Shown here in pieces: positions 1 to 64,000 of a stretch of DNA of 64,000 nt. The stretch is taken from positions 62,001 to 126,000 of the forward strand of contig WHVD01000014.1 in the NCBI GenBank assembly GCA_015178975.1, read 5' to 3'. Position 1 is the first letter of the stretch. Every line of letters begins with the position of its first letter. This DNA comes from Hysterangium stoloniferum (Eukaryota > Basidiomycota > Agaricomycetes > Hysterangiales > Hysterangiaceae). The notes beneath the pieces were generated by a model, which saw only the letters and a list, made by a program, of their open reading frames with translations, was not told where the DNA came from and ran no database searches. A program made the position numbers and the translations under genes.

Positions 1-530
1 CTGCGAGACCAACTGCTGGGTTCCAGATTGATTTTGCCTGGGAGAGCAGGATCTATTCCAGCCAGTTCTTCCAAGGAGCCGCTGTTATGTATTTTTAGCT
101 TTTTTCCGATTTTTAAACAATTTCCCCTAACAAATTGTGAAAACAAATATTCAAATGTAATTATATTGCGACGATTAAATTGTACAATATTTGTTTGATT
201 TATCTTCAATTTATACAATTTATTTTGTATTTCTATCTAATAAATTGAGCAAGGTATTGAATTTCTACTTTTTATTCTTTTTTGATTAATATGTCGGCGA
301 CTCAGTGCTTATTCACAATGCGCAAGTAATCATGTGACATTCACATGATATTTCAAACTCCGACGCCGACAAAACACGATGCGAAATTATTGCGCATAAT
401 CAAAGTAATATATATATTTATATTATTATAATAAAATATTATATTTATAACTAACTAAAAATAAATATAATAAATATAATAATATAAAGATAGCCACGTG
501 TGTTTATTATACGGTGCGCGGGAAACTCCT

Positions 531-880
531 CACAACAAGTGACAGTTGTCACAACAAGTGACAGTTGTCACAACAAGTGACAGTTGTCACAACAAGTGAC
601 AGTTGTCACAACAAGTGACAGTTGTCACAACAAGTGACAGTTGTCACAACAAGTGACAGTTGTCACAACAAGTGACAGTTGTCACAACAAGTGACAGTTG
701 TCACAACAAGTGACAGTTGTCACAAGGGCACGCGACGGTCACAGAGGCACGTGACTGTCACAAAGGCGCACGACTGTCACAAAGGCACGTGACTGTCACA
801 AAGGCGCGCAACTGTCACAAAGGCGCGCGACTGTCACAAAGGCGCGCGACGGTCACACAGGCGTGCGACTGTCACAATGC
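531..880. repeat. 19-bp tandem array inside LTR A1
   Basis: Ten exact copies of CACAACAAGTGACAGTTGT run from 531 to 720. About eight variant units of the same 19-bp length follow, in which the middle is GC-rich (type CACAAAGGCGCGCGACTGT). Each unit carries TGACA/TGTCA half-sites in inverted orientation. The same place in LTR A2 (about 61921-62020) has only about four units, so the array expanded or contracted after the copies separated. Confidence 0.95.
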
Positions 881-993
881 GTGACTGTCACAAGACGTGA
901 CAGTCACAAGACGTGAAGGATGTCATGCGCGCGCACAGGCGCGAGAACATTATATAATCATATATACTACTACAGCAAAAACTGGAAATCTCT

Positions 994-1248
994 GGAACAT
1001 TCCAGTGGCTGCCAAAGCAATAGTAGTTAATAGATACTAATAATAGATAGAAAATTGTAGAATATTCTATAAGATTCCATTAAGTTCTATTATGCCAAGA
1101 ATATTCTATAGTGTCTTAGAAGTAGTTAGAACCTTCCACTATGCTCTAGAAAATTCTAGAAAATTCTAAATGACATCATTCCTTCCAGAATGACATCATT
1201 CAATCTTCTAGAATCTTCTAAATGTCTCAGACTAAAATGTATATAAGG
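994..1248 (+). promoter_or_regulatory. Heat-shock-element cluster and TATA box of LTR A1
   Basis: The stretch is packed with nGAAnnTTCn units. There are GGAACATTCC at 994-1003, AGAATATTCT at 1059-1068 and 1098-1107, GAACCTTC at 1129-1136, a four-unit perfect array GAAAATTCTAGAAAATTC at 1149-1166, TTCCAGAA at 1183-1190, and the triple TTCTAGAATCTTC at 1206-1218. TATATAAGG follows at 1240-1248, about 22 bp downstream of the last unit. Contiguous inverted GAA pentamers are the known binding site of heat shock factor, so this looks like the stress-responsive core promoter of the LTR. The arrangement is repeated in LTR A2. Confidence 0.6.
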
Positions 1249-1299
1249 AGCTCAGCTCCAGCCTTGAAAATAAATAAATCAATCTTTACTACATTTTAT

Positions 1300-1640
1300 C
1301 AGCCACATCAGTGTGCCACTGCAGCAAGCAGTTTATTCCACCCCTTGTTGGGCTGTTGGACAAATAAATACAAATACTTAGTCATCTCTAGTTGAGCTGC
1401 TGACCTAAGTTATCTCAGGATCCCTTTGTCACCTCTTGTTGAGCTTCTGACAATAATCCTACCCCCTGGTCACTCTTCTGACCAATCAGGATTCCCTGCC
1501 ACCTCTTATTGAGCTTCTGGTATTAATCCTTTATACTATAGTCATCTCTTAATTGAGTACCAATTATTAGTTTTCCTTACATTGTTATTTGTAGTCTAAA
1601 ACTGCAGTCACCTCTAGTTGAGTAATTTGACTGTTTATTA
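1300..1640 (+). repeat. Degenerate CACCTCT..TTGAG repeats in LTR A1
   Basis: Downstream of the TATA box a motif of the type CACCTCTTGTTGAGCTTCTG recurs about every 50-70 bp, with variants near 1388, 1430, 1500, 1543 and 1610. LTR A2 has a more regular version, CACCTCAATCTGAGCTGTTG, between about 62450 and 62680. The position implies that it would lie in the 5' part of the LTR transcript. Function unknown. Confidence 0.6.
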
Positions 1641-2164
1641 CATTGCAAATAATCCTGTTCCTTTGTTCATTTATTGTGAATCAGTAAAGCATATTCACAT
1701 AAACAAATACTGAGAATATCCTTGCAGAATCCTTAAGACTACATTAAGATCCTGATAAGTTAGTATCACAGTAGACCCTGTAGGTTAGTGTAAATAAAGC
1801 ATATATTAGCCAAATAGTGTTTTATTCTATATCTAATCTTTTGACCTGTTTATAAATATTTTTACCATTTGATAAATAGTATAAAATATATATAAACTAG
1901 CTAGAATCGAAGTTGAATCTAGATTCTGAATCAGTGAATTGTTATTCATATTTTAGTAGTGTTTTTACCTTCTTTGCAAAGTAGGGTGCATATATTCAAG
2001 TAAACTCTTGACTTCAGGGGTTCTAAGTCTATTTAGGCTGCCACTGATTAATATCAAATACTTAAATTATTTTACCTTGTAGTGAATTGAGTATTTGCAC
2101 ACTTTGATAGAGCATTGGACTCCTTTTTCAGAAAATAGTATTAAAATAAGGCTAATACATTACA

Positions 2165-5100
2165 GCCACAGCCTTTAACCTTTTCGATTAGCAAGATCCC
2201 CTTTGAGGAATTAGCCAATGACTCGTCTGAATTGACTTCCAAACCAGACAAAGGAGTGCGTACTGAAAGAGTTGCACGGGCCTCACAAGATTGTACTATA
2301 GAACCGGAATCAGCTCAATTAGTACCAATCTTTGTAGGAGATCTTATTGGTGACCAATGGATAGTTGAGAGAGTTGTCTTACAGAACGACGATGGGAGTA
2401 TACTAGCTGCTCCCACCACCGCCATCTCTAGGGAACGTGCCGTGATACCTCTCGCTAATCCCTCTCTGACGCCAAGAATCATCAGACGAGGGGAAACCAT
2501 TGGATTAATTCACGACGCGAACAAAGGGCCCAGACTCCTAGATCTTCGACTGAGAGGGCATCAATGCAGTCGATGGCAACCAAGATCGCCCATCTCGTCG
2601 AAGGTCTATCAAAAATAGAAGAGGAAAGTGTCCTTAATCCTCAATCTTCTGGGCTGCCCCTGGAACGGGAACTCGCAGACGATTTCGAACCGGCAGGCCC
2701 CAAAACGTCAGAAGTTGCCACCACGGAAACATTTCGTGCCGAAGATCTGCATAAGCTAGTTAATTTAGGTCCTGACATCCCTACCGACATCTCCTCCCGC
2801 TTGGAGTCAGTATTAACTAAGAATGTCCTAGCTTTTGGAGTAGACGGGCGCTTAGGACAAGTAGATGTCAAGGTCAATGTCCCCTTAAAAGATGGCGCAC
2901 AACCTATTTCAATGTCAATGTTTCCAACCTCCCCGGCTAATAGGAAAGTCATTGACGAACAAATGGACACTTGGTTCCAACAGGGAGTGATTGAACCGTC
3001 CAAGAGTCCTTGGGGGGTGCCAGCCTTTGTCGTCTATCGCAACAGGAAACCACGAGTAGTGATTGACTATAGAAAGTTGAACAGCCTAACGGTTCCTGAT
3101 GAATTTCCACTGCCGTGTCAATTGGAAATCATGCAAGCGCTCTCGGGATCCAACATCTTATCTTCCTTCGATGCACTAGCTGGTTTACCCAACTTGAAAT
3201 GTTAGAGGAAGATAAGCCGAAGACAGCCTTCAGATCCCATTGAGGACTGTGGCAATTCCGGAGAATGCCCTTTGGACTTCGTAATGGACCTTCTATATTC
3301 CAAAGGGTTATGCAAACCGTACTTGCACCCTACTTATGGATATTCTGCCTAGTTTATATTGATGACATTGTGATCTTTTCTAAGACATGGGACGATCATC
3401 TAGAGCATTTGGACCAGGTCCTACAAGCCATCATTGCAGCGGGAATCACTCTCTCACCCAAAAAGTGCTACGTGGGGTATAATTCGATTTTACTACTAGG
3501 ACATAAGGTGTCTAGACTCGGCTTTTCGACCCATCAAGAAAAGGTCGCTGCTATATTGGAATTAGCCACGCCTTCTAAGATAGCAGACCTTCAACGTTTT
3601 CTTGGAATGGTTCTGTACTTCTCTGCTTACATACCATTCTACTCCTGGACGGTTGCTCCACTTTTCAACCTCTTAAAGAAAGGCGTTTGTTGGCATTGGG
3701 ATTCAGAACACGCCCGAGCTTTTGAAGACATCAAAGTTGCGTTGAGTTCAGCTCCAGTACTTGGACACCCTGCGAGCAGTATGCCTTATAGGTTATACAC
3801 AGACGCTTCAGACTTCGCGCTGGGATGTTGCCTCCAGCAAATACAAAAAATGACGCTTAAGGACCTAAAGGATATGAAAATTTATGCCCAAGCAAGGACA
3901 GCTTTTGATCAATCACGAGATGTCCCCATTTTTGTTACTCGTTATAAAACCAAGGAGCCGGAATTCACCTGGACGGATTCCTGGGCCGCAGATTTTGATG
4001 ACACCAGTGTCACAGTCGAACGCGTTATCGCCTATTGGAGCCGTACGCTCAAGAAAATGGAATGTAACTACTCAGCCACAGAGCGAGAAGTGTTAGCTGC
4101 TAAAGAAGGATTGGTCCATTTCCAGCCCTTTATCGAGGGAGAACATATCCTTTTGATCACTGACCATGCGGCGTTACAATGGCCAGATCTTACGAGAATA
4201 CTAATCGTAGACTGGCCGCATGGGGGGCGGTATACGCTGCATACCCCAGTCTGGAAATCCTACATAGAGCAGGACGGATACACAGCAACGTTGACCCATT
4301 ATCTAGACTTCCTCGAGTACCTGACTGTGCTAGCCCCGTGAGAGATGATCTCTTACCAATTGTAGCGGATTCTTATAACTGGAATGGCAACGAGATGTTA
4401 TGGGAGAACAAACCAGTGGAAAAGGCCGTCTTTCTCACTCATCACGAGTTAGTTGAACCTGTCAGAACTGTCAAAGAGGTCCCCCAAACGAAATGGGACT
4501 TGCACAACCTTCCCAGAAACAATGAGACTGATGAGGCGGATTTTACTCTCTCGAATCCACAATTGCTTATAGAGATTGATGAGAATTACGCTAAGGAACT
4601 TCGCGATGGATACCAGAAAGATCCCGCCTTCAGGAATTATTACGCCGCTGATCCCATTTCTCCAAACATGGTAGCCACTCCTTCGCATTATTTTATCGGC
4701 AAGAATAAGCTATTGTTCTTTCGAGATTTGGACTGGAAAAGTCGAATCTGCGTTCCTAGCAGCATGACGACAACCATACTCAAGCTGATACATGATAATC
4801 CTTTCGAAGGAGCTCATGCAGGTGGCCACAGGCTCTTTAATCTGATGAAAGACCGTTTCTTCTGGCCGAGGATGTTGCAGGACTGCGTGGCGTACGCTCG
4901 CAGCTGTGACATATGCCAGAAAACTAAAATTGATCATTCCGCTCGACAAGGAGCTCTTCGACCCGCGGATGTACCCCTAAGGCTGTTTGAGGTTGTCTCG
5001 ATGGACCTGATTACCAGATTGCCTCCTTCTACAGAGGGTGGTTATTCCACCATCTTCATCGCCGTGGATAAACTCACGGGGTTCCTTAATCTGTGAACCC

Positions 5101-6087
5101 ACTACTTCAGATCTATCCGCAGAAGGATTTGCGCAAATCTTCGTGAATAAAGTAGCCGCTCCTTTCGGCCTGCCTTCAAGGATAATCTGTGATCGAGACA
5201 AGAGATGGACCTGTAGGTTCTGGAGAGAAGTCTGCAAAGTATACGGAAGTGCCCTTGCAGTATCCTCATCCCACCATCCTCAGACCGACGGTCAAATGGA
5301 GAACGCTAATGCAATTGTGGAGCAAATGCTCAGAGCGTACTGCGCCTCTTCGAAGCCGAAATGGTCTAAATGGACTCAAGTAGTGGCTCATACCTACAAT
5401 TTGACGGTTCAAAGCTCAACAAGCTATGCACCGGCCTTTTTGCTGATGGGCTACTTACCAAGAGGAATGTCTAGCTGTCTAGGAGGGGACGACCCTGTGG
5501 TCCCCAGAGAATTATCGGATAGCCCTGTAGCCGACCAATGGATCTTAGAATTGGAAAATCACTGACAAGCGGTGCGGGATTCGATTGCATGAGCACAAGA
5601 AACCCAAGCTCGCAGTTACAACAAGAGATGGAGATTAGTGGAAGATATCTCAGAGGGGGATTATGTTCTGATTAATCCCCATTCTCTCGAGCTCGTCGAA
5701 GCCAAGGGACCTGGAAGAAAACTTATACACAGACGGATAGGGCCATTTGAGGTCTTGGAAAAGATCAATCCTCAAGTCTTCCGACTCTGCATTCCCTCGG
5801 AATATCAATTACATCCAGTGATTAATCGAGACCATCTTAAAAAGTACCACCTCTCCCCTAAGGAATTTGGATCCAGGGAGCTACTCGAGAACCCTCGAGA
5901 ACTCAATCGTAACAATGAGGAGTACGAAGTAGAAGCTATAGTAGGGCACAAAAAGCATCGAAATCGACTCCTTTTCCAGGTTCGATGGAAAGGATATGGA
6001 CCGGAGGAGGACACTTGGTTAAACGGCAATGACCTTCGTAATGCTCCCGCTCTTCTTAGAGCTTACAAGACTATTTATCGAATTTAA
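2165..6087 (+). pseudogene. gypsy-1 pol fossil (PR side, RT, RNase H, IN, chromodomain)
   Basis: Order of parts: a protease/linker stretch (about 2232-2650); reverse transcriptase (about 2900-3500) with KPRVVIDYRKLN, the RMPFGLRNGPS-type block and VYIDDIVIFS (YIDD catalytic box); an RNase H region (about 3780-4190, with YTDASDFALG); an integrase zinc region with HxxxxxHAGGHR and CDICQKTK around 4790-4925; the integrase core (about 5000-5450, SHHPQTDGQ); and a C-terminal chromodomain (about 5925-6050, with FQVRWKGYGPEEDTW). Domain order and the chromodomain place it in the chromovirus branch of Ty3/gypsy. It is not an open reading frame throughout and carries a handful of breaks. Confidence 0.9.
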
Positions 6088-6280
6088 TGATCATTTCACA
6101 TCCTTACGACGACAACACTGTTTATCTACTTCTAGCTCTACCCCCCCACTTTCTTCCCCCTCAGCCTTTCACTTCAATAACCGAGCGGAGCTTGAAATTA
6201 ATATAAAATATGTAAATTCGCTAAAGAAAATTTTATTCCCCCTATCTCTTCCCTCCACGTCAACCTCTCTAATCAGTACA

Positions 6281-8790
6281 CTATGTCGCAGGAGCAACAA
6301 CCCAAACCCAAGCTCCCCAACTTCAAAAGAATACCGTGACCTCAACCTATTAATACCTCTACCACGCCGCCTCGCACTGAACAAGTCGAGCACTCCACAA
6401 GTAATTCTGGAATGCCTTTGCCAATACCCTCCGCTGCGCAGGGCGACATCACGGGAACGTCCACCAACTCGGGGAATGGAACCGCCTTTACTCCATACGC
6501 TCCTCTTCCCAGACCCCAATTTCCCAATTTTAAAAGAATACCTCAACCTCAAGCTACAGTTCCTTCTGCCCCATCACCTCGAACAGAAACTGTCGAGCGT
6601 GTGGAGGAGACCTCATCGTCCACGAATCCTACGCGAACGGACTCTGTTTCAAAAGCTGCACCATGGTCCTCTAATACTTGGGGGGCTCCCTTGGGAACAT
6701 GGAGCGAAACCCCACCACCGTCTCATAGTATTTTCCCTTCTACCGAAGAGGAGATCAAAAAGAAATGGCAGTCTGAGGCTTTCTCCGCACAGGTTCAGGA
6801 GGAATTGAAAACACTTAAATGAAAGAGGAGAGAGGAGTACTTGGAAGGACAGCGGAGGATGGGGGCTAGGGATAATGTCCCTTCAAGGTGGACACGGCAG
6901 GAATGGAGGAAAATGGAAGGGCACGATAATCCTTCAATCATCGCTCCCCCTTTGGGTCATAAATGGATGGATTTCGCTGAAACAGATTGCAGCGACGGGG
7001 GCACGCCATGTGTTCGGAGTGTAGGACAAAAAAGTAGGAAAGGAAAAGATGGGGTCACCTTCTACGATTGGGACAAAGTATGAAGGATCAAATTACAAAG
7101 CATCGCATTGCGACGTGGAGATGGAGTTGCATTACCTCCCAGACCCCTTTCACAACGTGGACCTCAGGAACGGACCTACCGGATGGGGCCCAATGGTGAT
7201 CTTTCATCTGACTCGGAGGACGACCAATCTCACTACCCCGCCTACGACAGCAAGTACCTCGGTGCTGACTGCCATGAAGGTTTCCTACTCCCTGACAACA
7301 TTCACTTCTTCACGGGTGATCCTAACCAACGACGAAAGCTACCAACTTCTGTCAGAGTTTGGAGAGGGTATCGTCCAGCAGACTCTGCAACCCCATCCAC
7401 TTCCTCTCATCTCCCTCCATCTCTGCCGGTCTCTTCCGTACCCACATTACAGCGCTTTACACCCTTTCCGGAGCTACCGGGAAGTCTTGTACCATCCTCC
7501 GAGCTGTCTTCTCTTCCCCCTATACCACTACCCCTCCCCTTCGCAGGACATTCTCTTATATCACCGTCCTCATCCATACCCAAGCCTCCTCCAGCACCGC
7601 AGCCAATCTCACCCCTCCGCACATCACCTGACCCTCTCGTCGCCTCCCACTCTACTCCGACGCCTTTGGTCCCTGCGGTGTCTAACATTCCCCTCACTTC
7701 CTTGACAACGTGGAGTCCACCACCCGCCTCTCCCTACTCCCCTTGCATTTCTCTGGGAAGCCCCATTCAGCATCCTAACGATACATTAATGGATATTGAT
7801 CACCCTATCCTGGAAGTTCTCGCAACGCCTATGGAGGAAGTCCTCGAAGTGCCTCTCTCAGCCATAGACGTCTCCAAGGAACCCCCCCCCCCCCCGGCAA
7901 TGGAAGCCTTCGAGGAGCCTCCCCCCTTAAGCCAAAAAGCAAAAGGGAAATGAAGAGCCGATACTCAGGCCGACGAGCCCCTTGTCATGGACCCCCCCCC
8001 GGCCCACCCCATTCGCAGCCCCCCGCCGCAGCCGTCCTCTCCCCTCCACTCTGAGGATACGGCTGGTCCCTCCCGTCCCTTCCAGTCAAGTTGGATGCGC
8101 ATGTCCATTAATTACCCCTCCGACATCTTCACCGTGGGACGCACATTAACGCGACTGGGACCAACCCTGTGGCACCCCCTTCTTAAAGGGCATATCCAGG
8201 GGTATAGCAGGTCTCTCACGTTGTCGGACCGCATGAGCGCATTTTATTTATGCGTCAACGACCCTAAGGAACAGCTGCATTTAGCGGAGGATATCGAACG
8301 GGTGGAACTTTCCATGTTTCGGTCCTTACTTGTCAACTCTTCTTGTGTTCTTCCTGACCACACACCAACCCACTCTGCAGTGGACCTCGTTGACTTGTTG
8401 GAGCAACTGTTGCCGGATTCGGACACCTCAAGAGGAATCCCCTCTGGGGGAGACATGAGCTCCACACCGCTCATCACTCCTACCCCACCATCACTACACC
8501 CTTGACTCCCTCTCATTGCCCGTATAACTGACGCTTCCGCTGATCGCGTTCGCGCCATAATTCGAACGCGCCAGAAGGCCTACGGTTGTTGGGTCTCGTC
8601 GATCCAAAAACTAGATGGGTTGACATCCGCCAATGACACTTCGAGGTGGGAGGACATCGCTCTTTCCTTTCGTGCCAAGCATCTCACCTGGGGTAATGCT
8701 ATCCTACACCTTGGGGGTTCATCGCAGGATGCATGGGGAGGAGTTCCAAGCGTCCTTCGACATCTTCTTTGACATAGCTCTTCGACCTGG
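6281..8790 (+). pseudogene. Extra open region between pol and the 3' LTR of gypsy-1
   Basis: After the chromodomain there are about 2.5 kb of mostly open sequence in the pol direction, in several frames. It encodes a Pro/Ser/Thr-rich protein of unknown function. The best blocks are 6412-6822, 7108-7953 (very proline-rich, with long Ser-Pro runs) and 7987-8505, whose second half is less biased. I recognise no domain, signal peptide or membrane segment. It cannot be gag, which lies 5' of pol in this family. A sentence-like repeat, PKPKLPNFKRIP near 6305 and PRPQFPNFKRIP near 6508, indicates an internal duplication of roughly 100 bp. The region is broken in a few places. Confidence 0.55.
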
Positions 8791-8797
8791 GGGGCAC

Positions 8798-9427
8798 TGT
8801 GAGAGGTATGGCAAAATACACTCAGGAAATATAGTCGGATGAGCTCTTACTATATTTCCTTTATTATTTCTATTTTCTCTCTTTTATTATATCTATAATT
8901 AGTTCGACGACCTATGTATGCTGTACATTGACTCTTGTGGGTGCACACACACCAGACTTATGTATTCTAGCGCCCGTAGTTTAGAACTCAGACACTTTTT
9001 ACACTGCAACCACAACTTACCCAGACACCCATTAGTGTCCTGTAAGTTGTGATTGGTGTATCGTCTCGACCATCACAGACAGGCTTTAGCTATCTACTCT
9101 ATCAGAGTTTCGAACTGTACCAGTCGAAACTCAATCCTCATCGCTACTCACGTGGACCACATCCACGCTATTCTATTATTTGACTCTCTAGTACTCTACT
9201 TTACTCTCGAGCAGTCATTCAGAATCGCACTAGACAGTCGATTCTACTTATTCGTTTTAGCTCTCTACCTTATTCTAGATAGCTACTTCCTTCTACCGTA
9301 TTGAACTGAGTAGTCAATACGCATTCGTTCTGTATTAGACTTCAACAGTCAATACATCTTGGTGTCGTACCTAAACGGTCGATATTCTTCATATATAGAA
9401 CAGTTAGAACTTCCACCACTCTTCACA
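8798..9427 (+). mobile_element. 3' LTR of gypsy-1 (family B, complete)
   Basis: 630 bp, starting TGTGAGAGGTATGG and ending CACTCTTCACA. It is exactly the length of the solo LTR B at 50845-51474, to which it aligns end to end. A purine-rich tract (CTGGGGGGCAC) lies immediately upstream, as expected of a polypurine tract. The flanking 5-mers do not match each other, which fits a 3' LTR whose partner is outside the window. Confidence 0.8.
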
Positions 9428-9960
9428 CCTGGACTACCATTTTCACTTTCATTCTCCAATTCTTTGATCATGTTTCGACTTTTCTTTCAGTTTCGACATG
9501 GTTTTCCGGCTGGCCTATTTATGGTCCAATAACAGGCATGATGCAATCAATTACACCGATCACAATTCGACAATGTGTTACTTTTCTTGCACACAAAATT
9601 CATGTTAAAACACATGGTGCAACTGGAAAAAACAAATTAGCAAAATTTGACAAAAATTTGACAAATCGAAAAATTACGAATTTTCTGATTTTGCCTCAAA
9701 TTCCCATTGCATTCCAATTCCTTTACGAGTTGCCTTATTGAACAGTTCTTCACAATCCACCAACCGTTTTTTGGGAATTTCTTCTAAGCAAAATGACTAA
9801 TTGACTAATTTTAAGAAATCCCAGAAATTGACTTACCAACCACATCAACAACTATATCTCTATCTTTGAAACCCAAAAACTCAGATTCTGATTCGAATTG
9901 ATCAACTTCTATATCAGACATTGATTGATGAAGATGGTATATTCAAGAACTTTTATTGAT
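9428..9960 (-). pseudogene. Remnant of gypsy X carrying its opposite-strand Zn2Cys6 gene
   Basis: On the minus strand this stretch aligns with 51790-52290 of gypsy X, starting with the same MSDIEVDQ-type first exon (ATG at 9921-9919). The six-cysteine block at 9532-9621 keeps the spacing C-X2-C-X6-C-X8-C-X2-C-X6-C. GT..AG intron-like segments are at the same places as in the other copy. The polyprotein of this copy is gone and it abuts the 3' LTR of gypsy-1. Many CG dinucleotides of the other copy appear here as TG or CA, so it is older or more heavily mutated. Fossil, broken. Confidence 0.75.
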
Positions 9961-10936
9961 TTCGTCTGTTATAGATAGGAGGGTCATTCAGTGGCAGCCG
10001 TTCCTAATGGCATGTTCTTTACTACTGTTTGAGAAACTTGGGCAGTATTACAAGAACTTGTCGAAAGCCTGGACCCGGAAGACAGGGAAGAGCCGTCAAT
10101 TCGGGGGGCTTACATTGACATTGGGGTTCGAACCGTCCATTCCAACATTGGCCTCAACTGAGCTCCTCTCTCTCTCTGTAGGGAACCACGGAGCTGAATA
10201 TGGCTGATGGAGCTCATAATGATGATGCTTGACTGTAACTGTTGCAAGACTTTCCGCACTGGTTCATACATGCCCACTGGCATGACAAGTCGTCCGACAA
10301 GGTAAGTTGCCTACCTCTATTAGGATATTACATCGTGCTAACATCTTTCATCAAGGGCTCTGATAGAATTCGCGAGACGTCTGAGTGCGAAATGATTGCT
10401 GTTTGGTGGGGGGGATCTGTTGCTTAGCAGGAACACTTGCGTCTTACATGTACGGAAAGAAATGCAAATGACTGAGTATTAAATGTTATTTGCGTCGGCG
10501 GCATGGGGGTTAAATTGCTCCCGCTGTATTGGTACCTAATAGGTGGAGCCGTACTACTAAGTGGCAATTTGGTGTGACGTTTAGAAAAGGAAACGTGTAA
10601 TATAGCTACTGTTGGAGACTTCGGTCTCCAAAATAGCTATCCTATCATTTCGATTACACATCGGACGACCGTGCCCAAGTATAAATGGGGTGATGATGGT
10701 ACTAAGTCTTGTCGGCAGTTGATCTGACACGACAAGTGATGTTTGCAGCCTGGAAAGTGGGCTCAAATGGTGTCATAATTGATATATTCGTCAACCTATG
10801 AGACAGCATAGTGTAGAGAATTTTGAAAAATTAGAGTATTCCCAAATCCAAAATAGAGCAGAAGCTAGGTAGCAAATTGTGACCGTTGTCTCTCACGTCA
10901 CGCCACGATCGATGGAGCATTTTGTCTCAAGGTGTT
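9961..10936. other. Unassigned spacer
   Basis: I recognise no gene here. A GT..AG intron-like segment (about 10301-10354) lies between short open stretches on the plus strand, which might be the remains of a host exon pair, but no family is recognisable. Confidence 0.3.
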
Positions 10937-12543
10937 TCAACTCCCCGCTGGCAAAGGTACATAAGATGCTCCCTCTGGCGAATCTGGACATGGTTCTTGC
11001 ATGCGGGCTATGGCTGCTGTCCAATAGGCTGTTCCCCATAAGCATATGTGATTGGCAGGGTATAACGGCCCTATCAATGCTTCAGCGTCTGCCATAGTCA
11101 TTCTATGCACTTTGATCAGGTGCCTCTGGAGACCTCTCGGGTCAATGAAGGTTTTGTCAGGTCTTGGACAATCCTGTCCTGGACAAAACGGTGTGTACTC
11201 CAAGAAACGTTTCAGCTTTTTCTCTGTATTGACCGTTTGGCCAGGTAAAATTTGACCTTTGAGAAACAGCGTAGCCTCTTTTGAAAAATGGTTGAAGTGG
11301 TGGGCTTGTCGGTCCCGAATTTTGTTGTATTCCTTGGTGCATCCAGGATAATTGCACGTAGCCTTTTTTTTCGCCGGAGTCGCGGGTCCTTGCATATCGA
11401 AGTTCCATTTGCTGAAATGGGACTGCTTTAAAAATGATCGCCTGGACGCTAATGATGTTACCACCCTCGGCGTGGGCTCGGGCCCTAAGAGAGAGACGGC
11501 ACGGTTTTCGTGGCTCGTCATTGTGGCGGAAGCGTCCTGCCGATTAGCATTCAGTTCGCCGTCCACATCAATCATCACGGACTGTGATACCGGAGTGCTA
11601 TACCACTCCGTATCGTAACCGTAATTATTAATTTTTGATTTGGATGGTGAGTTGTTATGCACCGGTGGCCTATGCAGTCGGACCCGTCAGTACCTATTGT
11701 CAAATAATCTCAATAATAATATCTTACAAATTCAACCCCCAATCCATCCCCCAATCCATGCGTGACATTTGATGGATTCCCGATAGACCCAACTCAAAAT
11801 CAATCTCGCGCTGAAGTTGTCTGTCAAATAACTCATCGAATTCATTATTTGTAGATTGAGGATCAGAGAAGGGGTGCGTTGAAGAAGCGCTAAGGATTTC
11901 ATTAAGCAACGACATTTGGTCAAAGAGAAGTGAGAGATACCCATGCGAACCATCCGGTTGGGTCGTCGTTTTCTGCATAGGGAAAATTTCTTCTCGCCGG
12001 TCGAGTTGGTCGGTGAGGGAGTGTGCCACACTGACATGGTATCCGGTTAAAGAGATTCCCTCTCCAAAGTATCCTGTAAACAGGGCAGATGGGGTGATTG
12101 CCGGACCTGTATCCCATCTGGAAGAAAAAACGACGTCAATCATGTCTTTGCTCTGACCCAAATGACTTTACCTTCACGAGTCACCCTGTGGCGTCGCTTC
12201 ATGAACGGACAAACATTCTCTTTGATACTCGAGCTGACGGGCCAGGTAGTGTATCGGACGAGCATCGTGGTGTCTTGTTGCTGGATTGTCCCTCAAGTAA
12301 GTTGGTATTGAAGCCGCTCGCTCTGCAGAATACTCAAACTCGTCGTTATCTGAGACATATATTTGTCTGTGGAACCTATTTAGACGGTCTTGAGCACTGG
12401 AGTACGGAGAAGGATTACCTCAGGTCTGACGTGTATTCCGTGATCTGTGCACAGTCGTTGTTGCCGCTTTGCTCTTGATCGGCGGTCCTCGTAAGATCTG
12501 GGGTGTAGAAATGGGGAGGAAACGCGGAATAACCAAGATTCAT
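10937..12543 (-). CDS. C2H2-type zinc-finger protein, four exons, intact
   Basis: The gene reads through with canonical splicing. Exons are 12543-12419, 12375-12178, 12117-11728 and 11670-10937; introns are 43, 60 and 57 bp, all GT..AG. The start is the ATG at 12543 (MNLGYSAFPPHF); the stop is at 10937. The protein is about 480 residues. The first 60% is acidic and low in recognisable features. The C-terminal third carries two zinc-finger-like units: CNYPGCTKEYNKIRDRQAHH (about 11320-11380) and a CPGQDC..FIDPRGLQRHLIKVH unit (about 11070-11170). This suggests a DNA-binding transcriptional regulator, but the second finger is longer than the classic C2H2 spacing and no target can be inferred. 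It lies alone between transposon blocks; neighbours give no functional hint. I did not recognise an exact orthologue. Confidence 0.82.
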
Positions 12544-13248
12544 CGAGGAAAAAGGTCGGTGGACTGCTTGAAATGAAGTTTTACCGTATTTCTGAGAGGT
12601 AAAGATGGATACGACGGAGATTCAAATGGTACTTTCCTATCTGCTTGGGCTCATCGATTGGGCGTATTGTGTGGATCCGAACCTATTGAAACTAGCACCT
12701 CCAATTCAATTGATTCTAGGTGCCTGTCATTTTAGCCGGGAATTAATATTATTCTTAGTCTGACATGTAAAAGGCGTTGTATCTTCTCTAAGTTTGGATT
12801 ATGTCTCGGACATTAACAGAACTTGAATGAGAGGGTTCAGTTTCCAGTAGCGATGAGTTCTCCAACCGGCAGACCCCGTCATTCCGAATCCGACCATGTC
12901 ACATGCAGCATTAAAACATCGTTGAGGATTTTTAAAGTCCTTGGACGACTCGGAAAACCTCACTTGTCAAGAATATACAAGTCTCCGATGCTTAAACACT
13001 CTGTCAACTCCTTCCAATATGTTCAAAGAGAAGCCCCCAGTGGCGGGTTCTAATCCATTGCTGACATACCCGAGAACTTGGTTTCGAGATTCGATCTCGC
13101 ATTACATGCTCCTCTACAAGGGGTGAACCGTGGGGAACAAGCCCCCACCTCCCTAGCTTTACCAATTTTAATTAATTCAAAATCATTTAGAAACATATAA
13201 AAAACTTATTAACATTTAAAATTATTTGCAATCATTTAAGAAACTTTG
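12544..13248. other. Upstream region of the C2H2 gene, unassigned
   Basis: Contains the promoter side of the C2H2 gene and then AT-rich sequence from about 13150. Open frames here are short and look like chance. Confidence 0.4.
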
Positions 13249-14256
13249 TGTTAGGATCCCTGTTGTTTCTGACCTGCAAGCTGTTCTAGCTTCATAACCA
13301 TCCAATGTTCCACTATCAGTACCCCTGCTCATGGTAGCACCACCTGCAGCACCCCTGACACTTGTTTCTTTGTATCTTAGCACTTTAGCCTTCTGTCCCA
13401 TTTCCATTCCATTTCTGTCCTGTTCACTCCCCCATCACCATCTCCATATACACATCTTACTTGCCACCTCAGACCTTTTAGTATTGTTTAGTGCTTCACA
13501 TTTAGTTCCCTTTGTTTCCCCACCTTTGTCACTTACTTCCTTTGATCCATTTGACTCTTTGCTTCTTTGATTGGTCCTCCAATCATCCATCTAGCTGTAG
13601 TATAAAGCTTCTTTCATGTATGCTGCAGTTCTCCAGTTTGAATATTGACTTAGATTACCCCCTTCTAGTTCTCAGTCTTTCTGTTAGGATCCTGTCATTT
13701 CTGGCCCCCACAACTTGTTTTTGGACTCAATATACCTCGTCATCTCTCTGTTGGAACCCCTGCCCACATTATCACCACTCACAGAGCCCCTGACACTTGT
13801 TTGTTATAGTTTATTCCCCTTAGTTTTCCATTCTGTCTCCATTCAGTTTGCTCCCCCATCACTGTCTCCCTGTACACATCTATCTTATTTGCCACCTCAG
13901 ATCCTTTTAGTATTGTTTAATATTTTACATTTAGTCTCCCTGCCTTGTCATCAACTTCTTATGATCCATTTCACTCTTCACTTCCTTGATTGACCTTCTG
14001 ATCATCCATCTCAATGTAGTATAAAGTTCTTTTCATGTATGCTACAATTCCTCAGTTCAAAAATTGATGTAGATTACCCTCTACTAGTGCTCAGTCTCTT
14101 TCCTCCCTTCTTGATACCCTTGAAGACACTTTCGGCAAGCTGCAAACTCTTACCTTATGACTCTTAGTATTTTGGCCTACTGGTCAATTGAGCAAGTGTT
14201 GTTCTTCATTCTTATTGTACTATCCGCTCTGTTTGAAATACTGGAGCACCCTAACA
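13249..14256 (+). repeat. Tandemly duplicated LTR-like repeat (TGTTAGGATCC family)
   Basis: Two direct copies begin TGTTAGGATCC at 13249 and 13682. The first (433 bp) lacks the 3' part; the second runs to CACCCTAACA at 14256, giving TG..CA ends. Both share a C/T-rich body with matching blocks such as TTGCCACCTCAGA and AGTATAAAG. No target duplication is evident at either junction. Likely an LTR family with one truncated and one complete copy; no internal region is seen. Confidence 0.55.
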
Positions 14257-14316
14257 GTTCATATGAGGGTGCAACACATAAGTTGAAGCCAAGCTCCCCC
14301 ACATTTATAGAGTCAG

Positions 14317-14464
14317 TGTGAGAGGTATCCTAAAATATATCTTAATTATATTTTACCTCCCATACTTCTTTCTCCATTTTTACTACTACATTTCACATTT
14401 GGTAGTATTTACATTAGTTTGAAGTTCTATATACACCTGTGGATACATAGACACTTGTGGGCAT
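14317..14464 (+). mobile_element. LTR fragment related to family B
   Basis: Starts TGTGAGAGGTATCC, like family B (TGTGAGAGGTATGG), and is cut off after about 148 bp by the start of the next LTR. CG dinucleotides are almost absent. Confidence 0.45.
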
Positions 14465-15166
14465 TGTCAAGACCCGTTCCTGGGAACTCCACAGAGTATC
14501 CTCCAGACATTATACTGTATTAGGTTCTGAACCATCTTCCAGACCACTATCAAGATCTGGAATCCACTGGAACCCAACCCTCATCCCTCAAGTACCATCC
14601 CATTCTGTCAGTCTGCCCCTTGACTAGACACCTTCTGTTATGAACCAGAAAACCCACCAGTATCCACACTCCACCTTATCTGCACCTGACTCTCTATATT
14701 GTACCCAAGGTATAATTACAACTGGAGTACCTGCCAGGACCTGCACATCACCCTATATGCACCAGTCATCAGACTCTGCACATCAACCTGTCTATATCTG
14801 ACACTGTGTCTCATGCACCAGTCCTCAGACTCTGCCGGACCTGCACATCAACCTGTTTATACCCGACTCTCTGTGCCTGTCACTGGACTCTGACCAGACT
14901 CCCAGAACCCCTCTAACAGAGCATAGAACCCCATTCCCATATGGTCTAATGACCTGTCTAGTTTGTTCTCCACTTCCGTTCTGAATTCCCAGTTTAGTAT
15001 TTACTTGCTTCATTTTATGTTTAATAGTTCTGCCCCTCATTAATACTGTATTTGGTATTATTACATTCCACAGTCTATATAAGTCTCCTATACTCATGTA
15101 CTTACAATCCAGTTTGAATCTTGAACAAGTTACACCCTTGAACTACTTACACCCTGAATATGTCCT
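14465..15166 (-). mobile_element. LTR family F, truncated copy F2, inverted
   Basis: Aligns over most of its length with the reverse complement of F (15281-16335). Examples are the stretch around AATAGTTCTGCC and the block GGTATTATTACATT. It is cut at 15167 by LTR E. Compared with F it has lost nearly all CG dinucleotides. Confidence 0.65.
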
Positions 15167-15280
15167 TGTGAGGTATCAGCATTATCTCATAAGGTTCTCT
15201 TAATTTTCTTTGAATTATTTAATATTTTCTTGAATTTATTGAATTTTTATTATATTTTATTTATGAAATATAAGGCCTAG

Positions 15281-16335
15281 TGTTAAGTTCCTGAACAAAG
15301 CTCCACGGATAGTCCCGCGGAGGTTTCCGGTAACTATTCCGAACACACACTTGCTTCCGGGAAATAGTCCCACGGAGTCCCCGGGCAATAGGTCCCGGGA
15401 AAGTTCCGGGGATTATTAGTACAAGGAACGGTGATATCAGAATAATTACCAGAAAGTCTGGTGATATGACTGAGATGGACTTGGCTTCAGCTTATAGGCT
15501 GCGCCCTCGTACACTCATTCGGGTGTCCATATTTCGAGCTGACAGAATGCATACAGAAAGATATAGATTCCAGAGTTCCCGTGGGAGTTCCGGGAATCGA
15601 GTGTGCAGACAGACAAGAGGACTAGAGACTGTTCAAGGATCAAACTTGTTCGGGGGAAAACTAGTTTGAGATTGAAACTGGATTCTAAGTACATGAATAT
15701 AGCAGACTTATATAGACTGTGAAATGTAATAATACCAAATCCGGTATTAATGAGAGGCAGAACTATTAAACATAAAACGAAACAAGTAAATACTAAACTG
15801 GGAATAGGGACGGAACGGAACGGGAGCGGAGAACGAATCATGACAGATCATTTAACCATAACTGGAGCGGGGCTCAGTTAGAGGGGTTCCGGAAGTCCGG
15901 TCGGAGTCCGGTGACTTGGTGCACAGGATAGTGTCGGGTATAGACAGGCTTGATGTGCAGGAGGTCCGGTGGAGTCCGGTGGGTTTTCCAATGACTGGTG
16001 TGTGAGACACAGAGACAGATAACAGGAGCGGGGTTCTATGCTCTGTTAGAGGGGTTCCAGGAGTCCGGTCGGAGTCCGGTGACTGGTACATAAGACGCAG
16101 AGTGTCAGGTGTACATAGAGTGGAGTCCGGAGTCCGGAGGAGTCCGAGGACTGGTGTATGAGACACAGAGGGTTAGGTGCAGACAGGTGGGGTGCATACA
16201 GAGAGTCAGGCATAAACAAGTTGACATGCGGGCTCCCGTGGGAACTCCGGTTGTTACTATACAATATAGAGGGTCGGGAGCATGTAGGACAGGGTCCGGG
16301 GGCCCGGAGGCCGGTGGGTTTCCCAGTTCCTGACA
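15281..16335 (+). mobile_element. Solo LTR family F, nested in E1
   Basis: 1055 bp, TGTTAAGTTCC to TTCCTGACA, with an exact 5-bp target duplication CCTAG at 15276-15280 and 16336-16340. GC-rich and still CG-rich, so probably young. Contains the shared core GGCTTCAGCTTATAGGCTG at about 15483-15501. Body sequence is related to family G. Confidence 0.9.
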
Positions 16336-16478
16336 CCTAGTTCCTTTTAACTTCACATAATAATAGCATATATGAGCTCATATAATGCTATTATATCTTA
16401 GTTAATTTATTATAATTTTTAACTAATTATTTATATTTTATTTACTTAGTTATTGCTTCTCGGCACATTGCTTGCTCC

Positions 16479-16971
16479 TGTCATGAATCGAATTTTACTC
16501 AATAAAGTCGAATAAACAATCAAAGAATATTCAACAATATCAAATAAAGATGCCTCATTTGATGAAGTATTAATTCATTTTGTTGATAAAGTGTGAGGCA
16601 AAGATAGGACACAGAGGCTCACGAATAAATAAGTCGAAGAAAGGCTCGGAAAAAGTTCGACGATTATATAATACAGTAAATAATATAATATAGTACAGGT
16701 TTTCTGACTGACTTCCTTTGTTCCTATCATTGCCCTTATATACTATATATTATTTACCTATGATGATAATATGATATCAAAGTGAAATCATCAATGACAT
16801 CAAACTGAGACAAGTCAAAGATATTCGAGATTGTCGAAGATATTGTCAAAGAATAGTCGAGTTGGAAGTCGAATTGGAAGTCGAGTTGGAAATTGAGTCA
16901 GAAAGTTGAAGGAATGTCGAAGAAATATAATATTGAATATTATTAAAATTTGAGCTTGTACATTCATGACA
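16479..16971 (+). mobile_element. Solo LTR family C (copy C1), nested in E1
   Basis: 493 bp with perfect 10-bp inverted ends TGTCATGAAT..ATTCATGACA and an exact target duplication GCTCC at 16474-16478 and 16972-16976. It is a divergent relative of the LTR of gypsy X (50661). The 3' half contains a short run of GTCGARTTGGAA repeats (about 16855-16895). Confidence 0.88.
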
Positions 16972-17469
16972 GCTCCTATGTGTGCATTTTTGGAGTCATG
17001 TGACATATTAGATAAGCCTCCGACCTTGGGATATCATACAGTCACAAATGTGACTGTAACAACATACTCGAGTCATTATTTGATTCTGCTGACTCAGCAA
17101 TTGCTTCTGTCCTGGGACTGCGGCCTTGAACCTTCATGTTCAAGCAAAAGGTTGGAACTCTTGTCTCAGAGAGGGGAGTCATATGATAAATAAAAGGTAA
17201 AAAAATAAGTAGAATATGAGGTCATTATGATCTAAATAATGACCTCATAAAATAAATAAATAGTTAATTATTTATCAAGATGTATATAAGGAGGGCCAAG
17301 TTTCCAATAAAATCAATATTATCTCACATACTTTACTGTACAGCTCAGAAGCTTATCTCATCATTCTAAGGACAATAATAGCCTTAGTCTGATACACTAA
17401 CTGCAAGCACTTACACTTGCAGAATCTAGAACTCTTTGTCAGCAACTCTTGAACTTAGCTAATCATCTA

Positions 17470-17685
17470 CAGTGGGTCAAAAAACTGCCCCAATGTTTGT
17501 GCATTTTATTTTATTTTAGAAAGATTGATATTGTGTGAAGGAATGACATCAGCAAAAATTCTGAAAAATTCACATGATATACTAGAACATGTTGGCTATC
17601 TACCAACTTAAGAAATCATGTGATTCCAATAAAACCCCATTGCTCAATAAATCAAGCAAAATAATGGGGCAGTTTTTTGACCCTC
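17470..17685 (+). repeat. Tc1-type terminal segment with inverted ends (MITE-like)
   Basis: CAGTGGGTCAAAAAACTG at 17470 is matched by its inverted copy ending at 17685 (TTTTTTGACCCTC), and TA flanks both sides (17468-17469, 17686-17687). The 216-bp unit could be a free-standing MITE or the 5' end of the Tc1 element whose transposase begins at 17832. The AT-rich interior codes for nothing. Confidence 0.65.
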
Positions 17686-18031
17686 TATTATTTTCTCTGA
17701 TTTTCAATGTTACACACCAGTATAAGGTAGGAGTGGGTCATGTGAATCATCAACATGTCATGTGACCTTATTTGTATCAATTTGGCATGTTGAACTTTGT
17801 TCATTCATCTCCTTGACTCCTTACCACCACTATGAAATCCATCTCTGCTAAAAAGCATTCTTCTGTTGTTTCTCTCCTCAATGAGGGATATTCCCATTGT
17901 CAAATTCAAGCTAGGACTGGCCTGGGGAAAGGTACTATTGGCAGGATCAGTATGGAGGTAGAGGGGGATAAGGAAAATCATCCTGGTGGCTGTCCTTCCA
18001 AGCTTTCCCCTTATGATAAACAGTCAATTAT

Positions 18032-18751
18032 TGTTAAGAACTGGAAACTGACTAATGTCGGTGGCCGACAGGGACCGATCGGAAGGACTTGGCTTCAGCT
18101 TATGTGCTGCGCCCTCGCAAATATCCGTAGGATGTCCTTAAATTTCGGGCGGGCGAAGACTAGTCCTAGTGAGTACCTTTCGGCATGATACCGATCGGAA
18201 GCGAAGGACAAGTCGAGCGTCGGGCCAAGGGGTCGGGGCCAGGAGTGGGCGAGCGCACGCGAAGGCGGATGGGGGGATTCTTAGTATGAGACTGATACAG
18301 GCATATGAGGGTATTCTGAGTCGATATTCTGATTGCCTAGTAACTACAACTACAGCGGGTTCATATACAAGTAACAGGCGTCTAGAAAATACTAATGGGG
18401 AGAAGGGCGGAAAACGGTATTAACAATAAGCTTGACTAGGAACGGGAAGTTTATGATTAGTTCGGAGGCCGATGATAACCGAGAGCGGGATTACGATAAA
18501 AGGAAATGGTTCGAGAACTACAAATATAGATAGACATATGCGAAACATAAGATTGAACGGATCAACATAATAAAGGGGACGTATCAAAGTTTGACCAGAC
18601 AATACGAGTTATTTGACGTGGGTGTAAATGGAGTTTGATCTTCGCAAAACATTCGTCAGCTTCGGGGCCGATGGTTTCCAAGAGGATGACTTGAAACGTT
18701 GACAAGTGGCGATAACCTCGGGGCCGATAGGGTTGCGACACGGTCGTAACA
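18032..18751 (+). mobile_element. Solo LTR family H, inside the Tc1 transposase
   Basis: 720 bp, TGTTAAGAACTGG to GGTCGTAACA, with an exact target duplication ATTAT at 18027-18031 and 18752-18756. CG-rich. Contains the shared core GGCTTCAGCTTATGTGCTG at about 18091-18109. A CG-depleted relative lies at 49495-50219. Confidence 0.9.
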
Positions 18752-18856
18752 ATTATCCATCAAATCAGCTCTGGGAAGCTTGACAATGCTGTCCAAACCA
18801 CCCAATTCATAAATTCCATCATATCTACCTCTGTCACTCCTCAGACTGTTAGGAAT

Positions 18857-19672
18857 TGTTAGGATACGTACAGGGTGGGTTTCCGGAGAAACCCGCGGGA
18901 TATCTGGTAGGACTAGGCTTCAGCTTATAGGCTGCACCCCCGCTAGATCGTGTTGTCCAATTTCAGACAGGTGGACGGGAATCCTGGGGAGTCCAGGTGG
19001 GGGTTGTGGGTCAGGGGTCATAGGTCGGAGGTCGTGGGTCGTGAGTTGAGATTAGTGAGAGAGATAGATGCGCCGGAGCCCATGGGCTCTGACTAGTGTG
19101 AGCGGTGTAATTCAAGTAGGAGTTTTAGAGCAGAAAATGTATTAGATTACTGGGGGGAATCTAAGCCGATTTTCTGACTGGATTGTATGTACAACATCTG
19201 CCAGTTTAAATAGACCGTGGAGTGAATGTCATACCAAATCCAGTAATGATGAAATGAAATGAGCAAAACATAAAACGGGAATAGTAAACACCAAATTGGT
19301 GTTAGGAACGGGACAGAACGGAGCAGAGTCCGAATAGTGACAAATCATAAACCATAATGGGAAATGGAGCGGGAGTGGAGTCTGAATCGTGACAGGTCAT
19401 TTGACTAAAATGGGAACGGGGCTCTGTTAGAGAGGTGATGGGTTATACTGAGTGGGGTCCGGTGACTGATGTGCGGGATGAGGTCGGAAATAGACAGAGA
19501 CGGAGTCCGGTGAGTATTCCAGTGACTGAAACACAACGTAACGAAGATGAACATAGACGAGTATGACGTATGGAGTCTGGTGGGAATTCTGGTGAACTGA
19601 TAATGGGTGTGTATAGGGTGCGGGTGCGTATAAGTTAGTGCCTGGAGTCTGGTGGGATTTCTGGTCGTAACA
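18857..19672 (+). mobile_element. Solo LTR family G, inside the Tc1 transposase
   Basis: 816 bp, TGTTAGGATACG to GGTCGTAACA, with an exact target duplication GGAAT at 18852-18856 and 19673-19677. Contains the shared core GGCTTCAGCTTATAGGCTG at about 18916-18934. A 5' fragment of the same family is at 50585-50660. Confidence 0.9.
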
Positions 19673-20159
19673 GGAATGTGTTGAAGGAAGCTGGCTTTAG
19701 GTCAGCAACAAAGAAGAAAGTCAAAGGGGTCTCATCATCAGCAATGTCTAAAGTTTGCCCAATACCATGAAAATGGGACTATGGAGGACTGGAAGAGGGT
19801 GTTGTGGACTATAGAGACACCATTGGGAATTCATCGACATAAACCCCTAATTCCAGAATAGGGGGCACTGACAAAGTTTCTGCAAAATGGAAGGCAACCA
19901 TGGACATGCTGAACTGGACACCTCTCGATGGACCAAGCCAAGGACAGATACATTCCCATTTGACCCAGGACTCCCCCTCAAAAATTATGTCACATGGGGG
20001 ACAATCGTTATGTTGCGAGATCATTCTGGAACAATGATCTCACAACAGGGGGGCAGTATAGGGGGTATAGGACAAGGCGCATACGGGATTGTCATCTATG
20101 GCCAGCAAGAGCGCACAAACGTCTGTGTCACCAGTCTCGCCGATGGAACAGTTGAGAGC

Positions 20160-20440
20160 TGTGTGCATTATGTGAGCATATAGCTGTGTAGGTGCAGTGC
20201 CTGGGAGTGTGGCATGTGGATGTGGTGCATGCATGCAGTGTGTGGATGTGGGTGCGACAGTGCAAGCATGTGGGTGCATAGGTGCCGGCGTATGAGTGTG
20301 GCATGTGGATGTGGGCACACCACATGGGTGCGTGAGTGTGCAAGTGTGCCACACAGGTGCATGAGTGCACAAGCGCATTGCATGGGTGTGCAAACACACC
20401 ACACGGGTGCACAAGCACACTGCGTGGGCACGTCAACACG
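20160..20440. repeat. GTG-rich minisatellite-like tract
   Basis: Irregular repeats of GTGGATGTGGGTGC, GCACACCACATGGGTGC and similar give long spurious frames on both strands. No regular period; low-complexity DNA. Confidence 0.8.
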
Positions 20441-20446
20441 TCATGT

Positions 20447-21663
20447 TGTAATGTATTCAGGGGATTCTCTTAGATAGCTCAATATATGCTATAGTGTCAC
20501 AGAGCTTCAACAATAAAACAAGCAAAGGTCCAGTAATTTAAATACTGATAGATTAATGAGCTGCGCTATGAAGCTTAAACAACTCAAATCAATGCTTATT
20601 TTGATTATTGAAAGGTTCAATAGAACTGTGTATGACTCTTTTAGCAAATACAAGAACTATTCCTTGAGAATAGGGGCTGGAAGCTGAATATATGCGCAGT
20701 AACTTGGCAGAGACTTGATATAAGAGCTTCAGATTCTTGTATGCTTATTTGTAACTATTAATAGTTATTTAACAAGGTGTTAAATAATTTATTAATAGAG
20801 AAAATAAATTGTATTGGATTATCTGAGTGCTTGTACTTGATTAATTCAATAAACTTAGGGCTGGGCCTTGAGTAATCTAGTATTGGCAGGGATTTCAGTA
20901 AGGATACTTAGATACTTATTAGGTTTATTATCTAATTAATAAGCCTAAAGGGTAGCTGTGAGGCTGGGGAACTTAGATGATTAGCTAAGTCCAAGAGTTG
21001 CTGACAAAGATTCAAGATGCTGCAAGTGTAGGTGCTTGCAGTTAGTGTATCAGACTAAGGCTATGTTTGTCCTTAGGATGATGAGGTAAGCTTCTGTGCT
21101 GTACTGTAAAATATGTGATATATAGATTGGTTTTATTGGAAACTTGGCCCTCCTTATATACATTTTGATAACTCGATGATTAGCTAACTATTTAGTTTAT
21201 GAGGTCATTAGTGAGATCATAATGACCTTATATTCTACTCATTATTTACCCTTTGTTTAACATGTGATTCCCTTCTCTGAGACAAGGGTTCTAACCTCTT
21301 GCTTGAACAGGAAGGTTCAAGGCCATGGTCCCGGGACGGAAGCAAACGATGAGTCGGCGGAACCTAATAATGACTCAGGTAGTCACGTTCGTAACTTGTG
21401 TGACTCGGGTAGTCACATTCGTGACTTGTGTGACATCCCAACACCGGAGGCTTATCTAAATAATTAGTTAAAAATTATAATTAATTAATTAAGTAATAAT
21501 AGCATAATATGAGTCCATATATGCTATTATTTATGTGAAGTTAAAAGGAATAAGGCCTATTTTTCACAATAAACATAGTAAAAATACAATAAAAATTCGA
21601 GAAAATATTAAGTAATTCAAAAAAAATTAAGAGAACATTATGAGATAATGTTGATACATCACA
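20447..21663 (-). mobile_element. LTR family E (copy E2), inverted
   Basis: On the minus strand it runs from TGTGATGTATCAAC (21663) to GAATACATTACA (20447), 1217 bp, with the same TATA block GTATATAAGGAGGGCC as E1. The flanking 5-mers do not match. The right flank is the family C LTR; the left is low-complexity DNA, so the insertion site was probably rearranged. This copy is complete and gives the family's 3' end. Confidence 0.72.
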
Positions 21664-21819
21664 TAACTTCTTCAACAAATACTTCCATGAGTTCTCATGA
21701 CTGGTAATAGCCTCTTACTTCATTGACAGGGCGAATATATACTTCATCGAATGAGGCTTTCAAGTTCGATCAGTAGAATATTATTCGACTTTATTGAAGA
21801 ATAATTGATTCATGACAGG
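21664..21819 (-). mobile_element. 5' fragment of a gypsy X-type LTR (family C), inverted
   Basis: On the minus strand it starts TGTCATGAATCAATTATTC at 21819 and aligns with the first about 155 bp of the X LTR at 50661 and 57749, breaking off where E2 begins. Confidence 0.75.
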
Positions 21820-22300
21820 TTTCCAGATGAGGATTCTACTCTCATCTGGAACTAAGTATACATATACTAGCTTACATGGTCTGTGTGTTTGGTCTGTGCA
21901 CACTCTATGTACAAAGCTAAACTATAATCTGACTAAGTATGCTACCACATTGCATGAATCGGGTTATCTAACTACAATCAGGAAGAGGTATGAGGTGTCG
22001 AAGAATCTGACTATAAGTTCTGTAAGCCTGGAAATTGTAGTACAAGGACTCTCTAAGTAGGCACTATGAAAGTGACTTTAGGTAGAGCAGTGTAGAATGT
22101 TAAACCGATGATATGTCTAGGTTTCCAGATGAGGATTCTACTCTCATCTGGAACTAAGTATATACTAGCTTACATGGTCTGTGCATTTGGTCTGTGCACA
22201 CTCTATGTACAAAGCTAAACTATAATCTGACTAAGTATGCTACCACATTGCATGAATCAGGTTATCTAACTACAATCAGGAAGAGGTATGAGGTCATTGT
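21820..22300 (+). repeat. Pair of about 180-bp direct repeats
   Basis: GTTTCCAGATGAGGATTC opens two nearly identical copies at about 21820-21999 and 22121-22299, both ending near AGGAAGAGGTATGAGGT. The 120 bp between them are unique. No coding content recognised. Confidence 0.8.
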
Positions 22301-22448
22301 TATTGATGCCTTGTCATACTCTAACAGGAAAAGATCTAGAACATAAGTTATTTTCCAAGGTAAATATAGATAATGAGGTAGTGGAGAAATTAGTTGAATA
22401 TGTAAGAATAACTGAAAATCCCTAAAATATTACTACAGTATTTAAAAA

Positions 22449-22950
22449 TATTTCTCATAAATTTTCTTTTTAAAAGTAATCCAAAAATCCTTTAAAATCT
22501 CATGATAAAATTGAAAATCTGATGTGGTGATGTAGTGGTGACATAGGCTTAGGGGTCTACCTTAGACCCTATTCCACATGGACATTTTCCATTGGATTTC
22601 AAAGGATTTTGAGTATATTTCTCATTGAAATATTCAATGGTGATGTAGCTAAATGTTCCTTCAACTTAACTCTTCCTTTCTTCAACTCTATTCTTTTTTC
22701 CTTTTTTTGGTTAGGAAGAAATAGGAGGTAGAGTAACTAAAAAGTTTGGAATAGCTACATCACCATTGAATATTTCCATGAGAAATATACTCAAAATCCT
22801 TTGAAATCCAATGGAAAATGTCCATGTGGAATAGGGTCTAGGGTCCTAAGCCTATGTCACCACTACATCACCACATCAGATTTTTAATTTTATCATTGGA
22901 TTTTAAAGGATTTTTGGATTACTTTTAAAAAGAGGATTTATGGGAAATAG
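22449..22950. repeat. Foldback element with about 200-bp arms
   Basis: The left arm (22449-22651) and right arm (22752-22950) are inverted copies with only scattered differences, separated by about 100 bp of AT-rich, pyrimidine-rich DNA. Shared blocks include GATGTGGTGATGTAGTGGTG and its complement. No open frame. Structure is that of a foldback MITE. Target duplication not resolved. Confidence 0.85.
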
Positions 22951-23960
22951 TTAGGGTTCTATTAAATAAAATTGGGGGTCTCCAACTATTCCAAGATCTT
23001 TTTTTATTTCTTCAAATATAGGAGGAAATTTTGATAAGACCCCCAGAATATCTACTTCCTCTTTAGGATAAGAAAGTTTGTAGATACACATAATAAAGAC
23101 ATCAGTTTCACCTTTGGGTCTACATATCCTCTTGTTTCTCAAGTCTGAAATTTAGCATAGGACAACCACTTCTTCTTATCAAATTTTTGATTGATCCTGT
23201 GTATCCATCCTCAGTACTTATACCATGTCTTTTACACTGTTCTAAGATCTTTCCTTCCCTAACTTTATATCCTAGTATCTTAGGGAAGTTCATAGTACCT
23301 AATTTTATTAGGTAGAACTTTCAATAGTTCAATTTGGAAAAATGTTCTTTCATCTCTTTCACAAGATGATCAAAAGATTTTTTATCTATAATATCAAGTA
23401 TTTTAGATTTATATGCTATTTCGAATACTTCTTCCTCTTCTTCATCACTAGGGATGTAGCTTCTATTACCCCATGAAGTTTTAGGCTTGTGACTCTTTGA
23501 AATATTTTTTCTTACAAATTTATACCATTTCCAAGTTCGACTAGAGGAAGCTACTCCGAAGATTCCTTTATAGCTTTTATCTAAAAAAACTATTCTTATA
23601 TATTCTTTAAATTGGTCACAGGCTACTTCTAATTCTTTCATCAGTGTGGCTTTATCAGTTCTCTTATTTTCTACTATCAGGTACTTACATTCATGTATAT
23701 TATCTTTCAAATCTCTCTTATAATAACTAACAACAAAATCATAATCTTAGATATATCTACATTATCCCTATCTGTTGTATTATATTGTATAGTTAATTGT
23801 GGAGTAATTACAAATTGTGGTTGAAATAGTATTCCTAAGATAATATTCCAAGGTGCATACTAAAAGCATTCTAGATTGTCAGGGTTTATAAAATTACTTT
23901 CAGCAGCACCCACAGACATCTTTAAGACTTGCTCCATTAGACTTACTGATCTAATCAATA
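22951..23960 (-). pseudogene. AT-rich degraded gene, possible PD-(D/E)XK-like fold
   Basis: Minus-strand open blocks at 23710-23321 and 23142-22951 look coding (charged, lysine/glutamate-rich, no low complexity) and lie in the same direction, so they are probably parts of one decayed gene that abuts the foldback element. In the first block, YLIVENKRTD is a hydrophobic strand followed by E-N-K, the kind of (D/E)XK motif seen in the PD-(D/E)XK nuclease-like superfamily, and a C-terminal acidic run DEEEEE follows. The assignment rests on this short motif alone. I do not recognise a named family. Confidence 0.3.
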
Positions 23961-24159
23961 TACATAAAATTTCAATTATCTCTCTTAAATGGAATATATG
24001 TAGATTTAGTCTCTATGGTAGACTGTCAGGGTAATATATATAATATATGGTTGCCATTTATTTTATTATATTTTTCTACATTTTTTCTATATTTTCTCTA
24101 TATTTTATAATATATGCACCTACACACAGATACAGGTGCGAACGCGATTACGTAATCAC

Positions 24160-24335
24160 ACCATCGAAAGGCCGCGCCGCCATCGCAAAGTCCCCGCCGC
24201 TGTCGCCGTCGTCGCACGGCTGTCGCAGCCGTCGTCGTCGCGAGGTCGCCGTATCCGCCGTCGTCGCAAGGCCATCGCAGCCGTCGCCGTCGCGAGGTCG
24301 CCGCAACCGTCGTCATAAGGCGGCCGCCGCTGCCC
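24160..24335. repeat. CGTCGC-type trinucleotide-rich tract
   Basis: Runs of CGYCGT and CGCCGC units make arginine/alanine-rich spurious frames on both strands, in an otherwise AT-rich neighbourhood. Low-complexity DNA, no coding claim. Confidence 0.75.
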
Positions 24336-24649
24336 ATAGCCTGGGTCGTCCCTGCGCACAGATGTGCGCCCCGCCGCTACAAACAAAGTCGGCGCCGACG
24401 CAAACGCCGAGGCGCCGGTTAGACACCGAAAAACATTGGATATGTTTTGTGAGTCACTGTAAGTATATATAATGAATTATATCGAGAAATAAGAGAAAAC
24501 AATATAATCATGTACTCTCAGCATTAATAAAATCACTGAGAGACTTTTCCTACTAGACTGCGCATATATAATAGTACATTTTAGATGTAAAAAGTCATTC
24601 CAAGACATATTGTCTCATATTTGTTCGCGCGCTAATACTCGTTTCAATA

Positions 24650-24895
24650 ATATAATACAGGGGCTGCATAGGCCTGCGCAAGGATTGAATTTAGTTTTTT
24701 TTGGGCCCACGAAGACAACTCTTCTTATAAGAAGGAAGAAAAGCAAAGATATATGGACGACAGCTCATCAAGTCTCATCTCAGTCAATATTAATTATCGA
24801 CGTCGAGCCGCCAAATTTACGCGCTCGAGATGATGCTAGATGTTCAGTACCCATTGCGACCAATACGCATTACAGCGAACCCCTGGCTAGTGGAT
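24650..24895 (+). pseudogene. Relic of promoter and exon 1 of an adenylate-forming enzyme
   Basis: Aligns with 30353-30620, the upstream region and first exon of the decayed paralogue. It shares CCTGCGCAAGGATTGAATTT, GACGACAGCTCATC and CAGTCAATATTAATTATC. The coding part resembles the start of the intact gene (Pro-Ile-Arg..NPWLVD). Nothing of later exons follows. A third member of this local family survives only as this stub. Confidence 0.7.
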
Positions 24896-25758
24896 AGTTG
24901 CCGTTATGTCATATATAGATCACATGCTAGAAGCTGCAATGTGCAAAAAATAATCATCTCGTACATACTTTATTCAATTGACTTGAAACTGTTTAGTGGA
25001 AATATGTGGGTCGCTATCAATCGGGTGGGATACTTCATGTTGAATTTCAGGAATGCGGTATGCGAACTCGAACCACAAAGGGATATTAGTAAACGGTTAT
25101 GACAAGTCTTATCCCCATTTGTAGTTGTAGTTAATCTTTACCTACTCTGCCAAGACGGAAGTAATCCGGTCGAGGAACACCCATATTCTATTCTAACTTC
25201 GAGTTTGCAGTGTACGGGCATCTAGCCCGAAAATACTGTCACCAAAAATATTAATTCTAGTATGCATACCCGTTAGTGCCTCGGTTGAGTACTACCATTA
25301 ACGCAACCACACAGCTCCACACCGCACATGCATCTGCCCTACGATCGACTTTCAGACAGATGTACCCGCCTTGACATAAAGCGTGAATATAGATAATTCG
25401 GATCGATGCTATATTCGAAATGATCACGACACTCACACTCCTCGGAATATGTGGAAAACCCTACACACTCTAAAGAATTCTCTTGGCATGCATGACTTTT
25501 GGGGGTGCTCAGACATTCAGCTCAACCTGGAAAATGCCTGGAGTATTATTTCCTCCTCGAGTGCTTCTTGTTGCACCCAGAGTTAATTAATTCTTGTTGT
25601 AATGGGGTGTTTTAATACATCTTCTCAAGAAATGACACCAAGAACTAGATCACGATCACCCGGACTTCCCCCACTTGGCAGATATTATCGGGTGTTATGC
25701 TTCTAGCTTAAAATGGATAAAGACGTCGTCGTCAACCGTAGTTTTCTTTTCCACAACC
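24896..25758. other. Spacer before the intact adenylate-forming gene
   Basis: No gene recognised; includes the probable promoter of the gene starting at 25759. Confidence 0.4.
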
Positions 25759-28464
25759 ATGATCTTCTACGGTGACAGTCTTTCCGCGCCTCCAGATGAT
25801 CTAACGATTCCCCAGCTACTGCTGGATCAGCATCATCCTCTCCAGCCTATCAGGAAGATTGGAAATCCATGGCTTGTGGACGATGCGACTGGAAAAGCCT
25901 ACGGCTTCGAGGAGATCAGAACGAAGGTTCAAGGTGAGCACAATAATATATTGCTCCGCTGCGGACCATAACATTCACATCTCTGGGAAACAGGAATAGC
26001 TAGCGGCTTAAAGACTGTTTATGGCATAAGTGCGCTTAGACTTCACCTCACGGAAGAGTTGGGTGCTAACTACCGTTTCGACATCTAATAGAGGAGGAGG
26101 ATGTCGGTAGGTGCAACACTGCGCTTTGAAGGACATTTCTGACTCAGTTCATTAGTGTGTCTGTTCAGCCCAAACCATATAGGTCGGTATCAGCCGAACG
26201 CTGTTCTTCGCCGAATGATTAATATCTATCAGATTATCCTGCTGTGATCTGGGGAACGCATCGTCTGGGCGCTATTATCACGCATGTAAAGCTATTTGTT
26301 GGCTATATTCTATCTTAATGTATCTGCTTATACAGTGCAGCGAATCCTACCTTCGGCATTGAAGAATTAGGTATGCGTCACTTCCTCCTCTCACGAAACA
26401 CCAAGATGACAGATTATTATCCAGTGTACCAACTATCAACAACTAAAGCCAAAGTCATAATCACACATCCGTCCTCTCAGTCTGTCGCTCTTTCCGCTGC
26501 GCAGAAGGTCGGCATATCCCCATCAAACATCTTATATCTCTCTGGTACAAGCCTTCTTGAGCCTTCCATCGATTCGCTCATTAGCGCATCTCTTCTATCC
26601 CCGCCATCGTATAGCGAACGGAAACTTCGCCCCGGAGAGGGAAGGACTAAACTTGCATTCTTATCCTTCTCTTCTGGAACCACAGGCAAACCCAAGGCCG
26701 TTTCGATACCTCACTATGCAGTTATTTCAAATATACTTATGATGGCGAAATTTCATCGTGTTGCGGATGATCAGTATGAGGCGCCGGAGAGGAGACGTTT
26801 CAGACCTGGTGATGTCGCTGGTGCAGGTGAGACTTTAGTATGGTATGGTGCCGTATGAGGTATGCTTACTTTTTAAATTGCAGTACTGCCATTATTCCGT
26901 ATGTGCTTCAATTTTTTGTGAGTCTAACAGCAGGAAGTGATTTTCGTACACCACAGATATCCTTGGACTGGTCGTAAACGTGTGTTGTGCTCTGCATATA
27001 CCGGAATTTTATTCTGACGTGGCCGTAGCTGCATTGGTTGCTCTTCAGTGGAGTGTGTTTACATCTCTGTCCTACGTTCTCTTTTCTCAGAGTGAATCTC
27101 TCAGCTGACCTTGGTACTTTCGGCCAAATTCAACTACGAGCAGATGCTGAAGAACATAGTGCGTTACAAGATTACGCATCTTCTGTGTGTGGTCTTCTCT
27201 ATCCATCCCTTCCTTCTTTTTGTAACATTTGAAAAGCCTTGTTCCGCCGCAGGTTGTTCTCTTTTGCAAAGTACGTCCTCCCCCCTTAGTTATGGTTCCC
27301 AGTCACCCCATGCCCTCTAAAGCACCCCGCGACAAAGAACTATGATCTCTCGCACATCCGCTGGGCTATCGTCGGCGCAGCTCCCGTCTCACGCGAGCTA
27401 GCTCTTCAGTTTCAAAAAGTCCTCCCCCAGGCGGAAATTGGTCAAGGATACGGGCTAACCGAAACTTGCACCACCATTACAATGGTACGTGTGATTTCAT
27501 CATTAACATGATTTCATCCTGGGCAGTTAATAAAAATATGTAGACGCCACTCAGTCAACGAATTGGGACACCCGGCAGTGCGGGTCAACTTCTGCCAGGC
27601 GTGCGTGCTAAAATCGTGAAACCCGATGGCTCGCTCGCGGGGTATGATGAACCCGGGGAACTTGTCGTGACTGGGCCCAATATGACATTGGGCTACGCGA
27701 ATAATCCACAAGCGTAAAGACCCCCATGTCTTATCCTTGCGAACTCTATAGACTGACTCGCTGTCGACAGAACGAAGGAGACATTTGTCGATGGGTATGT
27801 TTTCTGACGGATAATCTTATAACTGTCCCAGCTATTCGTTGTTTTATAGATGGGTACATACTGGTGATGAGGCCCTAATGAAGCCTAACGGAGATCTCTA
27901 TATCGTCGATCGACTAAAAGTCCGTTCCTCTTGACTTACTATATTCTCTCTCAATAAGCCACTTCACAGGAAATATTCAAAGTTAAAGGCTTCCAGGTCG
28001 CCCCTGCTGAGCTGGAAGGTCATCTCCTAGACTACCCTGATGTGGACGACGTTGGCGTTATCGGTATTCCAGATGATTTCAGTGGGGAAGTGCCTATGGC
28101 GTTCATTGCCTTGAACGCGCAAGCTATAAAGCGAGTTGAGGAAGATCCTACAGAAGCTGACAGGATAAAGCAGGATGTTGTAAAAGTATACACACAGCGT
28201 ATCCCTGTTCCCCAAAGCTATTACACTTATCACTTTTTTACAGTTTGTAGCCGATGCAAAAGTGCAATACAAATGGCTAGCGGGCGGGGTCGAGTTTATT
28301 GACCAAATTCCAAAGAACCCATCTGGTCAGTTTTTTGTCACTTTATTCGAAATATCGTATCTTGATATGTCTGGATTTCTGCAGGGAAAATCCTGAGACG
28401 GCTTTTACGAGATAGAGCTAAAGAGGTCCTGGCGCAACGTAAGGCAGGAAAGGTCAAGTTGTAA
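25759..28464 (+). CDS. 4-coumarate:CoA-ligase-like acyl-CoA synthetase
   Basis: A member of the adenylate-forming superfamily: it would activate a carboxylic acid with ATP and join it to CoA. There are about 15 small exons. The first is 25759-25933 (MIFYGDSLSAPPDD); the next ones are 25994-26029, 26092-26106, 26156-26182, 26233-26285 and 26425-26826. The AMP-binding P-loop SFSSGTTGKPKAV lies near 26667-26705, the YGLTETCT adenylation motif near 27450, the VHTGDEA block near 27853, and the C-terminal GFQVAPAELEG hinge near 27990 with PSGKILRR (catalytic Lys) split by an intron near 28320-28395. The protein ends KVKL, a weak peroxisomal signal at best. About 540 residues, the usual size. All junctions I traced are GT..AG except that joining the exon ending at 26285 to the one before NPTFGIEEL (about 26341-26370), where the frame does not close with canonical sites. 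A small defect there cannot be excluded. Substrate unknown. Confidence 0.85.
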
Positions 28465-28719
28465 TTACTGTGAAATTGATACAAGTGGCGTTGCCCAATT
28501 TGAACTGTATATATCTTTCCTTGTTTCCCATGAATTGATTTTGGACATTTACGTGTGTTATGGGTAAGCAAAGGCGAAATGAGAGAACGAGTCTTAAGGG
28601 TTAATGTATCAGCATCTCCTACTCCTGTATTCCTGTACGACGACTGGGTAGGGTGTTATCGATCTTTCACATTCAGGGATATCTGGCTGAGAGCTTCCGC
28701 ATTTCGAGCCATTTGGGGA

Positions 28720-29541
28720 TTAACATGGCTTTGGAGTGGCTTTTAGAGCTGCAATGCTAGTTGGTAGACATTTGTGTAAAATGGGAGGGAGTGAGTCGTT
28801 CGTTGAGCGTGATCCTTCGGCGGCAGCCTTAGCGTGATTGTCAGCCAGCTCATTTCCTTCGATTCCTTCATGTCCGGGTACCCATTCAAAGTGTATGTGG
28901 GTGCGACGTCTGTGATGTTGTAATGACTGGATGGCTCGGATGATGGCGTCCAGGAGATGTTGGCTAGGTTGGATGGCATTGTTGGTGAGTGCTTTGATTG
29001 CTGCTTGATTGTCTAGTGCAATTAGGATAGACCTGGCACGTGGGAACTTGTCAATTAGCTTCAATGCTAACAGGATACCGACTAATTCTCCTTCGAAGAC
29101 AGTGTGTTTCTCTTGTGGTCCTAAATGGAAGAGAAGATAGTCACTGGTGAGTGGAATTACCGCTGCGGCACCTATGTGATTTTCGAGACCCGATCCATCT
29201 GAGTATATTTGTAGGTCGTCGATTCGTGTCTGTATAATTCGGGCAGCTTCTTCTTTGTTCTCTGCTATGTGGTGTGTAAAGGTGGGTTGCCAGTTTGGGT
29301 GTTGTCGGTAGGGGTTGATGGTTTCGATGTCGTGGGGCACAATAGAGAATTGTCGAAATAGGTTGTGTATACTCGATCGGTGTCTTTTCGGGGTCCGTCG
29401 CCCGGTAGATCTTATGATGGGGGCCAGAAGATGTGGGGATGGGAGTGAAGCCAGTCGTAACGTTTCGCGGAAGCACATATCTTCGAGAAGGATTTGGATT
29501 GTGAGGGTCAGCTTATATGCATTCACGTGATGCATGCACAT
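28720..29541 (-). mobile_element. LINE (Tad/I-like) fragment with RNase H domain
   Basis: A single open frame of 273 codons holds the C-terminal RNase H of a non-LTR retrotransposon: LQIYSDGSG (first Asp), HTVFEGELVGI (Glu), LIALDNQAAI (Asp) and WVPGHEGIEGNELAD (His/Asp). All four catalytic blocks are in order within about 150 residues. The reverse transcriptase that should precede it is missing, so this is a truncated piece. It sits on the minus strand directly downstream of the acyl-CoA synthetase gene, tail to tail. A related RT piece in plus orientation lies at 33240-33530. Confidence 0.85.
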
Positions 29542-30350
29542 TGATTTATTTTTCCTCGAGCGGCATCATTGAAGTTGAATTATGACGTCAGTACGTTTCA
29601 CAGCTGAGATCTGAGAGGTTTTAGCTAGTTGACTCGCGTCGTTTCATGTTCAAAAGAGGAGGGTATAGAGATAAGATACTACGGACGGGGAGGGACAGTA
29701 AAGGTAAGCCTTAGTCGGGGCCATTACAGGTAAGCAACTATATATGTGTACCTAATAAAGGTAGCTAATCTACTAGTCAGCATAGGTAAACCACGAATGT
29801 AAGGAATGCTACTTACCCCTTAGTTGGGACACTAAAGCAACTACTCTATGCTTATTTACAGGGTTTCTCATACCTTGTCCGCGTGTGTTTTCTTTTAATT
29901 TTCTTATTACACAAGCGCCCATCGGTGTCAGTGAGGACTTCAAGCCGGCCTTACTTACAAACTTCTGAGACAAGCCGCAGCTGAGTGAGATGAACCGCCC
30001 CGCGCAGCGAGCGCAAATATGGCGACAAATTTTGAGAGAGAAATGTTGGTCATTGTTGATAAGTTCAAGAAATGATGATTGCACAATATATCGCCATTTT
30101 ATGGTTTACTTGTTATCTTTTAAGGGCACAATACCCGAACCCAACTTGCTTGGGTTTTTTTTTTTCATAAAACGGGGTTTATCCTGGTTATTCATGATGC
30201 TTCCAATGCAATTATCACCAGTTTATAGAAGAAATGCTCGCACAAAAAATATATATTCACGAGTGCTTATTCAAAATTTAAAAAAATCGCGCGCGGACAA
30301 GGCTTATGAGAACAAAGCCTGTAATAAGTACCGTAAGAACATTATTCAGA
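29542..30350. other. Unassigned spacer
   Basis: No gene or repeat recognised between the LINE fragment and the decayed acyl-CoA synthetase copy. Several GGTAAGC/GGTAAGT motifs cluster at 29700-29800 without surrounding exons. Confidence 0.4.
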
Positions 30351-30352
30351 TT

Positions 30353-33015
30353 TTATATAATACAGGCCTGCATATGCCTGCGCAAGGATTGAATTTATTT
30401 TTTTTTGCGCTCGCGAAGACAACTCTTGCTTATAAGAAGGAAGAAAAGGAAGGATACATGGACGACAGCTCATCGAGTCTCATCTCAGTCAATATTAATT
30501 ATCAACGTCGAGCCGCCAGATTCACGCAGTCAAGATGATATTTTCTGGTGGTTCTGCCGACAATCTATGCTAGATATTCAGCACATTACGATCAATACGC
30601 ACAACAGCGATCCCCCGGCTAGTGGATAGTTGTCTCGGGCAAGTCATATGGTTTCGAGGAAATCAGAGCAAGGGTGCATGGCAAGCTGTTGTTTAAAACA
30701 TTATTTATTGATGCTGTACTTACGGAGTGTTCTTTCAACCAGGCTTAGCCACATCCTTGAAATTTAATTATAAGGTCAGTGAGTCACAAGTAACAGGTTA
30801 GTTAAACAATATTAATCCCCGTCTTGTCTCCATCAAATTTTCCATGTTAAACAGAGAGGACGACGTCGGTATGTCAACTACTGCTTAAGCCATACATAAT
30901 CTCATTATTATTTACACCGGATTATCCATAGTCGCAGTGATCGGTCCAAACCATATAGGCTAGATGATTTTCATCGCTCACAGAAGTCGTTGCTAATCTC
31001 ACCAATGTTCAGATTATCCTATTGTGGTATGGGCTACGCATCGCCTGGCGCAATTGTCATGCAAGTCTGAAAAGTCATTACAATTTAATTTCCCTGTTAA
31101 TTGCTAATATCCCCAGGGGTGTGGACCATACATTTGGGGTAGAAGAATTAGGTTTGCTACTCTTCCCTGATCTTCAGCTAAAGCTAAGACAGGCCATCAG
31201 CACGACAGCTTGCAGATACCAAAGCTGACCTCTTGATCGTCCACCCGAGTTCTAAAGATGTCGCGTTAGAGTCTGTCTGTATATCCGAAGATCGTCTGCT
31301 TTACTTCTCCCCGTCTAGCTCCCCAGAAGTCCTTTCGGGGTGTTTTGACAGACGATCTTGTACTGGGTAGGTTGTGGAGGTAGGAGATTTATAAGGAACG
31401 TAAACCAGACGACGGAGAAAGCAAAACAAGGCTTGCTTTCTTGGCATGCTCATCACGAACCACCGGAAAGCCGGTGGTCCAGTAACCATATCTCATTTCG
31501 CGGTTGTATCTAACATTTTGCAATCAACAAAATTCCAAATCCCAGACTTTTCCAGTACATCACAGCACTATCGCGTGGGGGATGTGATTGTTGGAGGTAA
31601 ATCTGTGCTTCCATTCTTCCGTGCGTTGCATACACCACCATTAAATATGGGCTCATCACAAATAAAGATATACCGATGTCTACGGACTGGCCGCAAATGT
31701 ACGTGACCCAACATTTACATAGAACTCTGGGAATTGGTGACCACTTCCATCAGCTGCACTGCATGTTGTTCAGCGGGGTGGGTCTTTATTTTCGTAATTG
31801 TTCTGTGCCCCAAAACAAACACGTTTGAGGTAACGCTGGTGGTTATCTCCAAATTCAATCACGAGGACATGCTCAAGAGTATCGTGGATTACAGAATCAA
31901 GCATTTATTGTACAGATTCTTTCATGCGCTGAACGTAAATCTGGATATTTGTCTGATCATTGATTCTTAGTGTTGTTCCACCCAGATTATTCTCTTTTGT
32001 AAAACGAGTAAACTTCCGATCCCTCATATCGTGTCCACTTGACTAGTTCCTCCCAGCATTCAGCGACAAAGAATTATGACCTAGCGTATGTTCGCTCCGT
32101 GTTGGTTGACGGAGCCCCATTCTCTGCGAACCTCATGAAACAGTTTCCTGAACTGCTCCCCTGGGTCGAGATTGTCCTAGTATATGGTACGACCGAAATG
32201 CCGACCGTGGTAGCAATGGTGGATTTTGCGTCGTATTACGGCATCAGAAGGAAAATTCATCTCAATGTCTTTACACCAGACACCCCCGAGACAGAAGATA
32301 GGTACGCCAGGAAGCGTAGGCTGCTTACTCCTAGACGTACAAGCTTGAGTAATAACCTCCAAAAGTAATTTGGCGGGACTCGAGGAGCCCGGAGAATTGG
32401 TTGTTACAAGTCCACAGATTGTCTCTGGGGTATGTTAAGAACGTCGAGCGTAAGTCATTTTTTGCGAAACTGATAGGCTCGTTTATCGACCTGTCTGTTA
32501 GGACTGAGGAGACTTTTGTTGATGGGTATGTACTGTGCGCTGTTATTTGATAGCTCTTACAGCTTACACTAGCTGGGTTTATACTGGAGACAGCGTGGTC
32601 ACAAGGGAAAACGGCGATATCTTCATAGTGGGTCGCTTGAAGATATGTCTTTCAGAACTATATGAACCTCAATATCGTTGCTATTGGGAAATATTTAAAG
32701 TACGCGGTTTCCAAGTTTCTGCAGCTGAACTAGAAGGCCATCTATTGAGTCACCCTGACGTAGCGGACGCCGGAGTCATTGGCGTCCCCTCATGAATTCA
32801 GTGGTGAGATGCCTATGGCCTTTGTTACACTTAAGGCGGATGACTCTCCACTTGTTGCAGACGATCCGGAAGCTGCCAACAAAATCAAAGAAAGCTTGAA
32901 GAAGGTGCGATTGTCTGTTAAATGAAGCTATCGAGTTATTATATCCTATAGTTCGTGAGTAATGCGAAGAGTCAATACAAGTGGTTAGCAGGGGAGGTTT
33001 ACTTACTATAAAATG
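30353..33015 (+). pseudogene. Decayed tandem copy of the acyl-CoA synthetase gene
   Basis: Parallel to 25759-28464 and in the same order. It has upstream sequence shared with 24650, an ATG at 30535, an FGVEELG block near 31135, a damaged P-loop (CSSRTTGKPVV in place of SSGTTGKPKAV, about 31450-31480), NYDLAYVRSVLVDGAPFSANL near 32070-32130, a YGTTEM block near 32180, VYTGDSV near 32578, and EIFKVRGFQVSAAELEGHLL near 32690-32750. Frame is lost several times and the final PSGK segment is absent. The copy after the hinge stops near 33010 (AKSQYKWLAGE). An old duplicate that has lost function. Intron positions match the intact copy where both can be read, so it arose by DNA duplication, not retroposition. 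Confidence 0.85.
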
Positions 33016-33239
33016 TCCATCACTTGAACATGCTCAATATATGGGATTGATGACATTGCAAGCCTATAACCTACTATGAGTGATCTGGTGTCTTGAAAAA
33101 TTATGACACTTGGTGAAACCCCAAAAAATCGTTGGGTGTAGTTCTCATGTCAGGTAAATTTTCTATAGGATATTAGTAAAGGCCCAAGAATATCTATATT
33201 TATTTATCAAGCACCTGGTCACGTAATAAAAGATGCGTA

Positions 33240-33530
33240 CGGAAAACAACGGCCAATCAGCCGGCCTGATTCAGAAATGGGAAGCCGTATAATCAAGGCT
33301 GTGTCCTCAGTGAACTATCTGGGAGTTATCCTAGACCAAGAATAAGGTGGAAGGAACAGACAATTCAACCATTAGCGAGAGGAACGGCGTACAAGTGGAT
33401 ATAGATATATTCTGCACGCCACTGAGGAAAGGAAGTAAAAAATCTTGAGAAGTGTAGGAGCGGTGCGAAAGTTGGCAAGAGTTCAGAGGATGGCAGCATC
33501 ACTCACAACGGGAGCGATGCGTAACCACCC
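33240..33530 (+). mobile_element. LINE reverse-transcriptase 3' fragment
   Basis: Short plus-strand blocks VSSVNYLGVILD (about 33300-33340) and GAVRKLARVQRMAASLTTGAM (about 33450-33522) match the thumb region that follows RT in fungal Tad-like LINEs. Frameshifted and truncated on both sides; a separate relic from the one at 28720. Confidence 0.6.
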
Positions 33531-33559
33531 CCCCCAAACGACAACCTGGATGCATAAAT

Positions 33560-33648
33560 CTAATCCCATCGAACCCGTAACCTTAAGGCTCTTACCCGGT
33601 CAGAGGGACCGTAAGAGCCTCACGCTCTGCCGATTAAGCTAGCAGGGC
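33560..33648 (-). pseudogene. tRNA-Lys-like pseudogene
   Basis: On the minus strand: GCCCTGC acceptor-like start, D arm (GCTTAATCGGCAGAGC), an anticodon arm with CTT, an intron-like insert, and GGTTACGGGTTCG of the T arm. After that the T stem and the 3' acceptor strand are lost. Flanking sequence, including CGTAATACAT, matches that of the intact tRNA at 33999, so the two arose by a local duplication. Confidence 0.65.
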
Positions 33649-33998
33649 TTGATTCATAGGAGGCACATCGTAATACATGTTGAACCACAAGACCCGTTGT
33701 TACATTCTGCATTTGAATCTGCTATTTTTTCACCCATTCCAGACTCATTTGCCATACTACACCTTAATTTTGTTGTACTAGTATTTAGAGTAACAAAAGG
33801 ATAAATTCATAAGGCGAAGTCCGTATATCTTGGGGTGCGAACTTTGAACTTCTATGTAGTTATGGATTATAGATATTTGGTACTTAATGGCTAGTTCCAT
33901 AATTTTTAAAAATATTTCACGCACTTGGAAAAAGATATATGTATAGTTCAATAGGAAAACTCATGAAGGAACCGGTGATTTAGCAAAATAAAATTATA

Positions 33999-34091
33999 GC
34001 TCCGCACGAGAGTCGAACCCGCAACCTTAAGCCTCTCACCCGGTCAGAAGGACTGTAAGAGTCTCACGCTCTACCATTGAGCTAACGGAGC
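33999..34091 (-). tRNA. tRNA-Lys (CTT) with short intron
   Basis: Minus strand, 93 nt. The acceptor GCTCCGT pairs with GCGGAGC; the D arm is GCTCAATGGTAGAGC; the anticodon CTT is at 34059-34057; an intron of about 20 nt follows position 37; the T arm is GCGGGTTCGACTCTCGT. The 3' end carries no encoded CCA, as in eukaryotes. The A box (TAGCTCAATGG) and B box (GGTTCGACTC) of the Pol III promoter are both present. One anticodon-stem pair is imperfect, so activity is likely but not certain. Confidence 0.8.
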
Positions 34092-34389
34092 TTAAATTAC
34101 GGAGGGCATATCGTAATACATATTGTTGTGGTTCCACCCATTCTAGACTTATTTGTCATACTACACCAGGGAATGGATCCAGTAAAGTATTAGCACAGAC
34201 ACGAATGGGACATAAGCCTGAATAATAACCTTCTTTCGGTTTAAGCAAGAATTACTACATTAAAGGACATTACAAATTTCGTAAATACACTAATCATCAT
34301 GTCGCTACCTTAAAAAAAAAAGGAGACAACGAGAATCGTCCAAAAAGATATAAATCAAAAGTCATTGGATCTTATTACGGTGGATCTTA

Positions 34390-37300
34390 TTACGACGACA
34401 ATGACGCGGTATTGGATGGATCAGCGGCACTGCCTTTTACCTCCGAAGCCTGAGGAGTGTCACAATTTAAAACAGTTGAATGTAGAATGAGCAATAAGCT
34501 TACCGGAGGAGTCGCTGTTGGTGTCGGAGCAGAGATAGTGTTAGCGGGCGGTGCCAGAGAGGATGCCTTGGACGATGTTTCAACGGAGGCTGGCGTTGCC
34601 GGCGTAGATACAGATTTGCCGTCCGTCACCGTTGCGCCGGGTACAGTGGATGTGCTTCCCTTTGCAGACTCCGAAGATGCGGCCGACACCATCGACGACA
34701 CTGCTTGCTTCTGCTCGTATGCAATGCGTTAAGAGGATCGGTTGTGAAGTATTGTTAATAACATACCAGTGCAGGCAAAGGGAGGTCAAGCAGGTTCAAA
34801 AGGTCCAGGTGATAGCTATATTTCCTTTAGCGACCAGCAGTGAGATAAGTGACAGTCGCTTACGTCGTCGGCACCCCAGGCTGTAAAATGACCAACCAAG
34901 GAATCTCGTATCCTCCCTGACCAATCCTACAAGATAGATTAGCTTGATGGCATTTTGGTGTAAAACTTGACCTCATACAGGACAGTCTGCGCTGCACCAA
35001 TGTCGAGCATTCCCAGTGGTATAATACCAAGGGAGTTAACAGCACCTTGAGTTAAGATAACGTTGGGGACACTGCCGCTATTTGCCGTTCCATGGGCCGG
35101 AACAACGAAGTTGTCGAACGCTTGATCAAAGTGCGCAAACACCTCGCCATTAACCATCGCATCCGCTTGAACAAATTTGATAACCAAGTCAGCATCTGTG
35201 GGGTTTACTACATCGAAGTCTATAGTGACCAAATTCGTGACCAAACTAATTATAAGACAGGTTATTGAGGGTATGTTGTAGGATGGTACAGGACCCACCT
35301 GTTCAACGTAATGAAGACATTGATGTGACTAAGGAGCTTTTGGTTTTGGCCTATGCAAAACCTGAGTGGATGCTACATCAATACCCAATGATATACTTAC
35401 CGGTAAGGGAAGTATCAAGTGACACGCCGCTTAGTGCTGGTTGTAACGAGGCGAAGGGTGAACTGGCAGAATCGCCTTTGATAGTTAATGGCAACGAATT
35501 CGGTGTGGTGAGGAAAGCGGACAGGAAGCTTTGCGCAATGGTATCATTAGGATTAGCTGGCATATAATGGAATTCAGAAGGCTGGACGTTTTGACCAGGA
35601 ACTAGGTCGAAGTTCTGTGTAGATTCTAATTAATGTGGTGATATAATTGCATTTTGTGCGCTCTCACGTTGATTGCAGCACGCCCAAGCTATTGTAATAT
35701 GAGTATATGAAGGCTCAAGGATTGCAAGACACAAACCTCTACACCTTTGAACAACACAGGTAGGGATATACCAGTTGTCACCAAAGAGATGTTCGAGGGG
35801 TTTTGCAACGTCGTTAGGAGAGGGGAGACTATGAATTGGTCACCGCCATTGCCCCCACTCCCAGTTATGGTTACATTGCTTAGGGCCGCTGTACCGCCGA
35901 AACTGTTGATTCCCGCAATACTCGAAGAAACGTTGAAGGGAATACCCGAAATGCTGCAAACTTAGATAAGTAACTATACGAGGCAGAAGGCTATGGACCC
36001 ACGGGACGTCTCCGATTGTTGTATGTGCCACAATGTCCGTCGACCCTTTCAGTGTGATGGCTGCCGATTGTTTATCAGTTACCTGAGCAAAGAATGATCC
36101 GAAGACGTTGTTATTCAAAGCGTTGAGAGTTTGATTTTCAAAACTAAGCGTGAGGCTAGCAACGTTTCCTGTCGAAACACCGCTGATTGTCGGGGACGAA
36201 GGTATTTTAAGCTAGCCCAAACGTTAGAACACTGATATGCCTCGCAATGCTAACCTACCTCTGCAGCATCGGCACCATCGAATCCAATGGTGATATCCTG
36301 TGCCGATCGGATTACTTGAAGAGAGAAACCAAATGGATTCTTGAATGTCGCCGCAGTAGTCTTTGAGCTTGTTAGTGGTTTGAAGTCTTCGCTAGGTTGA
36401 TCCAACACCAGTTCAAGGTCCTCGATTGTTATGGAATCGATAATCTAAAGTAGACATTAAGATCAACAATGGCACCATTCTACCATCCTGGCGTACTTGG
36501 AATATTTGGCCGGGAAGCGTGACATTCAAAGTCAAAGTTTTAAACGCTGTGCTCAACCACGAAACTGTTTGACCATTGCCGTTGGGGTCTACAGAGTTAC
36601 CCTGTACTTGGAGCGTCTGGTTTTTTCCTGCCAAAAAGTTGGAGAAAAGAACACCGATCACATCGAGATCGTTCCCGGTTTGCGGAACGATACGTCCACC
36701 GAGGTGCTCTTTAGTAACGGCCTCTGGGGCCAGGAACAAGTTTGTACCGGTCAAGGCTAGTCCGAAAGTTTAATTTAAACGACGAAAGAAAACATAACAG
36801 CAGAACATACGGCCGACCAATACACCGTTGAAGAGTGAATTGAATGAGACGGTGCCGAGCTGGATGCCGAGTTGCCTGTAGCAAAACGTATAAGTGAGGC
36901 CTACAAAGGATGGTGAAAGTGCTACATACGCAACGGATGGAATCAAGCTGTCCGTGGATATCGTGATTCCACCAGCAGGATCATCAGCAGGCAATTGGAA
37001 GTTGCTGATAGTGACCCCGGGCAGGCCGTTAAAGGCCTTGAAAGTGACGTTCTTCGTCAAGACAACATCATCAAATATAGTACCAAGAGCGGTCAGGCGC
37101 AGCTTGTTAGTTGAAATGATCCACTCGAAACTTGGGTTATGCAACAAGAAAGTAGCAAAATCCGTAAAACTGTTAACTCCTATTCAAAATTACCGCTCCA
37201 ATACGCAGTGAAAAGACATACGCTCCGAGGTCAGTGATAGTCAAGCGACCTTGACTGAAAGTGGCTAATTAAGATACTGAGAAGTGTAATATAGATGCCA

Positions 37301-40300
37301 CATACGTCCGATAATCTGGAACACCGACATTAGCCGCAGCGCACACAGGTGGCAAGGCAATCGTAGCAATATCACGGCCTTGGAAATTGACCCTACAGGG
37401 AACTGAGAAGAGGCAGGCATCATTTTAACTGAGCACTCACGTAACGGGTTCAACAAATGTGATCTCCGCATCCAACGGACCGGTGCCGGTTAATGAACCT
37501 TGAAGGGATACATCGAAGCCTTCGTCAGAAATATTCCTATAGGTATATCGTTAATTTGATGGCGTAGACAACACATTCAGTGAGCATACGTGATGTTAGC
37601 ACTATTAAACGTCAAGGCAGCTTGGTTGACCAGTGTCTGCACAACGGGAGGTGAGACTGCTCCAATCAAGAAGAGGGCAGTCTTATCTGTCTATAACCAA
37701 TATTAGGGGATCGAAGATATTAAATGGAATTGATACATACCACGGCGGGGACATTGGCTTGGTTGAAGGTCAATTCTGTCTCGAAATCGTCCAGCTTAAC
37801 AAGACTGTCAACCTCGAGTGTGACCTCGAGACCAGCAAGAGCGTTCAGAATGGCATCATTGACGTCAAACTGTTTGCCGCTGTGAATGGGACAGTACTGC
37901 GTCAAACTTGACTAATAAGCTTGCATCAGAAGGAGGAACTGACCTAACACATGTTGGAGGATTAGGATCAATAGTTGCGACGATCTTTGTCTAGATAGTA
38001 AACAATTGCTTAATCCTTGCACAAGGAAGTAACTGACTGGGGGATGGAAATCTGGATTCTCCACGACTAATTGGAATAAGCCCGTTAGAGGACCTAAATC
38101 GACGCCTTTCTGTTGGGACCTGATTAAGAGCAGTTGAATAATCGTGGCCGGATCCAAATTGAACTTGAGAGGAAGGGCGGGCGACGTAATATTCGTGTGT
38201 CCATCAGCATGAATTGGGTTGGAAGACAAGTCGACGTGATCCACCTTTCCTGCTCAAAGCTTAGTACAGTGGTGAGATACAAAGACGAAAGCCAGTACAC
38301 ACCCAATGTCAGATTTTGGAAGACAGCGTTGGCACTAACAACAAGAAGGTTGATGCTTGCAGTGAAGGGATTTGATAAAGCGACAGTAGCAGAGGCAATA
38401 CCGGTCTTTACGATGTCCGGCGGAAACACGATATTCGTTGCAGTAATCAAATTCTGATGTAAGGCGGGAATGTCTGCATTCAGAGTTATTTGCTCGAGAG
38501 CGGGTACGAGGGACTCGACATTGGTGGTATCTGAAGACCCCACGATAACAGTTTGAGAAGTGACGCCTTGTAAGAAGTTTTCCAGCAAGGTACGACCCGC
38601 AGCTTCCGCTCCGCCTTGGGGTTGGAAGTGGACATCTGACGACAACCATGACATAGATATGCAAATGGGATATATTTAGCATACCTGTAGAGTAATTGGC
38701 ATCTCCAGGGATGACCTTCAAACCCGACTATATAGATGGCCAGGAAATGAGTTGTGGGATATGCGCGTAAGTAAAAACATACAATGTCAGCCTGTCCAAT
38801 ATTTTGGTTTCTGTTACAATGTTCACATCAACAAGGCCATGAGGAGGGAAAATAGCATACTCGAATAAGAGATTGAACGCGACATCTCCGATAGCGATAG
38901 TCAAATTGCTTATGAAAGCGGTATCAGTAAAAGTTATTGATAGTGAGAGAATCAATACCTTGGATTATTGAGAGTGGTTGTCACCTTGATAAGAAGGAAG
39001 TCTGGGAAGCCATGATTGACATCAAGGTTGGATACTACAGCAGGTTTGGCATTTAATCCTTGCAGTCCAGCAATCGTCGTTTGAACATCGAAATTGATGC
39101 CTGTAAGCTATACCAGGACTGTAAGTATTTATAGATGAAATAATTGTTACTAGACGCCGTACTGATAGAAGTCCTACGGCAGTTTGTGCATCGGTGTCTG
39201 CGGCGCCAGACAGTCCAAATGTTTCAGACTTGGCTGTAGTAGTCTGAGCTAAGAACTGTTGAAATACGGGGTGCTTGTCGTCAAAGACCGCAAATGGAAC
39301 ATTGCTGAAAGTTAAATGGATAATGCGAGCGTTCACGTCTGTCGTACTAGGACCTTTGGGCACAGCAAGTTGGGCGAAGGATTGACCTTGTATGGAGGCT
39401 GTAATGGTCTGCTGAAGCGCGACTATGTCGATCGGGAACGCAAACGGAAGAGTGAAAGCGGCTGTTGTTGCTCCTGAACTGGTAGCAGGATTGAAAGCCG
39501 TCTGAGGTGTAAAGTCCAGTTCCAACTGCTCAAGAGTGATGGATTTGATAACTTGCAAGGGTCCTTGCGAAGGCAGCACCGTAGATATTTGAAGGCTTTT
39601 AATGGCATCGTTAAGCCAAGTGACCTAGATGAAAGTAAGTGGACTGCAAGGGGCTTTGTGAAACCTCATACGTCGCTTGGGCCCGCACTATTACCCATAA
39701 CAGTAACATTGGACGCTTTGCCATGGATGAAATCAGTGAACACTTGCGAAACTATGATGTATGTGTCTCAATGATCAGGTTACCCGTATACGTAAAGGTT
39801 GTTTTACCTGTAGCCAAGCCGCTGTCTGAATTCTGGGGAACTAGGCGACCGACTAACGGCAACTTGAATGAAGCTACGCAAAATTCAGTGCACTTATGAC
39901 CATCGATTATTATCGGTCTTACATTGTGGGGCGAGGGTGAAGGCGCCACTTGAGGCTGCAGGACCTAAGAATGTTTGACCAACAAAATTGTTGAATCCGA
40001 TCTGACTTAATGCAACACCGACTTGGGACGGCTAAAGGGAGGGTCAATAATAAAAAAACGTTTTATCCTAGTTATGACACACGTTGGTCACAGTTGTCTG
40101 CAGAGTGAGGTGAATGCCGCCTGCAGGATCATTGCTAGGGAGGTCGAAAGAGTCGATAACGACGCCGCCTTGCAAACCGTTCATGCCCTTCAAAGTTACC
40201 GACTTCGTAGTTAAGGCAACACCAGGAACATCAATACCTAGGAGGAATCAGATCGCTTTGACACATTGAGATGAAATCATACCGAGAGCGGAGACAGTGA

Positions 40301-43300
40301 GGTTCTCTCCAGCAATATCCCACACGAAGTTTTCTTCCGTTAACAAAACCTGTTACATACAAACACATACATGTTTAGTCTCGCGCACACTAATGCAAAG
40401 TAAAGAAAACGTACCTTGGTAAAGTCAGTAAGCCTACCGACGTCCGCTACCTTGAAGACTGCTGAAACATTGAGTTGTGCACCGACATCACCTGGGCAAG
40501 TCATTGTAAGCGGACCATCATATCATGGTTATGGTGACATACCAGTCACTTGGACCTTCGGCATTGCGATTGTACCTAATGACTGTCCGGAGAACGAGAT
40601 GGTCAAACCCTCTCCAAAGTCAATCAATGCGTCGACTGAGGACTTGGTCACTATACTTCCCAAATATTTCAATAAAAGAACTACGTACATGGTCCGGCAT
40701 TGGTGATTGAACCGGTGAGGAACGTTTCTGATCAAAAGGTAAGATACACTGGAGGGTCTACCGGAGCTAATATGACCTTACCGAAACTATTCTCTTGAGG
40801 GTTCGTAATGAGGACGGTGTCGATCCTGGAAGAAGCATTAGCATAAAGACTTATAAGACAGAACGAGACACATACGCTAATACAGAGCCTGTAATAATTT
40901 TCTGCACGATAGGTTGTGCAAGAATGGGTAATAATAAGTTCAAGCTTTGGTCAGTTTTCACAGCGACAGCCGTTTGGGTAAACGACAATGTTGTCGGGTA
41001 ATCGCCTGTTAGAGATAAGCACCACGAGTTGGGTCAGCACCGAGCCGCGACACACCGATTGAAACATCCGATGTGAGAACAATGTCAGACTGCAGCTGTT
41101 TGAACGCCGTATCAACAAACTGCGGGAGATTGAAACCACTAAAAAGGAGACATATTATTAAGGTAAATGACACAATAAAATATGGATACATACGTGAAAA
41201 GGTTGCCTCTCGTAGAAAGTCGCCTGCGCTCAGAGATCTTCGCGCCATCTTGATCAGTGCTCGCAGCGTACTTGATGCCGCCTATAGATACGATTCCGTC
41301 CAACTGATCGGTACCTTCACCAGCTTGAACAGCAAGCCTTCGCAACAAGGTAAAAATTGTTGGGGGATCCAAGTTCATATTGAGCTCAAGTGAAGGAGAC
41401 GTTGTAGTAGAATGACCACCGGCGGGAAAGTTCGTCGCGGTCAGGATGGTACCAAGAGTGAGTCCATGAGATGTGACTGTCGAATTGATATTGGTAATCA
41501 TAAGGCCGCTTGTGAATGGATTATTGAGGTCGACTGTGACGTGCGAAATATTGTTCTGTTTCCCGGTAGTGTCAAGGACTGAACTACGCTGTCAGGCTAC
41601 ATCAATTAGTTGTGATGGCAGCACGTACTCGTCAAAGAAGCACTGTTCAGAAGGCTCGTCTTCAAACCCGGCAGCGTTGCGCTGATATTGACACTTTCGA
41701 ACGCTTGCAGCAAAGATGAAACGTTGGTGCTTCCGGAGTACCCAGAGATCCCCAACAGCACATCAGTACCACTGACGAACTCGTTGAGTGTCTGTATTCC
41801 TTGCGGGCTATGATTTGGGGTAAAGTCACTAGTTGCCGCAAGTGTATTGTTGCCTTGGGCCAACGAAAGATTAGGAAGCAAAGTAGTACCAACGACGGCA
41901 CCGCCACGAGTCAATTGGAGGACTGCACAACAAACGTTCAAAATCCACAAATAAAAGGAATCGGGGTAACGAACTCAGGTCACCAGTTTTCAAGTTAAGA
42001 CTCGACGGATTGAAGATCGATACTACATAACACAACCTGGTCAGATCGGTCAAAGAAAATGTACTTGTTCCTCACCATTAATGTTTAGGTTGATATGTTC
42101 ACTTGTTCCTCCCATAACGTCCACGCTATCGATAACGGTACTTCCCTTTAGCCCTTCTAACCCGTTTAATGTAGAGGTTACATTAAAATTGATCGGGCTC
42201 AATGTAATCTGACCGATACTTAAATTTGACACGGCAGAGGAGAAACCAACTAGCTGGAAAGTTGTCGAGCTGCAATATAGTTCAATATACGGGTCAACGA
42301 TGATAATGTGGCTTGATACTCACTTTGAATCGGTAAGCTCCTGATCTAAAAATCATAGGGTCAGCAACAGTAACTGAATTGTTGACAGGATACATACTGA
42401 ATGTAGCAAACGTTTGGTGAGCGTCATTTGGTACGTTGAGAGGGCTTTCACTGAGAGTAATGTTGATACTCCCCTCAGTATCAGTGGGACTGAGCACTTT
42501 CACTGAAGAATTGGAGGCACCAATGGGCTGTAGGTGGCACGTGAACAAGGAGCAAGTGGCCCAAACGATTGAATCCACGTACAGTAGAAATATTCGCCAC
42601 AATCGAATTATTCTGCATAATGGCGAAACTGTTTGCTATTTCGCCGATGCTAAGATCAAACCCGAACGGTAATTCTGTAAGTATGGTCGGTGAGCCATAT
42701 TCTGACGAGACATAGGGGGCTGAACACACTCAGCGTCGCGTGAACCGTGTTACTAGACGCTGCAGGACTCCAAGGATTCTTGGGGGCAAATGTCAAATCC
42801 AGGGACTCGATATCAATAGCACTAATTGCATTGATGGGTGTCGCCGGGACGAAGGGAACATTCAAAGCCAAGCTAGAAAGACCTTTCGAGAGCCACGAAA
42901 TTGCAATTCCATCCGATTGGAGGGTTGACACGCCTCTGGCCATGACCGTGGTAGCAGGGTCGCTATTGAGGTATTTCGAAAAGAGCTGGCCGAGGACGGC
43001 GAGCTCACTCTCGGATCCGTTGTGGGGAACAAGACGTCCGTTCAAAGTGATATTGTTTTCACCGGGTGCCTAGAGCATAAAATGTTACTTTCGAGTGACC
43101 AGATATTAACCAGTGTGGTGCTCACGACGATGGTCTTTGTACCCGTGCCTTGACCCAAGAAAACACCTTGATAAGTCAAGTTGAAAACTGTGGTCCCGAG
43201 ATCAACAAGGAAAGGGCTAAGCAAATGGCTTAAGTTTGGCCCATTGACAATGTTCAGTTTTATTAATACCTAGAATTATTCAATCCGGTGACAGCCTTGA

Positions 43301-44473
43301 AAGTGATTCCTCCTTGTGGGTCATCGCGTGGCAACTGATGGAAATAGGTCAATTTGAGGAGGAACACAATTTATTTATCATACCTGGAAATCGACAAGCT
43401 TGACATGTCCATCGAAATTATTTATACCTATATGCATTTCACCTGTGAGCGTCATTAAATTAGTGTAATAATAAAATTGTACCGTTGAGGGTCAATATCT
43501 TGGAAAAATGGATTCCTTTGGATACTGGAAACTTGAGTGCATTCACACGGAGGTTATTACTTGTAAGCAACCAAGTAAAATTCGGCTGCGTGATCATGGC
43601 ACCAGTGAAGGCTCCAAAAGCCTGTTCATCCGAAATATGGAAGGTTACATTCTGGTCGATCGTTGCACGCTTGCTTTTCGCATTCAGCACCTGCAGCTGC
43701 ATTGTTCCCAAGGTTGTCTTATTTTGTGTGTCCTTTGGGCCGTTTACCAGCCAGTCCACCTAGGAAAATCAGAGAATTAAAAGAAAAATCAGTGCACAGG
43801 TACAAATAACATACCGTTACAGGTTCCTCGAAGGCAATCTTCGCATTGAATATACCAGTATGTGTGACCTAGAAGATTGAATTGTACTCCTGTCTACAAA
43901 TGGTGTTGAGGGAAATTCGGCGAAACTTACCACGCCCTTTAGTGAAAGAGAAAACCTATACGACCAGCGTCAGTACGTTTCCTAAAGACATCAAAGGCGA
44001 AAGACGCGCGAATTATTCTGTGGCTTTGTGATTGCAGCAGTATCGATATTCAAAACGGAGCGGTTGACAACCAATTGCGCAATGGCTCGGACAACGGGGA
44101 AGAGAACGACAAACAAAATCACGATAGCCAATATAGCATTAATGGTCGCAATGATGATGAATTTACGAGTTTTCCAAAAAGGTATTTTTGGGGGGGGCGG
44201 CTGTGTTGGGGGAACCGCGCCAACATCGCCTACATCGTATCCGACAAAGCCTGCAGGCGGGGCGCCTTCACCTGGAACATTATTCTGTCAGCAAAACACG
44301 CGAGATGAAGGTTTGAAAACAGGTGAAAAAATGGGGGAGGGGAAGATGATATCCGACGAATTCACGTGGAACATACCTGCTATAGCTGTTTGGGAGCCCA
44401 TTGCGTCGACTGGCGCATCATGGTCATACACGCCACTGCTGCGTCTGGCGGCCTCTCTCATGGGAGCATCCAT
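34390..44473 (-). CDS. Giant DUF3712 / Tag1-like single-pass membrane protein
   Basis: One minus-strand gene of about 10 kb with dozens of short exons. Exon 1 starts at 44473 (MDAPMREAARRSSG). A splice to about 44272 leads to a Pro-rich stretch, then FWKTRKF and a hydrophobic segment of about 25 residues (IIIATINAILAIVILFVVLF), a type II membrane anchor. The rest (over 2000 residues) would face the lumen or outside. It consists of beta-rich LEA-2/DUF3712-like modules with recurring blocks: GR-VP-G..LF..(F/Y)L, then G...SWLS.A...L.L.V..P, then a FNLDP-TI-LL block. Anchor blocks recur at about 43030, 39870 and 36720, i.e. every 3.1-3.2 kb, so a long unit is present about three times, the last truncated. 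The C-terminus is Ser/Thr-rich (34701-34390), typical of an O-glycosylated tail. Family members act at fungal vacuole or plasma membranes, but this one's role is unknown. Exon borders were traced only in part. Confidence 0.75.
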
Positions 44474-46131
44474 TACGACTCACAATGAAGGGGGAGCGAA
44501 TGGGGGGACAAGGGAGAAAGGCCTGGGAAGCTAATTTTCTTAAGTACACGGCGGGAAGAGGGCGGCATGGCTGTGAACTCTACCTGGAAGAACGACTCGA
44601 AATGATCAACAACACTAGTGATAGAAGGTTGTCACATGGTGCACGAAGGTCGAGAAAAGATAACTCACGGATCCTGTAAGAATGCTTCATTGCTGGCTGT
44701 AGCCAATAATAAAGGACCGGGACTTGTGAGAAATGTCATTGCACCCTTTGTTCAACGCCTAAGAAGTAAATTTAGCCTATTCAAGGCAATTTTAGAATTC
44801 AATGCTTGGTTGGACGTCATCGTTAAAAGCGAGCGCTTTTGTTCCTGGCCCAAGGGCGTCAAAGTCTATCGCCAGATGGTAAATTGTTGATGCTAAAATA
44901 GTCTCACGTGGCCTGTGTTCAGAGTATTTTCCACATATATTATTTTCGCTGAATATCTTGTAGAGTATTTCGGAAAAATACTCCAAATATACTTGTTTTG
45001 TAGAAGCGCCATAAACTTCGGGTTTTTCTAGCATTTTTCATTGATATTTTGGGCACACCCTTGGCTTCCTAAAACAGTTTAATTAAGCACACTGTATAGT
45101 ACTTACAACAGCCAGTTTGTTGCTCTCTAAGCAATAAGGCGTTAATTTCCGTCTACATCTTTATCATCATGCTCACCACAGGAACATGGAACAGAGATGC
45201 AAGTCGGCACTGAAAACGTACTGTTCTGAAGATGCTGGTGCCGCTGCTGTAACCAAATAGTGGCCTTCAGTCCCAAGTTGTAGAAACGTAAAAGCTTAGC
45301 GCTCGTAAAACGAAATGCACAACTCTCAAGGATGTCTCGTTCTACAATTGTGATACGCGATTTGTACGCGGATGCTGAACCGCTCCACAGGCTTGGATCA
45401 TTAGGTAAGCAAATTCTGTTGTGTGACCTGACGCGACATTTATGTGACTGACATTCTTATATGCGAGTGACGCGACAATCAGTACATTCACACCCTTCGA
45501 ATATAAATGAGAAGATTGGGAAGGCCCTGAGAAAGCCTAGCGCAAAGAAAACTTGGCTCCAGGTATCCTAACGAGCGCACCGGAGTAACACGTACATAAG
45601 GTATATTTACGCGTTGTGGATCACTATGTACGTTCAGGTTCACGCGTTATGTATTAATATGTATGCAAGGTTATTGGACCGGAAACCACTGAAGGTAGAA
45701 TAAGTAAATCTTAAGCAAATTTAGATCTGAGGTATCCCAAATTCGTTTTGAACGAGCGCTAAAGGTTTCTACAACGTGTTTACAACTTGGGTCAGAATAT
45801 CTATTGTAGCGCTCGCTAGGCAATACTCACAATGAAAACCTGCGGAAAAAGCTACCGTGTAATCACCCTGATTTACTTCAGCTATTTATGTAAATAATAA
45901 AAAACACATCAATTACAGCGACAACAAAATCTCCTAAGGAGACTGACTACCAGACCGATATGTAGATAGGCTGAGGGTGCCTGACTCAATACAACAATGG
46001 CACACTGCCACACACAGCACATCACAAATAAAACACAGCTAAAACGGAGAGCGAAAAACACCGTATTAAAAAAAAGAGTTGTGACGCTAGCAGGCGGAAA
46101 GCCTGGAATGCTTCATTGAAATCTAAGGTGA
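44474..46131. other. Intergenic region between two minus-strand genes
   Basis: Upstream region of the giant gene and downstream of the basic protein gene. No repeat or gene recognised; short frames look like chance. Confidence 0.5.
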
Positions 46132-47055
46132 TCATGCCGTCTTTGTGGGTACCCAAAATTCCTCTATAGGACCGTTGATAGGTGTTGTTCTTGTGACAGA
46201 GCCAGTCCCGTCTGACGTCGCCGACTCCGCCCTACCATGCGTCACATTTCGTGGTCTTTTCGCACGCGTAGAGTATCCTGTCGTTGGACTTCCGTCGTTA
46301 GTTGATGGATGCATGGTATCTCCATCGGCATCGACCTCCACCCTTTCCTTCGGTTTCCTCAGCCGCTTCGCTGCAGGATAGGCACTGTCACCATCTGCCT
46401 CTTGCTGGGCCGTTGTTCGCTTTCGCTTCGCCGCAACCCCGCCGCGTTTGCGTTTGATAGAACTCGGCTTATCCGGAACAACTTTCGCGCTGCCCACGAC
46501 GCTCTCCGTATCACGAACTTTTAGCGCAGGACGGCGGGTGCGCGATGAGCTCCGTCGTCCGGGTTCCGTTGAAAGGGTAGCCGACTGCGAGTTGGTGCTA
46601 GTATTGCTCGCGATACTTTTCACGGGGGATCTGGGTAGAATCGGACGCGATAACGGATGGTAAAGAGGGCGAGGCGGGCGCGGAATGCTCATCGGGCGGC
46701 TGAATAGATGTATCGATTTCGTTTCAACCTTCTGCGACAACGGCTGAGGCGCGTTGGCGTCCGAGGGTACCTTTAATGATGAGGCATGGGATGGTGTGGG
46801 GGTTGACACAGGTACCAATGCTAGTGCACTGCGTGATGCCACAGCTGCTGCTGATGCCACCTCAAATTCAAGTGCCGTATTGCGCACGAGAAGGCTCATG
46901 TCTACGACACCGCTACCAGGCGACTGGTACGTGACGGCAGGCTTGCGTTTACGCATGGCCGGAATGAGTGTACGAGCATATGACTGAGGGGAGATGTCTT
47001 TGGAAGCCATTGGGAAGTGTGTGTTGTTGCCGAGGAGAGTGGTAGCTCCCTCCAT
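46132..47055 (-). CDS. Basic, serine/proline-rich probable nuclear protein
   Basis: A single open frame gives about 307 residues from the ATG at 47055 (MEGATTLLGNNTHFP) to the stop at 46132. The frame continues upstream, but an AG preceded by a pyrimidine-rich run (TTTCTTTGTGTAG) lies just before this ATG, so a 5' intron and an upstream exon are possible; a second ATG lies at residue 15. The N-terminal third is short-chain and hydrophobic-neutral. The middle is rich in Ser, Pro and Arg, and the C-terminal half has clustered basic signals (IKRKRGGVAAKRKR, AAKRLRKPKE, RAKRPR). This suggests nuclear location and perhaps chromatin or DNA contact. No conserved domain recognised. Base composition is GC-richer than the surrounding repeats, like the other host genes. 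Confidence 0.6.
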   Translation of the reverse strand: MEGATTLLGNNTHFPMASKDISPQSYARTLIPAMRKRKPAVTYQSPGSGVVDMSLLVRNTALEFEVASAAAVASRSALALVPVSTPTPSHASSLKVPSDANAPQPLSQKVETKSIHLFSRPMSIPRPPRPLYHPLSRPILPRSPVKSIASNTSTNSQSATLSTEPGRRSSSRTRRPALKVRDTESVVGSAKVVPDKPSSIKRKRGGVAAKRKRTTAQQEADGDSAYPAAKRLRKPKERVEVDADGDTMHPSTNDGSPTTGYSTRAKRPRNVTHGRAESATSDGTGSVTRTTPINGPIEEFWVPTKTA

Positions 47056-49494
47056 CGTATCTACACAAAGAAAGCGATATCTGTCAGCCATACCATGCAG
47101 CACAGGGAGGAATAACAACACAAACGTAGTGACGGGAGATATTGCGAGCTCTGAAAGCTATTCGGGCTATAGGGGGAAGACGGGCAACAGATGGTGGTCA
47201 CTGGGCAAGCTTGCTGGCGGATGTCCAACGCTGTGACGAGGTTACCTGGACAAGTTCCTGATATTCCTTCAGACCACGCCGTCACCCTACAAGCGCCTGT
47301 AATCCTCTTCCACATCCGGCAAGTACACGTGCCGGAATGTAGCTGCTTACATAATATGGATTATAGCGACTTATGTAATCCAGTTAGTAGTTTGGGGTGA
47401 TCATGTACTGCCACGATACTTGCAACCACGCACTTTTGGTGGCCAAACATGCTCGTTTACTCACCCAACCACCTGCCTTGCTTTACAGAGCTGCTTTCTG
47501 CGACGTGTGAAGCCGGGAGGCGCGAGAACGGTGCAGTTGCTTCTGCCGATGTAAACTTTCCTTTTGTGACACCCATGCTCTTCTGGGGTCACTCATGAAG
47601 ATACCTTCACACTAATCAGATCTAATATTATCCTTCATCCAGCTGCGTTCTCAGAATATCCCGACACTGATAGATTGTCTAAGCACGGACATCCGATGTC
47701 ATCTTCAAATAAGGTAACGTTTTCCTATGCCTCCCCTTTCTCCCGCTAACTCCATGAATCTCCGAAGATAGCCCGAAAGGGCAGAGTACGAGTTCGCTCG
47801 CGCTTTCTTCATCTTGGAATTCTGCCATGCTTTTCCTGCGGTGCTTGAGAGTTTTAAGTTTTCGGATAAACAGATGCTGCACTTCCATGCGTAAATGGTA
47901 TATTCATCTTGTTGGACTTACTACAGCCTCACATGTCGACCTACTGCTCTTACTAAGTCCAATCACACCGGCATGTATGTATCTCCAGCCAGCTGGCTTA
48001 TAAAGGAAATACATCCAAGTTTTCATGCTTTCAGTTGATCTACCAAAGTGTTAGATCAGCCGATCGATTGCCGTCCGGTAATCCGGAAAGGGTGATGGTC
48101 GTCCATTACTTACAAGACGTCATATGCATAGTTGGGCATAGCCTGCGGTTTTCTATTCCGTCCTTTATCGTGTCTCCATAATGTTTATAATTGCCTACAC
48201 GTTGCCATCCTTCTTCCTTCTTCTGACCGGTGTCCAGTGCTCCTACCCACCTATCATTTCTTTAGGAGTCGCACATCCTGCTGTCACTGCCACATGAACA
48301 TATTCAGTCAAAATGCTCATAATTGTTCCGTTGTAAGCCATAAGTGGCCTCATGTAACTAAAAGTAGACTCGATCACCTGTAACCTAAATTTGCCATTAT
48401 ATATGCCTTCCAACAATCTTCCAAGGATTTTTATAGTATCTGACCCACATGGGTCACTGCACATGGAGCTCCACACCGTTCGGTGCATACTTGAATGCTA
48501 CTGGATCATCTACATATCCAAACCATCCTCTACCTCAGTTGAAGTACCCGCTGACTTAGCTTCACACATCACCAGCCAGACTTCTCTTGCCATGACAGGT
48601 GACCGCCCTTGCCAATATTTCGACATGCTGTCGAACTGACTGCACCCTCAATCCGAATTGTATTTTCAAAGAGGAGTGGCAAGATACCCCATAAGCCAAT
48701 TTTGTTGTTAGGGGAATCCGGGAGCATTTTCCCCTGTAGTGGATCTTTGCGGCTGCAGCCAGTAAACCAATAAAAGAGAGACTTGCGAAGTATGTTTTGG
48801 ATATAATTAGGCAAGACCCCCAAGAATCAGGTGTAGAAAAGGAACCTCAACGGTCATACGTTAAACATTGTAGATAGGTATGTTGTCCATTCAATGATAT
48901 ATCTTAATACATTTTAGGAAAAGTGTAAAGACTCGGTCAACATAATGAGAGAAGATGAGTCTCATCTACCTTGCAGTCGTATTCGTGTTCTCAAGGAAGC
49001 GAGCATATATTTACATTTTTCTTTTCCACTTTGGATCAATGTAGTAAAATCATGCTTACATGGAGTTCGTCGGTCAATTGCCCACTGACATGCAGATCCA
49101 TTAATAAAGGTGCATCATCTCTCCTAGTCTCGACCTGCTCCCCTTTCGAATCGATGGGAACCCTCTGGCTAGCCAGGACAGCTGCAATGTTGCCCAATAT
49201 AAATGATAAGATCATGCATAGCAATTATTTAATTATCTGTCCTCACCACAATACATCCATCAATATCTAACTATGGCTTTTATTATTAGATGATCTACTT
49301 GTGTGCTCTTAGATGTTGATGTTGGGTTTTGATATCTAAATTGCCCGGCTCTGGTGCCAGAGAATGATTTGGATGGATGGCTTAGATTGACAACTTTGTA
49401 CAATTTTAAGGGGACCCTCTGTTCAGACCCCTGGTGTCACAACCATTATAAGACCAATTCTGAACAAAACCTTTGACAACCTTTTGACTCTTCA
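47056..49494. other. Long spacer, no recognised gene
   Basis: Two minus-strand frames look slightly better than chance: 47888-47679 (MEVQHLFIRKLKTLKHRRK) and 48488-48243 (MHRTVWSSMCSDPCGSDTIK). Neither resembles a family I know and neither has convincing neighbouring exons. The right end (about 49270-49494) flanks LTR H'. Confidence 0.35.
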
Positions 49495-50219
49495 TGTTAA
49501 GAACAGAAAACTGACTGATGGGGACTGAACAGAAGGACTTGGCTTCAGCTTATATGCTGCACCCTCACAAGTTACCATCAGATGTCCTTAAATTTCAGGT
49601 GGGCAGGAAACTAATCCTGTTGAATAATCCTCTTGGTAAGTCACCGATTGGAAGCTGAAGGGTAGTTGGGGGTTGAAGGGTCAGAGACTGAGAGTGAGTG
49701 AGTGCAAGCAAAGGTGAGGAGTGGGATATTTACATAGAGTGGGACTATGAGAGAGGTATACAAGTGTTCTGAGTTGATATTCTGATTGACTTGTAGCTAC
49801 ATTACAGTAGGACTTAAATACTAGTTATCAGTGTCTCAAAATACTAACTAGGTAAGCGGGAATGTCCAATTAGTGACAAATAAACTTGACTAGGAACTGG
49901 AAGGTTACAATAAGATCAGAAGCTGTGATTATCTGAGAGCAGGATTACAAGAAAAGGGAATAGTCCAAGAGCTACAAGTATATACAGGCATATGTGAAAC
50001 ATAGAGTAGAATGGATCATCATAATAAAAGGGGGATGTATCAAAGCATAACCAGATGGTATGAGTATATCTTGACAGGGGTGTAAATGGGGTTTGATCAC
50101 TGTGAAGGGATATGTCAGTGTTGGTATACCAACAGTTGCCGATATGATGACTTGATTTGTAACTTGAAACATAGACAGACAATAGTATTGTTGGGGACCG
50201 TCAGGTTGTGACAGGGTTG
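49495..50219 (+). mobile_element. LTR family H (copy H'), CG-depleted
   Basis: Starts TGTTAAGAACAG and aligns with H (18032-18751) over its full length up to the last few bases. It carries the shared core as GGCTTCAGCTTATATGCTG (about 49541). In the first about 90 bp every CG of H is TG or CA here. Its 3' end is interrupted by LTR B' after GGTTG. Confidence 0.8.
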
Positions 50220-50584
50220 TGTGAGAGGTACGGTGAAATATAGTCTGGAAATATAGTCTGGATGAGCTCATACTATATTTCCATTATTATTTCTACTTTC
50301 TCTCTATTTTATTATATGCATATAATTAGTTTGGCGACCTATGCATTTGGTACATTGACTCTTGTGGGCGCATATGTGCCAGACTTATGTATTCTAGCAC
50401 TGGTAGTTAGAACTCAGACACTTTTTACCCCGCAACCACGATTTACCCAGACACCCAGTTAGTGTCCTGTAAGTTGTGATTGGGGTATCATCTCGACCGT
50501 CACAGACAGGCTTTAACTACTAGCGCAATCAGAGTTTCAAACTATACTAGTCGAAACTCAAACCATTATCTCAATCTGCGTGGA
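50220..50584 (+). mobile_element. 5' part of LTR family B (copy B'), nested in H'
   Basis: Starts TGTGAGAGGTACGG and follows B (50845) until GCGTGGA, where LTR G' begins. The 3' part is not found again in the window. Confidence 0.78.
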
Positions 50585-50660
50585 TGTTAGGATACACACA
50601 CAGGGCGGGTCTCTGGAGAAACCCGTGGGATATCCCGTAGGACTTGGCTTCAGCTTATAG
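50585..50660 (+). mobile_element. 5' end of LTR family G (copy G'), nested in B'
   Basis: Starts TGTTAGGATACACACAC, matches G (18857) for 76 bp and is cut within the shared core (GGCTTCAGCTTATAG) by gypsy X. Confidence 0.8.
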
Positions 50661-50844
50661 TGTCACGAATCAATTATTCTTCGATAAAGTCGAATAATAT
50701 TCTACTAATCAAACTCGAAAGCCTCGTTCGACGAAGTATATATTCGCCCTGTCGATGAAGTAAGAGGCTATTACCAGTCGCGAGAACTCACGGAAGTATT
50801 TGTCGAAGAAGTTACGACAAAGTAGATTACTAATATCACTAATT

Positions 50845-51474
50845 GTGAGAGGTATGGCGAAATACACTCAGGAAATATAGTCGGATGTGCTCTTACTATA
50901 TTTCCTTTATTATTTCTATTTTCTCTCTTTCATTATACCTATAATTAGTTCGACGACCTATGTATGCGGTACATCGACTCTTGTGGGCGCACACACGCCA
51001 GACTTATGTATTCTAGCGCCGGTAGTTTAGAACTCAGACACTTTTTACACCGCAACCACGACTTACCCAGACACCCGTTAGTGTCCTGTAAGTTGTGATT
51101 GGTGTATCGTCTCGACCGTCACAGACGGGCTTTAGCTACTCATTCAAACTGAGTTTCGAACTGTATCAGTCGAAACTCAATCCCTATCTCAACTTGCGTG
51201 GACTACATCCACGCTACTCTATTATTCGACTCTCTAACTACTCTACTTGCACTCGAGCAGTTATCCAGAATCGTACTTAACCAGTCGATTCTGCTTATTC
51301 GTTCTAGCTATCTACCTTACTTTAGATAGCTATTTCTCTCTACCGTATTGAACTACATAGTCAATATGCGTTCGGTCCGTATTAGACTTAGACAGTCAAT
51401 ACATAGTGGTATCGTACTTCAACGGTCGATATTCTTCGTATATAGAACGGTTAGAACTTCTACCACTCTTTACA
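50845..51474 (+). mobile_element. Solo LTR family B, inside the left LTR of gypsy X
   Basis: 630 bp, TGTGAGAGGTATGG to CACTCTTTACA, with exact target duplication CTAAT at 50840-50844 and 51475-51479. Full-length relative of the gypsy-1 3' LTR. The youngest layer of this nest. Confidence 0.92.
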
Positions 51475-51806
51475 CTAATATACAGATATTTCGACTGACT
51501 TCCCTCGCTTCTTTCGTAGCCCTTTTATGCTTTTCGTCCTATCGTTATGACTATGTTATGAACTAATTATGAAATCATATATGACATCGAAATGAGACAT
51601 GTCGAAAGAGATTCGATGGTGTCAAATAATGTTCAGTTTTGTCGAGTTGAATTTGATAAGTCGAAGAGTTGTCGAAAGTTACCTTTGAATGTTTGTGACA
51701 ATACGTGACATGTGACGGTTGTGACAGTATCCTCCCTTTGTGACCGAGCCCACGAGGTCGGAGTTTGAAAAGTTTTTTCATCGTCTATTTTCGTGTTCTT
51801 CAATCA

Positions 51807-52642
51807 ATGTCTGATATAGAAGTCGATCAACTCGAATCAGGATCCGAGTTTTTGGGTTTTGAGGATAGGAATGAGATTGTTGATGTGGTTAGTAAGTCAT
51901 TTCTGGGATTTCTTTAGAATTAGTTAATTAGTTATTTTTTAGAAGAAATTCCCAAAAAACGGATTGAAGATTGCGAAGAACCGTACAATAAGGCGACTCG
52001 TAAAGGAATTGGGATGCAATGGGAATTTGAGGCAAAATCGGACAATGCGTAATTTTTCGATTTTGTCGAACTTTTGTCGAATTTTGCTAATTCGATTTTC
52101 CCAGTTGCACAATGTGTTTCAACACGAATTTTGTGTGCAAGAAAAGTAATGCATCGTCGAATTGCGATCGGTGCAATCGATTGCATCGGGCCTGTTATTG
52201 GACCGTGAATAGGCCAGCCGGAAAACCGTGTCGTAATCGAAAAAAGAGTTGAAATGTCATCGAAGAATCGGAAGATGAAAATGAAGATGGTAGTCCAGGA
52301 ATTCGAAAGCTCGGGCAAAGGAAAAATAATCGTCACAAGGTCATGTCAAGAATGTCGAATTTTTCTAGACGGTCGAGAAGGTCGGAACATAGGTCGGATA
52401 AAGACTTGGAGAAAGAAATAAAATTGATTGGCGAAAGGATGTCAAAATTAGAAGATACCATGGAAGACTTAATCGGTGAGGTAAAAGTGTTCAGAAAGGA
52501 TTTTTCAGTTTTGTCGAAGAAATTGGTCGAAAGTGGCGATTTTAGTGAAGAGACTGATATTAGTGTGAATAGTGGAAGGTTTAGGAGGGCGTGGTTTGAT
52601 AAGATGGAGGAATTGAGAGAGGAAGGAATTGAAGATTTGTAG
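51807..52642 (+). pseudogene. Opposite-strand Zn2Cys6 / coiled-coil gene of gypsy X
   Basis: On the strand opposite the polyprotein, 81 bp inside the left LTR, a gene begins with ATG at 51807 (MSDIEVDQLESGSEF). Two GT..AG intron-like segments (about 51891-51948 and 52049-52104) separate its conserved blocks. The block at 52106-52195 has six cysteines spaced C-X2-C-X6-C-X8-C-X2-C-X6-C, the fungal Zn2Cys6 (Gal4-type) pattern, followed by a basic tail (NRPAGKPCRNR). The block 52343-52642 is charged and heptad-like (LEKEIKLIGERMSKLEDTM), a probable coiled coil, the usual dimerisation part of such factors. It ends about 105 bp from the end of the polyprotein, tail to tail. The copy is not fully open. 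Role inferred: element-encoded DNA-binding protein. Confidence 0.65.
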
Positions 52643-52747
52643 ATACTTAAAATTTTGATTAATTGATGTTTTTTGCGTTTTGATATGTTTTTCAATTTTG
52701 TTGAATAGATGTCGAAATAAGTGTCAAAAGATAGTTGAATGAGATTT

Positions 52748-55700
52748 TTAATGTCGTGGAAGATTTGAATATTTTTGGTGAAATTCTTTGATAAGGTCGA
52801 AAGCATGTTCGAGATCTTGAGAGCCTAACCACGAAGTTTCTTCGTCTGTTCCTTCGTAACCTAACCAAGCAACTAAATATTGTAATGAATCCTTATATTT
52901 TTTATCGAATTTTGAATCCAAAATTTCTTGAATTTCATATTCGGGTTCTTCTTCAACATAAATCGGAGGAGGAGGAGGTTGTTTTCGATTTGGGAAAGTA
53001 TTGGGATAAAATAGTTCTAACATTGAAATGTGAAAGACGGGATGAATTCCTTTGAGATGATTGGGGAGTTTTAATGTATATGAATGAGATCCTGGTCGAG
53101 CAATGATTTCAAATGGGCCTAATAATTTTTCCGATAATTTTCTCGATGGTCGAGTTGTTTGAATAAAGTCGTATCGTACAAAGACCTGAGAATGGATCGG
53201 AAAGTCGAAAGACTCTTTTCGATGTATGTCGGAATATTTTTGATAACATATTTGTGCTTTCTGGATATTTGATTTGAGATGTTTATGTAGAGCTTCGAGA
53301 TCTGTTGTATAATCGCGAGCTAGAGCGGAAGCTAGATCTTTTTCAGGGTGAATTTCTAACAATGGATGATAACCTTTATTAGCAAAAAATGGCATTTCAC
53401 CAGTTGTTTCGGAAGGTGCATTGTTGTAAGCGAATTCGGCTAAAGGAAGTAATTCGGTCCAATTGTCTTGTTGATAATTTGAATATATTCGTAAATATTG
53501 TTCGAGAGTTTGATTAACTCGTTCAGTTTGTCCATCGCCTTCAGGATGATATCCGGAAGTAAAATGTAATTTCATGTCGAGTGCTGTTCCGAGAGATCGA
53601 AAGAAATGCGACACGAATTCGGATCCTCGATCGGAAGTTACATGACTAGGGACTCCATATTTTGAAAAGACATGTAATACGAAAAGTCGAGCGAGTTTGG
53701 GAGTGTTGATCGTAGTATAAGTTGGAATGAATATTGCTTGTTTCGAAAGTCGATCGATGATTACGAGTATTGAGTCGTAACCATTTGAGGTCGGTAATTG
53801 TTCGATAAAGTCCATCGAGATCGAATGCCATGGTCGAAGAGGGATCGGAAGTTGCTTAAGTAATCCAACGGGTCGATGTCGTGGAGTTTTCGATTTTGTA
53901 CACGTTACACATGATCGAATAAAACTTTGAATATCTTGTCAGAGTTGGGGCCAAAAGAAATCTCGATATATTGTTTGATACGTTTTCGTTTGACCGAAAT
54001 GACCTGCAGTAATATGATCGTGTCGTGTTTGAAGAACTCGAAGTCGGAGGGTTTGATAATCGAAAACGTAAATTCTGTTTCGGAAACATAAAAAGTCTTG
54101 TTCGCTCTTTTGCCAATCTTCTTCGGTACCATCGAAAATCTGTCAAATCTTGTCGAGAGTAAATTGATCTTCTTTTTGAGCTTTCAATATATCTTTCAAT
54201 AGTTGATCCGTATCCATAATAAGAGTAGCTTTTCTCGCTATTGGAAGATAATATGTTGCATGTAAGGAAGCTTGAATTTGCTCATTTGAAAATACCGGTC
54301 GAAGATTAGTCGGATTCTTTTTCGAGTAATCGGGTTCATTTGGATAAACATTGTTTCTTCTGGAAAGAACATCTGTTTTCAAATTTAGTTTTCCTGGTCA
54401 AAATCGAATAATTAAATTAAAGGTCGATAAATATTCTGCCCATCGAGCTTGTCGTCGAGACAAAATTCGAGTTGTCACAAAATATTCGAGATTCTTGTGA
54501 TCCGTTAAAACTTCAATTGGTTCTTTTGTTCCTTCGAAATAATGTCGCCAAATTTTGAAAGATTCAAATATTGCTAATAATTATTTTATTGTAAGTGTCG
54601 TAATTGATTTCGGAGGTCGAAAGTGTTCTTGAATGATAAGCGACTGGATGAATTTCGTTATCGGGAGTCTGCATGGAGAATATTGAAGCTATAGCATGAT
54701 CAGAAGCGTCAGTTTCGAGTATAGGTTTATAGTCTGGATTCCAATGAATTAAAATCGGAGCTGTAGTAAATTCTTTTTTCAAATAGTTAAATGCATGTCG
54801 ACATTTTTCATCGAAATACCATTGAACCTTTTTTCGAGTAAGTCGAGTCAACGGTAAAACAATTTCAGAATAACTTGGAATAAATCTTTGATAGAAATTC
54901 GCGAATCCTAAAAATGATTGAATGTCGTGGACTTTTTGTGGTTCGGGCCAGTCTTGAATAACTTTGATTTTTTCTTCGTCCATATATACGCCTTCAGGAG
55001 AAATAACATATCCTAGAAACTCGACACTGGTTTTGTGAAATTCGCATTTTTCGGGTTTTGCAAATAATCAATTTTGTCAAAGCCGTCGAAGAACTTCTTG
55101 AACTTGTTGTAAATGTTCTTTGAGATTGTCGGAAAATATTAGTATGTCGTCGAGATAGATAATTACCCAAATATCAAGTAAATCTGGAAATATTTCATTC
55201 ATTAATTGTTGAAAGGTTGCTGGAGCGTTGCATAGTCCAAAAGGCATAACCAAATATTCGAAAGATCCATATCGAGTCCGAAAAGCTGTTTTCCACTCAT
55301 CTCCTGGAGCAATCCTAACTAAATTATAAGCACCTCGGAGATCGATTTTCGTAAAATATTTTGCCGTTCGAAGTCGATCCAAAAGATCAGGAATTAAAGG
55401 AAGTGGATATCAATTTTTCCATGTGATTTTATTAAGTCCTCGATAATCGATGCAAAGTCGTAGGCTTCCATCTTTCTTCTTGACGAACAAAATCGGTGCG
55501 CCAGCGGGAGATTGCGACGATCGAATAAACTTCTTCAAAAGGTTCTCTTGGAGATATTCTCGTAACACTTGAAGTTCTGTCTCGGATAACGAATAGATCG
55601 GACCCATAGGTGGAATAGTTCCTTCTTCTAATGGGATAGCGTGATCATAACTTCGATGTTGAGGTAAAGCTTCAGCTTCTTTTTTGTCGAAAACATCCGA

Positions 55701-57748
55701 GAAGTCGGAATATTCGGTCGGAATGTTCAGTATGTCGAATGATGTCGAAGTCGTAGTTTTTGCACCAGAAACCTTACAAGTCTTGAAAGATTCATCACGA
55801 ATGAAGACCACAAAGGTTTGAGAGTCTTTTGCTTTTGCAGCTCGTAAGAAAGTCTTCTGATTGACTATGTTAATATTTGGATTAACAGTCTCGGATTTCG
55901 ATTCTTCACGGATTTTCTCAGATGTCGATGAATGACTCGCCGAGGTCGAAGCATGCTTCTCTTCCGATAACGTTTCGATTGATGGTTGAATTGGATTCGG
56001 ATTTGTCGAAGGTGTCGAAGTAGGTTCGAATGATATACGGCCAGATCGCCAGTCAATCACAGGATTGTATTGCTTCAGCCAGTTGAGTCCTAATACCACT
56101 TGACAAGACAAGTTGAGATTGGTTAGAAAGAATTGTAATTCTTGAATTTGTCTGGATGGAAAATAAACTTGTAATGTAGTCGTATACGTGATTTGTCCCG
56201 ATGTCGGAGTCGATCTGTCAATTAATTTTAATGATAACGGATTTTTCAATTGGTCGAAAGATAGATTGTTTTGTCGTGCAAATGTTTTGTCCATAAACAG
56301 ATGACTAGATCCTGAATCAATTAATGCTTTTATTTTCGGAATTTTTTTCGATTTAAGTTCAATAATTAAAGAATCAGAAATTGTTACCGCTCATAATATT
56401 ACACAGGAATCTTTTTCAGCGTGATCGAGTCTTCTTCGATACTCTTCACACGCCTGAAGAGTATCCCTTTTTAATTTTCCGATTTAACATTCGATGCTTG
56501 ATTCGACTGGTCGGATTGAGTTGTCGAATCTTGAACTTCAACGATTCGTCCTTTTGCAATTTGACGAGTTTTTCTTTTTGGACAATCCCTCGCCGAATGG
56601 CCCTTCTCCCCACATAATATACATAACCCTTCCTTAAATCTTCTGTCTCGTTCAGCAGGAAGTAATCGTCCATCGGGTCCTAAAATTGTCAAAGATGGTT
56701 TCGCTTGAGTCGAAGGCCTAAATGTTCTTGAAGTGGAAGTTGTCGGTTTTGAAGTCGAAGGTGTTCGTGATGTCGAAGGATAGGTCGTAGGCATCGTCGA
56801 TTGTCTTCTTTCAAATCTTCGCGGAGTCGAACTTGATTCTGTTTCGCGTTGTCGTTCATTCTCTCGTATCCAATAGTAAGAATCGAGTCGAAGGGCTGCC
56901 GTTCGCAGTTCGGCAAAACTTTCAAGTTGAACTTGAAGCTTCACTATTTCGTCCTTAATTCGATTCGGAAGTCCTTTATAAAATCGTCATCGTAAAGCGA
57001 ATTCGTCATATCAAGTTTGAGCAGCGAGACTTGTAAATTGAATCGAATACTTCACAACATGATGATGAGCTTTCATTCGAAGATTGTCGAGTTTTTCTTC
57101 GGCTTCTCCTTCTGCATTGATTTCTCCAAACTGAGCATATAATTCATCTAGAAAATCAAGATAATCCACAAGGAAAGATGGCGGAGGAATTGGGGGGTTT
57201 AATAGAAAAGGTTGCCACCACTCTTGAGCTGTTTTCAGGAAATATGAAGTTACCATCGTAATTTTCGATTGATCAGATTTGAACGATTTTGGTCGAGATC
57301 GAAAGACCATTTCACATTGAGTGATAAAATTCTTCAACATCGAAGGTTCTTCTCCAGTAAACTCTTCGGGCTTATTCACTGTGATTTCGTGCTCCTTCGA
57401 AACTATCTGGTCCTTCAATACTTTTCCGAGTGCATCTCTGAAATGTCAAAACATTGTTTCATCCTCAGACGTAACAGGTTCAGGTCGTGGAGATTTGGGC
57501 AAAGAAGTTAAAGGGGATTCAGATTCTTGAATTGGCAAGATTGGTTCTTCTCGAACTTCTTCGGGTTCTCGGATTGAAGACATCGCAGTTCTTCTAGTTT
57601 TGGTTAAAGGAGAAACTGGAATTCGCGATGGCTGAATAACTCTTGGTGAAGGAGTAGGAGCCACGGATTGAAGTGCTGTGGAACTTGATGCTTTGGTAGT
57701 CTCGGATCGTGTCCTGGGCTTCATCAACAGTTGATAGTCGAAATATAC
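52748..57748 (-). pseudogene. gypsy X gag-pol fossil
   Basis: Minus strand, right to left: a Pro/Ser-rich N-terminal part (57748-57446); gag (57418-57011, with QEWWQPFL); a CCHC zinc knuckle CILCGEKGHSARDC near 56620; an aspartic protease region around 56300-56040; RT start with [21 protein letters not shown] near 55480 and YLDDILIF near 55150; RNase H (54983-54564, with ETDASDHAIASIF); an integrase zinc region (about 54130-53905); the integrase core (53815-53300, FIEQLPTS, DRGSEFVS, YHPEGDGQTERVNQ); and a C-terminal chromodomain (about 52930-52790, YLVAWLGYEGTDEETSW). Domain order is complete for a chromovirus. It is broken at several points. Confidence 0.9.
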
Positions 57749-57912
57749 TGTCACGAATCGATTATTCTTCGATAAAGTCGAATAATATTCTACTAATCAA
57801 ACTCGAAAGCCTCGTTCAACGAAGTATATATTCGCCCTGTCGATGAAGTAAGAGGCTATTACCAGTTGCGAGAACTCACGGAAGTATTTGTCGAAGAAGT
57901 TACGACAAAGTA
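57749..57912 (-). mobile_element. Truncated right (5') LTR of gypsy X
   Basis: Matches 50661-50824 nearly base for base and ends abruptly at GACAAAGTAGA. The remainder and the target duplication are lost. Confidence 0.88.
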
Positions 57913-58158
57913 GAAGTTGCATGCACACAGTTGTTCATCCTGGATGACCAGTTGCATACACGCAGCTTCAGTGCTAGAGTAAAAGTTGCATGCACACAGC
58001 TGTTCATCCTGGTCCCTAGATGCCCTACCCTATGTAAAAGGGATCTGGTCATGACAAAGTGCTTACTCTCAGTGATATATGATTCACTGAGAGTTCCACT
58101 GTACAATACTACATGTATATTTTACGAGGAGATTCAAACTGATGACATTTCAAGACAT
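57913..58158. repeat. Short direct repeats and a hairpin
   Basis: AGTTGCATGCACACAG is present twice, 70 bp apart (about 57914 and 57984), each followed by TGTTCATCCTGG. A palindrome with CTCTCAGTG and CACTGAGAG arms lies at 58066-58093. A similar palindrome with similar downstream sequence is at 24515-24542. Confidence 0.6.
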
Positions 58159-58163
58159 ACACT

Positions 58164-59777
58164 GTGAAAGGCTGCTGTCTAATGCAGCCTTACATTGGCA
58201 TTGGTCCAGACATTGATAGGACCAAACTGTATTCCTCGAAAATGGCGAGTACGGTACATGATGATGACGGTAAGTTAAAACAATATGAAAAAACTACTAC
58301 GCGCGTCTGTGATAACGTAATCAGTATGTCGTAAGCCACCAGGCTTACACCCCTCCCCACTTTGAAAAATTACCATGCCAAATAATGATGTAAAAAAAAA
58401 TTGGAATGGTGTTTTCAATGGGAGAACAAAAAATTGCAAATGAGATGGTGAACTGTGCAATATGGGGGAATGATGGACGATGATGGACACTGATAACGGA
58501 CAATGCAGTACTGTGAGGGGGTACAGTTGTGAAAGGGTCCCAAAAATAAACAGATAAGAAAATCCAAAACAAGACTGTTGATATTCATCCAGACTTACAC
58601 TCCTCTCTATTCGGAACCTGAAAACCTGGATAAGGCACGGTTCACAAAGAGTAAGAAATAGTGGATTTGCGAAACCAAATGAATGGTCCGGAATGCAGGG
58701 CAAAGCCAGGCTTACACCCCTCCCTGATCAAAATTTGACAATATCCCCAACAACCAAGTCGGCAGACATGTCGATCCCTAACAGCGGATGAGTTGTGGAT
58801 TGACAAACACTACGGTAGACGAAATCGATACGACGGTGAAAATGAAGATTATAGAGATCCAAAAAATTGCTGCGGCTTCTATTGTGGTGCTGGAATAGAA
58901 TGGTAGAGGCTGGAGTCAAACTCGAATGGCACTGAGATCTGATTGACGGAAAGGAACTGAATGAGTGGGTTCCGGAACAAGTCAATATCCAAGTGTTGTG
59001 AATGAGACAAAGATGAACGGTACAGCAATGTGTAGGATAGGGTGAATTTCGACAATGGGATAATATGTGTACTGGAGTTGGTCAACGCTGAACGGCGGCG
59101 ACGGTAGTGATGGTAAAGGTGACAATCATAATGGACGTTGCAAAACAGCACGGGTGTGGGCCAAGCATGGGTCGGTTCAATTGGTTCGACGATAACATTG
59201 TATGACTGGCAGTTACGAGTGCGATACTGAAAACGAGTGCGGATGCAAGTGCAAGTGCAGGTGCGACTGCGAGTGCGGCACGATGTTGAAGTTATGATTG
59301 CGAGGTGGTGTCAAAATGGCGATGAGACAACGACGGTGAAGGTGGAAGTGCAACGTGGAGTTGGAGCTACGATTCTGGGACAAGTTTCAACAGTAGGCAT
59401 TAAATAAGATGGTGACCGCAGCTTGTAAGTGTGATGAATTGAATTTTATGTTGAGTGTGGGTGAGAGCAGTACGATAATTTCTGATTGGGAGAGTCAAAT
59501 GAGGATGTTGGATGAAAAATGAGTGGATGCGAACGAGTCGAAGGTGACGTGTTTGCGTTGTCGGAAAAGGCAAAGTCGATATCAAAAAAAAAGTGAAAGG
59601 CTGCTGTCTAATGCAGCCTTACATTGGCATTGGTCCAGACGTTGATAGGACCAAACTGTATTCCTTGAGAATGGCGAGTACGGTACACGATGATGACGGT
59701 AAGTTAAAACGATATGAAAAAACTACTACGCGCGTCTGTGATAACGTAATCAGTATGTCGTAAGCCACCAGGCTTAC
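58164..59777 (-). mobile_element. Small LTR element (TRIM-like), both LTRs present
   Basis: Two direct repeats of 184-185 bp, 58164-58347 and 59593-59777, differ at only a few bases. They flank about 1245 bp with no recognisable retroelement protein. The whole is bordered by ACACT (58159-58163 and 59778-59782). A purine-rich tract on the minus strand (GTGGGGAGGGGT) touches the left LTR, so the element probably reads on the minus strand. Too short to be autonomous. LTR similarity points to a recent insertion. Confidence 0.8.
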
Positions 59778-59782
59778 ACACT

Positions 59783-60240
59783 GTCTCATTTTTCCATTTG
59801 CGCATTCTTCAAAGCTCAATTACCTAACAAATATATGCATCCAATATGTAGCTGTAGCAGTCATGGATCATGTATATGAATGGCATTAAAGAGGTTTTTG
59901 AAACAGAGGTTTCGGAACAGTGAAGTTACTTTCAAATGGATGTCAGTTGGTGTTAAGATTTATAATAATTTCTATTTTTGGTAAATGAGATTATTCCCGC
60001 AAACTCAGATTTTAAGTGCTGGGCAAGATTGACCCCACAGGCACCCATATCTATCAGTTACTGTTCAGCAACCTTAGAAGCCTCATGCCCCCTGTCTTAC
60101 ACGTGACCTCTTACTTACATAATGTTTTGCTTTTTCCTCCTGCTCCTCATCTATACCATTCACTAGTTCATCCAGCCATACACCCTCATCCTATCAACCT
60201 GTCCAAATCCAGTCCCAGTCAGCCTATTTCAAGACAAATA
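59783..60240. other. Spacer between the TRIM and the Copia fossil
   Basis: AT-rich; it should hold the 3' end of the Copia element, but no LTR or purine tract was identified. Confidence 0.35.
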
Positions 60241-60243
60241 ACT

Positions 60244-63200
60244 CTAGCTGGCAATACTAATGCCATTGGGGAAGTATCGAGTGTTCCCAGATTGTGCCGC
60301 TGTCGTTTGCTTTTTCAAGGTCCACGATATCAGCCCTGAACCTAAAAATAACACATAACCACTTGTGGAATGCCAGTCTTCGGTGTCACCAGCAAAGTCG
60401 GCATCTGAGTACCCATGCAAACATAACACATTTCCTCCAAGTTGCAGTTCAAAATTTCAGGTTGTGTATAAGTGTTGAAGAATGCATTTCACTAAGTTCC
60501 AATGGGTTTGTACTGGGTTTAATGAATACTGACATACCTTCTTTACAGAATACGCAACATCAGGTCGCATTTCAATTGCTGTAAACATAAGACTGCCAAT
60601 TAGTTCGCGATACCATAACTTCATAGTATCTTGGCATTCTTCATCGGTTTCTGGATGCGTTATAGAAGTAAAATCGATCCCAAAGGGAATGGGAGTGTCC
60701 ATGGGTCTTGTATTTTGTACATTAAATTTCTTCGCTATGCTCTCAATATAATCCATTTGTGATACAAATATTGATTTGCATTCTTCGTCACATTATATAT
60801 TCCTTCCAAGAATCCAATCCCCATCCTCTTCGCTAGATGTTCCAAATCTCTCTTCGATCGCCTTTTCTAATTTGCAAAGTCAACTTTTATCTCCCACACT
60901 TATAACATCATCCACCCAAAACGCTACAACAGCCCAACTTCCATCTTCCCACGTCTTAAAAAAACCGTGCTATTGAAGTCAGAAAAAAACCATGTGAGTT
61001 CGTTGACCATAAAGTTATATAACGTTTTTCTCCACTCATTCCCACCTTGTTTTGTTCCATACAGTGCCTTCAATAACGGCAGCACTAAGTGCTCCTTTCC
61101 TGCCTGTTCAAACCCTTCTGGTTGCTGTATCCACACTCTTTCTTTCATTATCCCCTGGAGATATCCCGATTTAATGTCAAATTCCCATATCGCCATATTT
61201 TTCATTGTGCCCAGAGTCAGTAGAATTCGAAAGGATTCCCACTTCATTACAGGTCCATATGTTTCATTCAAGTGTAATCCAGGAATTTGGTTAAACCCTT
61301 TTACGACTATGCGTACCTTCCTTTTTACTAGCTTACCATTCTTATAGGATCCACGACACACTGTTCCCATTTTCAAGATACGCATTCCTTGCGGAGGCTC
61401 TTCTGGGGGACCAAATACCTCGTGATCAATCATATTCTTCCACTCTTTTTGTCGCGCCTCTTCCCAAGCTGTTATGTATTTCTAAGTTTTTTCCAATTTT
61501 TTAAACAATTTCCCCTAACAAATTGCAAAAACAAATATTCAAATGTAATTATATTGCGACGATTAAATTGTACAATATTTGTTTGATTTATCCTGAATTT
61601 ATACAATTTATTTTGTATTTTTATCTAATAAATTGAGCAAGTAATTGAATTTCTACTTTTTATTCTTTTTTGATTAATATGTCGGCGACTCAGCGCTTAT
61701 TCACAACGCGCGAGTAATCATGTGACATTCACATGATATTTCAAACTCCGATGCTGACAAAACGCGATTTGAAATACTCGCGCATTATCAAGGTGAAATA
61801 TATATATTTTTATATTATTATAATAAAATATTATATTTATAACTAATTAAAAGTAAATATAATAATTATATAATAATATAAAACCGGCCTGGCGTTTATT
61901 ACACGGCGCGCGGGAAAATCGTCACAACGAGTGACAACCGTCATAACAGGTGACAGTTGTCACAAGGGCGCGCGACGGTCACAGAGGCGCGCGACTGTCA
62001 CAACGCGTGACAGTCACAAGACGCGAAGGGTGTCATGCGCGCGCACAGGCGCGAGAGCATTATGTCATCATATATGCTACTGCAACAAAAACAGGAAACT
62101 CTCTGGAACATTCCAGTGGCTTCCAATGGAACATTAGTTAATAGGTACTAATATTAGATAGAATATTGTAGAATATTCTATAAAATTCTACAATGTTCCA
62201 TTATGCCAAGAATATTCTATAGTGTCTTAGAAGTAGTTAGAACCTTCCACAATGCTCTAGAAAATTCTAGAAAATTCTAAATGACATCACTCCTCCCAGA
62301 ATGACATCATTAAATCTTCTAGAATCTTCTAAATGTCTCAGACTAAAATGTATATAAGGAGCTCAGCTCCAGCCTTGAATAAAATCAATCATATCATCAC
62401 ATCAACCCACCACATCTGTGTGTGTCACTGCAGCAAGCAGGCTACTCCACCCCTATCTGGGCAGTTGGACATCTCATTCCACCTCTATCTGAGCTGTTGG
62501 AAACCCTTGCCACCTCTATCAGAGTTGTTGGCCCAATCAGATCCCTTGTCACCTCAATCTGAGCTGTTGACTGATCTGCTGTTCCCCTGTCACCTCAATC
62601 TGAGTTGTTGACTTTTGTTCCCCCTTGCCACTTCTTAATTGAATAGCTGGCTATCTTTTATATATTATTTCCACCTCAGTTAGAGTTGTTGGTTATCAAC
62701 TAATAATATATAAATAATCTCATACTATAGTCATCTCTTAATTGAGTACTGATTATTAGTTTTCCTTACATTGTTATTTGTAGTTTAAGACTTCAGTCAC
62801 CTCTAGTTGAGTAATTTGACTGTTTATTACATTGCAAATAATCCCGTTCCTTTGTTCATTTATTGTGAATCAGTAAAGCATATTCACATAAACAAATACT
62901 GAGAATATCCTTGCAGAATCCTTAAGACTACATTAAGATCCTGATAAGTTAATATCACAGTAGACCTTGTAGGTTAGTGTAAATAAAGCATATATTAGCC
63001 AAATAGTGTTTTATTCTATATCTAATCTTTTGACCCGTTTATAAATATTTTTACTGTTTGACAAATAGTATAAAATATATATAAACTAGCTAGCATTGAA
63101 GTTAAATCTAGCTTCGGAATCAGTAAATTGTTATTCTTATTTTAGTAGTTGTTATCACAGAAAAAGAACAAGCTTGCACAAGCAGCTCTCAAAACCTTCT

Positions 63201-63747
63201 TTGCGAAGTTGGGTGCATATATTCAAGTAAACTCTTGACTTCAGGGGTTCTAAGTCTATTTAGGCTGCCACTGATTAATATCAAATACTTAAATTATTTT
63301 ACCTTGCAGCGAATTGAGTATTTGCACATTTTGATAGAGCATTGGACTCCTTTTTCGGAAAATAGTATTAAAATAAGGCTAATACATTACACAAGCTTTA
63401 CCTCCCTCTCCAGGCATTCACAACACCTCTTCCATTATTGGATCTTTTCCCATTGTGGAGTACATTACTGGTTCGTCAGTCATTTCTAATGTCGCACTAC
63501 TTATAGTTTCCCGTAGTTTTCACGACCTTGTTTTGCCTTGTGGATAATCAGGTATGTCAGACACCAAACAAGATTCTTCAATTGGTTTGCTGACTTCTTG
63601 TTCATCCCTCTGTCTGGGCCGCAGACAGATATGGATTGTCAATTTTGGTTGAGAAGGTGGTTGACTTAACGTTGTTGGTTGCGAAGGTATGTTCCTATCT
63701 TTTATTTCTCCTATTTTATTAAATTGACCTTTGTCTTCATAAGCCAT
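60244..63747 (-). mobile_element. Ty1/Copia fossil, split by solo LTR A2
   Basis: Minus-strand pieces: RNase H (about 60430-60244, YSDADFAGD), the RT 3' side (60756-60457, with PMDTPIPFG and YRELIGSLMF), and RT (61433-60924, with MIDHEVFGPPEEPP, VCRGSYKNGKLVKRKVRIVVKGF, FDIKSGYLQG, ALYGTKQGGNEW). The N-terminal side of pol continues beyond the inserted LTR, at 63392-63747. Gag, protease and integrase are absent. Broken in several places. At its right end it meets the ubiquitin protease gene. Confidence 0.85.
61470..63391 (+). mobile_element. Solo LTR, family A (copy A2)
   Basis: 1922 bp, TGTTATGTATT to AATACATTACA, with an exact target duplication CAAGC at 61465-61469 and 63392-63396. It is inserted in the Copia RT region. 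It contains a short 19-bp-type array (61921-62020), the heat-shock-element cluster (62107-62333, with GAAAATTCTAGAAAATTC at 62260-62277), a TATA box TATATAAGG at 62351-62359, and the CACCTC repeats (62450-62680). A roughly 55-bp insertion relative to A1 lies near 63150-63200. Confidence 0.93.
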
Positions 63748-64000
63748 GAAAACCTATAAACTATCCTTGGAGGCCATTTATCTCAATTGTTTGCTTCAAG
63801 ATGCGTCTTCAGAATATTTAGATTCTCTTGCCGCATTGCCTATGTCAAACCCGAATGGGGCAAGTACTTCTATTCCACGGACAAAGATTAATCCTACGCA
63901 AAGCGTGGAATGTTGTCTGAAGATGTTTACCTCCGTAGAAGTGCTGGACGGAGATAATATGTTTGGTTGTCATAATGTGAACCCCTGTTTATTTCATATG
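63743..64000 (+). CDS. Ubiquitin-specific protease (USP) fragment, runs off the window
   Basis: The plus-strand frame stays open from 63743 to the window end. An ATG lies at 63746 (MKTYKLSLEAIYLNCLLQDA), but it probably is not the true start because the sequence begins inside the catalytic domain. The block SVECCLKMFTSVEVLDGDNM followed by GCH (about 63907-63975) matches the segment of USP/UCH catalytic domains in which a linker precedes the zinc-binding CxxC; the first Cys of this pair is at the window edge and the second residue reads Asn-Val here. Known role of the family: removal of ubiquitin from proteins. The Copia fossil abuts immediately upstream, so the 5' part may be displaced or lost. 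Confidence 0.6.

Follow-up and report, generated by a model that had tools for sequence, protein, structure and literature searches.

An antisense gene beside the 3' LTR of a chromovirus

The window, by which we mean the whole 64-kb stretch of DNA that was analysed, belongs to a genome of 111 Mb. It carries on its minus strand a Ty3/gypsy chromovirus, here named element X, which extends from a 5' LTR remnant at 57749-57914, severed by another insertion, to the 3' LTR. The pol region at 52748-53938 (minus strand) comprises the integrase end, an SH3_Tf2-1 domain and a chromodomain (Pfam search: PF00385, 7e-8; PF24626, 8e-17; PF00665, 2.2e-8), i.e. the succession of Ty3/gypsy integrase and chromodomain by which chromoviruses are recognised. 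The 3' LTR is interrupted by an insert of ~629 bp (50844-51472): the U3-side part at 51473-51726 (minus strand) adjoins the internal region and matches both LTRs of copy L061, and the outer part lies beyond the insert at 50661-50843 (minus strand). In L061 the full LTR measures 429 bp and the two ends are 98% alike. The polypurine tract, AAAGGGAGGA in the gag-pol sense, is situated beside the LTR edge at 51730-51739 (minus strand). Two observations concern the insertions: part of the insert in the 3' LTR (50844-51202) has 86% likeness to 50220-50584, and just past the cut in the 5' LTR the segments 58164-58363 and 59593-59792 form direct repeats of 95-97%, 1.43 kb apart, which may represent a small LTR-bounded element.

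Opposite gag-pol, the plus strand bears a gene of three exons and two GT..AG introns with 243 codons including the stop (242 amino acids), as delimited in an alignment of 30 copies. Exon 1 (51807-51891) begins with the ATG and holds 28 codons plus one base; intron 1 (51892-51942) reads GTAAGT...TTTAG, exon 2 spans 51943-52048 and intron 2 (52049-52104) reads GTAATT...CCCAG. Exon 3 (52105-52642) encodes a block of six cysteines, a basic tail, an acidic stretch and a coiled coil, and ends with the stop. The gene stands tail-to-tail with pol, and the gap of 105 bp between the two stops agrees with the distance of about 105 bp given in an earlier, sequence-only reading of this DNA. That reading had also proposed a gene on the strand opposite gag-pol, which holds, with the corrections that the gene is spliced and that the window copy is a pseudogene with an in-frame TGA at 52250-52252 (plus strand). 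The claim that the gene starts 81 bp inside the 3' LTR proved mistaken: the edge of the LTR is at 51726, and from there the ATG (51807) is 81 bp away on the internal side. A gene start within the LTR is ruled out by the LTR edge as derived from the comparison with L061.

The gene structure is widely retained among the 30 aligned copies. The start ATG is present in 29 of them (L021 lacks it), the first donor is GT in all 30 (GTAAGT in 29, GTACGT in L020), the first acceptor AG is lost in L006 only (29/30), and the second acceptor AG is found in 30/30. The second donor GT is kept in 22/30 and lost in L007, L010, L015, L020, L025, L027, L028 and L030. Nine copies (L002-L005, L007, L013, L019, L022, L030) are free of stops and frameshifts; two of these, L007 and L030, have lost the second donor, and frame and all splice sites are intact in 7/30. 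Of 45 copies of the X pol, 42 have the antisense exon alongside, as had been anticipated for an element-borne block recurring at the same place. Decay of the X copies (L001-L063) is largely at CpG, and many of the changes among the 30 aligned copies of the gene are from CpG to TpG or CpA, which suggests CpG methylation of X elements.

Purifying selection and the encoded protein

The antisense gene is under purifying selection of near pol strength. At non-CpG sites the ratio of nonsynonymous to synonymous differences (N/S) relative to expectation is 0.18 for transitions and 0.22 for transversions among 12 stop-free or nearly intact copies, and 0.13 and 0.18 among five diverged copies; differences of CpG type indicate weaker constraint (0.55 and 0.43). 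The corresponding values for pol in ten copies are 0.23 and 0.09, and 0.64 for the CpG type. Because copy pairs share history, single pairs were also tested: in the pair L013/L059 we counted 15 N and 46 S differences (expected 44.6/16.4; p 3.7e-15), and the weakest of six single pairs gave p 5e-4. The two other forward frames have N/S >1. One reverse frame mimics the low ratio (0.24), as expected because its third positions coincide, and a reverse-frame ORF is ruled out by the 4-20 stops that each reverse frame contains across gene plus 3' spacer in nine copies. A non-coding chance ORF is likewise ruled out by the frame-specific selection. A six-frame search of the window finds the six-Cys pattern (spacer 5-12) a single time, and none of 4000 dinucleotide shuffles of 51807-52642 contains it.

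The six cysteines lie at 52106-52195 (plus strand) in the spacing C-X2-C-X6-C-X8-C-X2-C-X6-C, which can be read directly as it had been reported. In an alignment of 41 X copies they are kept in 40/40, 41/41, 41/41, 41/41, 40/41 and 41/41, the sole variant being a Tyr in L018; the expectation that the cysteines do not vary freely is thus borne out, with five invariant and one varied once. The reported basic tail is present behind the block in X and reads NRPAGKPCRNRKKS in the window copy. The heptad-like block noted earlier corresponds to a coiled coil of six heptads at 52406-52531 (plus strand; a positions LILLFL, d positions IMMVFL), where 12/12 a/d positions are L, I, V, M or F, a result matched by 0/20000 residue shuffles. 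For the L061 protein AlphaFold2 models one long helix over the coiled coil (pLDDT 80-94 in its core) and places the six-Cys block at low confidence (pLDDT 35-45).

The consensus of the fungal Zn2Cys6 binuclear cluster is CX2CX6CX5-12CX2CX6-8C. Proteins of this type form dimers set by a coiled coil and read CGG-type triplets, and the basic residues that contact DNA sit between the second and third cysteine. The cysteine spacing in X and in four sister families of chromoviruses, Y, Y2, Z and V, fits this consensus. The loop between Cys2 and Cys3 differs: FNTNFV in X has no basic residue, TKRGRT in Y has three, TARNRA in Y2 two, and SIRNMT in Z and NDRNTE in V one Arg each. The Zn2Cys6 family profile PF00172 (Zn_clus) gave no X match at E up to 10; none of eight proteins scanned reached its cut-off, and two of the eight matched at all (best E 1). 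The host genome has 42 Zn_clus matches, none at the listed X sites by eye. A membership of the X protein in the Zn2Cys6 transcription-factor family, as the sequence-only reading had it, is therefore not upheld by either the profile or the loop.

A weak resemblance to PPR1 emerges from profiles in which the sister families are included. When a profile of the eight exon-3 proteins was compared with the PDB, PPR1 came first (E 0.014) and was the sole Zn2Cys6 row below 0.1; within the limit of E 10 the comparison gave 24 rows, and eight of these were Zn2Cys6 regulators aligned to the six-Cys block, the seven besides PPR1 having E values of 0.66-9.4. A profile of Y, Z and V only returned PPR1 at 0.053 and LAC9 at 1.6, together with three XIAP zinc-domain rows at ~2 on the same block. 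The search with X only yielded no Zn2Cys6 rows in the PDB; here the coiled coil matched the zippers of CREB and GCN4.

Sister families, putative promoter and motif arrays

In the families Y, Y2, Z and V the site that the gene occupies in X likewise holds an antisense gene of three exons, whose protein combines a coiled coil with six cysteines (spacer 9-10). The antisense exon adjoins pol in 53 of 57 examined Y, Y2 and Z pol copies. The Cys block is missing from the four others (Y-type L073, L076, L078 and L086), whose pol frames run to 903-1302 codons, so that the gene need not always be present in cis; these copies (4/57) fit either action in trans or dispensability of the gene. Residues common to the eight aligned exon-3 proteins are the six cysteines and two Glu near the C-terminus, and nothing else. 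X aligns with Y, Z and V in the Cys block only (P 0.0038, probability 8.8%), and intron phases, determined by eye, are 1 and 2 in X and 0 in Y, Z and V. Searches of protein databases for relatives beyond the host genome (E<=1; E<=0.1) and scans of viral contigs gave no match, in collections that may hold few fungi. Many mushroom-genome proteins labelled 'Zn(2)-C6 fungal-type domain-containing' presumably resemble the Y type. In the window itself, 18030-18751 resembles the LTR side of L071, a family-Y locus, at 96.7%, and 18032-18601 is 94% like an insert within the pol of L061 (4849-5419).

A promoter in the 3' LTR had been suggested, and the sister families point elsewhere. A TATA-like box (GCATATAAAAG in Y, CGCATATAAG in Y2, GAGTATAAAAAC in Z, CCTATATAAAAA in V) stands 56-63 bp before the exon-1 ATG, counted by eye, within the internal region between the purine tract at the LTR edge and the ATG. 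The Y2 box was read by eye as TATAAG and is directly followed by an out-of-place ATG. No TATA-like box was recognised in X.

Each family except Y and V shows a clear enrichment of a short motif in one orientation: GTCGA in X and GTCGG in Y2 and Z, less clearly GTCGG in Y and GTCCG in V. In X, Y2 and Z the motifs cluster in the U3 adjoining the antisense gene. The single-orientation GTCGA array of the window copy occupies 51601-51675 (plus strand; starts at 51601, 51641, 51660 and 51671; four intact and two decayed GTCGA as counted in L001). Ranked by z, GTCGA leads the strand-specific 5-mers of X both in the LTR (9 vs 1.5) and in the internal part (35 vs 10.3); a second 5-mer count places it behind TCGAA. 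Its strand ratio in the window copy of X is 47:3, pol included, and its density is 25.6/kb in the LTR versus 6.6-9.6/kb inside. GTCGG ranks top in the Y2 LTR (8 vs 1.2) and in Z (9 vs 0.8), an enrichment not found in the Y LTR (4 vs 2.1). GTCCG in V is distributed 9:1 by strand, yet comes sixth by z. As a control, 0, 1 and 0 of 60 equal-length pieces of the window at 24-44 kb attained an excess as large as that of the LTR. The motif count in X pol exceeds that of synonymous-codon shuffles; in X gag and in exon 3 of Y, Y2, Z and V it is not clearly above such shuffles. The Y2 and Z arrays include CGG; that of X, the family with no basic loop in its cluster, does not, CGG occurring twice in the X LTR against 5.5 expected. 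With respect to the antisense gene the arrays are upstream; those of the 5' LTR are located in the U3 that should drive gag-pol.

Three further observations on the window touch these motifs. In the region 14000-20000, the piece at 15-20 kb shows GTCCG with a strand ratio of 13:0, resembling family V. At 0-2000 the two strands are both dense in GTCAC, with 23 and 15 occurrences, which probably reflects a tandem or inverted repeat. A diverged gypsy integrase at 4878-6078 (plus strand), 25% identical to that of X, shows no GTCGA or GTCGG enrichment.

Related systems and candidate functions

To Zn2Cys6 regulators such as PPR1 and GAL4 (PF00172) the antisense protein is alike in its six-Cys spacing, the basic tail (in X), the coiled coil and the weak PPR1 match. 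It is unlike them in that all eight scanned proteins stay below the PF00172 cut-off, X is without a basic loop and the gene is borne by an element. HBZ of HTLV-1 is a bZIP protein whose gene starts in the 3' LTR. In the gene described here the ATG lies 81 bp internal, a putative metal cluster takes the place of the bZIP and no bZIP family is among the Pfam hits; an HBZ homologue found no support.

HBZ, mentioned in PMC11963269, shares with our gene the antisense position beside the 3' LTR and a zipper. Closer in site are the plant genes termed aORF-3R, antisense between pol and 3' LTR: gene23 of Grande, the ORF of RIRE2 and the TRP28 ORF of Retand (PMC7264820; PMC11963269). They agree with ours in site, orientation, presence in most copies, a promoter of their own (Grande) and a proposed nuclear or DNA-binding role, DNA binding being predicted for the TRP28 domain of Retand (PMC11963269). 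They differ in their plant hosts and, for Retand, in its non-chromovirus nature, and the excerpted descriptions contain neither a six-Cys cluster nor arrays of self-motifs. The functions of antisense genes in LTR elements are called unknown in a review (PMC7264820). Among fungi, the Boty-like elements of Botrytis cinerea carry the antisense gene brtn (Zhao et al. 2011; PMC8365987; PMC7264820), which by its description resembles ours as an antisense gene at the same site of a fungal gypsy element; the earlier statement that no fungal element of this kind had been described was too strong. A survey of fungal Gypsy elements likewise records, in a figure legend, an 'add. ORF' of unknown function, an additional reading frame located in an element that is fungal or related (PMC2864245). 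Antisense genes at this site are thus already known from plants and Boty; for a six-Cys antisense gene of a fungal element and its motif arrays, searches of an open-access library showed no description. The arrays recall VANC of VANDAL, which is also element-encoded and is associated with dense same-orientation arrays of short motifs that vary among related families (PMC5735166; PMC10398659). Dense, family-specific motifs in one orientation were found here in X, Y2 and Z, and more weakly in Y and V. VANDAL is a DNA transposon, and the binding and anti-silencing of VANC are experimental, in contrast to our case, which is known from sequence.

Our preferred reading, to which we give a probability of roughly 0.55, is that a group of fungal chromoviruses has long carried this accessory gene, whose product would act as a dimeric, motif-binding regulator of its own element. 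A promoter next to the LTR would drive transcription of the gene against gag-pol, and the transcript would be spliced, giving a small protein with a six-Cys cluster that may hold zinc and a coiled coil through which it would dimerise. The cluster probably binds DNA, and its candidate target is the short motif of the family (GTCGA for X, GTCCG for V, and GTCGG for Y2, Z and, with less clarity, Y), present in many same-orientation copies and densest in the U3 of the X LTR; the link between motif and protein is correlative and was found after looking. The bound protein would regulate its own element by activating transcription and/or preventing silencing: the element is presumably methylated, decaying at CpG, and the protein may keep silencing off. 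Several families of one genome share this architecture, most with a motif array of their own, and they offer a test case of whether retroelements encode sequence-specific self-regulators or anti-silencers. The self-matching arrays are the surprising part of the finding.

Other explanations have to be weighed. The X motif is strongly one-stranded across the whole element including pol (47:3), as an RNA signal predicts, and the protein might bind element RNA as a nucleocapsid-like or packaging cofactor that reads UCGAC, CCGAC or CGGAC repeats in the genomic sense RNA. We consider this unlikely, given that motif density peaks in the LTR (25.6/kb vs 6.6-9.6/kb inside), that the top fold hint is a DNA-binding Zn2Cys6 protein and that DNA targets of the VANC type form one-orientation arrays as well (PMC5735166). 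Alternatively, coiled coil and basic tail could serve nuclear import or integration in the pre-integration complex, the motifs being caused otherwise, as host factor sites or methylation context. The tail does follow the cluster in X, and a nuclear location is reported for GENE23 of Grande (PMC7264820); this explanation leaves the motif arrays and the separate promoter unaccounted for, and we hold it to be just as improbable.

The CpG decay of old copies, which suggests that the elements are targeted by methylation, would also suit a real gene that counters silencing through contacts with host chromatin enzymes and without sequence-specific binding; family-specific arrays speak against it, and we give it little credence. 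With 42 Zn_clus matches in the host, a captured host Zn2Cys6 transcription-factor gene, carried as a passenger without function for the element, would have candidate sources. It is nevertheless very improbable in view of purifying selection near pol strength, the presence of the gene in most examined copies of several families and the lack of a Zn_clus match in X. Antisense transcripts can feed silencing (PMC7264820), and the gene might thus yield a non-coding antisense RNA that tunes gag-pol, its frame arising by chance. This is the least credible of the alternatives, and as a sole function it is contradicted by the frame-specific purifying selection (p 3.7e-15 in one pair); the splice sites and cysteines are conserved as well.
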